Source: Haliclystus octoradiatus (lineage: Eukaryota > Cnidaria > Staurozoa > Stauromedusae > Haliclystidae). From it: DNA of 64,000 nucleotides. The first letter of the stretch is position 1. Each line of letters opens with the position of its first letter. Positions 1 to 64,000 of this stretch are shown one piece after another. The translations under genes and the position numbers were made by a program. The stretch is from positions 37,565,845 through 37,629,844 of the forward strand of contig OU744447.1 of the NCBI GenBank assembly GCA_916610825.1, written 5' to 3'. Under the pieces are notes generated by a model. That model ran no database searches. It was not told the DNA's origin and saw only the letters and a program-made list of their open reading frames with translations.

Positions 1-129
1 ATACTAATATGTTACAATAAAATCTACATTAACTTTAAAACTAAGAAATAAAACTCAAATCAATGCACCCATATAATGATTATAGCATTTCCTCTTTGAA
101 CTGAGATTCTAATTTGCTGAAGAACTTTC

Positions 130-1760
130 TTGAACTTCTGCTACCTTGTTAAGTAGTGAACCTAGTTCTTTTAAAATGATCTGCCTCCTTTGCCAAAACA
201 GTCGCTTGTTTCTGCTCCTATTGATAAACAAAGTACGCGACACTTAATTGATGAGATTTTTCCAACTTTGGTGTTTCCGCTTTGTAGGCTACTTCAGATG
301 CTTGTATATTTGAATTAGCAATATGCAATTTTGCAAACGTATCCACATCAGGTAAAATCCCACACCATGCAGCGACCTTTTTTCCATGGAATTTGGGAAA
401 GAGCATCAGGTGGTTCCGATTTGATCTAGATAAACTAGGAGGCTCAAGTAATGATGGTTTGTGAGCTGATTCTAATGATCGATGAATAATTCTGTTAATT
501 TCTGAGTGTCTACCCCATCTACCTGCTAAAGATTTGCACAGAAAGCCGTGCCTGCCAAACACATCAACAGGTAGATTACAAGAGGTACAGTAATGGGATT
601 CACAAGTCTTGCAACCAATGAGTGTAGAGCAACGGCTATTCTCAGATGTTGATCAGAAAGCATTTGCCCCAATGGTGCAGCTTGCAATGCTTAGAGCCAT
701 ATCCCAGGGGTCCCAGCTTCTTTCTCGACAGAGGCAAGTAAGCGAGCTCTATCTATTTTGCAAGTATTTGCCTTTGCAGGATGGTATTAAAGTTAATGTC
801 AATATTAGGAGGCTCCCATGATCTCTGTTTAGTGGGTCTTTAGGTGTTGTATCTGAGGCTGTATTATCTTTCCATTTTTCCAATACGTGGATATAATCTG
901 GTAGTACAGCTACTTTTGGCTTCAGAGATAAGGGAGTATACCAGGTCTACCGTTGCACGAATTGATGATATATACGCAGGTAAAGCAGGATAAGAAGTTT
1001 TTCGGACTCAAAGGCCGCCATGGGATACTGGTAAGGACGGTTGAAGCCAAGATGTTGTGTCAAATTGGATGTTAAGAATGTTCTCCAGACAATCATGGAA
1101 TGTTATATCCCAGTTTAATAATTCTAGGGAATCAAAAAAGGGTGATTACCTCAAAATTGAGAGTATTTTGGGAGAAGACAGACAATGTCTCAACAAAATT
1201 AGTGCATGATGCATGGGCATTTAATTTTTCAATGCGACTTTCCATAGTAATCAGTTCATTCGTTTTCCTTTGAAAAATTGATGCAATCGTATTTTTACCA
1301 AGTGGGGCTCCTATTAATGTAACATCTACTTGATCAGTGATTGTAAGATTCATAAATTCTGTTGCATGTAACGATAAATCCGATTGACAAATGATGTCAG
1401 ATTTGGATTGGTTGCAGGGATAAACCAATTTCTTTGTTATGTTTTCCAATAAGGTCTAAAGGTCGTTTAAAACAGTTTCTTTGTCACCAACCAAGGTACC
1501 ATCATTCAAATACCAAACATTGAAGTTGCTTTTCAATATTTCTACTACCGGATGAATGGTCAGACGGAAAAGAAACGGACCAAGAGGATCTCCTTGTAGA
1601 ACACCTTCTGATGAGTGAATGAATTCATCTTGACCATAGAAAATAGAAGCTGGTTCTTTATATAATTGATGGACGTAGGCATACAGTTCCGGGAAAAGAT
1701 CTCTGGCTTCAGATAAAACGTTGTCTTTTCGATTTTGATTGAATTTGGTATTACCAAATG
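130..1760 (-). mobile_element. Non-LTR-type retrotransposon pol relic (reverse transcriptase to C-terminal region)
   Basis: Read on the minus strand, about 1740-1450 encodes reverse transcriptase core motifs: VLQGDPLGPFLF, followed by WYLNDGTLVGD. The second is the YxDD-type catalytic box with its first Asp changed to Asn, so the copy is catalytically dead. The frame continues over a TAG stop near 1450 into 1449-1132 (LIGAPLGKNTI), and after further breaks a C-terminal block at 562-218 contains GRHSEINRIIHRSLESAHK, LEPPSLSRS and KVAAWCGILPDVDTFAKLHI. That block resembles the conserved tail of pol proteins common in marine invertebrate genomes, from memory of the family. The element is broken by stops and frameshifts and has no recognisable ends here; its left limit may lie outside the window. 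Confidence 0.75.
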
Positions 1761-1789
1761 AGAATTTACCCGCTTATGTTTTTCTTTGT

Positions 1790-2240
1790 CTTGTTTTAGT
1801 CTTTGTAACTAAATCAGCATTTCCTGCCAATTACAGCTATCTAACAAGTCCTATCAACCTTTCAATCAAAGCATCTACATTGCCAAAAAACTTCAAATAT
1901 ACTATCATCTCTCCTATACCAAAAACACCAGCTGCCTCTACACCTAATAAACATTGTCCTTAGCTCTTCCATCATTAGTTTCAAAAACTTTAAAAGAATT
2001 GTATATGTTCAGCTCTATCCATATCTTTCAAAACTTCAATAAATATCAAAATGGGTTTTAGCTTGGGCGCTCCACGATCCCTGCTCTACTGAACATCACA
2101 GAAACCAATTATAAAACAATGCATCAACAGAAACTCTCGTTCCTCATGTTAATGGATTTATTCAAAGCTTTTGACAGTCTGCAGCACAACATACTGATCA
2201 CAAGCTGAAACTTTTTGGAAATTTGAATTTTGATCTTCGT
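1790..2240 (+). mobile_element. CR1/Jockey-like LINE reverse transcriptase fragment
   Basis: On the plus strand, broken frames spell the N-terminal half of a CR1/Jockey/L2-type reverse transcriptase: ISPIPKTPAASTPN, then after a stop and frame changes a region corresponding to the usual 'RPI..LP..SK..E' block, then LGRSTIPALLNITETNYKTM and SFLMLMDLFKAFDSLQHNIL. The last contains the LxDLxKAFDS catalytic A-box region. It lies in opposite orientation to the pol relic just upstream and is a different family. No 3' tail or target duplication is visible. Confidence 0.7.
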
Positions 2241-3125
2241 GTATAGTACAACACAATTACAAAAAGTACAAACAAAAATATACAAAAAAACTGGGCAGCC
2301 ACACTAATTGACGGGGGAAGAAAATATGATAAGATGTATTATTTATTAAATGAATTAAAATGACTTTCAATTGAAGACACTGTATATGTTGTGCACAGCA
2401 TCGACTGCTCATCAATCCGCTCTTGGAGAAAATAGGACAGCTTTACAACATTTATTTAAAAAATCTCAATCACCATAAGGCACTCGAAACAAATTCTTAT
2501 TACTTCCCTGTGTTAAGATGGACCGCGGAAAAAGATGTTTTTCTTTTCGAGGTGCAAGTCATCATGAATAAACATGTCAATGTACATAGCTATAACCAAA
2601 TAAAATATTATCAAAATTATTAAATAAAGCAAAAAACAAACAAAAGTAATAAGGATCGCCTTCACCTGTTCAAGCTTCAAGAAAAAAAACAAAAAATCGT
2701 CTTCATCTGTATTGTAATGTGAACTATTTTGAAATAGCTATTTATGTATTAAGTTTTTAATAGGCCTTAAAATAGGCTATATACTACTATACTACTACTA
2801 CTAGTGAATTTATAACTTATTTAATTTTATTTCGTACAAAAATTTTGGAAATGAAATTTCAAAAATATTTTCAAACATTTTTTCTAAACCCAAGTAAAAT
2901 TGATCCAAAATGATTGCTCTCATATTTTGACTATTAAATTCTTTGTTATTAAAAGTTACCATGATGCTGACTCCATTTTCTCTATGAAGAGCAAGTGAAA
3001 ATCGCTGATGTAGATAAATTCTGCGCTTGGATTTAAGATGCTTCTTCTTTTAATTATGTCCTTGATAAATGACAAGGCAGATGGTCCATTAGCTACACAT
3101 TCTCTCTATTTTTACTGTTATGAAT
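2241..3125. other. Intergenic, AT-rich, no gene recognised
   Basis: No frame with convincing protein similarity. The 66-codon frame at 2423-2623 has no recognisable domain and lies in decayed repeat sequence. A short CTA/ACT trinucleotide run lies near 2780-2805. Confidence 0.5.
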
Positions 3126-3532
3126 GTATAGCTATACCATAGACTTACATAGGCTAACGAAAATGTGCAACATGTGGAACAAAGATGGCTGATCCAAAGG
3201 ACTCATTTTAGCGCTCTCCTAATTGAAATTTTCAAAATTATTTGATCTCTCCTATAAACTCTTTTGTAATCTAAACTCTAAACAATATGTTCCCACTGTC
3301 ATAGAAAGATACTTTAAATAGGATTTTATATTTTAACTCATGCATATGGTGCAACTGGAAATTGTTAGTAACTAATATAAATAACTCTTTTATAAAAAAA
3401 AATCCTGTTTCATTTAAAAACAAAAATTGCTCAAAAATTGGCTTGAAATTTCGCGGTTTTCAGGTCACTATGTGTTTTCCATGAAGTTTGGCAATGGAAT
3501 CAGCAGTGTATATGTAAGTCTATGAGCTATAC
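3126..3532. mobile_element. MITE-like element with ~22-bp terminal inverted repeats
   Basis: The left end (TAGCTATACCATAGACTTAC, about 3128-3147) is the inverted complement, with one or two mismatches, of the right end (GTAAGTCTATGAGCTATACT, about 3513-3532). The interior has no coding potential. Size of about 400 bp and paired ends fit a non-autonomous DNA transposon. I see no second copy in the window. Confidence 0.65.
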
Positions 3533-4027
3533 TTACTCTTTTTATGCTTGGTGCTTTTCTTTGTCTCTATACATGTTCTGCAGCTGCACAAACATGCTTC
3601 TTAAATGTTGTTCTCCAAGTGGCTAGGTGCGAGAGTGTCCGGACATTACCAAAACGCGCATCGTCCTTTCTTCCAATGAATGAAGGGTCATTATATACGG
3701 AATTTCAAGTCTGATATTGCCAGACCCAGTGTTCCCAGTTGACGAGGAACAATTGCAGTTGATGTATGTATGTATATTTTTTATAAGAATATTTCAGCTT
3801 GTTAATACATTGATAAAACATCCACTTACGTATTACACAATATTTTGCATATGCATAGTTATAGATAATAGCTTTAATCAATACATACGATTATTTAAAA
3901 TCTCTGTAAATTTGATGTATCCAATTGACTGTTAAAGGAAGCAATAGATTTACTCTTCATGGCTTCACTTGAAAAATTGTTCCACCAAGGAATTACTCTA
4001 CTTACAAAGAATATTTGACAGCTTCGA

Positions 4028-4260
4028 GCCCGGGGGGGGGGGTAACTTAAGAAATTTCAGGGACGGGGGGGTCCAATTTAAACTCAGAATTTTTCCCTTC
4101 AAAATTTTGTTTTTCCAAAGTTGATACCTCAAATATCTTATTAAGGCCAAAATGTATACCCTAAATATTTTTCAATTTTTGAAACCAAAAAACGAACGAA
4201 ATTCTATACGACAAGAGAGTTTGACCGGGATTTTTGGCCAACATCCTACGTTTTAACTGC
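4028..4260 (-). mobile_element. Partial copy of the GGGGGTAACT-ended MITE family
   Basis: Starts with a G-run followed by GTAACT and then reads AAGAAATTTCAGGGACGGGG, the reverse complement of the right end of the copy at 44730-45062. The interior phrases 'gttgatacctcaaatat' and 'ggccaaaatgtataccct' also match that copy in reverse. The other end is missing or decayed. See the better-preserved copies at 16936-17583 and 28965-29283. Confidence 0.65.
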
Positions 4261-4489
4261 CATATTGCACAGAAAACGAAAGTCGGAAGCGTTTTACTTT
4301 TTTTTGTTAAATTTTTAATCGCTCATCCCAATAATTCTAGCTACTTTTCTAGAAGTATAAACATTCCAATAAGAGATACATGCCTTCAAAGTGGATACTT
4401 TTATTTTGAATTGAAACCGTTTTCTGACCTTTTTACAGTAGTGGTTCTGAAATAGTTTGGAGCTGGAGTAATAGTTGGAGTCTATTTTT

Positions 4490-5010
4490 CTACCATTTAT
4501 TTGCTGAGCCTGAATCGGGATAAAACAGATCTATGAGGTCTTTTTCGTATATGGAGCCGAGGTGTACACGAGGAGGATTCAAACTCCAGTTAACTTCGAC
4601 AAGAATGTCAACATTTCAACCGGAGCCGGACTGGAGTGGATTTTTTGTCATTAGCAGGAGTCGGAGCCGCGGGGTCTAAAATGAAATTCTGATAATTTCT
4701 TAATAATAATTTCAAAATTGAAAATTACCTTCATATTTCTACATAGGTTGGATTCCAGGATTGTCTACGTATTTCAGATTATTTTGTACCTTTCTTCTTT
4801 CTATATTTGCTTAATTATAATATATATTCATATTATAGTCCATAGTCCATTTTCAGACTTTGTACAGGAGTTTATTTTAAATATTTTTGAGATTTAGCCG
4901 GAGTTGGAGTCAACTTATCTTACATTTTCAGAGCCGGACTCGAAGTCAAACGTTTTCATATGTACTTTTTTCGGATTTAGAGTGAAAAAATCGGACTCCG
5001 TGACAGCTGT
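4490..5010. repeat. Dispersed GGAGTCGGAGTC-rich repeat
   Basis: Imperfect runs of GGAGTC/GACTCC words (for example 4580-4680 and 4895-5005) flanking AT-rich sequence. The same composition recurs at about 10045-10140, 19950-20370 and 43385-43510, so this is an interspersed family and not a local microsatellite. The 103-codon frame at 4904-5215 lies in it and shows no domain. Confidence 0.55.
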
Positions 5011-5435
5011 GACGACATTGCTTAATAAAAATGCGGATAACCGATGTCCGTTTATCTATTATTCTAGACAAACAGGGTTGGTCTACTCAAGCAACAAACA
5101 CAATAGACTTGTGGCTTCATCATACAATCGGGTGATAAAAGGTTGTCATACCTTAGTAACCAACGAGATATGCATGAAAGAAAATAAACAATCATTATTG
5201 AAATACGAATCATAGAATGTCTAACTTTGGAACACGCGAGTTATTCTGATCGTCCAAACGTTATCGTGGATTAGAATATTTTATCAATAATTATATGCAT
5301 ATCTGTCGAGGAAATATAACCATTTGCTAATCACATAATTATTACGTATGATATTGTGGGATAAGACTGTGGTTATATTGTGCATGGATACTTGCAAAGT
5401 AAAAGATTATTGATTTACATCGCTTTTTAACAGCT

Positions 5436-5472
5436 ATGTCGGAAGACGCAGAATGGAATGGTTATTTTGGAT
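5436..5472 (+). CDS. Synaptotagmin-like gene, predicted first coding exon
   Basis: ATG TCG GAA GAC.. encodes MSEDAEWNGYFG and runs into a GTGAGT donor in phase 1. The next exon is preceded by a pyrimidine-rich acceptor ending TTTTAG at 8243 and must be entered in phase 1, so the two fit exactly and give a short luminal N-terminus before the membrane helix. The alternative is a start at ATG 8222, which would translate the polypyrimidine tract itself (MNFSFLL). I prefer the spliced model. A TTTTTAACAG just before the ATG might be the acceptor of a 5' noncoding exon. Confidence 0.65.
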
Positions 5473-8400
5473 GTGAGTATTTCAATGTTTTTTTTTAGAT
5501 CACTCCTCACTGAACCACGCGCTCGTCAAGTGAAATCGATTGCGGCATTTTATCACAATCAAATGGAAGGTTATAATAATAATCTTCTTATTAAGTTATT
5601 CAAATTCATACTACGGTAATTATTGATTGGAAATAGAAATATGCCATATGACATACAAGGATTTGAGGTTGACCAGCAATCTTTTGTTCTCTACTGACTT
5701 CATTTAGAATAAATGTCACCCCGTTTTGGTAATGTATATATGAATATGACATGTCCAAAGGTTGCGTTGTCCTCCGGGTTGTCCTGTAGAGCTTTTTAAT
5801 ATCGACCAAGTTTATGCTGCATAACAATACATCCTGGGATCATAATCTTTTCAAACTACACTACCAGAGGGTTATAAATTTGTTCTTTAAATAATTATCC
5901 AGGAACTTCTTTGTAACCTTTGAAAAAGCTGTCTAGGCAGTACCCAAAGCTCAGCTGGAACTCCAAATAACAATTATAAATACACTATAGTCAATTGACA
6001 TCACGCTCCAAGCCCGGGGGTAACTTCCATTGCGCTTCGTCGGGGCGTGTTCAAATAGAACTTGTGGCAGAATGGCCATAAAAACTTTTCACATGATGAA
6101 AAAGATACCCCAAATATATTTTTATGAATGACAAGTTCAACCAAAAATAAACAAAAACAAAAAATTCATAGTCAAAAATTGTTTGCAAAATAAAAAAATT
6201 GAAAAGTATCAAAATGATATCTCCTTCTGGAAATGATAAAACTTTTTCTGAAAAAGGCATAACCTAAAAAGCTTTTCTGGATTTTGAAAAAGGTACAGTA
6301 CCCTTTAATATTTGAAAGTCCCCGTATACCAAAAGTATGAATACCCCTGCGGGGTCCCAAGACCCCTGGGAAACACCCAGAGGTTAGCAAACGAAGACAG
6401 TGTAAAAATCGATTAATTTTCCCAGTAATTTCCCGGTCCCTCTTTCAAGAACGTAAACATAATGCAGATTCTGGGTACCCGTACAATGTAATTGTTAACC
6501 CCTCCCCTCAATAATAGGAATAGTGTAGGAAACATGAAAATACCTTCATGTGATTACAATTTATCTGGACACTATTTACAACCTGTCAATAAGATCAAAG
6601 ACCTTGGAGTTATCCTCACTTCAGATCTAAAGTCATCTTCTCATTGCTCAATGATTGCATCTAAAGCATACTCAAGACTTTATTTAATATTAAAATGTTT
6701 CACCTGTCGTAATCCTGAATTACTAGTCAAAGCCTACAAAACATATGTACGCCCACTGTTGGAAACGGTTTCACCATTGTGGAATCCCTGTCTTCAAAAA
6801 GATATTGTTACAATAGAGAAAGTTCAAAGGCATTTAACAAGAAAAATGAACCCTTCAAGAGTAGACAGTTTGTATTACAAGTCATATCCTGAAAGACTAA
6901 AATATTACAATCTTGAATCGTTGGAAACTCGTAGAATTGAAAATGATTTAATTTTTATGTTTAAAATAACTCATAATATGGTCGATTTAGACATAAATAA
7001 GCTTTGCGATTTTGATATAAATAAATACAACATGAGAGGAAACTCGTACAAATTAAAATCAAAATCAATCCCCAAGTTTAAATCCATTCAAAATGACTTT
7101 TGCAATCGTGTCATACCTTGGTGAAATTCTCTGCCAGAGAAATGTGTTACTTCAAAGACAGTGCCAGCATTCAAACGTTCTTTAGCTAGCATAGATCTAA
7201 ATGCCTTGTAAATACTTTAGTACAAATGTCGTAACCTTTAAATTTTATCTTATAACCTTTTTAACTTAGCTAGATAGTTCTAAATGCCTTGTAAATATTT
7301 GAGTAGCAATTTTTGTTTGTAAAACTTTTATCTTAATAACATATCGTAACTTTTTTAACGGCTTTACATAAGTGGGAACCACAAGTTTCCCTGTATTTGC
7401 CTGTCACCATTGTTGACAAATAAAATACATACATACACATACATACATAAAGATTTTTGTGAAACAATTAATTCTGGCAATTTTGAAGGAGTTGAGGTCA
7501 TGAAACTTCCAAGTGGGCATACACGCCAATTTTATTGGACAAAATTACAAATGATACCATGATACCCTACTACTGTAGTCAGGAACACATAGTTATGACC
7601 TTGTACATATATGGCATACTGAAATTAATGGCACCAGGATTTCCCTAGCCTGCCTGCAGACAGACTTTTTCGTCGTATAGTCCTATACAATCCATATATG
7701 ACTATACAAAGGAAAAATCTGTCTGCATGCAGGCTAGGATTTCCCGGACTGGGAAGCGATTGTAAAACATATTAAACGTATTAAATCTTGAAAACATACC
7801 GAAGTGTCCCGAAGAGAAGCCGTAGCGTCTGTGCACTCTCTGCTTATAGAAATCCGACAAATATATTTTTAGAATTTTTCACAAGATAGACCGATCGACT
7901 GTCCTTCTTCATTTTATTTGTACTCCTAATGGCCCCTGGGATTGTAGATATGTTCCTGGGATAAACAGAAGCTGCATAATGGATCATTCTAGTATCAACA
8001 AGTCATAAACTTATCCTCATTGGTTATTGCTTTGAGCTGAATGTAGTTCTCAAAAAAAAAAAAATATACATGTTCTCCGGTATGACAATAACATCTTAGC
8101 TGTACGATATTATTATTTTAAAGGCCTGCACAAACCCAAACCATTATATCACGATTATGGCATTAAGTTACGATCGGAATTATTTTCATCTTATCATTAT
8201 CAGATTATTTGATTTTCACATATGAATTTTTCTTTTCTTTTAGTGTCAAAAGAAGGTTTGATAGCGTTAATAATTGTATCAAGTCTTTTGGTGATAATTG
8301 CTTTTACAACTTGTGCATTGCAAATATACCGTGCCTGTACACGTAAAGGCCGTCGAAAAGTAAGACGTTCACGATCAAAACGCAGTACACGAAGTTATAC

Positions 8401-10895
8401 ATCTTTCTCGTCCTTCGATGACGACGAACCAGAATTTACTCCACTTAAAACTAGAGGTAGTTTTATAAACCGTACTAGTACCTTAGATCCAATTGAAGAA
8501 GAAGAATTACAAAGATTGAGTCTTGGTAGACTAGATCTAGCAGCTCGCTATTATACGCATAGAGATAAATTACAAATTGTAATTAAAGAGGCTCAACTTG
8601 GTAATGTTGAAGCGAGTCTATTACAAAATGGATTCTTATATGTTACAATTGCCCTTTTACCAGATCGTAAAAATGTCTTTGAAAGTGCTTTAGTTCCTGT
8701 ATCTCAAATCGTTGACTTGGATGAAATCTGTGAATTTGATATTGAAAGACCAGATGTAGTCGGACGTTCACTGTTAGCTATTGTATGTATTTGTGACCGA
8801 TATTCAAAACATCGAACATTGGCCGAGATTACATATAATCTGGATCGAAATGAACGAGAAGATGATGTCGTTAATGGAGAAATGAGTTTAGAGAAATTAC
8901 TTTGTGTTGAGATATCACGAGTTGAACCAACCGATAATATGGTAAGGAGAAATTGAAATATATCAACATGTAATTAAGTATCCAATTTAGCAAAATATTT
9001 TGAAAGGCTTCCAAATTTCATTTGAAGTACCTGGCATAACTATGTTGTTAGTTGTTAATTGAAAAATAGACCCAATAGTCGTTGTTTCCAACCAGAAATT
9101 TACTATAATAATTCTCCTAAAAACATACGGAAGCATAATTAACAGACTAATTAGTATAATAGCACGCTTCGCAAATGATGTCATTTTCCAAAAATACAAT
9201 AACGCCAGTACGGGCAAACGCAAAACGATTGGACTTTATATTAATTATTCTAATTTATGATGACATCATGTGGTGACGACAGCACAACGTTATATCTTTC
9301 TCTGTTGTGTTTTATCCAGAGTTTGCGGTTAGATGATATTCTCATAGGGGAAATTCTGTTTTCTCTGTGTTATATGCCAACGGCTGGTAGATTAACACTG
9401 GTTGTAATGAAAGGAAGAAGTTTACCACTTAATGATGAAAAGGGTAAAGGTACGCTCGTCTCTTCATTTTGTTGTTACTCTTTTTTTATAAGAACATGGT
9501 TTATAATAATAAAGTATAAAAAAATTAATTATAGTGAGTGTAAACTCAGATACACATATAATATGAAAGTGCTCGCTTTTGTGTAAAACAGAGAATTATA
9601 TAATTAGAGAAAAAGACAAGGTAAAGGTTTGACTTGCCCAAATCTCACTTTTTACTTTGACGATTTTGATATGTTGGTAAGTGTTGGTTACCACTCGTCA
9701 AATTGCGGCGTATCAAAGTAGGACTTATAGATCAGTCAAGGCAAAGGCAAAAAGGTTCATCTTTGTCTCAAGAACACAGTTTATAAGTTATAATAACGCT
9801 GAGGCTCAAACTGCTAAAACATTGTGAGGTTCATTTTTTTTCAGATTATTCATAGAATTCAAAAGTTGTAGGAAATAACAATTTGTAGATGTATTTATCA
9901 CATAATAAACGTTTTGAAGCATTCAGTTTTCCCTGTTTCTGGAGTCATGTTTTACTCTAGGGTTTCATGGCACGTACGCTCTTTCGACCAAACAGATCGA
10001 AGAAAACCCTCGTGATAATTTAAAAGGCCATTTCTAATAGAAGCATTCAATCCCGAATCCGGCTCCGAAAATGTGAGAAAAGTAGACTCCGACCCCGTCT
10101 CCAAAAGATTTCAGAGAAACTCCTGTAAAAAGTCCGAAAAAAGAATTCATTTATCAACCCCAAATTAATTTACATGCAAAACTTCTGAATAAAATAGATG
10201 TTCTTTTGATGTTTGTCAATAAAGCCAACTATATAGGCATGCTGAGTGACAGGATACTGTAGTATTCTTATATAATTAGACATAAATTATCTTGTCACTA
10301 TTAGTCTATTACCAGACCTCTTACACCTAAATCACGAGACTCACTAAGATGGCTGACTGACAACACGTTTCTCGTGGCTCCGTCTCTACTTACCTCGTAT
10401 TTAATAAAATAAGAACATTACAGATACCACTGGAAAAGTGAAGGCATTTCGTTAATCAGATTTGACTCCGTTATGGAATCTCTACTGATGAGAAGCGTTG
10501 TCACTTATACATTCGCTTTCGATGAATTGTATTACCTACATAAACATTAGCCTAGATTCAACTTTATCATTTCTATTTTATTCTTCTCAGGAATTATAGT
10601 CAAGACATCGATTATAACTGGCTCTAAGCTACTGCGAAGTGTGCAAACCTCGCCCGTATGTAAATCTCGATCGCCAGTTTATAACGAAGCATTTGTATTT
10701 AATGTACCTTTCACCAAAGCAAAAGATACGAACATCGTATTAACTGTTATTCATGAGAAATCGAAACGAATGCTTGGTCGGGTTGTTGTTGGACCCGATT
10801 CTGATACTATGATCGGACGTAATCATTGGCGATCTGCTATGGCTGCACCTAGACGACCGATTGCTCAATGGCATAGCCTTGTACAATACTTATAA
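5436..10895 (+). CDS. Atypical synaptotagmin (TM + C2A + C2B), four exons, 387 aa
   Basis: Predicted exons: 5436-5472, 8244-8941, 9320-9443, 10591-10895; all introns are GT..AG and phases close in frame (1, 0, 1). Layout: a 13-residue N-terminal segment; a transmembrane helix at about 18-38 (LIALIIVSSLLVIIAFTTCA); a polybasic stretch at about 44-58 (RKGRRKVRRSRSKR); an acidic/Ser linker; C2A at about 100-215 (LLPDRKNVFES, CDRYSKH); C2B at about 253-380, ending in PRRPIAQWHSL, the family's C2B signature. The Ca2+-binding aspartates are mostly absent: C2A loop 1 has no DxxxxxDP motif, loop 3 keeps one Asp (CICDRYSKHR), and C2B lacks the SDPY segment. It is therefore probably a calcium-independent trafficking protein, as in the Syt12/14/15/16/17 group; which paralogue is not resolved. 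A stop at 10893-10895 and AATAAA 14 bp later end the gene. Confidence 0.85.
6005..6485. mobile_element. GGGGGTAACT-family MITE relic, in synaptotagmin intron 1
   Basis: Begins with AGCCCGGGGGTAACTTCCAT, the characteristic left end of the family, and has an interior resembling the reverse of the 28965-29283 copy (gaaaaagatacc, aaatatatttttatga). Open frames of about 70 codons on the minus strand here have no domain and are not genes. The right end is not clear. Confidence 0.55.
6486..7452 (+). mobile_element. CR1/L2-type LINE, truncated 3' end with microsatellite tail
   Basis: A 210-codon frame (6492-7124) encodes the C-terminal part of a CR1/L2/Jockey-like reverse transcriptase: KIKDLGVILTSDLKSSSH, then AYKTYVRPLLETVSPLWNP and IEKVQRHLTRKM. 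An in-frame TGA at 7122-7124 interrupts the common ending; the same frame goes on as NSLPEKCVTSKTVPAFKRSL to a stop at 7209-7211. The 3' untranslated part ends in AATAAAA and a (CATA)n tail at about 7425-7452, the short-repeat tail typical of CR1/L2 elements. It is 5'-truncated and inserted in the sense orientation in intron 1 of the synaptotagmin gene. One nonsense change in an otherwise open frame suggests a fairly recent insertion. Confidence 0.85.
7648..7742. mobile_element. Short foldback element (95 bp)
   Basis: The left arm CTAGCCTGCCTGCAGACAGA and right arm TCTGTCTGCATGCAGGCTAG are inverted complements separated by a second inverted pair (GTATAGTC..GACTATAC). Nearly the whole length folds into one hairpin. 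Partial copies of the same end lie at about 11466-11502 and 49311-49330, showing a dispersed family. It sits in intron 1 of the synaptotagmin gene. Confidence 0.75.
9444..10590. repeat. Synaptotagmin intron 3, containing GACTCC-rich repeat
   Basis: Non-coding. At about 10045-10140 it holds the dispersed GGAGTC/GACTCC repeat seen at 4490-5010. The remainder is AT-rich sequence with no element I recognise. Confidence 0.5.
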
Positions 10896-10908
10896 GATAA
10901 AATCCAAT

Positions 10909-10914
10909 AATAAA
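10909..10914 (+). promoter_or_regulatory. Polyadenylation signal of the synaptotagmin-like gene
   Basis: Canonical AATAAA, 14 bp after the TAA stop codon. Confidence 0.6.
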
Positions 10915-12559
10915 ATTAAGGATTGGAATGGCTTATATATTTGAATGGTGGACCATTATCCTCTCCTACGAGCACTCAAATCATTAAATATGTACATATA
11001 TTAATTTAAACATAAATCTCGGTATGGATTGACAATTAGGCGAGAGGATCGAACGATGACAGATAAATCGGTGACAGATAATCGAGTTCCGATGGATATT
11101 TCTTTCTCAGAACATGCAGATCACTCAATGTGAAATGAGAAGCTAATAATATAATGTCGATCGTTAAATACGAATAATTTTAATTTATCCATTAATATCA
11201 CAATGTACAAAAACACACAATGCACTTATCTGTAAACTGATTTTGATAACGTCATAGTGACTATGATAACACTTTGTTATTAAAGCTCACCAACACGTCT
11301 ACATGATTCAAACGTTTTTACATGAGTAGAATCCGCAAATAGAATCAAATGAGTAAATTTTATAATGAGTTAAAGTTCTATGTTATTAATGACAAATACA
11401 ACTGTTTTATTTATCCTGATTTTGTGGTGTTACTTCTTATATAGCTTTGCATACTTTTTAATATAGCCTGCGTGCAGACAGAATTTTTCTTCGTATAGTC
11501 CGTCTGTGCATTAGCGCCAAATTTACAGAGAACTGAAAAAAAGCTTCTTGGTAAAACGTCAGTAGCAAAATTAAATTTTGATTATTAACAGCGTTTCAGC
11601 TACATTCATTAGCCATTTTCCAGCTATGGTTTAAACAGTAGGTTTTATTTAATTACAGGATGAAATTTGCAATTCTGAAGGTTTACTGTTAAACTAATAT
11701 ATAATTAAAATAGTTTTGTGATGGAATCCGTTACAAATGTAATAAATAGAACCATAACCTTAAATTAACATAACATAAATTTGTAAACCATAACCTTAAA
11801 TTACCTTAAATTACCTAACGAATGTAGCCGAAACGTTGTTAAAAATAAAATTCACCATTGCCACTGACGAAATGCAGAGAACTCCAAGTAAATTATTCAG
11901 ACAGCTTGTATTGTTATACCTGAGATAACGATACAACGATCACCTTTCGATTAGCAGCCAACATCCTTTGTATATATATATAAGGTACAATTTCAACTAG
12001 AATTTCGAATAAATACCTTGAAAATCATATGTAGATTGAACTTATAATTAAACCGTATAGCTTTTGAAGCCTGAATTTGGTCATTTGAATATCGTGGAGA
12101 CTCATCCATTAAAAAAGAACGAAGGATTAGGAATTATAATAGTATTCGCATTTCACATTAGGAAGTTGGCAAACCAGATCTGACAATCTCTTGATTTATA
12201 CGAAAAACATTTGATATAGCTGAATTATTAAGAACTTGCTTTATTAATTTAAACAGTCAACAGACGAATTGAGGTATTATTGAGATTTGTAATTAAAGTC
12301 ATTTATATTTCAAGAAAGTTGTAGGATTAAAGTATAAGCTCAATGTACTAAATACATCTGTGTATAGAGTAAGCCATAGCAAATATTTATAAAAATATAA
12401 AAATCATAAAAATATTATATTTTTATTAGCATATTAGCTGAATATATAATACCAAATTCTATTTTAATGCAAAATTCTATGTTAAAATTGTTTGTTGTCA
12501 TGAAAGGCAGATTGATCCATGGCCGGTATTTTTATATTTTTATATACTTGCATAATTAA
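10915..12559. other. Convergent intergenic region between synaptotagmin (+) and SAXO4 (-) genes
   Basis: No gene seen. It holds a foldback at 11555-11875 and a fragment of the CTGCGTGCAGACAG foldback family at about 11466-11502. A minus-strand AATAAA at about 12427-12422 could serve as the SAXO4 polyadenylation signal. Confidence 0.5.
11555..11875. mobile_element. Foldback element, possibly Penelope-like terminal repeats
   Basis: The left arm begins ACGTCAGTAGCAAAATTAAA and includes AACAGCGTTTCAGCTACATT; the right arm has the inverted counterparts AATGTAGCCGAAACGTTGTT and ending CACTGACG. The phrase 'gccgaaacgttgttaaaaataaaa' resembles the tail seen in the Penelope-like pair at 21042-21794 (ccaaaacgttgag..tcaataaaa). 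Assignment to Penelope is by that resemblance only. Confidence 0.5.
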
Positions 12560-12605
12560 TTAATTAGTTATAGGATTTGCATTCGGATATCTTGCTCGGA
12601 GACTC
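12560..12605 (-). CDS. SAXO4: SAXO4 predicted terminal exon
   Basis: After exon 9 (phase 2, ..HPYTS-AG) a good acceptor (TTCTTTTTATAG) on the minus strand opens a frame encoding SLRARYPNANPITN and a TAA stop. The known family also ends about 20 residues after its L-HP-V/T block, so the size is right. The sequence similarity of this exon alone is too weak to prove it. Confidence 0.55.
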
Positions 12606-15600
12606 CTATAAAAAGAACGGATAAACGGAGATATTAATTATTTAAATAGTCTGAAAAGACACTCAACCTTGTTTGGAAAAATTATGATATTTTGGGCTAG
12701 ATTTTAACCTCGGCATCATGGAATTAAATATTTTAGCCATTTGTATTTTCTTTATTTCTTTTCCAAGGGCTGCTAGTGCAATTTTAAACTTTGAATTGAA
12801 AGAATTGAAGACTTACAAAACTCTACAATCCATATTTCATATTACTATAAACTTATAGAACTTCTTGCAGACTATAGTTTCTGATAAACCATTAAATTCA
12901 ATCAATTTTGCAACACGAAAGACTCCCTTTGCTTCGAGGGCAGGTAGTAACTCCTGGGTTTACATTACACAAAGGAAAATTGTAATTATCTCTTGCTGTA
13001 AGAATATGTTGCTTATTTTAAAGTTTTTTGATTGTTTGGCATTTAGTCTTTCAGAAAAAGGGATCGAAACTTTGAGCATCTTCAAAATCATTACTGCACC
13101 AACATCTTATCAATTTTGAAATTGAAATAACCTAAAAGCTATACCAGCATTTGAATTTTCAGACATCTTACAGATTAGAATTCCAGACAGGATGAGGATC
13201 CATTAAGAGGGGCACGTACCCATATAGCGACCCAATGGCAGTTACCCTCTATAGATCCTTACTCAGCTTTGAGCAGATTAAAGTCATGACTATAAATTTA
13301 TAGTTATATAATAGTACTTATGTTTTCTGTACTGTTTTCATAGTTCTCAATGACATTTGTAAATGCAGAGCTATATATAATTAACTTAATTGGAAAAACA
13401 CAAAAAATCAAACATTCATTTTTGCTACTTCAAATTTCACGCCTAAGCGATCATCATGCAATCTAATCTATGAAATCACTTTATTTTTCATAGACTAGAT
13501 TGCCTGCAGTGATCGATTAGGAGTGATACTTGAAGTAGCAAAAACGAATGTTTGATTTTTTGTGTTTTTCCAATTAAATTCATGACTATAAATCTATAGT
13601 TACATATTTATGTTACCTTGATGTGTAAGGATGTAGGTCGCGTAATTCTACATCTGGGTGACGAATTGATTTATCATGCAATTGCGTTCCTTTCGTGAAA
13701 CCATTTGGTAATTGGGACATGACAGAGCCATCTGTTCGACCCATTCTTTCATTGTCAATTGGATTTTTATTATAATATCTGCATCGATTCAAAATAATAT
13801 AATGGATTCATCATCATCATCATCATCATCATCGCTAGCATATTATACTTATCCAGTCTGTACACATATATTATAGTTCTCACATTAGTGTAATTGGGTC
13901 CTTGTTCTTATAGAGGGGCGCGAGATGGGTCGCAATCACTATATAATTTAGATGTTATATCACCAGATGGTAGCCATTTAATGTTTTCGGATAAAATCAA
14001 GGCTGAGTTGACTTACATGGAGCTTGAACTACAGCCGAGAGTGATACAGTGTCACGGCCGTAAACTACTACCGTGCCTCTGGCCGGTAGGTATGGTATTT
14101 GTCAATTTTATTGGACGAAATGGTCATTAATCCGGAAACAAGGTTTAGCAGTTGCATATTTGGGATCCTCGGTATTTTCTAATACCTTCAAAATTGGACA
14201 AATTGGCAATTTTTGTCTCAATATTGACTGAAGTTTGACTCAAAATTTCTTAGGGTGTGTCATCCCTCCTCGCCCATACACACACACGCGCGTAGGATTT
14301 ATAGCCATGAGTGTAAGCATCATAAATTTATTTCCGTTACATGAAATTCAACCAAGATTAAAGATACAGTAATCAAACCTTAACCAGACATAAAAATGAG
14401 ACTACCATAGGAGAGAGATTGTTAACTATTGATATGTAGAACATGAAAGTTGAAGAATATAGAATACCTTGCTGTATATTCTGTGCCGAATCTCTTTAGA
14501 GTATGTGGTGTTTCGACAGCTTCTACATATTTGCTATTATTCTGTGTGAAGCCAGATTGTTCCTATAGGTACAGCAAATCCTGTATATAAAAGCCAGCTA
14601 CTAGAAGTAGATAAATGGAACACTATAGACAGATGGCTTTTATATACAGGTTTGATTCAATAGAAAATACTATTTTGAACAAAGCAAGAGAGACCACTAT
14701 ATACAGGTGACCGCTGTACAGAGGTGACCGTTATAACAGGTTTGATTATATAACAAACGAGAAATACAAAAACAAATATTTTCGAAAGTGCAGAAGAATC
14801 ATGCTTTAATATGTCATGTTTCACTAACGGAGTAAAGCAAAAGTTCGAAAATTTCGAAACGTTTTTAATTGATAAAAGGAACGTTCATCAGGATCAGGAA
14901 AAGGTCCCCGTAAATTCTTGCAAATTACAAAGACCGTATATAGCCTATGTACGGGACTATGCTCCACATGTGTTTAATGTAAAACTATTTCTTCATTTGG
15001 GAAATTTTCGGGTCAAATTAGCTAGAGTTTAAGAAAAATTGTACTTGAAATAAAAAAAAATAGTTTTATGGCAAGTGTGTATTCTCCAAGCAAAAAGGTG
15101 TCAATTTTGAGAGCACGTAAACAATTGCTTTATGTATAAATATTTTCTGGGAATATATTAGATTTTTTCACTGGATGTTTCCTAATCAAATAAAGATATC
15201 GCCCCTTTAGGGAGTCTCATTTTTTTAAATTTTTTACTTCATTCCGGAAATCGATAAATATTTTAAAAATTTGGAGTGATCAATTTTCATATCTCAAAAC
15301 TCAACGAACAACGTTAGTCATAACTTCGGCATTGCTTCAGATTTCAGTTTCAGCATGGTTTCAGGCACGGAATCAAATACGAACCACAAACAAGCACGTG
15401 ACTCTAAGTGCGTAGAGCCCGCCGGTCAATTTTGCTCCTTTAAATGTGTAAAATTGACTGGCAGCCTTAACGCTCGGTCTATGCCCTGATTCACTACACT
15501 TGTGGATTGAAAATGGCATTCGCTTTTCAACTTTGAGCCTGCAAGGTGCGATGGTTATTTTTTTGTTTTAAGGCTCAGTTAGAATACTTACTTTGTTTCC

Positions 15601-18600
15601 AATGACAACATTTCCTAGTTTTCCTTTCCTATCTATATTAGGCGACCTTCTTTGAAATGCTGTTGTAGTCATACTATAGAAATAGATAATTAAAACATTT
15701 TAGGTCACAAGAATATTGAATAAATTCATTTGGATAAATCTTAGCTTGATGTTACATTAATCCAAATATCTTCAGGTAGAATAAATAACATTGATAATAA
15801 TGTAAACTTTGATTTTGTTTGTGTTATGGAGATTTTTTTGATATATGCTTGCAGAGGACAAATTGTAGTCAGAGTCTATATTGATTAGATTTTAACAGCA
15901 AACACGGAATCCCGTGGATTTTTTCATCTATCAGTTGAATGGTTTATTTTGCAATCACATTGTACTTGTAAAAAAAGTAATGTAGACGGTGTTGCCCTAC
16001 CGAAGTCACCCGTACCACTCCTCTATTTCTAGATGAGTGGCTTTTTTCGCTGAGAGCAATGATTTTAAACTCTTTTTGTTGATCTCAGCTGCGACACTGC
16101 AGATCAATTTCACAAATTTCATAGTAGATAGGTCTCCATTGTCAATGCGCAACGATGCGCCACAGCTACTCACAATGCAATTCCCTTTGGACCATTCCAT
16201 CCGCCATCTTCAGATGGTACTCATTTGATGTTTCAGATAAAGTCAAGGCTGAGTTGACCTTAGGGGATTTGAACCACAGTCGATCAGATATGATCCGATC
16301 TGAAGTTCAGTTGCTCTGCCATCTGAGCTAATCCTTGTAATAATCCTAATAATTGTACTTGAGACACAGTATAAGACAATACTACCGATAACGGTTCACC
16401 AGAAGGTATCTCAAAATTCGAAGGAATATACACTGTTTATTTGCAAGCTTAAAAATAGGACATGTTTTAATATAAAAATTTATAAATATTATGCAAAATT
16501 AATCAAAAATAATTGCAATGCAGAAAAAAAGTACCAAATGTCATCAATTTGATTTATCTAAGTAAATGTCTGAACTTAATGCAACGTAGTAGGACAATAA
16601 ACGAAGCAGAATATGACACTTTCATTTGTATATAGCAAATCGTATGACTACACAGCTTTAGCTAAATGCTTCTGACCAAGGGGATAGTTCTCAATGTTGC
16701 CCTACAAAATAGGCATTCTGCCTGAAGAAGAAGTAACATATATTTGTATTTGGGGGATTCAGTATATTGTAAACTTTGAAAATTGCACGATTTTTGCAAT
16801 TTTTCGTCTTAAAATTGAACGGAATTTGACTCGGAAATTTTTATTGGGGAGTGTGACACATGCATGTTATTCGCCTAGACAATGTATTTTTCTGTGTACA
16901 TTCTTCTTATTATGATGTGCATTGTCTACTTTTCCAGGGGGTAACTCCAATACTGCTGTTATACGGGGACGTGAAAATTCTTCTGGGTCCATATTCCAGC
17001 TGAGAAATATACTTTTGGGTAGGAAATTTCAGATTATTAAACTTTTGGGTCCCATTTTAATTTTCTAGAGAATTCGGGGTAAAAAAAATTGAAGATTTTG
17101 AAAAACAATTAATAATTTAGCAATTTTTTAGATTTTTGGAATCTACATCGGTTACATCGGCTCTTATTGCAGAGTGATGTGCTATTTGAGAATTATTAGC
17201 ACCGCAAAACTGATAGTTTTTCTGGAAATTATACCCCGAATCATTCCCACACTTTACCATATATTGAATTGTTGAATAGTTTATATGCCAATTGAGCACC
17301 TCACATCAGGGTTATGATCGCCTCAAAGTATGAGGCAAGTAGCCCATAGTAAAAATTTAACACACAGAAATTACTGCATGCTGAAATGGTACCCATAAAA
17401 ATAGCACATGCGGCCATATAGAGCCTATATGGAAGTACCCTCCCTGTTCCATGGACTTTTTGGGTAGAATTAAGTTTTTAAAACATTTTGGTAGCTTTTA
17501 TAGGATTTTGGGGACTTTTAGGGTACTTCACTTTTTTCCAAATTGGCACCCATCCATTAATGCAGAGCATGGAGTTACCCCCCGGCTACTATTCATCGAA
17601 GTTTATTAAACTAAACTAAGTTACAAACATTCAATGTTCTAACTAGTATGTATATGTATACACAATACCTGATATTTGGAAACGGATACACAATATTGCT
17701 ATATTCTGCAGGATCGTTCTTTTTTGTTTTTCTTAATGCACTCTGTGTTAAATCATTTGTAGTTGTATAACCCTAAAAATTATAAACATCATTTAAAGTT
17801 TTATTTAATTCATTACTAACTCTATATGCATATTATAGATTGTGTATATGATAATAATAATATATGGCGAAAGAGTCAAAGAATACACATTCACAGATTT
17901 TTTACCCAAAAGTAAGTAAAAGTTAAAAGTTATTGAGTAAAAAAGCTGTCTGAAGGTCGCTGTGGAATGCGTGAAACTTGAGTAACAGTAAAGAATGTGT
18001 ATTCTTTGATTCTTTCGCTATAGATTTTTATTATTATTTACCACTCTGTCAAGTGAAGACATAGAGCCCTATATTATCTGCTATTAGATAATCATAAACT
18101 TTATTATTATTATATATATATATATATGTGCAATGTTTTTTTTCTCCACATTTATCTTGCCTGATGATTGCCTTGGCGTGAAACTAACAGTAGCAAAAAT
18201 ATGAATGTCTGATTTTTTTCGTTTATTCATTAATGTGCAATATGTATGCATGTATACTTTGGAAACGTGCCGGAAGTAATTCGGAATGCCTGACTGCGAT
18301 TCAATTATTGAAGGCGTTCTTATTCCGTTTTATGCACCGTTCTTTGATTTCATGAAGTCGATATTTGATTAGAGCAAATGATAGGATTTGCACATGTAGG
18401 TATAGCAATGCCTCACTTGATGATTTTTCTCCAGGGGAGGCTTTACAGAAAAGGTGCATGAACCAGATATAACCGAATATCCTTCCGTATTAGAGTTGCA
18501 TAACCCTAATACAACATAAGAAATTATTATTTAATATGCTATATTATTGTTTTTAATTGTCTGTTTTATAAGTTAGCTTTATAACTGAGAAATAAAAGAA

Positions 18601-21600
18601 AGCCTTCAAATATATGTTTGAACTGATGTAATCAGATGTCCTTCCGAATCAGAATGCGGAATATCAAGTGCGGGTTTCAAGTAATAAGATGCGTTCCTAC
18701 CTTGTATGGTTCGGGTGAGTAACATTTTGTTACAACTGAATCTTTTGTATACCCTGTGCCTCTTTCTGCCCGTTTGGAAATTGGTTGCGCATTCATTGGG
18801 TCCTGAAAAATATCGAACAAAGTCTCAAAAACATGTAGGGAAACTGATGATCTATAGGTCTAGACCTTTTTTGAATTTTGACGTCATAATCGAAATCAAC
18901 CTTGCAATTATATTGGCGTGTTCGTGTGTTTGTAAATTCTATAGGATAAACATCTTTAAATAATTCCCTTCCAAATTTGACGATAACGTTTTGGTTTTGC
19001 CAGAGGCTCAAAGCTGAAGAAGAATAGGAAACTCCAACGTATCATTAAAAAGTATTTCTGGACTAGTTTACATCAATTTGTTGAGTTTTTTCTTCTGGCT
19101 TTTGATCGGTAAAAGGCCTTACAATACTACTAGGCTGATTAAGGAGAAAAGTTACTCAGAAGTTCAAACTTATCCGATATTTTTACCCGTTATTTGACAG
19201 TGCTGCAACTATGCAATAAAATGTCACGCCCTATCCAATCAACGAAAATTATTAAAATTCAATTTTACTTCATATTTGGATCATTACAGCCTAGTAGAGG
19301 CGTCCTACGTGTTGTTTCATAATTATTTCATTATTTGCCAGGTGAAGGGTTAAAGAAATCATACCAAGAAAAGCTGTCTCGTTAAGAAATACTAACATTG
19401 TAGAGTTTTCATATAATCTGAGGACATACGCTTGCAAATGTTTGTATTCATATTTACTACACTCGTAAAAATTGGAAGACACTCAGGAAGTGTTAAATGC
19501 ACTCACCTCCGGCTCAAGCTTTCAACATTCTACTCCTGTCTCCCAACATCCTCATTTATTCAATATGAATACAAACAGGGTAACCAAGGGTGTGTTAACC
19601 CCTTATTGTTATTTAGTTGGAATATTCAAATGTGTAATACAATTCAGTCAAATGCGTAATACAATTCACAGATAACAAAATTTAGTTTAACCAATTCGAT
19701 ATTTTACATTTCGGCGAACTTAATCGACATGAAGGATTCAATTAGATTATACCTATAATACACTGTTCTTAAGTTTAATTTGTAGGAATGATATCTCATT
19801 AGATTTATCAGTTTTTGTGATGGAAATTTTAGCCGAAATAACGTTAAATCAATTCATAGTTGTTGAAATAAATTTTTTATTTTGTATTATATATAAATGT
19901 TTCAGACCTGTGTTGTGACCTGGCAGTCTGCATATAGCAATGCTACTTACCAGAGGTGTACGGAGTCCGAATCCAAGAAAATTACTTCTAGGAGTGTTTG
20001 ACTCCGATTCCGACTACGAAAATGTAAGAAAAATAGACTCCAACCCCGACTCCTGCACCGAAATATTTCGGACAAACTCGCGTAAATAGTTCGAAAACGG
20101 ATTAATTTATCTACTCAAAATTAAGCAAATATATACAAATAAACTAACATATTCTGAAATACGAGGGGAAATACCTAACCAATTCAGCCTCTATTTACAA
20201 TTTTCAACTTGCAAATAATTATTAAGAAATTACCAAGCCTGCATTCTGAGTCTCCGGCTCAGACTCCTTCTCCTGACTGGCAAAATAGTTCACTCCTGTG
20301 CCCGCGTCTCCTGTTAAAATGTGTGTACCCTGCCTGAGTGGGAATTAGACTCCGGTCCCTGTACACATCTCTGCCACTTACCATAATCCTAGGTGATCGA
20401 TTTGAGAAATCAGTTTTCATAACGCTAGAACCGATCGGCAGGTACCAGTTCTATAAATCAAATACATTCGTACATTATTATTTGAACGAACATTTTTAAA
20501 CAAAAAAAAAACAGGATGATACTAATTAATGTAGCAAAAATGACCAGTGAGCTCTACGCGTTTAGAGTTACATGCGTGTTTGTCGTTTGTATTGTTTGTG
20601 TGCCTGAAATCATACTGAAACTTGAAATTTGATGCCATGCCGAAGTCATGACCGACATTGATCGTTGAATTCAGGCAAGCAAAAACAAAACGACGATGGA
20701 TTTATGCATTGAAATGGTATTATCTTTCCGATAAACTATGCAACAAGTGTTGAGTTTTGCACCATTTTCATGAACACTTCTGAATAAAACTCACCCTTTC
20801 ATCATTATACGATTGTGAAGGAAGAAATGTGATTGGTTCAATATTTTGCGCATGCGTAAAGCCAGATCCTTCTTTTGGACCAACTGTTCTTTGTGAGATG
20901 TCAACTGAAAAATAATAAAGTGAAGAATGAACTCTATAGTCATCATCATTATCCGACATCATCATCAACATTTCTTCAGAAAATCTTACGAGAAAGAAAT
21001 ATAACATTTGATGAGTAGCTTCTTCTTAAAGCATTTAATAGCAAAAATCAAAGACAACAGTAATTTTGAAGATGTTTTATTGATAAAACTCAACGTTTTG
21101 GCCATCGTCTGTGACCATTTTCAAGAGTGAAAGAGATTTTATTTTATTAAGTTAACTTTTATACTGTAAGTAGTTAATTTATTTCTAATTTATGACTTGA
21201 ACTTCCTAGGTTACCTAATTGTAAAACGAAAAACAAAAAACTAAATTTTTGTTTGATAAAATAGAATAAGAAATTAACTTAAAATAATTTGGATCGTATT
21301 GAATCTGATTGACCATTCAGGTTTGATTGTAAGTCCCTGATAAAAAGTATTTCGTAAACGAGGCAGTCCCATTTGAAACTGCAATGTTTTAAAACTTTGT
21401 TCCTCGCTTTACACCAAAGAATAGAAGAGCACAGCAGAAAGAGTTCCGCAATTGAGAAACATATACAACAACACAATCAAACAATAGACGATGTAGTCGA
21501 TGATTTTAAAGTTTTAAAACATTGCAGCTCCAAACGGGACTTTAAATTATTTTAAGTCAATTTCTTATTCTATTTTATCAAATAAAAGTTGTTGTTTTTT

Positions 21601-24600
21601 GTTTTTTGTTTTATAATTAGGTAACCTAGGAAGTTCAAGTCATAAATTGGAAATATATTAATTATTTACAGTATAAAAGTTAACTTAATAAAATAAAATT
21701 TCTTTCACTCTTGAAAATGGTCACAGACTATGGCCAAAACGTTGAGTTTTATCAATAAAACACCTTCAAAATTACTGTTGTCTTTGATTTTTGTTATCAA
21801 ATATAACATTAACACAAGATAAGAAATATTCAGTATTTACAAAATAAAAATAAAAATAGAGAACTGAATAAAGTCGAACTTGTTAAATATCCTATATCTG
21901 ATGCAAATACAAACTAGGACATTGTATATTTTGCTTTCAATAGAGTAATAATGAAAGATACACCTCGTATTGATAAATTACATATGAAGTTCAAATATTT
22001 ATTTACATGATAAAATAATTAAGTCACCATCTCTACAATTAGTTAGCGGGACTTCAGGCACGATGCCTAACGAGCTACGACATCAGAAAGGTCTCTGATG
22101 AGTTCCTTGGCATAAACAAAACACGTGTCAGACCAGCCTCATCAATTGATTATTCAATCACGTTGTTATTCAACCTGGACTGCGCATGCGATATGCACCG
22201 AGGTTGTCACCATCTCTACAATTCGTTAGTGGGACTTCAGGCGCGATGCCTGACGAGCTAGGCGACATCAGAAAGGTCTCTGATGAGTTCCTTGGCAGGA
22301 ACGAAACACGTGTCAGACCAGCCTCATCAATTGATAAAATAAATAGTTGTTGAAATATGATAAAATCTAGATGGGATAATAGATAAAATTGGTCAAGATA
22401 TATGTTTTTAGACGTTGATAAATTGCTCATTCCAAGTCTCTGCTTCTCCGTCGGTGAACTTGGTATGGTAATAGTTCAAGAGCAGAGTTATTTGACTGAT
22501 TGTTGTCGCACGTCAAGTTAACAATTGGGGAACCTAAAATTATCTTGATTATTACCTGGCATAGGTCGATTACTGTCGTTAAATTTTGCGTGAGTTTCTG
22601 TTGAAAAACTTGCTGGACCCTTTAATAGAAAACCAAGATATACGGTAATATTTAAAGGCATAAAATTAACCATTCATTGCGCGTTGCGGGCTTAGAGTTA
22701 AAGCATGTATGCCAATTCTCAAGCCACAAGTGGTGTTTATCGTGCACCATATCGAAGAACGAGGACAAACTCCCATTAACAATTATTTAGAATAGGATAT
22801 ATAATTTTCTGTATCAAATTAATCTGATGTGGAAATGGAAATCGATAAATGCAAACATCTTCTTAGAGTTTCACGATGAATAGTAAATATGAATTATTTA
22901 GTTATTTTTAATTACAGCCTAACATTTCATATAGCGGCCACCTGTCAATAGTGGTCACTATTGCGATGTTTAAAGTAGTATTTGCTATTGAATTAACCCC
23001 GTATATAAAGACCACCAACACATAGTGGTCAAATCATAAATATCTCGTCTTCATTGTATAAATATATATCTCCGACGCTGTGGTCATTTTCAATTTTATT
23101 TTTTTCTACATTTTATTATGCAGTTATCTAAATTAAATGCTGTGATTAAAATTATTACTTTCTACAAGTTTTAAATTCTGATATTATTGAAGCATTATTT
23201 GATGCTTAATTAATTAACAATTGTGAAAGTATGATCGCTCCAATTATTTTATTTTCATTCATTTCATGATTTTAGTAATTAATTGCTTCTTTGAAAAACA
23301 TTTCAACATGAAATCATAGTCAATACAATAGAAATTTCAATTACATTGACATTTCGACAATGATGAAATATTTAAACACAGTTAAATTTATTCCCCCGTT
23401 TCGACTTTGACATCCTTTTGTCATCATCAAGGTTGAAAAAATTGTTTTTAAATCTGTAGAAGTTTGTTACACTTCTGTTATTATTCTTTAGGAGTATTTA
23501 ATCTTTCATTTCATTGTTACAGTATTCTTTAAGTCGATTCTCGTTATCCTTTCTTTCTAAACAAGTCTTCTTATTTTCTGTACTACGAATGATTTGATTT
23601 TAAACTTGAATTTTCAACTTTAAAATATAAAGTTTAAACATGAATTGGCGACATTTTACAAAATATTCCTCTCTCTTTCAGCTATTATTTGTCATCTGAC
23701 TTTGCAGTAGGCCCAGGCAGTATAGTTATAGTGTGGGATTATTTTTGTTTTTAAGACTAAAATCTGTTACAGTAGTTCGTTTGTTTCAATTTAGTTTTAA
23801 AGCTACATAGGATTACATATATTTAATTATTATATTAATTTATACTTTATTGTTTATTCTACATACATGACCAGCGTTTTCTTGTTCGACTGGATCTTTA
23901 TGTCGATGTATTAGTGGTTTATAAACTCCCTTTAACGCTCCAGTATGTTGCCTTGTGTTGAAGCAAACGGATCGAATCTAGAATGGATTATTGGATAGGT
24001 AAAAATGATCGGATTAGAACTATTTGAAATGCGTGATAAATAAGATACTGACTATCATAGCTGCAATATTTACTGATGGGGCTAACTTCAAATGGCTGGT
24101 ATACGGGGACGTGCCAATTATTGAGGGTACCTTTTCATTGTCTCTTGAGGTTTCGATTTCACTGAGAATTTTAAAAAAATCCAAAGGTATTGTTTTTAAT
24201 GAGAAAAATTGTTGACGGAAGTTCCCAAGAAATTGTAATCAATTTTCAAATGTGCGTTGATAACTAAAATATTTGGAAATTAAAATTTTTGGCCTGAATA
24301 AAATATTGAGGTATCAATTTTGGAAAATCAACATTATGGATGGCAAATTTCTCCATTCAAATTGGCTCCCCCTCCCCCAAATTGCACTTTTAAGCGGGTT
24401 ATACCGTATATTTTATTATGTTGATACGATATAGAAGGACATACATTAACATTGTCAAATATAAGTATGTTATATTTATTTATTTATTTATTATTTTACT
24501 ACAAACCGGGTAAGCTAGTAGCTTTCATTAACAAAGGCAGTTGGTTATTTGGTTAGTATATTTTGAGCGTACTGTGGGAGTTTAATGGCCGGATGGCATT

Positions 24601-27188
24601 ACCGACAGTCAACCAATAGAGATTCTGCTAGGAATTCAGATCAAGACCCTAAGGGTCGATGTCAAATGCCTTCCAAACCACCGCATTATAGTCACATTGA
24701 GATCAAGACCCTGAGGGTCTATGTCTAATGCCTGGCCAACCATTACATTATAAGGCACATTGAGATCAAGACCCTAAGGGTCTATGTCCAATGCCAGCCC
24801 AACCATTACATTATAAGGCACCTTGTTCCCTTTGTTCGATGAATGCATGATTATAGTACCTCGTAGTTAGTTGGGATTGTTCTTGGCATATCTCTTACAA
24901 AACCACTTTTAACCAAACTTGTTTGAGATGGAAGTGGTTCTTTGCCGTTTGGTCCAGTTACAGGTTGATAGTCTAACGTTGTAATGGTTTTGTAATTCGT
25001 GGCAATTGCTTTCCTGCAGAAAAACACACATAAAAAATGATCATTGTAAATTAATGATCATAGTGATCCTGAAGAAAATGATAACGTATTGCCCGACATT
25101 AACCTAATACGCGAGTTGAAAGAACGAAAGGTTTTGAAAATTATAATTTCAGAGGGGGCAGATGACCCCCTGCCCTTGGAGTGCAGGGCCAGCAAGTGCG
25201 CTTTTCGAAAATTGTGTAATACCTTTAATCAGCGCCTATTTGATTTGGGTTTTGTCACGTGTAAATTTGAAATTTTTTATTTGTTTTGCGTCCTAATACA
25301 AATCATTAATGGCAAATATCGATACCAATACATATGTTGCAAGATTGTCATTCAGAGATGATTCTTCAAAATGTTCCCTTTAAAGGGGCAAGATTGACCG
25401 GCGAGCACAAGTTGAATTTATGCTTAGCGTAATTCAACCGTCTCGCTTTGAAACTATTGTTCCACGCAGGCTTAATCTGTTATAAATCCATGTCAACAAT
25501 GTACATTATGTTATGAACAATAAACATGCACGTGATCCGAAGTGCGTAGCGCCTGCCGGTCATTTTTGCCCCTTTAAGTTTTCTCTGCCTGCACCTGACG
25601 CTCGATTTTTAATGTTCACCTCCTATACTGTTCAAACATTAATTATTGAATTCTTCTCTAAGATTCTGATACAGCATGGAGTTCTATAAATTTGTATAGG
25701 CAGAAAAATGTTACTTGTTTTTATAAAAAGGTGTAATAAGTTTGTGGAGAATTTACTTTTAAATAAAAATGTGTGCTATATATTTGTCAAACAGTGAAGT
25801 CAAAATTGTCAAAGGTTTTCAATGCATTTATCCCAATTTGCGGTTATCCAAAATTGTTTACCAAGGACTTGACTAAAAAATAGTTTATAGGGTTTCAAAG
25901 CTATAGGTTGCAAATTAGCGGGAATCTCACTTATCCGAATTGCACTTAAGCGGGTTACTAAGGGACCGCTCATTATTTATGACCGCGGTTGGGGCCGACG
26001 AGATTGGGCCCTTGGGTAAATAAAAATTATTGTCAAAAAAGGATGGGTAAACAAAAAGAAAATGACACAATGATATCACCATTTCCATTTAAAATGTATA
26101 AAGAGAGAGGTGATGCATTTTAAGCTCTCATTTTCATCTAAACCAGCAATTTTGTCAGTTGGCTTGAAACAAGAACTTCCATATCGTTGTGCTAGGAGTA
26201 TCAAAAACAAAGCACCTCGATATTTTACTTAGGGTTGGGTAAAACAAATTTTGACGTTCGTTATGGTTGGGTAAAAGGAATATATATGTGGAAAAATTGG
26301 AGCTCTTTAGCCAAACCCCGGTCATAAATAATGAGCGGTCCCTAAGCAAAACTATTTATTATTCATTATAATTTTCTACTATCTTCTATAGTATTTTTAT
26401 TGAAATCAACTAGCTCTTATAATCTTTCGTTTCAATGAATATATTCAGTTGTAGGTGAAGATTTCAATTTTTATGCTAATTCTGAAGATCGATATAAAAC
26501 AGTTAAGTGTGTTGAATGAAAATGCAAACAAATAATAATCGGATTGAGTGATTTATAATATTGAATTTAATGCCAACTTGCAACAGTTTCATAAGTAAAT
26601 ATAACTAAAATAGTCTATATATTACTTATATATAACCTCCAAAATCTAACTATAAATTCAAAAACAAAGTGTCTGATTAGTATATTGAATAAAATAAAAA
26701 TTGTTGGGCGTTCCTGGCGTCTCCTGCGCGTAGAAGACTTTCAAAGAAGGTATCAACTAAATTTAATTAAATCTCATGCGCGCAAATTGCAATATTTTCA
26801 ATCTGGGTTTTATTTAGTTGATTTAAGTATATATATTGTTGTATTTAATTTATAATTGTTTGTATCAAAACTTCCGGTCTCGAATGAAATATTGAAAAAA
26901 ATTCAAGCAACATTTCAAAAATTAAATGATTTGAATATATTTTGAAATATTAATTTTTACATACCCCATCGCTGGATTATCCATATCATCTAATCGACTT
27001 GTGTAATACATCCCAGGTCGAAAATTACTTTTATAACCTGTTCCAGTATGGCGTCCTAATCTTGGTAAAAAGTTTTCTTGTCCATAATGACTTGAGTATT
27101 CTGTAATATAAAACTTCATAATATTGCAATCTGGTCCTTTACTTGCTTTAATATGTGCACAACCTGGTCCATATTTAAGGCTACCCAT
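12560..27188 (-). CDS. SAXO4: SAXO4/PPP1R32 orthologue, ten exons, 380 aa
   Basis: Stabilizer of axonemal microtubules 4, a ciliary protein also called PPP1R32. Minus-strand exons: 27188-26965, 25013-24860, 22619-22556, 20904-20795, 18802-18701, 17772-17669, 15673-15592, 14562-14468, 13778-13617, 12605-12560; all GT..AG, 1143 nt in frame. Similarity to the vertebrate protein is recalled, not searched: exon 1 LKFY-like MKFYITEYSSHYG and HTGTGYKSNFRP (residues 47-58), DNPA (70-73); exon 2 YQPVTGPNGKEPLP; exon 4 VGPKEGSGFT (155-164); exon 8 EQSGFT; exon 9 YYNKNPIDNERMGR and LRDLHPYT. Length is close to the human 425 aa. It ends tail-to-tail with the synaptotagmin gene. The introns are filled with transposons, including a Penelope-like pair and a hammerhead insertion in intron 3. 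Exon 10 is the least certain part. Confidence 0.9.
13188..13292 (+). other. Short unassigned open frame with possible acceptor, inside SAXO4 intron 9
   Basis: On the plus strand, after ATTCCAGACAG, a 33-residue frame (begins QDEDPLRGARTHIATQ, ends DPYSALSRLKS) runs to a TGA. Its composition is more protein-like than its surroundings. No partner exon was found upstream on the plus strand, so I do not call it a gene. It might be a terminal exon of a nested gene, a decayed element or chance. Confidence 0.2.
13386..13582. mobile_element. ~195-bp foldback element in SAXO4 intron 9
   Basis: The left arm (TTAATTGGAAAAACACAAAA, ATTCATTTTTGCTACTTCAA, CACGCCTAAGCGATCATCAT) is repeated inverted in the right arm (TTGAAGTAGCAAAAACGAAT, GTGTTTTTCCAATTAA). 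The pair closes around an ATAGATTAG..CTAGTCTAT centre. Related single-arm sequences occur at 18160-18240 (+) and 28160-28230 (-). Confidence 0.75.
13801..13834. repeat. (ATC)n microsatellite
   Basis: Nine or so uninterrupted ATC units upstream of SAXO4 exon 9 (in intron 8). Confidence 0.8.
13962..14090 (-). mobile_element. tRNA-derived SINE, degenerate copy
   Basis: On the minus strand it shows a degenerate B-box (TAGTTCAAGCTCC, 14041-14029) followed by GTCAACTCAGCCTTGA and ACATTAAATGGCTACCATC, matching the copy at 16200-16334 in order and spacing. The A-box half is decayed. The 78-codon frame on the other strand at 13894-14130 is a by-product of the SINE. Confidence 0.65.
14467..14468 (-). 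other. SAXO4: SAXO4 exon 8/9 junction donor (phase 2)
   Basis: Exon 8 ends GCAAG before GTATTC; joined to exon 9 (ATATTATAATAAA..) it gives the codon AGA and the peptide ARYYNKNP, matching the family's NQGYF.N block. This junction confirms that exon 8 belongs to the gene. Confidence 0.7.
14625..14750. repeat. Dispersed 'GACAGGTGACCGC / TATACAGG' repeat
   Basis: Contains ATAGACAGATGGCTTTTATA, TTGATTCAATAGAAAATACT and GGTGACCGTTATAACAGG. The same word set appears at 22915-23045, 43095-43285 and, as a tandem array, at 53935-54190. Similar sequence is widespread in invertebrate genomes from general memory. It is non-coding. Confidence 0.65.
15300..15560. repeat. Relic of the GCCGGTCA / TTTAA short-element family
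   Basis: Contains GCACGTGACTCTAAGTGCGT, CGCCGGTCAATTTTGCTCCT followed by TTTAA and an adjoining AACTTTGAGCCTGCAAGGTG block. The first parts match the right half of the TTAA-flanked MITE copies at 25379-25577 and 60831-61037. An inverted relative lies at 20540-20670. Confidence 0.5.
16200..16334 (-). mobile_element. tRNA-derived SINE with intact A and B boxes
   Basis: Read on the minus strand from 16334: GGATTAGCTCAGATGGCAGA contains an A-box (TAGCTCAGATGG, 16330-16319) and GGTTCAAATCC (16274-16264) is a good B-box, 45-55 bp apart as in a tRNA. It is followed by a non-tRNA body (TCAACTCAGCCTTGAC, ATCAAATGAGTACCATCTG). The CAACTCAGCC..AGTACCA body recalls tRNA-SINE bodies of several marine invertebrates; that link is from memory. 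A free tRNA is unlikely because the acceptor stem does not close. It lies in SAXO4 intron 6. Confidence 0.75.
16936..17583. mobile_element. Full-length GGGGGTAACT-ended MITE (~648 bp)
   Basis: The left end AGGGGGTAACTCCA (16936-16949) and right end TGGAGTTACCCCCC (17570-17583) form a 12-13 bp terminal inverted repeat. After the left end comes GTTATACGGGGACGTG, shared with copies at 24075 and 44730. The interior shows no coding potential. This is the reference copy for the family, in SAXO4 intron 6. Confidence 0.8.
17863..18022. mobile_element. 160-bp foldback MITE with ~30-bp inverted ends
   Basis: The left end (TATGGCGAAAGAGTCAAAGA, ATACACATTC) is the inverted complement of the right end (GAATGTGTATTCTTTGATTC, TTTCGCTATA) with two mismatches. 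It lies in SAXO4 intron 5. Confidence 0.8.
18155..18240 (+). mobile_element. Penelope-like or hammerhead-like terminal fragment
   Basis: Contains CTTGCCTGATGATTGCCTTG, GCGTGAAAC and, 20 bp on, ATGAATGTCTGATTTTTTTC. The same ordered motif occurs at 28160-28230 (-) and within the foldback 13386-13582. CTGATGA..GAAAC recalls a hammerhead core, but the stems are not convincing in this copy. Confidence 0.4.
19950..20375. repeat. GACTCC-rich dispersed repeat
   Basis: Repeated GACTCCGA / CGACTCC words (20005-20070, 20250-20360) around an AT-rich core, like 4490-5010. It lies in SAXO4 intron 4. Confidence 0.55.
21042..21794. mobile_element. Head-to-head pair of truncated Penelope-like retroelement 3' ends
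   Basis: A 750-bp foldback. Minus-strand half (about 21404-21042): a frame encoding KVLKHCS..DCLVYEILFIRDLQ and NGQSDSIRSKLF, the C-terminal end of the GIY-YIG endonuclease of Penelope-like elements. Plus-strand half (about 21405-21794): LHQRIEEHSRKSSAIEKHIQ and FKVLKHCSSKRD, the segment just before it in the same protein, followed by an internal deletion and FKLF. Both halves continue into the same tail (TGGCCAAAACGTTGAGTTTT, then TCAATAAAACA and an AAAATCAAAGACAACAG end). Two 5'-truncated copies are therefore fused at about 21405 in opposite orientations. It lies in SAXO4 intron 3. Confidence 0.8.
22090..22134 (+). ncRNA. Hammerhead ribozyme motif, copy 1 (degenerate)
   Basis: Same layout as copy 2, with GGTCT/AGACC stem I and CTGATGA core (22095-22101). 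The stem II 3' strand is damaged (TAAAC instead of GGAAC) and the catalytic G12 is replaced by A at 22118 (AAAA instead of GAAA). Loss of G12 abolishes cleavage in characterised hammerheads, so this copy should be inactive. The G12 change is CG to CA, as expected from CpG decay. Confidence 0.75.
22275..22319 (+). ncRNA. Type I hammerhead ribozyme motif, copy 2 (core intact)
   Basis: Stem I GGTCT (22275-22279) pairs with AGACC (22315-22319). Core CTGATGA is at 22280-22286. Stem II GTTCC (22287-22291) pairs with GGAAC (22298-22302) across TTGGCA. G12-A13-A14-A15.1 is GAAA at 22303-22306. Stem III is the self-complementary ACACGTGT (22306-22313), and cleavage is predicted after C17 at 22314 in the triplet GTC. 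All conserved core bases are present. The very short palindromic stem III suggests a dimeric (double) hammerhead. The upstream CATCAGA can also pair with TCTGATG of the core, giving a competing inactive fold. Confidence 0.8.
22655..22800. repeat. Dispersed 'AAAGGCATAAA' repeat, partial
   Basis: Contains TTTAAAGGCATAAAATTAAC, CAAGCCACAAGTGGTGTTTA and GTGCACCATATCGAAGA, which match 43690-43785 and loosely 55500-55650. It begins beside SAXO4 exon 3, in intron 2. Confidence 0.5.
22915..23045. repeat. Dispersed TATAGCGGCCACC repeat
   Basis: Contains TATAGCGGCCACCTGTCAAT, AGTGGTCACTATTG, TTGAATTAACCCCGTATATA and AGACCACC, a member of the family noted at 14625 and 53935. Confidence 0.65.
23385..23460 (-). 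mobile_element. Penelope-like tail fragment (tentative)
   Basis: On the minus strand: CAACCTTGATGATGACAAAA, GGATGTCAAAGTCGAAACGG. The order 'TGATGA - short hairpin - GTCGAAACG' is typical of terminal repeats of Penelope-like elements, from memory of the family. No coding part is attached. Confidence 0.35.
24075..24410 (+). mobile_element. GGGGGTAACT-family MITE, third copy
   Basis: Left end GGGGCTAACTTCAAA, then GGTATACGGGGACGTGCCAA, ATTATTGAGGGTACC and near the right end TTCAAATTGGCTCCCCC. It aligns along its whole length with the copy at 44730-45062 in the same orientation. The outer ends are decayed. The 63-codon frame inside is not a gene. Confidence 0.7.
24638..24825. repeat. Three tandem copies of a 62-63 bp unit
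   Basis: Units start at 24638, 24700 and 24763 with AGATCAAGACCCT(A/G)AGGGTC; each contains a small palindrome (GACCCTNAGGGTC) and ends CATTATA(A)GGCAC. Units 2 and 3 are closest to each other. The array stops about 35 bp from SAXO4 exon 2 (in intron 2). Confidence 0.85.
25379..25577. mobile_element. TTAA-flanked MITE (piggyBac-like ends), copy 1
   Basis: The left end TTAAAGGGGCAAGATTGACC and right end GGTCATTTTTGCCCCTTTAA form imperfect terminal inverted repeats of about 19 bp directly bordered by TTAA on both sides. TTAA target duplication is the piggyBac signature. A second copy at 60831-61037 has the same ends and interior (GAGCACAAGTTGAATTTATG). It lies in SAXO4 intron 1. Confidence 0.8.
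25972..26342. mobile_element. 371-bp MITE with 24-bp TIRs and TAA target duplication
   Basis: The left TIR GGGACCGCTCATTATTTATG (then ACCG) is the exact inverted complement of the right TIR (CGGT then CATAAATAATGAGCGGTCCC). It is flanked on both sides by TAA (25969-25971 and 26343-26345). A 3-bp TWA duplication suggests the PIF/Harbinger group. Near-identity of the TIRs points to a young insertion. A 64-codon frame inside is not a gene. It lies in SAXO4 intron 1. Confidence 0.85.
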
Positions 27189-28159
27189 TTTGACTCTTTT
27201 AACGTTGGAAATATGGTTTGTTTGATCTTAATTTGGTTGAATAGAACGTTTTTTACCACGAGTTGGAAGCCATGTTGGTGTTGATGTTATTTCTTGTATC
27301 GTTGCGTAGCAACCTATTTATGACGCCGCAACACTAGTCTCAGTCCCATTTTGTAGGAATTTAGCTAACTATATAACAAAATAGATTTAATGAATTTCAT
27401 ATATTACAGATAACATAATAAATTACTAAAATTTTGATTTGTTGAAAATTATTATTACTGTGAAACGATAACGTATTTTACTGCTGCTGTTAGTAATGTT
27501 TCGTCACAACATATCACTGTCGTTCTAAAAACTAGAGACTCGCTCTGATCTGGATATGAAGTTGGATCCGAATTGGAACATATTTATATTATCTGACCCA
27601 TTTTTACTAATTTCAATGAACGGGAATTTGGTGATTTTGACATCCATGAAACGTGATATTTGAAAGATATACGCTGTGATCCGAGAATTGCACACTCTAG
27701 GAACCCCGCATAAAACTGTACAAAATAAAAAAAAATCATTCAAGAATCACAATCGATCGTATAGGATTAAACAATTAAATCCGATTACAAAGTATATTTC
27801 ATCGTGGTCGTCTAATGTAGAAGTTGAACACATTTAATATTCCATAGTTAAATATAGTGTCTATATATATAGATAGTTATGTGAGAATTTCAAAAACGAC
27901 CGGTTCCATATATACGCACAATGCCTTCTATTGATATTATATGAGAACAACTATGTCAATATTCCGTGTGAACATGGAATGGATCCTTCTTCTGAAGAGG
28001 CCAAAACTAACAACACCACGCGTTTTCTTTGTTTTAATCGGATTACTCTTTTTATGCAAATCCCTTTTATACGTTGTTTATCGATAGTGAAGTCACGTGG
28101 TCATGTCACGTGATGGTATGGACTCCGAAATTAAAATGATATATAATCTTCTATTATTG

Positions 28160-28230
28160 ATAATACTCAAAAATTAGACATTCATTTTCTCTACTTAAGG
28201 TTTCACGCCTGAGCGTTCATCAGGTAATTT
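28160..28230 (-). mobile_element. Terminal fragment with hammerhead-like core
   Basis: Minus strand: CTGATGA (28223-28217), ACGC-TCAG-GCGT hairpin (28216-28205), GAAA (28204-28201), then about 20 nt later GTC and TAATTTTTGAG. This is the hammerhead order with a perfect 4-bp stem II. Stem I (AAATTA/TAATTT) leaves an extra C before the core and stem III is not convincing, so activity is doubtful. Related to 18155-18240 and the arms of 13386-13582. Confidence 0.4.
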
Positions 28231-28964
28231 ATTAAAGAAAAAATAAGTACACGATACCGTTTGGAAATAAAAATATATTTATATACTTATTCATTTATTT
28301 ATACATTCTTGTATATATACATCTATTAGTGATATATGTTTTTGCCAATTACAAGCTCTATGCTGAGGTCTAGCAAATATTAAAACCATACATTTAAGCG
28401 TTACAATACCCAATAGTTAAAATATCTAATATCATATAACTATAAATTAAAAGTAATGTCTATAGCTGACAAGCTTAGCTGACATTGTTCGAATATTTGA
28501 TATTTCAGAAACATTTGGAATTAAATATTTCATTCCAAAAATCAACAAATATTTTTAAAATTTGAAGTGACCATTTCCTGGCATATTTGAAAATGCTGAG
28601 AACAATTCAAAAATAAGAACATGCTTTCAAAATTAACAAAATTTGATGTTTCATCATGAAAATCTTCAAATATTTCATATTTCATTTGGTTTTTTGATCA
28701 ACTATTTCAATTTTCAAACACTCTATATAGGAACCTCAATAAATCTGAGATCGAATGCAAAACAGTTATTGAAAACCTCACAGAACACTCACTGTATTAT
28801 AATTATTATTGTTTTATCTCCCAGCATGTTGCATATCATTTTAATGTGTATTTAAAATATGTTCAAATCTATAGTTTGACCTATATAGTTTTGATTTGTT
28901 TTTGATCTCCATATATGTATATTTAGTGATCGCAATCTTATCGAAAACATATCGGTCTTCGAAC

Positions 28965-29283
28965 CTGGGGGGTAACTTCCATACTTTTCATATACGAGGA
29001 CCCTCCTAAAGGGTAAGTTTTACAAAATTCATAAGAATGTATTAGGGTATCCCTTGTCAAGAAAATATATTTGAGGTATTGGCTTTTGATACCTTGCAAT
29101 TATTTCATCTTGCAACACAAATTTTGCCTATGAAATTTTTTTGCTTCTTTTATTTTGTTTAATCTGCTATTCATAAAAATATATTTTCTGTATCTTTCTC
29201 ATTGTGTGAAAAAGTGTTGTGGTTATTCTGCAAAAAATCCATTTGAACAACCCCGTTGAAATGCAGTGGAATTTACCCCCCAG
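28965..29283. mobile_element. GGGGGTAACT-family MITE, fourth copy
   Basis: The left end CTGGGGGGTAACTTCCA and right end TGGAATTTACCCCCCAG are inverted repeats with one or two mismatches. The element is about 319 bp, half the length of the 16936 copy. Flanks read CTTCGAAC and GCCTTCGA. Confidence 0.75.
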
Positions 29284-31733
29284 GCCTTCGATGGCGCGGT
29301 ATAGATGATGATGATGATGATGATTATGATGACAAGGACGCCTCTCAGTTTATATTGATACCAACCCCATATGTATCTAAATCTACAATCTGCATTATCA
29401 TTATACATCATATATAAATGATTAAGCCGCTCGATAATTGAATCGCTCGATAAATCGCTAGATATAATAAATCTCATAGTTTTTGTTTGCTTTTACAATA
29501 AAATCCGGCAATAACGGTTCCGGATTGAACAATATTCTGTGAACAACAGCATAGCCAAAAAATGCCAGGGAATGAGTAGTTGACAGTCAAACTTTGATAA
29601 ATATTTACCGCTAACAACGGTTTCTGCCAAAACCGGTAAAATGATTTGTATCCCTGACGTACCGCTATTGCCGGATTCAACTGCATATATATCAAACATG
29701 AATACTTTTATGCAATCATTATAAAATTTATCAGGTCATATCTATTGAATAATAGATATATTTACTATATTCTTTTTTATCTTTAATTCGCATGTCATGT
29801 TGTTTAGTCGAATTATATATACTACATTTACACATTATGTAATAAATAATTTTTGCGCTCAACGTATAGTATATATTTATAAATAGCCATGCATGTATGG
29901 CATCGAGCACTATTTCAAACAGCAAAGATTATACATAAATATTTTTTATATATTATAACATACTATATACAACTTATGCAACCTAAAAGTCCCAAGTAAA
30001 ATTCAAATTTTATTCAAATTTAAACTGAAATCCTCAACAAATAAAAAAAACTTTTGCAAGCTTGCAAATATTGTTGAAGTAAAGTAGATGGAACCAAAAT
30101 ATACATCAAATTATAAATATGGCATAAGGCATTGAGTTAGTTTAATTTAAATTCAACATTTCATTATGATAGATAGTGACTAAAATTCACAATAAAATTT
30201 GTTTCGAAGTTTGATATTCTTACTCTTGTCCATATCATCTCATCGTTAAATAGAAATGTTTATAAGAAATGATCAAGTTATTAATTGTTAAAATATGTTC
30301 TGGGGTATAAATTTTAAATAATGTGGATTGTGTAAATAACGAAATATCGAAACAAGCTTAAATTTTGTGTTTTTCATTAAAAAAAAAAAATTAGTTAAAT
30401 TGTGAAAAATTAAGAACATCATATACCGCAGTAGCTAGAATGTATTGCGTAATTGTTTCTTATAAATAAGATAATATAATATGCCTAAATGAATAATCTA
30501 TATAACCTATATCTCACAGAATTAGGAAATGAAAACCTTTGAGATATTCTCTCGTCTTTCAAGTATGTAGAATCGAGGCATATTTTTCTAATATATTTTA
30601 TTGTCAACAAATGCGAATTATATCTACCGAATTCTGATAAAACTTATGCCGCGTGTTTTTAATTTGCCATTCAATTGTTTAAAGATTCGAGAATCAGTGA
30701 TTTGTTGTTCTAACATCATGTTTTGTTTTGATACGGTAATTATGTGATAAAGTCGCATGATATAGTAAACGATTGTCGCTTTAACATCGTCATGCTGTTT
30801 GTAGTTAATATATGCCTCTATCCCGCCTTATAACGAGTAATTATAAGATTTTTATGTAAAGACTCGCGAACGTCTTGGATGTGAGGCAAACAGGTGTGAG
30901 CGAGGCAGACAATGTGATTTACATATTTATGCGCAATCCACACTATTGTTTAACGCAAATAAATAATTCAACGCACGCGGTTAAGAAGGAGAGAGACAAA
31001 CTTCTATTCTTTTAATAACCTAATACTTTCTGAGCAGGAACGGTTTGGCACACGATACAACAATAGAATAAATAACATCACACTCTTTCGTCGTTATTAT
31101 GAAAACAATAGAAAATTTAAACCAAGCCAATTGTGGCGATGTTTGTACACGCGTTTTGAATAATAATGCTTTTCAATCAATTGCATTGTACGGAAAGATC
31201 AGACAATAACAGAATCATGCTCAAACTTATCCGTATTATAAATATACCTATATAGATTTCTTTTCATTATGAGATAGAAATATAAGCCAGCGGTTATTTT
31301 TCTTATTATCTATTCAATCTTTACCATATCCCATATACCATTGCAAACTAACAAAGAAATTATTACAGGTCACTACTATACTATAACTTATACTTATATG
31401 TGCCCAAGATATACGTTTGAAGTATATTTAAATAATTGCAGTAAAGACAACAATTCTGAAGCAATTGGTTTGCAAGAAGGTCATCATTTGTAATCAGTAT
31501 TAGTAGGTATATATATATATATTGGTGAAGAATATTTTTATCATTATATATACATAGCCATTCCAACGAACCAACGGCCTGTTTTAAGATCTTTCAGTTA
31601 ATCAGAAAACATCTGCTACTCTCTCTCAACACCATCTGCGTTGTTAGCCAGCTCTGTTGAACAGACTAGAAACAGACAGCTTTTTTTTTAGCAAGTATAT
31701 AGAAAAATTAAACAACGTTACGATCTAAGGGTA

Positions 31734-34700
31734 ATGTCTCTAGCTAGAGTCTCATCATCAGCTGTCCTTAGCTCTAACGCTAGAGGTCATTCAACAAATC
31801 TGTCATCCACTTCATCAGTATCTAGTCGTCAGAATTTTACAATGGCATCTACAGTTACTTCTAATTCATCTATTCGTGGTCGAAAACGTACTGCTTCTTC
31901 GCGATTACCAGCGAAATTGAAGGAACCCGCTGCTGTTGCAAGGAGAAATGCACGAGAGAGAAGACGAGTAAAAATGGTTAATGATGGATTTACACGATTG
32001 AGAAAACATGTACCAACCGATCCAAAGAATAAGAAATTATCTAAGGTTAAAACATTACGTTTGGCAATTGATTATATTAAACATTTACAACAAATTTTAA
32101 CTGAAAATGCATCGAAACCAAATCATTTAATTGCGGCTGCCTATTCTTTACCTAATGTTGGAGATGATATTGATACCGTTACTGCTGCATGGCTACAAGA
32201 CGGATTGGTAAGTGTTAAAATATTCTTCTTATATTTTATGATGTTCTTAAAGCTATACAATGATGCAGTATATGACATAGAAATCTAAACACACTTTTGT
32301 AAGAATATTCTGTATATCAAATGCTGGAAAAGTATATATTCAACAAAACTTTAAGAAGATTTTAAATATTTGAGGCAGACATTTCAGTCTCATTTCAACT
32401 TTTCATATTTTATGAAAAAAACGTTGTATTCAAAATCAGATTTTATATATGTTACTATATACATAGTAATGGAAATTAGACGAATATTTTACTGTGGGGG
32501 TCAAAAACGATAGCCAGTTAATTAATATAGACGATTGCGCTTTGCTTTGAAAAACTTTTATAATTGGAAATATTTTTTAATAATTTTTAAAAGTTTTAAT
32601 GAATACTAAATATTTAAATGCTTACAAATAATTTTATGTACAATAAGAAAAGCATACGAAATAAAATACCTAGGCAGTTTTTTTTTATTGGTGTAAAAGC
32701 GTATAGCTATAGTTTATTATCAGTAAATCTTATAACCGCAGTATTACTTCCAAGAGATTTTGAAATAAATAGTATATATATATATTATTTACAGAGTTTT
32801 ATATAATTTTCTATGAGAATTTCATAAAATAAAATGTATTTATTTGTCGAAGTTTAACACGTGATTCGGTTTAAAATTTTGTGCAAATATAGTTTTGTAT
32901 AAAAAATAATTGACAAATACATAGAAAGAGTCTGAACATTTTGTATTGTCATCGAATATTATTAAAAATCTTCAAATTCGCTCGTTTTATGCCCAAACAA
33001 ATAAATCGAAAAATATTAGTGGGAAAATAGAATGATAAAAGTATAGTATTTTTCTAAATGTGTTGACGCCAGTTGATATGAAATTTCATTGTAAAATTTA
33101 AATTCAAATAGAAGAGTTGGAGTATATAATAGATTTGAATTATAAAGATAGCTAAAAATATATATATATATATATTTTTTTAATTAATTGACGTATGCAT
33201 TCGCTATAGTACATGCAGTTGCTATTCAAATTTTTTCAAATTGTTCGGCCATGTAATTAATAAGTTTGATTTGTAAATCGATTTTGTTCATTAGCTGAAA
33301 CAAAGATTATCGCTTCTTTTAGTTTCTCAGTGTCTATACCACTCAATAATTAATAAGGCTCATGTTTGAACTCAACTGAAAAATCAGTTTCTAAAAAGTG
33401 ATTAAAAAAATAGCGCTTGTATAGTTTTGGTATATTCAAAATTACATATGATATTATACTGTAGATATCCCTTATATAATCAAAATCCAATAAAAAAATT
33501 GAAATTTGAATAATTTCCTTCGATTTATAATTACATCTAACAAGTGCGTTACATTCGCTATGTCCCCCACCCATTTCGTGAAAATTTCCACAGATTTATT
33601 TAATCAGCTATTTTTTATCATATATATATATAGTAGAGTCTAATTAGTTTAAATTGGAAACTGTTGTTATTCTTTCTCTCAAGTATTACATTTTTTTACC
33701 GTGTGAATAGTTACATTAAGCAGAAGGGGAATTCTCATGTAAGTAAATAAATCCTTTCTTTTGAACGCCATTTTTAAAGAAAGTCAAAACCCGGAGCCGA
33801 TCAACTTATTGGTCTTATTGAGCAAATGAAAAAATAGAATTTTGTAATGGATTTCAAAAACAAATAATGTTTTAGTGAATGACACATCGGACATATTTTG
33901 CTAAATATATATCCTATAGCTTTCAATTATATATTCCTTGCCTTAATTTTTACTTTATGCTGCTATTTATTTACAACTTTTCCCATCAAATATAATAACT
34001 CGATTGATTTTGCTAATATGAAAATCTGTTGAAAATGATTTTATAAACTTTCATAAAAATATATATTCAAAATGAGGCATACATATGTATAACAAATTTT
34101 GTTATCATAAAAAATCTCTAAATTGTTTTTGTTGTTTTTAATAATAGCGTCAGGATTATTTCAATCAAACAGTGAATTTATTAAGTCAAATATGATATGT
34201 AATCCTCTAACTTTTATATAAAACAATGCAATGGTTAGTGAATAGTGATAATGATAGCCGGAATGATAGTGTATATATGGAATTTTATCAAGGATTTAGT
34301 TGGAAGAAAACATGCTTTATAATCCATACTAAGTTTGATTATATCTGTAAAGCGAGACTGCAAATTTAATAATTCATTTGAAAAACAAGATCACTATATG
34401 TCTATATGGCATCTCATCGATTTGAAACTTGTCAAAAATTGAAAATCAAAGATTCTTAATAATTCTGTGTAAAGAAATATATATTTGGTGATAATGAAAA
34501 CCCTTTACTATAGTTTCAACGAGCGAGCAATTATTATTTTACTGTTTATGCACATTTGAAAAAAATCTAAAATTTTCTACCAAACTGCCTTTCCTGCTTC
34601 ATCCGTGATCCGGTAATCCGTATAATACTCTATAAAAAATTACTATGAAAAGAAACTGGAAAGTCATTTATACTGAATTGAAATTTTCGTTTATCCATGT

Positions 34701-37700
34701 TCCGGCAAATCGTTCAACTCTTTTAAAACTTATATTTTGATAAAAGCCTGGAAGGATATGTTAATTAAACTGCAATTGTCTGCTTTTCCGTTAATCCGGT
34801 ACTCCGTGCAATTCGTTTAGAACCTATACTGGTAAGTATACTCCTTTGACTTAAATTTTCCGCTGATTTTTCCTTTTTCCACTGAATGTAATAATTTTGT
34901 GAAAAAATAATGCTTTGTTTTATCGTGTATCATAGTATACATGGTCTTTTCTATCATTTCTGGCAGCCAATAAACGAAATATTTTTCCCGTAGGAAAGTG
35001 AATCTCAGCATCTGTTGCTTCGTAAACAAATTTCAGTGACTAGAAAGGCAATTTTTACAAGCTGTTATATCTTTGATAAATTCACACAATAAAATTTGAT
35101 AAAAAAACTACACAATAATAAGGAACCTTCAATAAATAAATATTGGATATGCGCCCTAATCATTCTAAACTCTTAGATATAATAATAATAATAATAATAA
35201 TAAAATAGTATTAATTACAGTGGGATTGTTCCACATCAGTTCTTGGTATAGTGCTCAATGAAAATAATCAGAGCATTTATATAAAATGAGAGTCAAAAAT
35301 GAATCCAACATTTTTATGAATCTAATCTGTTTCATTTTTGACTCTCATTCTTTAAATTCTTAGATACCATTGAATGTGGAAATGAATAGATGATAATGAA
35401 AATTTTGTAGCAAATAAGGTCAATCTAAAAGGGCTTGAATGTCTGGCAAATAATGGCATAAAAATATATACACTGATGTTCTTCTATATAAGGTTTAAAC
35501 TGTATAGTATATAAAGATTATCTGATTTGGCTACAGTTAGTGTGTGTGTGCAATTTTATTTAACATCGTTTTTCAATATGAGAAATACTTCTCGTTTATA
35601 TTGTTACGATGGGTGAGTGTAAATAATTCACCAATAATACAGTAACTACTTATTTATACTATAATAGCTTACATGTGAATTGAGACTAACTTCTACTCGT
35701 AATTAGGATAAATAAAATGAAAAAGGGCATTAAGAGCCAAATTGAAAATTATGAACAATTACAAATCTTGGAACGATAGATAGAAATATAACGTTTATTT
35801 AAGTTGAGATTTTGTCCATTAGTTTGCCTTCTTTTTCCCATTTCAAAACCAAATCCAGAACTGCAGTGTGTGTGTGTGTGTATAATTTTATTTCGATTCG
35901 TAACCAAAATGAGCAAATGCTCGTTTATACATTGATACGAATTTAAAAGTAAGTTATTAATTATAATATTGTAATATTATTATATATTATAATAATATTA
36001 TTATATATTATAATATTATATTATAGTGTTGATATGGATGTCTAGTTAAAAGTTTTAATTAATATTGATTTTGATTTAAATTGTATAAGAATGTACTTTT
36101 TATGTCTTGAAATAACTTACAATATTTTGAGACAAATATACTGTGTGCAGACCCTTTTTTAAAACTTGAAAGTGGGGCATACATACCCTCATACATAGCA
36201 ACTTTGACTCTACATTAAGTTCCACGTAATAATCACATTTAATAACAGGATTACAAAGCGAGAATAAGTACACGTTTGATTTTTACATAGTTACTGATGT
36301 TAACATTTTTGGATTGTTTATTGCAAGTTTTAAAAATAATTCATTGGTAGCAATATTTTATAAAGATATTTGTGAAATTCTTATTATAATAGTCAAGGTA
36401 GAAAATGTTACATTTTTCTCCATTTCAGAATTTTATTGGATTAAAATAACAATAGTTTATAGGAATATGTTTAATTGAAGATGACAAGTGTATATATTTT
36501 TGTTTCAAGCAAAGTTGTGTTACTTTTGAGAAAATAATGTCTAGCTTCAAGCTTATATATTCTATATGTATAAAAGAAAATGTTCAAATAATATTTATAT
36601 TAGAAAAATATTGCTAAAATGCAGTAAACATCACGCATTGCTTTTTACTGCTATAGACTAGATTTAATAAGTAGTGTAATAAAAAATTTGAGAAATTGTG
36701 ACGTTAATGGACTATTCAGTAATCAGAGTACTTTAACACTGTCATCACATAGGACGGTGGAGCGATAGTGAAATATTGATAAATGAATATTTAACACTAT
36801 TATTTGATGTTATCAATCACGTGGTAGTTATCCGGATTGCGCATGATACGTTATATGCAACGAATACTTATTCTTATGGCTGATTTCTAATTATAGTCAC
36901 AGTTTCTACGCACATTTAAGGTTTATCGAGTCAAATAAAATGTCGGGTTTTTGAATAAACTATGATGATGATGATGATGATGATGATGATTGCTATGTTA
37001 TCCTGACTTTGAACTCATTATGAGGCATAATCTCATTATGAGGTTTTGTTATCGTAAGTCTTGTCCATGTGGAATTTTCTACCAGTTGAAATACAGGAGA
37101 AAAACTCCAAATAGAAGCAAAACAGGGACAATGAACATGTCAATATTCCAAGATCTAATTTTTCAAATTTTTAGAGCTTTTTGCATGCATATCAAATTCC
37201 AAGCGAGTTGATATTTGTTGCTTCAGTTTCATATAGCATGCTAATTTTCCTGGAAGAGGCATCTCAATCAAATTATTCAAGGGAATCACTCACTGGATTG
37301 AAACTTGTCTTTAGAGATTTCAAGTGGCATAATGTATCTTGCCAGATCCATAAAGTTTCCAGTCAATTGACTTTCTATTTTCTCCAACATCAGTGATATT
37401 TTGAGGCTTGGTTACTAGTCCATCGAGCCTGTCAATTCAGAGTCACTATACGTCATTGGCAACCAATTAGAACAAGGCTTATATTTCATTGATGTTGGCG
37501 AAATTTAAAAGTAAATTTGCCATTTCATCGACTCCTCGCCAATTGCTTCAAGAACAATAGAATATTCAAGATGTTTTCGAAAAATTTTGAACGTTTCCAG
37601 GGTAAAATTTAACAGAAGCCAACCTTTGTGAGAGTTGTGTTAATTGATGTTTTAAAATTTTCGTCAAAATAATTGAAATTGATGGAATTTCGCCGAAGTT

Positions 37701-37997
37701 AGCAATATCAATTTTAGTTGGTAATTTGATGAAGTTGAATATTATATTGTGTTTTCATTTTTCAAGAAATACAAAAAAATAAATTTATATTTAGTATTAA
37801 GATTATCTTCGTTGTATGTATATACAAGATGTTTGAATTTGAAGCTTTTTACCAGATATATAGTTATTCATTAAACAATACAAACCTATTTCTTAACAGA
37901 ATTTTTTTCATTTTCTTTCCAGGCTAGAAATCATCGTGATATTGATGAAGATATATTCCAATCAATCAATCCTGCAAGATTACGGAAACAATTTTAG
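31734..37997 (+). CDS. ASCL: Achaete-scute family bHLH transcription factor, two exons, 182 aa
   Basis: Exons 31734-32207 and 37923-37997; donor GTAAGT, acceptor TTCTTTCCAG, phase 0. A Ser/Thr-rich N-terminus (1-55) precedes a bHLH at about 67-122: basic region [13 protein letters not shown], helix 1 [13 protein letters not shown], loop PTDPKNKK, helix 2 [19 protein letters not shown]. The RRNARER..VK core, KK.SKV.TLR and the Y-I--LQ pattern are diagnostic of achaete-scute proteins, which dimerise with E proteins on E-boxes to drive neural-type specification. Differences from the consensus are ERRRVK for ERNRVK and SKVKT for SKVET. The C-terminus is short (about 60 aa). Exon 2 supplies [20 protein letters not shown] and four more residues. 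AATAAA at 38077-38082 follows. The exon 2 join rests on splice signals and an in-frame stop only. Confidence 0.88.
34575..34825. repeat. Degenerate tandem repeat, ~95-bp unit
   Basis: Three units share a motif: ATCCGTGATCCGGTAATCCG (about 34600), ATCCATGTTCCGGCAAATCG (about 34694) and CCGTTAATCCGGTACTCCGT (about 34789), each followed by TATAATAC/TATATTTTGA-like sequence. Confidence 0.55.
35286..35352. repeat. Short hairpin with 18-bp inverted arms
   Basis: AATGAGAGTCAAAAATGA (35286-35303) is inverted as TCATTTTTGACTCTCATT (about 35333-35350), separated by about 30 bp. It may be a tiny foldback element. Confidence 0.6.
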
Positions 37998-38076
37998 TCT
38001 TAAATCATTATACAAATTTAGAGTTATAAAACAATTCATCAAATGAATCGTATCAATTTACAAACAATCAGTAAAC

Positions 38077-38082
38077 AATAAA
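38077..38082 (+). promoter_or_regulatory. ASCL: Polyadenylation signal of the achaete-scute gene
   Basis: AATAAA, 80 bp after the TAG stop. Confidence 0.5.
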
Positions 38083-38180
38083 GTGGGATTTATAACTACA
38101 TATTATTTATTCTATGGAAGAACCAAACAGCATCAAATTAAATCTATAATACTACAGATAAAAAGATTATGAAATTGACA

Positions 38181-38581
38181 TATTCCTGCAAAATGCAAGA
38201 AACATTTTGCTTAATTCAAGTGTTTTTTACTTGCTTGTCAGAATCGCTTGAGAATTGGACATAAAAATCACTTTGCTTATACTGAAGGCAAGAGAATATT
38301 TCTCAAAACAAGGAATATTGGCTCAAAACTAAATTAAAGAGACTTTGAATTGAAATGCACCAGTAATTGTAATTCCTGCAAAATGCAAGAAACATTTTGC
38401 TTAATTCAAGTGTTTTTTACTTGCTTGTCAGAATCGCTTGAGAATTGGACATAAAACTCACTTTTGTTACTGAAGGCAAGAGAATATTGGCTCAAAACAA
38501 GGAATATTGGCTCAAAACTAAATTAAAGAGACTTTGATCAGCAAACTATCCTTACAAGATTTGAAATGCACCAGTAATTGT
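38181..38581. repeat. Tandem duplication, ~190-bp unit, two copies
   Basis: Both copies begin ATTCCTGCAAAATGCAAGAA (38182 and 38372) and run through AAGTGTTTTTTACTTGCTTG, TCGCTTGAGAATTGGACATA and GAGACTTTGA to CACCAGTAATTGTAA. Copy 2 has about 23 extra bp (TCAGCAAACTATCCTTAC region). High identity suggests a recent duplication in the 3' flank of the bHLH gene. Confidence 0.85.
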
Positions 38582-39319
38582 AAAATACATACACTTTAAA
38601 ATAGATGAATACTATAAAATATATAATTTAAAAGTATAAATAGTGTAAAAATAGGAGATCTTTATCTTTTAAAAAATCTTGAAAAGTACACTTATATCCA
38701 AATGAAGTAATTGAATTAATGATCAGATTGGAACAAGTGGTATAATCCGATATCTCAATCCATTTTCATATTTTTATTGTATTTACATTGACTTATGAAG
38801 ATAGTATAGATGTCCAAAATGTAGGAAAATCCTCCGAATTTATTTGTATAATAGACATAATAATATATAATAAGTATAATAGAGAAAAGTATGTAACTAT
38901 AGTATGATATAGTATTGAATATTGTATTTAGGTATAATAGCTATGTAATATAAAATAAAGTAGTAATGGATATAATAATTAAAAACAATTTTTTTCATCA
39001 AAGTTGATTAAATCAAACAAATGTTGACGTATAAGTTGTATCTGTTGCTCTCAACTTCTCACGATCCCAGGGACTGACTCCTAAGTAAATAAGACTGTGG
39101 TGTGCCCCAAATATTTTATTAACTGTGTAGAATGCCCCAGAATTTGAAAAATCGTAAATACACTTTCTCAACAATTGAATTTTCACATCTGGAGTCCCAA
39201 AAATTGTTCAAAGTGGCACGCCCTGGTCATAGCAATCCTTTTGGAGTTTAGATAATTTTCCTCGATAAAAAGACAGCCGAAGAAATATAATTTGGATGAA
39301 TTAATTTGTGCCACTCTCA

Positions 39320-39545
39320 GCTCCATTTGATCAAATGCCGGTCACGTGATGTTTTGGACGCCATCATCGCTCCGTCAAAACCAGGCTCGCAAAATTTGAA
39401 CAATGCGCGGGAAAATACTGTCTTTAATTCGAAAAACTTTTTGCTCAAAAGCAAAATCTCGTTTTCAATGGAACGATAATGGCAATCTTCGAGCCCCAAA
39501 GTTGCGTGTCCCCAAGTTTCACAAATAGATGGCTCTGATAATAAT
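39320..39545 (+). repeat. Dispersed repeat family C, copy 1
   Basis: Reads ATGCCGGTCACGTGATGTTT, CCATCATCGCTCCGTCAAAA, CCAGGCTCGCAAAATTTGAA, TTCAATGGAACGATAATGG and AGATGGCTC. Relatives: 40790-41010 (minus), 42715-42905 (plus), 52045-52460 (plus, interrupted). Short open frames inside are incidental. Confidence 0.7.
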
Positions 39546-39989
39546 ACATCACATAGGGTCACGGTATTTAAAAAAAAAACAGAATGGTTATCAATCTTTT
39601 CTCGAGAGAGTTATTGGGAACATGAAAGCATCCCCCTACTTTTCGATTTTGAGCCAATACAAGGTGCGATGTTTAATTTTATGCATTTAAGGCATCATTC
39701 TCAATAATAATTCTAATCATTATACAAATACGAATTCTTGGATACATTTTCTAAAATTAAAACGATTAAAACAGCTAGACATAAAGTCAAACAGTTAAGT
39801 AAGAACTGAATAAAATGATACGTATTATTTTCTGAGTTTTATATTTTATTTAAATAATTAGCAAATTGTATATATTGTAGCTCACATAGCATATTTGCAA
39901 TTCATTATTTGCCTGCTATGTGCGCTTTCTTTGTTTATCTCTCAAATAAAGACACATGATGATGATAATGATGATGATAAAAGTTAAAT

Positions 39990-40440
39990 GAAGCCAACAT
40001 CTTGCCAGCATTTTGCAAACAATTACGAACGATGTCAAAAAACTTGTTTCATTGGCTATCTCGTCAGTTTTGGGCCAGGGTTTTTCTAACGCCGGCGTCA
40101 CTATTGTAAAATTTCTGAGTTGGGTTTGGTGGAGAATGACGGCACCATTTTTAAAATTATCAAAACACTTCCCACATTCAATTGTTCCTCTAAATGTTGT
40201 GAAAATGCTGGCTTCATTTCGACACCTTACCAGAAATTTAGCCTGCACTTTCAAAACCTTGATCTGTGCTGGAAGATCTGGCAAAATGCTAGAAGAGGCT
40301 AGCAATGTGGCCAAACAAAGTCAACATTATGGAGAAATGCTGCCAAAATGTCAGTTGCATCTTGGTCGTAACTTTATTATCTCTGTTTCATTCACGAAAC
40401 GTTATTGGATGAATAATAAAGTTATATATAATAATCATTA
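39990..40440. repeat. Unassigned sequence with long open frames on both strands
   Basis: Frames of 142 codons (+, 40013-40441) and 132 codons (-, 40314-39916) overlap almost fully. Neither shows a domain, splice context or family similarity I recognise; the minus frame ends in a translated microsatellite (IIIIIII). Slightly higher GC than its surroundings suggests a repeat insertion, not a gene. Confidence 0.35.
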
Positions 40441-40789
40441 ATTATGCATTTAGTTGAGATTGAATTCCATTACTTATCATTCTAACCACGTTCTCGTCAT
40501 TCCATCTGGTCATTGTAACTATTATCTGCTAAACAGATTAAGATAGAAATAAATTAAAACTAGGTCAGCACGTGTCGCTGATTTATCTCTTAAATATACC
40601 TGCTCTAAATTAGAAATAAAAACCAACATTTGAAGAATGAGCATACTACGGTAACGTTCAGGATTCAAAATGAAAAATTTCAATTTCTTGCAGTTGCAAA
40701 AGTTTTACATTTATAGATAGGGCGAGAATAATAATAATTAAGCAGACCGAACATGTTGGATTGATTCACAACGATAGTAAACGAAACGA

Positions 40790-41010
40790 AAAAGAAAGTA
40801 AAACTTAAAAGAAATAGTAAACGAGACATTGGTTTTGAACAAAACGCTTTTCGATTTTAGGATAATATTTTCGCGCGCTTTGTTCAAATTTCGTAAACCT
40901 GGGTTTGATGGAACGAAAATGGTGGCCATAAAATCACATTCCCAGTTGGAGCTTAAGAACGGCACATGAAAAACTGCCCAAACTCTTGCAAATAGATTGC
41001 TCTGATATGG
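40790..41010 (-). repeat. Dispersed repeat family C, copy 2 (inverted)
   Basis: The reverse complement contains CCATTTTCGTTCCATCAAAC, CCAGGTTTACGAAATTTGAA and GCGCGCGAAAATATT, matching copies at 39320 and 42715. Confidence 0.65.
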
Positions 41011-42367
41011 CTAGATGAAAACCAATCTTATAAAACAGCACAAGTGACGTAGTTTATTGTAGTTCAATAAAATGTTAAAAAGATTAGATGATTTCTGTCT
41101 ATTTTATAGTTCTTAATATTACGAAACTCTTATGAAACTTGAAAAGGTTACATTGTAATGGAACATTTTTGTCTGGTTTTTGACTCAGTTTTGCTCGAAC
41201 TACCAAAAATAGGACCTAATCATAACTATATAGCCTTGGTTCCTTATCTCAAAATTGCAAACGAGCAATCAAGTCATATAAATCGATATAGGCAAAGTGC
41301 CGGGACGGTTCTGGAGCACATGCATGTTTCTGACCAATGGAGGCCATAATCGCAATGGAGAACTTTACTCAGGGTTCAACCGCCAATTTTCAAGCGATTT
41401 GGGCTTGAAACATATAAAGTTGGAGATGTACAATAATGTTTTGCTCAAAACAAGAAAAGTTTTACTCAAAACAAATGAATCACACTTGGGGCAAGCAAAA
41501 TATTCTTGTCGGAGTTCAATCTTGCCTGTGAATATGTATTTAAATGTTATTTGTTAACCACGTTATGTGAATTTCAGTCAAATAAAATGCTTAATTATAA
41601 TAAACAATCCAGCAGAAAATTATTTAAAAATCTGAACACGACCATAAACCAATAAAGGGGTGATCCTCATTATACTTTGGGAGGTATAAAGCAATAGCAG
41701 ATAAATCTTTTTCTTCTTTCTGTTGTTGAAACTGTTTTATGTGGTGATAAGTCTGTGGCTGTAATTGTTGAGGTTAGGACATCACTTATTACATTTCATA
41801 GAAATTTGATTTATGGCTTTATATGTTTTGAAAATAACAGAAAAGCAAGGAAATTTTAAGTTTTTCAAAGTATTTTACCTTGAATTATTTCTTGAGTAGG
41901 GAGAAAAATTATGCTTTTTAATAGACTATGAATGTCCTGTGTTACATTTTTAACCTGTGTGATGAAAAGAGAATAAATTGCGTATTATTTGAGAGGTACT
42001 TAATTCGATTTCATTATACTGAGTTGTGACAAATAAAACACACGATAATATGCAAATTGAAATCGTAACCGTTGCATATTATAATCAGTATAATGAAGGA
42101 TTGATTATATCTCTTCAACAAAACTCTTTGATTGCTTATCTACACTGAAATTTACCACAATACCGCAATAGGAAGTGTTATTAATTTTAATTTATTTGCA
42201 TCGATAAACTTCTTCAATGATTTATCATATATACTATAAAATATTACCGAATAAGTGCAATATATATTAACAGATATAGATTGGTTCAAGTAACCACAGT
42301 AGTTTTTCAGATTTCACATCTTCGTAGTTTTTTTTTTAGAGAATAAAATGTAGCAGATACAATTATA

Positions 42368-42398
42368 AAAAAAAAGGAAAAAAAAAAAAAAAAAAAAC
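42368..42398. repeat. A-rich tract
   Basis: Thirty bases almost wholly A with GG interruptions; a possible old retroposon tail or simple sequence. Confidence 0.6.
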
Positions 42399-42714
42399 GT
42401 AACCACAACAAAATGCATGATCACATTTAATTGAAACACAGTGGTTTGTGTGGGTGCGTATCAAACAATTAACAACAATGATACATCATTTATAAATTTC
42501 ATTTGCGTGGAGTAGATAGACATTGATCGCCATTGATATGAATCAGAAATGTACAGGAACAGTGAATAGAACTTTGACAATGACAGGGAATCCATATTTC
42601 AACAGGAGCCTGACTGGAGTAAATGTCATACCAGGCAGAAGCAGCAGAGTCATCTATTTACAAGATTTGGGACACTTTATCATGTGCTCAAATTAGACAG
42701 ATTCCAGTAAGGTG

Positions 42715-42905
42715 AATTGATGGACGCCACTTTCGTTCTGTCAAACCCAGGCTCGCGAAATTTCAACAAAAAACGCAAAAATGAAATCATGAATTCGAAA
42801 AACTTTCTATTCAAACATCATCACTTTCAATGGAACGAAAATGGTGATTTTCGAGTCCCAAAATTTACGTGTCTCAAGTCTTCAAACAAGATGGCTCCGA
42901 AGAGA
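42715..42905 (+). repeat. Dispersed repeat family C, copy 3
   Basis: Contains GGACGCCACTTTCGTTCTGT, CAAACCCAGGCTCGCGAAAT, TTCGAAAAACTTTCTATTCA, AATGGAACGAAAATGGTGAT and CAAGATGGCTCCG, the least decayed version of the family in this window. Confidence 0.7.
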
Positions 42906-43094
42906 AGGAGTCAGAATCCAGAATACTGTCCAGTAATTTCATAATAAAAACATCGTCCATATTGGTTTTCCGCCTGGGTCTAGGTCTTTTCAAAATACAC
43001 GACATGGGCTATAAATATTTTCTCTCAGGGAGTTCATTGGCTATCAGTGGGAAAGTTCTACATGTTTCGAAAATTGTTTGGATATAGCAATATA

Positions 43095-43285
43095 CAGTCA
43101 AACCTGCTATTACTGTTACCTCTATATAGCGGCCACCCGTCTACAGTGGTCACTCTAGACATGTCAAAACTCAAAAATAGTATTTTCTATTGAATCCACC
43201 CTATATATAAAGGCCATCTGTCTATATTGGTCAATTTGTCTACTTCCCATATATGACTGTTATATACAGGTTTCACTGTAGGTTG
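43095..43285. repeat. Dispersed TATAGCGGCCACC repeat
   Basis: CAGTCAAACCTGCTATTACT, CTATATAGCGGCCACCCGTC, TACAGTGGTCACT and a following TTATATACAGGTTTCACTGT make this a nearly complete member with inverted ends (AACCTG..CAGGTT). Confidence 0.7.
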
Positions 43286-44289
43286 AATTCGCTATGGATT
43301 TCACTTCAGATTATGAACATCTCGACATAATTTATTAAGTTTTTCTCTGATTGTTTCACAAACTATATTATAGGTTGAATTTCCAGACTTTAACAGGAGC
43401 AGGAATTTCAGTCTGAAATACTTTGGAGCCGGAAGTGGTGCTGGAGTCTTCATTTCTTACATTTTCGGAGTCCAACTCGAAGTCAGGTCCTCCTATTCCA
43501 ACTCTTTCCGCATTCCGAGTTTTACAATTCCGACAATATCAATCGTATAGTGGCACATTTCAAAAGCGGTCGACTGATAGCTCAGTGTTAGAGTATCCTA
43601 TTAAATGAGGGTTTCCGTCTTGCAAACTTATTGGATAGAGTCGTTAAATACATAAATTTGACCATGCTCAAAGTTTGAAAAGTGAAAGCTATTTTTCAAG
43701 CCACAAGTAATGCAGTGGGTCAGTGCACCCTGCACCATATTCGAAGACTGAGTTCAAAGGTCGTAGGTCAATTGTATGCCTTTAACTCGATTCACATGAA
43801 TTGAAAGTTAGAAAAAAGAAACTAGAAGATGGAAATTCAAGCAAAACAGAATTTGAACATGGAGAAATTTATTTCTCAATTTAATCAAATTATTTTTCCA
43901 GTACACAGGTACATTTGAGCATATATATACATAATTTTTTATTTCTTATTGCATATCTTAAATGCTCGTGGTAGATTTATAGAAAATGTATTTATGTATC
44001 AGATTTAATACCAATTTTAAAAATCGGTTTAATCAAATTTACACGTTTGTGACAAAAAGGCCTGGGCTAATTCCAGTACCCAAGTTTTCTTAATTTTTTT
44101 GCCATGAAATTGCCTCTGATTGCAAATTTATAGATTATTCCCAGAAACAAAAGTTACCAATTGAAAGGGGTCATCTATTGGGCAAAAGACTTAATGACTA
44201 GACTGAGTCCCGGGTAAGTTATAGCTCACAAATGCTTGGATAGTTTTAAATTTTGCTTATGAGGACATTAAGAAATATATATATAACAA

Positions 44290-44655
44290 AGATAACATGT
44301 ATGGCCCGATGCGTGGGCATAGTCTAAAACTAAGAAGCATGCAGGTCCATCCTAATGTTAACAGTAGCATCAAGAAATTTACGAAATATTGTGATTGACC
44401 TACCAAACGAAATATTGTGATTGCACCAACGTTGGCAACCTTCAAATCAAGATTAGATGCAATTGATTAATCAAAGCATTGTAAATGTTAATTTTCCGCT
44501 GCCTTTAAATTCAATACAAATAACTGCGTGTTTTAAATTTAGTAATGTGTATTTTATTGCTATATGTAAGTAAAGGCTAACACCTTCCTCTATCTGCCGG
44601 TTAGTATTGATCTTTACTGACAAAATATATCATATCATATCATATCATATCATTA
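44290..44655 (+). mobile_element. LINE 3'-end relic with (ATATC)n tail
   Basis: Broken frames spell the C-terminal ending common to CR1/L2-type reverse transcriptases: IVIDLPNEI, then after a +1 frame change VIAPTLATFKSRLDAID and a stop. About 165 bp of 3' untranslated sequence follows, ending in five ATATC-type repeats at about 44628-44653. A short direct duplication (GAAATATTGTGATTG at about 44382 and 44409) caused the frameshift. It is a different family from the one at 6486-7452, to judge from tail and sequence. Confidence 0.7.
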
Positions 44656-44729
44656 AGCTACAGTCTAGTATTACGCAAATCTGCATAATAAAAATCAATT
44701 ATTTCATTATTCCATTTCGTTTTGACCCG

Positions 44730-45062
44730 CAGGGGGGGTAACTTCCAATAGTTGGTATACGGGGACGTGCAAATTATTGAGGGTACCTATTCACTGTCTT
44801 CGAAATTTTTCAGGTATCTATTTCAGAATTTTCAAAATATTCGAGGTGTTGTTTTTCAATGAGCTAAATACGTTGATGTAAACCCACGAAATTGTAATCG
44901 GTTTTTAAATATGAGTCGATAAAAATATTGGGGTATACATTTTGGCCTGAATAAAATCTTTGAGGTATCGATTTTGGAAAAACTAAATTTTGGAGGGCAA
45001 CAGTTTGAGTTCAAATTGGCAGCCCCCCGTCCCTGAAATTTCTTGAGTTATCCCCCCGGGGT
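44730..45062 (+). mobile_element. GGGGGTAACT-family MITE, fifth copy
   Basis: The left end AGGGGGGGTAACTTCCA and right end AGTTATCCCCCCGGGG are inverted. The interior (GGTATACGGGGACGTGCAAA, GAGGGTACC, TTTGAGGTATCGATTTTGGA) matches the 24075 copy. About 333 bp. Confidence 0.8.
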
Positions 45063-46742
45063 TTTAACCTTTGTTTAATCAAAAGACATTTAGTGCGTTT
45101 GATCGTATTGAAATAAGAATAAATAAATGAATATATATATGAATGTATTAATTTCCGTAAAACAACATGTTGATTAACGTGTATAGAAAATTTTATTGAA
45201 AATTTATGATTAAAAATTATATAAAAAATAGTATGGAAGAAGTAGAAATCTTTCATTCATCATCTCACGATTTGGGATTAGAATAAAGGCAATCTTCCAA
45301 TTGTTTAATGGAAACTAAAAAGTATTGATAGATTTATTAAGATAATCGTGTTGATGAATAGGAATGGAATTGTATACTTCTCAACACAATAAATCCTTTC
45401 AAAACTACATAATTCTGTACTTGAAACGGCATTTCATTAATGTTATATTATAATTCAAAATCTTCTTAAATAGATCATTGAATTTCTTTACTAACCGACA
45501 TATTTTGTAAATCTCTCTTCTATTAAGAAGGATATCTCTAAATGTATATAGTTTATAAAATGTTATTTGTATTATTCAACCATAACAACATTACATTGGT
45601 AAATAATCTTAAATCTTATTAGAGTTTACATGTCTGTCTACAAGAGAATATACAGAACATAATAGGAACGTGCTGCCTATCCATCCTAATGACCCGCATT
45701 AGAAAATCTGCTTTGTTTACAGGTTTAGTTTATGTCTGTTACATAGACGCTCTCTAACAAAAACTGACAACATGACTCAGCTTAATGTTATAGCTGCACA
45801 CGTCGCCTTTTACCAGCCTTATTATTTAAATGCACGGGAGGGAATGAAATGGATCGATCTATATACTAGACAATTTAATAACATGTGTGTAAGTTTCTTT
45901 AACTAGGTAACTTGCAGTAAATGTAGCCCCATCTATGCTTTATGCTCGTTTTCATGGAAACGAAGGACTGGACAGCAGTCACATTTACATCCATTTAATT
46001 GACATTTGTTTACATATAGAAAATAAATTTTGAACACCGAAAATGAAACGAGCCAAATTTTCTCCCATGCAGTAACGCTCGCATTCTACGTGCCGGCATC
46101 TAATGTATCATAGATATTGATTGTTTTAATCCAGTAGCAGTTTTAGAACTTTAATTTATCATTGCAGTATAACTATACCTGATTAACATATTCAACAACT
46201 TATATTATGTGTTCGAATAGTACGTCGCTATTTATCAAGACCGAACCCTGTTAAAGTTTCAATAGTTTCGGAATGAAAGAAAACATGCCACGCCCAAGCA
46301 AAGCTAACTAATGACTTTGTTATATCTTCATAATAGGCCTTGATTTAATAAAGTGCGTAGATATAAAGCCTTTTTAATGATATTGTGTTCACTGTTGCTG
46401 ATGATAGTTAAGTGCTACTAGGTCTATAATTACTTTATAATCTTGTTCGCTGATGTTTACTTACCAGTTAATGTAGATATAATTAAATTGACCTAATTAG
46501 TATGTATTAAGATTGATCATTTGTTAGACCTATAAGACAGTAAGTCATTAAGTCTCGTTCTAGACTTGAACATTTGAAAGATCTTTGACGTCATAGCCTC
46601 AATCTCAACTTCTCTTGTACACGTTTCCATGCGTTGATCTATATGTATATAAGTACTTGATCAGACTTCAATCCATAAGATAAATAGAATTGACCATTTG
46701 AGACATAGTCTACTCGACGATAAAACTTTAAAAGTTGCAAAC

Positions 46743-49700
46743 ATGACGATGACAGAGAAAAAAACTGACCGGTTACGAACGTTAGAGAAACGAAGAGGTT
46801 CGTCGCCTAAACCTGAAAAAGTAGAAAAAACTGCAAGAATTGTGGTACTCGGTGAAGCTGGTGTTGGAAAAACTGGTACGTTAATACTTTTATTATAAAT
46901 TGATTAAGCAAGATATATATATATATATGTCCATCTATTTTTTACTTTATAAGTATTTTGTATTTTATCCTATTCAAAAGTCAGAGAAAAAATGCAATTA
47001 TGGGATTTACAAAAATGCATTCCAAACCAAAATATTATTGCTTCGAGTGGCAACTATCAGTTAAATTAAGATAATTTAATAAAAATATTTATTATGCTCC
47101 GTTAAAATAATGAGTGGGTAAACTGATGTCATGATTATATTGAAATTTCAATATAAAATAACCAAAAAAGTAAAGGGCCGATGAGAAGTAATACACCGAC
47201 TACAAACATTAACTTATCTATCAAACACAAATATTTGTCGTGTAACTACATTCATTTTTGTATAGATATTTTCAAAGTTGTTATTTACCACAAATATTCA
47301 AAAAAGTTAGTTCGAGCGTGTTTTCTCGTATCGCTTGAGTCATTGAAATTTTTCAAGGTTTGGTTTGCGGCCTTGCCATGCATTCGACACTCGATTAGAA
47401 CATAGTTTATCTAATGAGGTACAAATAATCTATGATAGTTCAAATTTATTTTAATAGTTTACAAATCAAAATGAATAATGATTATGTCGGGTTATGTCGT
47501 AATTGTGAGGTTTCTGAAAGTGATATTCCATATATACTTCAAGTTTTGAAGTTGCATGGTATATTTTATGGTTACGAATTTATGTATATTATCAATATGT
47601 TGTCCTACTAAAATAATTTTAAAATGGTAATACATTAGATATAGTATCATTTAATATACATAACAAAATATTGTGGTCTTGCAAAATACAAAGGCATGAA
47701 TTGTTTTGTGTGATTTGATGGGTATAACTTGCAATAAATTTGATAATTCCTATAGTGAACTTTTGCAAGGTTGGTCACCTGATAGATAGTTCCACCAAAA
47801 GTAGTATATTATTTTTTAGTTTTTTTTATATATGTAACATTTTTGTTTTCCATTTTTGTAATATGCACGCGGTGGGTTTAACGGTCCTTTGAACACTGGA
47901 TATTTCAAAATAGATTAAGGTCTACAAAAATAAATGTATCAGACTATGTTTAGTCACGGTTTAATAGAACTTTATTTGAAAAACAAGATTTTATTTCTAA
48001 CTATATATATATATATTAGCCATTGTTTCGTAACTTTCATCAAATTGCTAGAAAAATTATGCTAAAAATCACACATTGTTGTGCCAGGATACAGCTCTTA
48101 GCAGACATAATTTTGGCGAGAAATTCATATAAAAAGAAGGATATATAGAAGATACATTTACGTTTATCTTCGTATTTTAAAAAATTTCTTATAGATGATT
48201 ATTTTGTGTTATATAGATAGATAGAAATGACATTTAATCAATCACCCTTCATTTTTAAATACAGATCAGCAGTTTTCTGCGGTTTTCTTGAGAACATATT
48301 TCAATAGAAATGTGTTAAGTCTGAATGATTATATACGGTCTTCATAAAAGGATTAATTCCATTTCAAAATATAATCTTTTGTAAATTTTTTATAAATCGT
48401 GACATCAAAATGATAGTATTGATGAAAAGTAATATTTTTTCTTTTGTCTGTTAACGTTTTTTAAGCTCACCACTGTTTTTACATACTATTTTTAAATGAT
48501 ATATGACGTCAAATGTAGGTCTTAATATTTCCTTATTGAGTTTGAATATTTGTGAATGAATTAATATGAATATAGAATTGTGACTTATATTATATATTTT
48601 TATACCAATTTGTGCTTGAAGAACAAATTCATTTCTTGTCTTACAATGTTACTATAAACCACGTATTACTTTTTGACCTTCTGATACCTCTCTTTCATTA
48701 TTGGATAGATTTTCAGCCATCTTTAAATAAAGCTTTGTCTTTCTGTGACATGTATATGCTTTAATATGATGGGGTGTCATAGAACAATTGAATTCCAATA
48801 AAAGATAATAAACTCTCGTCAGATTTAGTTCGCGATCTGTTTATCTATTCATTTTTAAGCTCTACGTATTCGCTAATGTCAACTTTTGAGCATTTCAAAG
48901 AAAAATCCTTGGTCTGCATATGGTATAAACATCTTTTCTTTATTTGAGAATATGTTGGGTCGATAAAAAAGAGTTTAAGAATTGTTTTGCTTAAAATAAG
49001 AAAATGTTTTCTTGTCGTGTAGACAAATGTGTATATGTTCTTGTTTCGATCAAAAATGTCTTAATTTTTGAGAAAAAAATTCTTATCTAGTTTTAAATAC
49101 AATGATTCTTGAATGAAGTAAAATTTTCTATAGAAGTGGAGTCCAATATTTTATATTCGGAACCGCAAGCAGCAGGAAAGTACAATATTCGTTATTGACG
49201 ACTATATATGCCGTTAGATTTATTTGGAGAATGATAAGTGTGTTCCACCAAACAGTTATATAGCAGCTGGAAAAGTGATAGCCTACTTGAACATAAACTT
49301 TTGGTTCGTATCTGTCTGCACGCAGGCTAGAAACGTGATCTCAGTGACAAACCTAAAGAAATCCATGAATTCAAATAAAAATTTCCATCATTTTCAAATG
49401 TTGAAAGTTTCCAATTTTAAACTTGAATTCAAGCTAAAGTAGATATATCTTTAATCATTTATAAACGTGCAATTTATATCATATATGCAAAATAAGAGTT
49501 GTGCTTCAGAATATCAGAATCAATTAATAACACGATCATTGATTTTTTTTGATAGTCTGGAAGTAAATACCGTAGGAGAGTAGACGTAAATTCACAACAG
49601 ACCGCAATGTACGAAACACAGGGAAGTTACAACTTCTTTTTCATAATCATGTTCATCAAAACAAGGATACATGGATCCATCAAATTTATATTTTGGCGTT

Positions 49701-52700
49701 GCATTTGTTTTTAGAGGGAGTTAAATCGTTTCAGAATGAGAAATTTATAAAGATAACTTCACACGTTTATCTAGAATTAAACTGTAGTGACCCCTTGCTA
49801 ATGTATTTTAATCAACATATATCTAGGCACGTTCATTCTACAGGTCATGAACAAGGTTAATATCTTTTTGATATGTTAACACTGATAGCTATATAGATTA
49901 TAGATGTATGGTGATGTTTATGCAGGCTAGTTCACTTGGCTACATTTATTTTAGTTTAATTAATTGTCGTTATTAGGGGGGACCAATTAATTAAGACATG
50001 AACGAGGAGGGAATGGATGTGCCATTTTTTTAAATCTATATTGCAGTTGAGAAAAATACTTTTTGGAGAATTTTTGGGTCTCCTTTATTGACTTTCTAAA
50101 CAATTTTGAAAAAAATAATGAATTTGAAGCCAACTTTTTCTATATTTGTGGAAGTTTTTTGGTAGCAATTGGTACTAATGAAATGTTGCAAGATGTATTG
50201 TATCTGTTCTAACTGCGTGGTGCAAATAATAAATCAGCAAAGAAGATTGTTTATTATTTTAACACGTAGTTAAAAATTACACAGATAATATTTCAATAAT
50301 CATATTACCAACTTCAACTAATTTTAGCAACAGCAAGTCCCCATTCATTAATATATTTCCTATACATCGTAAGTCAAAATAGGTGGGTCATAAATTGTTT
50401 TGATTGACATTACAATAAATGCATCTAACACTGAGTGACGTCATTTGTTTGTCACTTCTGTCAAAAAGGACATCGATGGTGGCAGTTCATAGCATGGATA
50501 AATAAATATCTCAAATCTATAATCTTTGCTCAGTAGGGCTATTCCATTCAGTTTGTTGTCCTTTATATATTTTTGTTAACATCTATCAATTTAAAACACC
50601 CTATGCCCACTGTGGCTTTTTTAAGCTTTAATCCATTCCAATCTACTTTAGATAATACGTTTAATGATCTTTGAGGCGTAGACTTTGCTAGAATATATCC
50701 ATTCTATGCAATCCTGCAACCGTGATACGCTATTCCATTGTGACAAGAAATGGGCCATATATAGACAATAGAAACATATAATTATCCGTGACCGTTCATG
50801 TTTGATAAACTATGGGAGACAACCCATATTAGAAGTAGTTTTTCGGGACAAAATAACAAGAAAATAAGAAAATTTGCATTTAATTAAAATAGGTTTAAAC
50901 TTGATATATGAAAACGTTTTCTAGCTATATGTGGTTAAAGTGTGTATAATTTTGTTTCATTCAAAAATGTGTTTATTTTAAGAAAGATATTCCCTCAAAA
51001 ATTTACAGTGAGCTATAGCAACATCGACAGGAAAGATATTGCAAGAATACCTTCATCATAGCTTCATTCATCTTCATTCTTTAATACAAGAATATTTAGC
51101 CTTGATTCGAGTTTTTTATAACGCAAAATTTACAGTACATATCTATTTGCTTAACTTAAGAGCGTTTTATATTGCAACAAGTCCAAATCGTTTGAAAATT
51201 CAACATGAATAGGAACAATTATTATTTCTTGGAACAAGAAATTTATGCTTGAAAACTGACCTTGAATCAAGATGAATGTTCTTGCAAGAATTGCAATCTT
51301 CTAATGTGGAACAGATATCAGATGTTAGAAGTATGAGTTAAGACGTAATTGATTAATGTTACAGTTTAACCATGACCAATTGATCCGTAAACGCCCTATA
51401 TTTTGTCTAGATAAGACGTGATTTTCTCGGTTGGGAATTCTCCCGTACTTTTCACAATATTGACAGATGTGTGCCTTCTTGAGAATTTTTTAGCCTCCTA
51501 CAATTTTAGGTTTACATAGAAGCGATACATCAAAGGTGCTGAAAAACGTATTATTCCATGACATTTTGCTTCAAAATTACTATTTGGTCACCTCACATCA
51601 GGAATCTCCGTACCTATACTAGGACATGTATCGGATTCCCAACTGGAAACCGGAAACTTCTCCATGTTTTCTTTAATTTATTGCTCACATTGATAAAAAT
51701 TAATTGACTTAAAACGAAATTAAATTTTTGTCAGAGCTAAATCTCATCATAGAAATCCGGGTATCTCCGTTTCATTAAGATACTACTCACTAGATAATAC
51801 TACCTACTCACAGAAGCCTTTGTCTATAGATCAACGTTATCACCTCTGGAGAGTCTATTACGAAGTTGAGAACTTTATTGGTGTACTCAAGTCAAGATAT
51901 CATACTCTGATAATCTCTGAAGTCTTCATATACTGAAGAGAGCATTTAGAAATAGATCGTTTTTCTCATTATATCACAATGTCATGTGTGTCTCCTCGTC
52001 ATGTCATTCAAATTAATGTATATAATTATTCATTTTACTCGGCTCGCATTGGATAGATGCCAGTCACATGATTTTCTTGACATCATGTTTGCGTTCCTTC
52101 AAAGCCAGGTTCGTGAATTTTGCACAAAGCCCGTGGAAATAATATCACGAATTGAATACCCTTTTGGGTAATTTGGTAACCATTCTAAATAACACGCAAC
52201 AACTATAACAACAGTGTGATTAGATAATATATATTTAAATTTATATCATAATATTTTCGCTGCCCTTCGGTAACTTCTTCAGTGATAATTTAATAAAACA
52301 CGAAATCATATAAAGATTTTAATAAATCAATTAAGTCAGTAGAATACCCTTTTGTTTAAAAGGAAAACCTAGTTTTCAATAGAACGAGAATGACAACTTT
52401 CGAGCATCAAAACTTATGTGTCCCAACTCTTATAAAAAGATAGCTCCGGTAGTTACGTCGTTGTTTTCGGGATCGCGATTGTAGTAGCTCCGTAGTACGG
52501 TAGATTGTCAGAATTGCTTTTCACGAGCATTTATGTAAACATAATATTATTAACTTGTATGCCCTTTTTTGTTAATTCCATCATTTATCACAACAAGGCA
52601 AGCTAGCAGGATTTTTCATCAGGTTAAGTAGTTTGTTAGTTGGTTAGTGTTTTTGAGCTTGCGTGGGTTTAATAGCTGGATACTTTTCCTGGTACTAACT

Positions 52701-54630
52701 AACAGTGCTAGCGATTGTATCCAAAACATTGCGGGGATAGGTCCAACTGGGTCCAACGCCCTAGCAATATATTCAGCTTATCAGTACTGATCTGCATATT
52801 TGAGAGTTTCAGTACTGCCATACTAATACCTTCAAAAGTTAACGATGTTCGCAATTTGTGTCTCAAAATTGCCTGAAATTGTCTCAAACGTTTTTTGTTT
52901 TTTTTTGGGGGGGGGGTATCACTTGTGTCTCCAGGAATTACTTGTTGATTATTACTTGATGGTTCTGAACTTGCATAATCATCCAGAATCTTCTTCTTCG
53001 TTTCTAGCTTTGATTGTAAGATGTTTAACAAAACGTTTCCTACCTGAATATATCAAAGGCCGTGATACATCAGATGTTTTTAAAACACAAAATGACGAAC
53101 AAACGGCGGTTAACCTTGAATTGTACGATTGTAATAACCAGGTAAGTCAATAATTATCAAATTTAAAAGTATAAAATGATATTATCCGTATTGTACGATC
53201 CATAATTAATTCGCAATCGAAGTGTTGAATCAATCAATTACATAATCAGAACATTGTGTACCAGTAAATTTATGGCCATACTCTTCTTACCTCAAATTCC
53301 GGTTGGGGGGGGGGGTAAAAATCCCATACGATGGCTATACGGGACATGCCACTTTTTGTTCCTTATTCAAGATGAGAAAAATATCTTTTGGTTGGGAAAT
53401 TTAAGATATTGTAACTTTTTAGGTCAACTTTTTTTCCTTTCTAGATAAGTTTGAAATTCAAAGAGATTTGAAAAACAAATAGAGTATTGAACTTTTTTAT
53501 GTTGTAACTTTTTGAGTCTCCTTTTTGGCTTTCTAGAGAAATTTGAAATTTGGAGAATAAAAATAAAAAAATTGAATGTTTTTTATAACTTTGTTCTAAT
53601 GTAAACATTTTATTGAAAAATAGTCCAGCTCAAGTACTTTAGACTGCCAGTTCACTTGACTGTCATATTGACGAAGGTATAAAACTCTCGATATTGAAGT
53701 TTAAATTAAATTACTAATGTCTCTGCTGTAATCGGATTTATTTAATCTCTGGCACTACCCACAGATCATATGAATCCGATTAAAAATTATCTTTAAATGA
53801 GCCTTTTATTACATCCTCTCAAAAGATATAAATCGATATTGTACTGAGTACTGTACATATAAATAATAAAACTTGTGCAATATTTGCTATCCATCTATCG
53901 ACGTCTGGATTTTATAGCTAAATCTGGGTTGATTCAATTGGAATACTATTATGGACATTGCTAGAGTGACCACTATATATAGGTGGTCTTTACATACAGG
54001 ATTGATTCAATAGAAAATACTATTATGGACATTGAAATAGTGACCACTATAGACAGGTGACCGCTATATATAGGTGGTCTTTACATACAGGGTTGATTCA
54101 ATAGAAAATACTATTATGGACATTGAAAGAGTGACCACTATAGACAGGTGACCGCTATATAGAGGTGACCGTCTTAGCAGGTTTACATACATAGTAATCA
54201 AGATGTATCTTGTTTTGCATGTTAGGATCAAAATACAATCGCTTCAGCTGATGGATTTGTGCTCATTTACAGCGTAGCAAATCGCAGTACTATGAAATTG
54301 CTATTACAGAAACTAGATATGATTAGAAATATACATGGCGGTGACATACCAATTGCAATCGTAGCAAATAAAAGAGATTTAAATCACTTAAGAAATGTAT
54401 CAACTGTTGAAGGTATTGAATTTGCAAGTGTTAACAAAGCAAGTTTCTTCTGTGAATTATCAGTGGCAAAAGATTATGAAACGATACCACAATTATTTGT
54501 TGAACTTTTCAAATGTATTGAAACGAGAAGAACAGATGTTATCTTACAAAGACGTGCTATTAAACCAAAACGAGTCAACAAAATGATGATGAATATTAAA
54601 GATATGGTGAAAAGAACAAATAACCAATGA
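46743..54630 (+). CDS. RERG/RASL11-like small GTPase with degenerate switches, three exons, 223 aa
   Basis: Exons 46743-46875, 53008-53141, 54226-54630; phases 1 and 0. The start is ATG 46743. A basic 30-residue N-terminal extension precedes G1 GEAGVGKT (37-44), then LIVRCLTKRFLPEY (46-59), which closely matches RERG/RASL11 proteins as I recall them. The G2/switch I region (60-75) lacks the usual YDPTLE.TY. G3 reads DCNNQ (85-89) where DTAGQ is expected, so the invariant Gly of DxxG is missing, and the switch II segment before GFVLIYS is about 8 residues shorter. G4 NKRD (137-140) and a G5-like ELSVAKD are present. The tail is basic with no CAAX box, as in RERG. It probably binds nucleotide but may hydrolyse or signal abnormally. 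Role unknown; related proteins restrain growth signalling. Confidence 0.85.
52045..52460 (+). repeat. Dispersed repeat family C, copy 4, split by an insertion
   Basis: The left part (GATGCCAGTCACATGATTTT, CAAAGCCAGGTTCGTGAATT) ends at 52166 and the right part resumes at about 52355 (AAAACCTAGTTTTCAATAGA, ACGAGAATGACAACTTTCGA, AGATAGCTCCG). Together they match 42715-42905 in order. Confidence 0.65.
52154..52354. mobile_element. 175-bp insertion with 13-bp target-site duplication
   Basis: GAATACCCTTTTG occurs at 52154-52166 and 52342-52354, flanking 175 bp (52167-52341) that is absent from other copies of repeat family C. The insert has no clear terminal inverted repeats and no frame. A 13-bp duplication fits target-primed retrotransposition of a short non-autonomous element. 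Confidence 0.75.
53300..53480. mobile_element. GGGGGTAA-family MITE relic
   Basis: A run of G followed by GTAAAAATCCCATACGATGG, CTATACGGGACATGCCA and AGATGAGAAAAATATCTTTT resembles the left part of the 16936-17583 copy. The right end was not found. It lies in GTPase intron 2. Confidence 0.55.
53935..54190. repeat. Tandem array of the TATAGCGGTGACC repeat
   Basis: Three units, the last two about 91 bp apart: each has CTATTATGGACATTG, AGTGACCACTATAGACAGGT, GACCGCTATATA, GGTGGTCTTTACATACAGG and TTGATTCAATAGAAAATA. It ends only about 35 bp from GTPase exon 3. Confidence 0.8.
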
Positions 54631-54754
54631 GATTGCAATATTAGTAATCACGTGATGTTGTGTATATAAATATAACCGATTATATATGAGCTGCCATTTT
54701 TTGCAAGAGTGATTCTTAATTGCACCAATTTAAATAGTATATCATGGACTATTG

Positions 54755-55235
54755 TTTGGGCCAATCAACACCACCTTATCCTCAGCGGTATACCAGATGT
54801 ATTGTTGGTTGTCACGAACCAATCAGAGGATGTTATTCACAGACGTGTTGGCTATATTATCCAATAAGAACGCACCTTTCAAAAAGATGTTAAATATAGT
54901 TGTCAGTATAGGAATAAGAATACACTTTTCAAACACATTCCTTTATTAGCCAGTAAGAATGCATGCACGTTTCAATAATTAACGCCTTGGTCCTGTAAAC
55001 CGATCAGATTTCATCTCACAGACATTTGTTTGTAGATTGAACTTAGACGTACAAAATGTTCAATAACGAATTAATTTTTTCTATCAGCTAGAACGAAACT
55101 TCGAATAACGTGTTGGTAGATCTTTACCAATAAGAATTCACATTTCGACAACGTGTTGGTGTTTAAACCCATCAGAACGACATTCCCTTCAATAACGAGT
55201 TGGTTTTCCCCGAGCCAATAATGATTCATTCTCTT
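54755..55235. repeat. Degenerate tandem repeat, CCAATAAGAAT..CAATAACGTGTTGGT unit
   Basis: Eight or so diverged units of about 45-65 bp recur: AACCAATCAGAGGATG, TATCCAATAAGAACGCACCT, TAGCCAGTAAGAATGCATGC, CCAATAAGAATTCACATTTC followed by GACAACGTGTTGGT, CATCAGAACGACATTCCC followed by TTCAATAACGAGTTGGT. Several units contain CCAAT. They lie 125 bp or more after the GTPase stop. Confidence 0.7.
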
Positions 55236-55494
55236 ATTTACATATACATCATAACGAGTATAACAACTGATGTATAATTTATGTTGTAACACTTTCAGAC
55301 ATATCTATTTGAGATATAATACTGAACGGTTTGTTAATTACCATGAAAATATATTTATTCTAAATAACTGAATCATGATGTTTATTTGTTGTTGTTTAAC
55401 CTAATATCCTTCAGCTTTGTTTTCACAGCAAATTTTGAAATTCCTGCTTAGGATAAAATATTCTTGATTTTCATCATTTTAGAATGTCCAGCCA

Positions 55495-55655
55495 GAATAG
55501 TTATAAAGGCATAAAATTTACCAGCGGCCTTTGTGCGCTCGATCTTCGTAATATTGCGTAGTGGACTGATACATTGCACTACAATTGTGGTTTGATAAAT
55601 GACATTCAGTTTTCAACTTTGAGCACCCAAGGTGCGATGCCTTTATGCTTTATGG
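55495..55655. repeat. Dispersed 'AAAGGCATAAA..GGTGCGATGCCTTTATGC' element
   Basis: The left end TATAAAGGCATAAA and right end GATGCCTTTATGCTTTATG are loosely inverted. The interior TTTTCAACTTTGAGCACCCA matches 15525-15550 and the AAGGTGCGATG word recurs at 39660-39671. Confidence 0.55.
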
Positions 55656-56088
55656 TTATGAAGCTATTTCTAATTTGATATTATATATGCAGGAATGCGG
55701 AACTGCATCGATATTCGAGAATGTTTTTAACAGTTTTTGATCGAAGGCGATGTGAAATTTTGAAAATATTCACAAGGGAAATGCACTTAAAAGAAGAAAA
55801 TAATGAAACAAATTAATATAAAAGCATGAAAAGAAATGAAAAAGATTGACAAATAATCAAAAACTAAACATAAAAAAAATTATTGGCATAGAATATACAC
55901 TCAATGTCATTTCAGAATTTTGAAAAAGATATTTTTTAACATTTAAATGTCAGCCGGTATATATACTATAAATATTGAAGAGTTAAAAAGAAATAATTTA
56001 TAAACTTACAAGATTTTTAGCAATAGAATGTTAAATTTATATCCTATAGCACATTTTAACTATATCTATCTTGTAATTTTATATAATA

Positions 56089-56642
56089 CTAGAAAAAAAG
56101 GCTGCCTCCGGCAGCATGGTAGTCAAATCTTTTGTAGCCATTTTGAAATTTTTTATCTTGAATATTTTTGGTATAAAAATGATGCAGAATTCTTTGGTAT
56201 GATCATATAAATCAATCCGGAAAGAGAAAACCTCAAAAATATGACACCGGAACTAGTGCCAGGCTCTTTTTGTCCAAATAAAATAGGTCACCTTAATAAG
56301 GTCGGGTGTAAAATTGTTTGCATAAATCTTAATTATTTTTGCTGATAATTGTACCTTGACATATTTGCTTGGATTCTACAGTGTGCTTTTTTTGATTTGA
56401 GACGATACTAGAAAGTTATTCATTCAGATGTTTAGAAACTAGCCATTTTATTTGGACGAAAAGAGCCTGGCACTAGTTCCGGTGTTATATTTTTAGTAAT
56501 ATTTTTTCTTTCCGGATTGACTAATTATATGATCATACCAAAGAATTCTGCATCATTTTCATACCAAAAATATTCAAGATAAAAAATTTCAAAATGGCTA
56601 CAATAGATTTGACTACCATGCTGCCTCCGGCAGTTTTTCTAG
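56089..56642. mobile_element. 554-bp foldback element with ~197-bp inverted arms
   Basis: The left arm (56089-56288: CTGCCTCCGGCAGCATGGTA, AATATTTTTGGTATAAAAAT, GAACTAGTGCCAGGCTCTTT) is repeated inverted at 56447-56642 (AAAGAGCCTGGCACTAGTTC, GACTACCATGCTGCCTCCGG) with few mismatches around a 158-bp spacer. The tips are the palindrome GCTGCCTCCGGCAGC. Open frames on both strands are by-products of the arms. It lies 3' of the coiled-coil gene. Confidence 0.85.
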
Positions 56643-56980
56643 ATCCTGCAGAGGGCCGATTTTTCTTTAATCTTAATAATGAGAACATGACGAAACGTCG
56701 TAAGAAATTTAATTGGGATTTTTTGTCCTTATCATTCATATATACTATAATGGTTTTCGAAGAAACTTTTAATTACTAGGTAACTTTAGCATAATATATA
56801 AACTATTGTTGCTGTATATTTCTAAAACTATATTTATATGATCCGTACCTTAATTTCAAATTTAAGTATTATATGGTAAATATTCAAAATATGATTACTC
56901 GCTATATATATAGGGAACATGAAGTTGTCAAGAAGCTAGCATTCTCTGATTTATATTCTCTTTTTATTGTCAAATGTCGA

Positions 56981-58600
56981 TTATATTTTTAGTTCAGTAC
57001 TGAGTTTCGTACTAGACAAATGTTTTCTCAAAATATGAGGATCAGTCTGTTTGAATTTAGGCATAAATATTGCTACACTTTTCTTTCCGATTGTTATTTG
57101 CATTTTTGAATAACCTTTTGAAACGGATTTTTCAGGATTTGCATCATAAATAATATTTTCTTTTGGTAGTTTTAATATTGTCTTCTTTTGTTTTTGTATC
57201 ATGCTTTCTGTAGAATTTTTACTTGGTCTTTTAATTAATTTTGGACGAGAATTTTGTTGATTTATTTGATTATTTACTTTCTTAATTAAATGTTGCCATA
57301 GCGAAGGATCTTTCGTATATTTTATTTCTTCTATCATTTCATCTTCTTGAGGATTAATATGCTGTTGAAACTTAGTTTCAGTCCAAGCTACTTTTTTGTT
57401 GGTATCAAAAGTCTTGCTATGACTAGAACCACGTTTTAAATTCAAAATATGTTTTTCCTCCACATCTCTCTTCTTTAGATCTTCTTCCTCGCAAGATACT
57501 TCGTCGGAAATATTTGCTCCAACAATTTGAGAAATTTCGACTGACTCGCAGTCATTCGCAATATGTGTCGATATTTTTTCTTTCTCGTTCAATTCTATCG
57601 ATAATCTCTTACTTTTAAATTCAGTTTCTGTGTTTGTATTTATCTGCGCTGGCTTTTCTTCAACATTCCAATTACAATTGACAAGAATAGGTTGTAGGCT
57701 AGTTCTTCTTTCAATTCTAGCGTCAACATACATTTGCTGTTGTTTTTGTAAATCAGTAATTGGATAACAATTTGAAGGAGGCAATTTCAAATCTTCAGTA
57801 TCCAGTGGAGAAATATCACAACTAATGTATAAATTATTTTTTGAATGTGCTTTCGTAATAGATTTGAATGAATTCTTTTTTGGAGTAATACTTCTTCTTG
57901 TTTTAATTGAAGAACTATTGTTTTCTCTGAAGTTCATTTTATCTTTTGAATTTAACTGCTTTCTTATTTCAAGTTCTTTCTCTTTTCTTTTCATTTTATC
58001 AACATCACGATGAAATTCTTTGATATCTCTAGCCTTTAATGGCGGAATTATTTGTCTAACTGGCCAATTATGATTTGAATTCGCATTTAAAAATGTTGAA
58101 ATAGAAATTTCGTCTGTTGATGGTTGTTTGAAAGTTGATCTTCCATCGAAACTGGAAGCATCACCGATTTCATATATATTATCTTTTTCAATAATTTCTT
58201 CTGTACTGCTTGGATCTATTTTCTCCTCTTGTATTTTTTTATAAACTTTCATCATCGCTGTTACATTTGAATTTTTTGTTTTTAATATTTTATCAATCAC
58301 ATTTATAAACTCTTTAATGTCAATTAATTTATCTTTTATCGTAACGCCCTGATGAGCTAAAAATCTTCTTCTATCAATACTACATGGCATTTTTTCTCTT
58401 GTTTTCTCAATGTCAATAATTTTTTTTCTTAACGAATGAATTTCGTCTGTTATTGCAACAGACTGTAAAATATATGTATGATCTATGTCTTCTAATGTTT
58501 CCTTTAACTTTAGGGATTCACTTTCGTTGTGTTTGAATGTTCTTAAAATTCGTCTTGAAATAATTGATGGTTTTTCTGTAACACGAGCACGACGATCCAT
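56981..58600 (-). CDS. Coiled-coil, Lys/Glu/Ser-rich protein of unknown function, single exon, 539 aa
   Basis: The longest uninterrupted frame in the window: ATG 58600-58598, stop TAA 56983-56981, minus-strand AATAAA at 56967-56962. Residues 20-150 are strongly helical and heptad-like (LKLKETLEDIDHTYILQSV, LRKKIIDIEKTREK, KDKLIDIKEFINVIDKIL), followed by a long low-complexity, charged and Ser/Asn-rich region with a second basic helix near 198-222 (DVDKMKRKEKELEIRKQL). There is no signal peptide, membrane segment or catalytic motif. The N-terminal pattern slightly recalls CCDC190, but this is a guess. Codon-like structure over 1.6 kb and the shared upstream region with MRPL23 support a real gene. 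A cytoskeletal or ciliary scaffold would be plausible; function is not assigned. Confidence 0.75.
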   Translation of the reverse strand: MDRRARVTEKPSIISRRILRTFKHNESESLKLKETLEDIDHTYILQSVAITDEIHSLRKKIIDIEKTREKMPCSIDRRRFLAHQGVTIKDKLIDIKEFINVIDKILKTKNSNVTAMMKVYKKIQEEKIDPSSTEEIIEKDNIYEIGDASSFDGRSTFKQPSTDEISISTFLNANSNHNWPVRQIIPPLKARDIKEFHRDVDKMKRKEKELEIRKQLNSKDKMNFRENNSSSIKTRRSITPKKNSFKSITKAHSKNNLYISCDISPLDTEDLKLPPSNCYPITDLQKQQQMYVDARIERRTSLQPILVNCNWNVEEKPAQINTNTETEFKSKRLSIELNEKEKISTHIANDCESVEISQIVGANISDEVSCEEEDLKKRDVEEKHILNLKRGSSHSKTFDTNKKVAWTETKFQQHINPQEDEMIEEIKYTKDPSLWQHLIKKVNNQINQQNSRPKLIKRPSKNSTESMIQKQKKTILKLPKENIIYDANPEKSVSKGYSKMQITIGKKSVAIFMPKFKQTDPHILRKHLSSTKLSTELKI

Positions 58601-59198
58601 ATTTATATATTTCTTACCAATTTATTTCCCCCTGTCTTTGGCCTGTGGTTGTCCACGATAATGTTTTCAATATTGTTTACATATTTCCTAGTTATACGAC
58701 AGTTTTTGAAGGCTTTAAATATAATATCTGCAATTTATTTCAAGATTCCAAGAAAGTTTACATTTTATCGCAGCTGTCTGCAAGTGTCATATTACATTGA
58801 AGATTTAACATAAGTACTAAAAACAGTGAAATGAACACTAGAAGATATCAAATCTCGGGAAAAGTATGAGTCAATTTTTGTCGTCTCATTGTCACTGTCA
58901 CAGCTTGCTTGACTTATTTTGATTTTTAGAATATGATTTGTTGCTTGGGAACCGTTTGTGATGAACATTTGAAAACCCCATCCTAATGCAAATAATGATC
59001 ATTTTGACATTCAAATTCAAGTACTATAGATTATCTATTTTGTTTGAGTAAAGATTTACCTTAACCAGATAGCTTGTTCACCTTTGCTTCGCTCAGACTT
59101 AAACACAACCATGTTGTGGTTGCTATTGACAACTTGTATACAGAACCTCAATCTCTATTTCATATCTCTAGTCTCATTTTGCGAACATATTTTTCAAA
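58601..59198. promoter_or_regulatory. Divergent intergenic region, candidate bidirectional promoter
   Basis: 598 bp separate the starts of the coiled-coil gene (-) and MRPL23 (+). No TATA box is evident near either start. Near 59190 the sequence reads TTTTTCAAAATGGCG at the MRPL23 start. No repeat element is recognised in it, which fits a short divergent promoter. Confidence 0.45.
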
Positions 59199-62100
59199 AT
59201 GGCGTTCAGGCACGTCGTTAGAAATCCAAGACTGCAAGCAAGAATTTTTCTTCCTGAATGGTATTTAAAAATTGTTAGACCAGAGAAGCCTATAGAAAAC
59301 AATGTCGTGCAAATGCATGTTCCACTAGAGTGAGTATATATGTTCACATCTGGTTTTATTTGAACATAGATTATATGTGAAACATTATGATTCATTTCAG
59401 TGGTTAACTCATTCTGGAGTCATTCACTGGTTTTGGTTGGTTTATGTCACAAAAGTTATGTTTTTTCCCCGTTGATCTCCAGTTGATGTTTCTTGGACTC
59501 CACCTAAATTGGATATTAGTTTAATGAAGATGTTTATTTCTTCGTTTAGTACGTTGTGATGTGGTAAAATTCCGAAGAAGATTTGAAAAAAACTTGGAAA
59601 ATTCTCTCTGGAGCCCATAGTGGAATCCTGAGAATCCTCGTATTTGGAACACCGGATATTTACGCCAAAACTACGCCACACCAAGTCAGTATTTAAGAAT
59701 ACGCCAAAAAGCCCAAATTTAGTTGAACATTACCAGACTGCAGAGTTTCTAATTTGCGCGGCTAATTTATTTTTCAAATCATATTTTTGTGCGGCTGGAA
59801 GCACTGTTTTTGTTACTTTTCTCCTGTTCTGAGGCTGGATTTAGTTGAAAGCATATAGAAAATTGTAAAATCGAGACACAATGTGCGGCCAGAAAGGGGC
59901 CAGATCAATATTGAAATTCTTGTTCTGCGGCTAAGATCAGTCTGGGAACACTAGGCCTATAGAAAATTATAAATTTCCACGCCAAAGAACCCATATTGGT
60001 GTGAAATGTTCAGTTAAAAAAAAAAAAAAACTCAGTTCTACTCCACATATATATCCGTCATAACATACATGGATTTCACTATGGTCTGGAGGTTAAAACC
60101 TTTTCTCTGACTCTGCACTCCGCAAACTGCGCGTACACTTAGATGTAGCGAAACACCAACTGCAATATTAACTGAAGTTTCAGTTCTGATTAATTAGAAA
60201 GCAACAATTTGACTCATTTAAGCCTACTATAGGCTGCATGGCAGTGCATCCATGATCTTAATCATCATTCATAGTTATGCAGCAAATAACCTACCATAAT
60301 GGATTTCATGTATGTTACGCCGAATATATCCGGCGTAAAATGTAGCAGTTGATTTTCCGAAAATTTGGCGTACAGATTCTAAAATCCTTGTATTTTCCTA
60401 TAGTTTTCAAGTAATTGTTGTAGTATTTTGGCGTGGCGTAAAATTTGTATTCATTTGGTGTGAATTTGGCGTAAATTTCTGGCGTTCCAAGTACAAGGAT
60501 TCCACTATGGATAGCCTACAACTTAAGTTTATTCTATACACGTTTTGATGAAATATTTTCTATGTATTGATATCTAGTATGTCAAGGATTGATGTCAAGA
60601 ATTATTTGGAAAGCATTTATAAAATGAATATTGCCAAAGTTGACACACGCATTGCACACGGTTAGTTCTAGCTAGCTATCTTTTTTACTTTTTAAATTTA
60701 TTTTTATGTAGAAAAGAGTTATTCACAAATTTGACCTATGATTTACTCCAGAATTATTAGCTAATATAATATACCAATTTATAAACAGTAGGCTACATCG
60801 CTTGAAATTTTCCTTTTAAAATATTTCAATTTTAAAGGGGCAAAATTGACCGGCGACCGCTGCGAGCACAAGTTGAATTTATGCTTATCGTAATTCATCC
60901 GTCTTTCTTTGAAACAATTGCCATACGGAGGCCTAATTTGTAATAGAATTCATGTCAACAATGAACATTGTGTTATAACAATAAGCATGCATGTGATCCT
61001 AAGTGCGTTGCGCCTGCCGGTCATTTTTGCTCCTTTAAGGTTAGGTAACAACAAGATATCATATCATATATCATACATACATCATAGATCTCATTTATAT
61101 CATACATAATAGAGTATATGGTCAGTAGTGTCAATAGGCATACTGGCTAGTGCATCACAACGGCATTACAATGTCACAGCAACGTCAATCATCATATTGG
61201 TTTCGTAACGTGAACATTTGTTTAGAATTTGTTGGATTCGCTAGCAGGGTCCGAGAAAAAATTTTGCCTTCCGGAATCCTAACTTTTTCGTAAATGTTCT
61301 TTTGAATTTTTCCTGATAATTTACCTAAAGAAGCAATAAATATCTTGAATAATTAAAACACTGTATAATTTTATTTGAATCCAAGAGATAAAACTGGGAT
61401 ATAAATAATAGACATTGATACGAAATTACCGTCACATCATTCATTTCCAATTCCGATGTCAGTAGCCTATAGGCTACCACAATAATCCAATTTACATCAC
61501 GAAAAAGATACCTATCATGGGAATTGCGAGAGTTTTATCGAAGTCAGAATGTCTATTGAAATCCTACTAAATTTGTTTCACAAAAATTACAAACTGTTTG
61601 GTCAATTTTGCTCAGAGTTCCTGGATCCCAGCATGTGTTACAGACCGCAATTCATTCACAATTTGCTCGGTTTCTCTGTCCGGGCCTCATATCAGAATAA
61701 GATTGATGTCACATAATTATGCAAGATTAAGATGATTCTCACCAGGATTCTCACATTACTTTGTTTACTTCAGTTGACATGATTGCAATAAGTTCTATTT
61801 TAGGGTTCGTAGCTATATCAATTAATTGATCGAACAGATATGATGAATTTATTCACCAAGAACAATAGATACCATGCATCGATCAGAAACTTGCGCTCTA
61901 GGCTTTTTTGAATTGGCTGGACAGAGAACTGCACAAATCACGCAGACCCTATTCTTTTGTGAATGAATCGCGGCCTGTAACGCAGACTACCTGGATCCTA
62001 GATCTTGGGATCCTTACTTTTCTCGTACACTGACAATGACAGTAGTTGTTATGATTTGTAGGTAAGCCAGAATCAATCATCAAGAATGGAAAAATTGAAA

Positions 62101-62973
62101 ATATAAAAAAGCCTGATTATAAAGTTGCGTATGTTCATTTGGTAAGCCATGACTGTTAATTAAGTTTTAATGTTGATAGTAGCCTGAATCTAATATTTAT
62201 AGTCTACAGCATGCATTTTCCGAAAAACCGACATAATTTTTTACTTTCCGCAGGCCTAAACGTTTTAAGGTAGATCAATGTTTGATTAATTGTATTGGCA
62301 TGAAAATTTCAAATCTAAATTATGATCTTGTAAGTTCATGAACAGTTCATCAACGTTAAATGGCCCCAATTTTCATAAACTGTTCATGAACTGTTTATGA
62401 ACAGTTCACAAACCCTCCTGAACAGTTCATGAACTCCTCAACTGTTTCTATCAGGGAACCAGCCTCTTGCTCTTCCGTTCTGAATTTTCTTAACTTAGAT
62501 TTCCTAGTTTCCAGATTTTGTTGCACTCTGACCACATGTAATGTTAGCAACCTTTATGCTGGTGGGTTCTCTAAGAGGGATTGCTGAATTTATTTTATTT
62601 TATTTTTGACAACATTCAGCATATTGGTTACAATTTGTAGGCCTACACAATTTGATTTGAGATAATACTAAAATGTTTATGATATGCAAATTAAAAGAAA
62701 ATACAACAAGACCTGTTTTCAATAATTCCATATTTCCCCCGTCTCCTATGTTTCAGCCGTAGACCCTTCTCTACCTTAGCATGTTTGCAGTGTCTGATAT
62801 GTGTTGACTATTTCTCTAAATTCATGTTGTAGGCGGAAGGAACCTTCAAATATCCAGATTTATTTCCCCAGAGTCTCCCTGAAGAACAAGCTGATGCTAC
62901 AAAAACGACAACACCAGTACAAAATCCAACTGATACTGATTCTACGTCACAACCGTTTCGTTGGTTTAGCTAA
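59199..62973 (+). CDS. MRPL23: Mitochondrial ribosomal protein L23 (uL23m), four exons, 144 aa
   Basis: Structural protein of the large mitoribosomal subunit. Exons 59199-59329, 60578-60660, 62062-62141, 62833-62973; GT..AG throughout, phases 2, 1, 0, total 435 nt. Residues 1-44 include LPEWYLKIVRPEKPIENNVV and QMHVPLD; exon 2 gives MSRIDVKNYLESIYKMNIAK and VDTRIAHG; exon 3 ends IKKPDYKVAYVHL; exon 4 starts AEGTFKYPDLFP. These match recalled animal MRPL23 block by block (M.R.D..NYLE.IY.....V.TR..HG; IKKPDYKVAYVQL; TF.FPDLFP), and the length is close to the human 153 aa. The C-terminus is Thr/Gln-rich and ends QPFRWFS. The short exon 3 lacks most of the basic KRRDHKN loop of vertebrates. Introns 1 and 2 carry three inverted-repeat elements. 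Confidence 0.92.
59615..60510. mobile_element. 896-bp inverted-repeat element in MRPL23 intron 1
   Basis: The left end CCATAGTGGAATCC (59615-59628), then CTCGTATTTGGAACACC and TATTTACGCCAAA, is inverted at the right: TTTGGCGTAAATTTCTGGCG, TTCCAAGTACAAGGATTCCA, CTATGG (to 60510). The word GGCGTAAA and its complement TTTACGCC recur inside. No transposase frame. It fills about 70% of intron 1. Confidence 0.8.
60831..61037. mobile_element. TTAA-flanked MITE, copy 2, in MRPL23 intron 2
   Basis: Ends TTAAAGGGGCAAAATTGACC and GGTCATTTTTGCTCCTTTAA; interior as in 25379-25577 (GAGCACAAGTTGAATTTATG, GTGATCCTAAGTGCGT). Bordered by TTAA on both sides. The 66-codon frame at 60909-61109 is not a gene. Confidence 0.8.
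61618..61999. mobile_element. ~380-bp inverted-repeat element in MRPL23 intron 2
   Basis: The left end CTGGATCCCAGCATGTGTTA, CAGACCGCAATTCATTCACA is inverted at the right as TGTGAATGAATCGCGGCCTG, TAACGCAGACTACCTGGATCC. The ends are diverged at several positions, so the copy is older than the TTAA and TAA elements. Confidence 0.65.
62330..62460. repeat. Cluster of TTCATGAACAG palindromic words in MRPL23 intron 3
   Basis: GTTCATGAACAGTTCATCAA, AACTGTTCATGAACTGTTTA, TGAACAGTTCACAAACC and GAACAGTTCATGAACTCC within 130 bp. Each is a variant of the palindrome TGTTCATGAACA. Confidence 0.7.
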
Positions 62974-63821
62974 CTTGGACTTAACTAGTTGACATAAATC
63001 TCTCAATTGAATCTATTTCAACTTGGTCATTGAAGACACTGGTCTTGGAAAATAATGGTCTTATATAAACGATTCCATAATAAGCCTGAATCTATTTATT
63101 TTGACAAATCAATGAATATTATATATAGATTTTTTGCCAAGAAAACTTGAAAATTTACTATAAATGAAATTAAAATATTAACAAAGATGGATAGGAACCA
63201 TTGGTTCTATCTGAATCAGATATTAAATATTTTCTTAGATGTTATAACAGAAACCATAATTTTATTTAGCTTCAACAAAATATTGTATAATTTTCTTCTG
63301 TTGTGAAATGGAATTTGTATTACATATGAATTCAGATTTTAATAATAAGTTTATAGTTACAATTTATGTGTTTTCTATATTTTTAATGTTCATCAAGAAG
63401 ATTGATATTTATTTTTCAATACTTTTTTAAGATTTTATTCAGATTTTTAGACTTTAGTCTAATATTGCAATATTTTTGAGTTATGATCTCAACTTGGAGG
63501 ATTAATCTTTTGATATTAATTGTTGCTTTGCAATGACGATTACGTCAATTTCATTGTGCCTGATTCTTATCTTATTAATATATGTTTTGGGAATGTTCAA
63601 ATCTATTCAGCTATGATCTTGTAAGTCGATTTGGATCTGGGATATCCTCAATACGAGATGAGAGATTATAGGGGTACAAATTTGGGAATCTGGGTTTGAA
63701 ACCCCTAAAATTTCCCACAATGCCATGTGGAAATCTCCATTTTGATTTTACTTTGGCGCGTGCATGAAATTTTGATAAGTTTTAAAGGTTTTGCTTTAGA
63801 TTTCCTTTTTATGATTAAATT
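62974..63821. other. MRPL23 3' flank / intergenic
   Basis: AT-rich, no gene seen. No close canonical AATAAA after the stop; AATAATGG and ATATTAAATA variants only. The last 150 bp before 63822 has a TTTGGCGCGTGCATG stretch, the only CpG-containing spot, near the putative downstream gene start. Confidence 0.4.
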
Positions 63822-63863
63822 ATGAGTGTATCTGGTACAATTACTGATTCTGTATTAAGCAAG
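63822..63863 (+). CDS. Candidate first coding exon of a further gene (partial, runs off the window)
   Basis: ATG AGT GTA.. encodes MSVSGTITDSVLSK and is followed directly by a GTATGT donor in phase 0. The region upstream is not repetitive. The protein cannot be identified from 14 residues, and the rest would lie beyond the right edge. Other explanation: chance ATG plus donor. Confidence 0.35.
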
Positions 63864-64000
63864 GTATGTAACTGCATCGTAATTTCCGCTTTCTTGCTTA
63901 AAATGACGTTTTAATTGTATTATCAATAATGTCCTATTTTATCTAGCTGGCCTGGCTCACGTTGTTGAAAGCTTCTAAACTTTTATAGTTGTAGCCTATA

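Follow-up and report, generated by a model that had tools for sequence, protein, structure and literature searches.

RESULTS

A short tandem element within an intron of SAXO4

The window, the whole 64,000-nucleotide stretch of Haliclystus octoradiatus DNA that was analysed, carries on its minus strand a SAXO4 gene, identified by matches to PPP1R32/SAXO4 chains. One intron of this gene holds a retrozyme insertion, near which lies an inverted pair of Penelope-like fragments. The features, in window positions, are:

20795..20887, minus strand: SAXO4 exon downstream of the retrozyme (TVGPKEGSG...), end approximate
20997..21008, unstranded: left-hand 12-bp repeat AAATATAACATT flanking the Penelope pair
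21009..21798, unstranded: two 5'-truncated Penelope-like family 2 copies, inverted, 3' ends outward
21799..21810, unstranded: right-hand 12-bp repeat AAATATAACATT flanking the Penelope pair
22008..22018, unstranded: perfect 11-bp target duplication TGATAAAATAA, 5' copy
22019..22331, plus strand: retrozyme insertion, about 1.7 units of about 185 bp, the first 4 bases lying outside the unit
22091..22134, plus strand: first hammerhead, broken, limits set by homology to the second copy
22276..22318, plus strand: second hammerhead, of type I with intact core and helices, matched by Rfam
22326..22330, plus strand: ATCAA, 3' terminus of family copies and presumed start of reverse transcription
22332..22342, unstranded: perfect 11-bp target duplication TGATAAAATAA, 3' copy
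24851..25012, minus strand: open frame holding the next SAXO4 exon, ends approximate
26922..27188, minus strand: open frame holding the first SAXO4 exon, exon end approximate

Minus-strand SAXO4 exons flank the retrozyme on both sides (at about 24.9-25.0 kb and 20.8-20.9 kb), so the intronic position given by the first-pass annotation holds. A candidate SAXO4 exon at 22518-22673 was rejected for want of a match. As SAXO4 is on the minus strand, the retrozyme is antisense to it, and SAXO4 pre-mRNA would therefore contain the complement of the hammerhead. Elsewhere in the window there is a 91-bp tandem repeat (53966-54167; 2.2 copies, 96% matches), and the open frames at 31734-32288 and 54259-54630 hold a helix-loop-helix domain and a partial Ras domain.

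The two-copy structure, the perfect 11-bp target duplication and the insertion of about 1.7 units, all proposed by the first-pass annotation, were borne out: 313 bp lie between the direct repeats, and the tandem blocks consist of a 73-nt pair spaced 185 nt apart (96% identical) and a 55-nt pair spaced 183 nt apart (93% identical). The element had also been read as of retrozyme type with a type I hammerhead, and a covariance-model search agrees: in 801 bp of sequence, Rfam Hammerhead_1 (RF00163) matches 22276-22318 at E 0.0011, with a score of 25.2 bits where the curated cut-off is 34. A scan of the whole window at that cut-off returned no hammerhead, and the 801-bp search matched the second copy only, with no match to the first. 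In the first copy G12 is replaced by A and three of the five helix II pairs are formed. The cut sites, which we take from the GUC rule to lie after 22129 and after 22314, are 185 nt apart. Because the first ribozyme is broken, a transcript of this copy would be cut once at most, and the 185-nt monomer RNA that had been predicted is unsupported here. The broken hammerhead and the antisense orientation suggest that the window copy is probably a dead, decayed product rather than an active source. The element itself is almost certainly a non-autonomous metazoan non-LTR retrozyme, a kind already known.

The retrozyme family across the genome

The published genome of H. octoradiatus comprises 262 Mb on nine chromosomes (PMC9975415); our searches covered 261,861,806 bases in 33 contigs. 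A DNA search with the retrozyme gave 62 matched pieces (from the best 40 of 612 candidates scored), and a 22-base cut-site motif, with up to two mismatches allowed, was found at 328 places, against none for the reversed pattern; the window element is thus not a chance arrangement, and the further genomic copies foreseen earlier do exist. The exact motif had no match in viral or GTDB contigs. We assembled 98 loci (L016-L113) from the 40 best DNA matches and 58 further places with the exact motif, which is present in 90 of the 98. The 58 were taken from among 100 of the 328 places, and since none of these 100 is on contig C11, the sample is no census.

The unit is 183-188 bp long, with a GC content of 0.49 in the query unit, barely under 50%. 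The locus spans more than 190 bp in 45 of the 98 and less than 183 bp in 51. Core and helices are kept in 83 of 116 complete hammerheads, and one helix II pair, read in 127 units, is T-A in 102, C-G in 16, T-G in 4, C-A in 4 and C-T in 1. A genome search with RF00163 gave seven matches, none above the cut-off; four (L009, L010, L012, L015) belong to the retrozyme family and three (L011, L013, L014) do not. When 16 loci were scanned at E 0.5, hammerheads were matched in five, with none in six retrozyme loci (L016-L020, L026). Divergence from the majority is of similar size for the retrozyme (4.3-4.9%) and for Penelope-like family 2 (3.0%, over 43 columns). In the predicted unit circle 59% of the bases pair, and compared with mononucleotide-shuffled sequences the circle shows no exceptional stability (z -0.56).

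Some loci have histories of their own. L024 (G000:C7:7650317-7652822) is an array of about 2.5 kb with a 144-bp period and at least 14 GAAACACGTG motifs, flanked by 12-bp repeats; its outer pieces, at both ends, are closer to the normal unit, and the array has therefore probably expanded since it was inserted. L018 and L061, about 28 kb apart on G000:C1, have identical flanks and duplication and contain 1.65 and 0.65 units; they are a segmental duplication with one unit lost. L031 (C4:8330145) and L054 (C6:13029128) are both inserted in the target word AAATAGGTA, within similar flanks, and differ in their 5' ends and tails. The mitochondrial contig (18,316 bp) has a DNA-polymerase-like frame, and its cox1 gene, which contains TGA, runs opposite to the majority of the genes; we recognise these features as medusozoan.

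Ends and target duplications

Across the 98 loci the 3' ends are concentrated at ATCAA, which lies about 14-19 nt beyond the ribozyme cut site. They take two forms, GACCAGCC-TCATCAA and GACCAGCC-GCTTTATCAA, with the final words CTCATCAA and TTATCAA. Among the 62 loci whose duplication was kept, ATC/AA falls inside the boundary interval in 41; the remaining 21 have another end point or an altered tail. The 5' ends are variable, without a fixed terminal repeat, and truncated at many different positions, so that the copies retain about 0.2 to 3.7 units (the L024 array apart). Among the 90 exact-motif loci they are commoner at unit positions 1-20 (21 loci) and 121-140 (20 loci). A stop after exactly one turn was considered and dropped, as 12 of the 90 ends at positions 60-73, against an estimated 7 or so if ends were uniform, is too weak an excess.

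A duplication score of at least 11 was reached by 51 of the 98 loci, compared with 10 of 980 mispaired controls, and no duplication is kept in 36. Kept duplications measure 11-13 bp in 40 of 62 (median 12) and range from 9 to 17 bp, besides two of 29 and 30 bp in trinucleotide repeats; all duplication counts include these two, the self-matches at L016 and L051 (where the end of the element matches its start) and L018 and L061 counted separately despite their common duplication. The duplications have an AT content of 0.82, compared with 0.67 in the outer flanks. A paralogous empty site for L020 lies within the right flank of L016. T occurs at nick positions -1 and -2 with frequencies of 0.26 and 0.27, so the nick is not preceded by TT. 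None of the 98 loci held a further copy in the reverse orientation.

The common 3' end, the truncated 5' ends and the target duplications together make it very likely that the copies were inserted by target-primed reverse transcription. As the 3' end lies some 14-19 nt past the cut, the template would not be the linear monomer released by the ribozyme; it would be either resealed or never cut.

Units within a locus were also compared. Two-unit copies have 3 of 57 private variants in common under the stricter trimming. Over 1146 columns, 57 changes fall in their 5' units as against 27 in their 3' units (23 loci, 2 of them without usable columns; 12 versus 3 loci, sign test, p 0.035). These two results do not favour copying from one clean circle. 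The argument that common private variants prove a circle was rejected: 8 are common to both units in 19 two-unit loci, against 1.9 for random pairing, and L038 and L107 account for 6 of these.

Penelope-like elements with matching ends

The genome contains 44 GIY-YIG matches; 30 were fetched, many of them Penelope-like by eye, and in L130 RT motifs and a GIY-YIG domain were judged by eye to lie in one frame. Penelope-like family 2 (L133 and relatives) gave 43 matches from the best 40 of 245 candidates scored. The pair in the window, about 200 bp from the retrozyme, belongs to this family; one copy terminates in GTTATCAAA and the other in CTACTCATCAAAT. With one end of each form and flanking 12-bp repeats (20997-21810 overall), the pair looks as though both target strands had been extended. 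Flanking repeats of 11-12 bp occur in three of four inverted family 2 pairs, the fourth having none; in the control the maximum was 10, reached once in 249. These 11-12 bp compare with the retrozyme median of 12.

Of 23 family 2 ends that were read, 12 stop at GTTATCAAA and the other 11 extend to CTACTCAT(CAAAT), i.e., CTACTCATC(AAAT); among the longer ends, those of L158, L162 and L165 go no further than CTACTCAT, where the letters are altered in L151 and L163. The final words CTCATCAA and TTATCAA are thus those of both retrozyme tails and both family 2 ends. This match of 7-8 bases was noticed by looking, so that the chance of an anchored 8-base match, roughly 1 in 20,000 per comparison over 12 comparisons, is a rough guide only. 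The comparison took in three further retroelement families, in a genome with very many more RT copies (7,639 first-look candidates, the best 150 scored): Penelope families 1 and 3 have 3' ends unlike the retrozyme tails, and one LINE-like family has a different 3' end with an (AC)n tail. In family 2 the distance from a hammerhead-like stretch to the two ends is about 55 and 82 nt, compared with 14-19 nt in the retrozyme. Rfam found no match to this stretch in L133, L147 or L156. An end at TTTTATCAAT, beside the hammerhead-like stretch, was rejected, as none of the 23 ends stops there.

DISCUSSION

Our results suggest a route by which this retrozyme may spread. The retrozyme RNA would be cut and then resealed, or it would persist as an uncut multimer. 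AT-rich DNA would be nicked by the enzyme of Penelope-like family 2; the last TT of the target strand would pair with the AA of AUC-AA within the retrozyme RNA, and copying would begin there, occasionally proceeding beyond one full turn. Judged from sequence, family 2 is somewhat favoured as the source of the moving enzyme. The whole chain, with target-primed insertion on a joined or multimeric template by this enzyme, stands at about even chances.

There is a negligible probability that the repeat is an ordinary satellite or that its likeness to a hammerhead arose by chance. The 144-bp-period array of about 2.5 kb at L024 would suit a satellite, and Rfam scores under the cut-off would suit a chance resemblance, but the copies are dispersed with target duplications, they have their 3' end in common, a helix II pair shows compensatory change, and even L024 is flanked by 12-bp repeats. 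We reject this explanation on the motif counts (328 places versus 0) and the duplications (51/98 versus 10/980). It is less easy to set aside a LINE-type enzyme as the mover, with the resemblance to Penelope ends a coincidence; we consider this improbable on balance, though a serious competitor. A constant 3' end, 5' truncation and duplications of 9-17 bp are also compatible with LINE activity, and RT copies with long open frames are numerous in the genome. L1-type enzymes prefer TTTT/AA targets, however, and the T frequencies of 0.26 and 0.27 before the nick are unlike that preference. In addition, the sole LINE-like family compared has an (AC)n tail, whereas the two alternative ends of a single Penelope family match both retrozyme tail forms.

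A further rival reading concerns the form of the template. The template may be an uncut multimeric transcript instead of a circle, which would make the ribozyme dispensable for movement. Few private variants are common to the units of two-unit copies (3/57), as this would predict, and ribozyme mutants of a lizard Penelope element left in vitro insertion unchanged (PMC11167929). It can be argued, on the other hand, that linear copying with 5' truncation would lose units every round; the hammerhead core is also largely intact (83/116), and neighbouring units of the three-unit locus L036 have 10/15 and 13/18 private variants in common, although homogenisation of the array could explain this as well. 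We regard the uncut multimer as unlikely. A circular template is plausible and, of the template forms, the one we consider rather probable, on the argument that tandem copies need to be renewed.

More tentatively, animal retrozymes in general may be parasites of Penelope-like elements. Their tails would mimic both internal start sites of a resident Penelope RNA, so that the Penelope enzyme would start on the resealed circle just past the cut and could continue for more than one turn. We hold this to be possible, with the odds slightly against it. If it is true, the missing partner of animal retrozymes has been named. The anatomy of the ends gives a sequence-level lead to the enzyme that copies these elements, one that can be followed in other animal genomes.

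A literature search found no report of hammerhead ribozymes in Staurozoa, and neither Staurozoa nor Haliclystus is named in the main text of the metazoan retrozyme paper (PMC7229834). The portions of the retrozyme and Penelope papers available to us (PMC7229834, PMC7761336, PMC11167929) contain no description that we could find of a fixed 3' end, tail forms or a partner match. The stalked jellyfish is an addition to the hosts of metazoan non-LTR retrozymes, and the insertion anatomy of 98 loci is the new part.

Comparison with known systems

Cervera and de la Pena (2020) described metazoan non-LTR retrozymes with units of 150-450 bp, type I hammerheads and target duplications of more than 4 bp, and proposed Penelope-like elements as their partner on circumstantial grounds (PMC7229834). 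The present family resembles those in that account in its small, tandem, non-coding units (183-188 bp) with a type I hammerhead, in its duplications of more than 4 bp and in the presence of Penelope-like elements in the same genome; it differs in that few of its copies are multimers and in being known here from DNA alone. Metazoan retrozymes are further characterised by a GC content under 50%, the lack of a primer-binding site and purine tract, a highly self-paired circle, self-cleavage, and expression as both linear and circular RNA.

For the lizard Penelope enzyme, Frangieh et al. (2024) report that copying starts inside the RNA, at two sites that match the genomic tail, and that AT-rich DNA is favoured (PMC11167929). 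The retrozyme is similar to that system, as reported there, in its AT-rich targets, its two alternative 3' ends and a putative copying start within the RNA, downstream of the hammerhead. Unlike Penelope-like elements, it has no coding sequence, its end is nearer the cut site (PMC11167929) and inverted pairs number 0 among 98 loci. The lizard start site is described as not homologous to the target (PMC11167929), whereas an AA overlap is common in the retrozyme.

Plant LTR retrozymes, of 600-1000 bp, have type III hammerheads, LTRs with a primer site and a purine tract, and 4-bp duplications (PMC7761336, PMC7229834). Like the plant elements described in these papers, the jellyfish element is non-autonomous, ribozyme-carrying and tandem or dimeric; its hammerhead, however, is of type I, not type III, and its duplications are 9-17 bp, not 4 bp.
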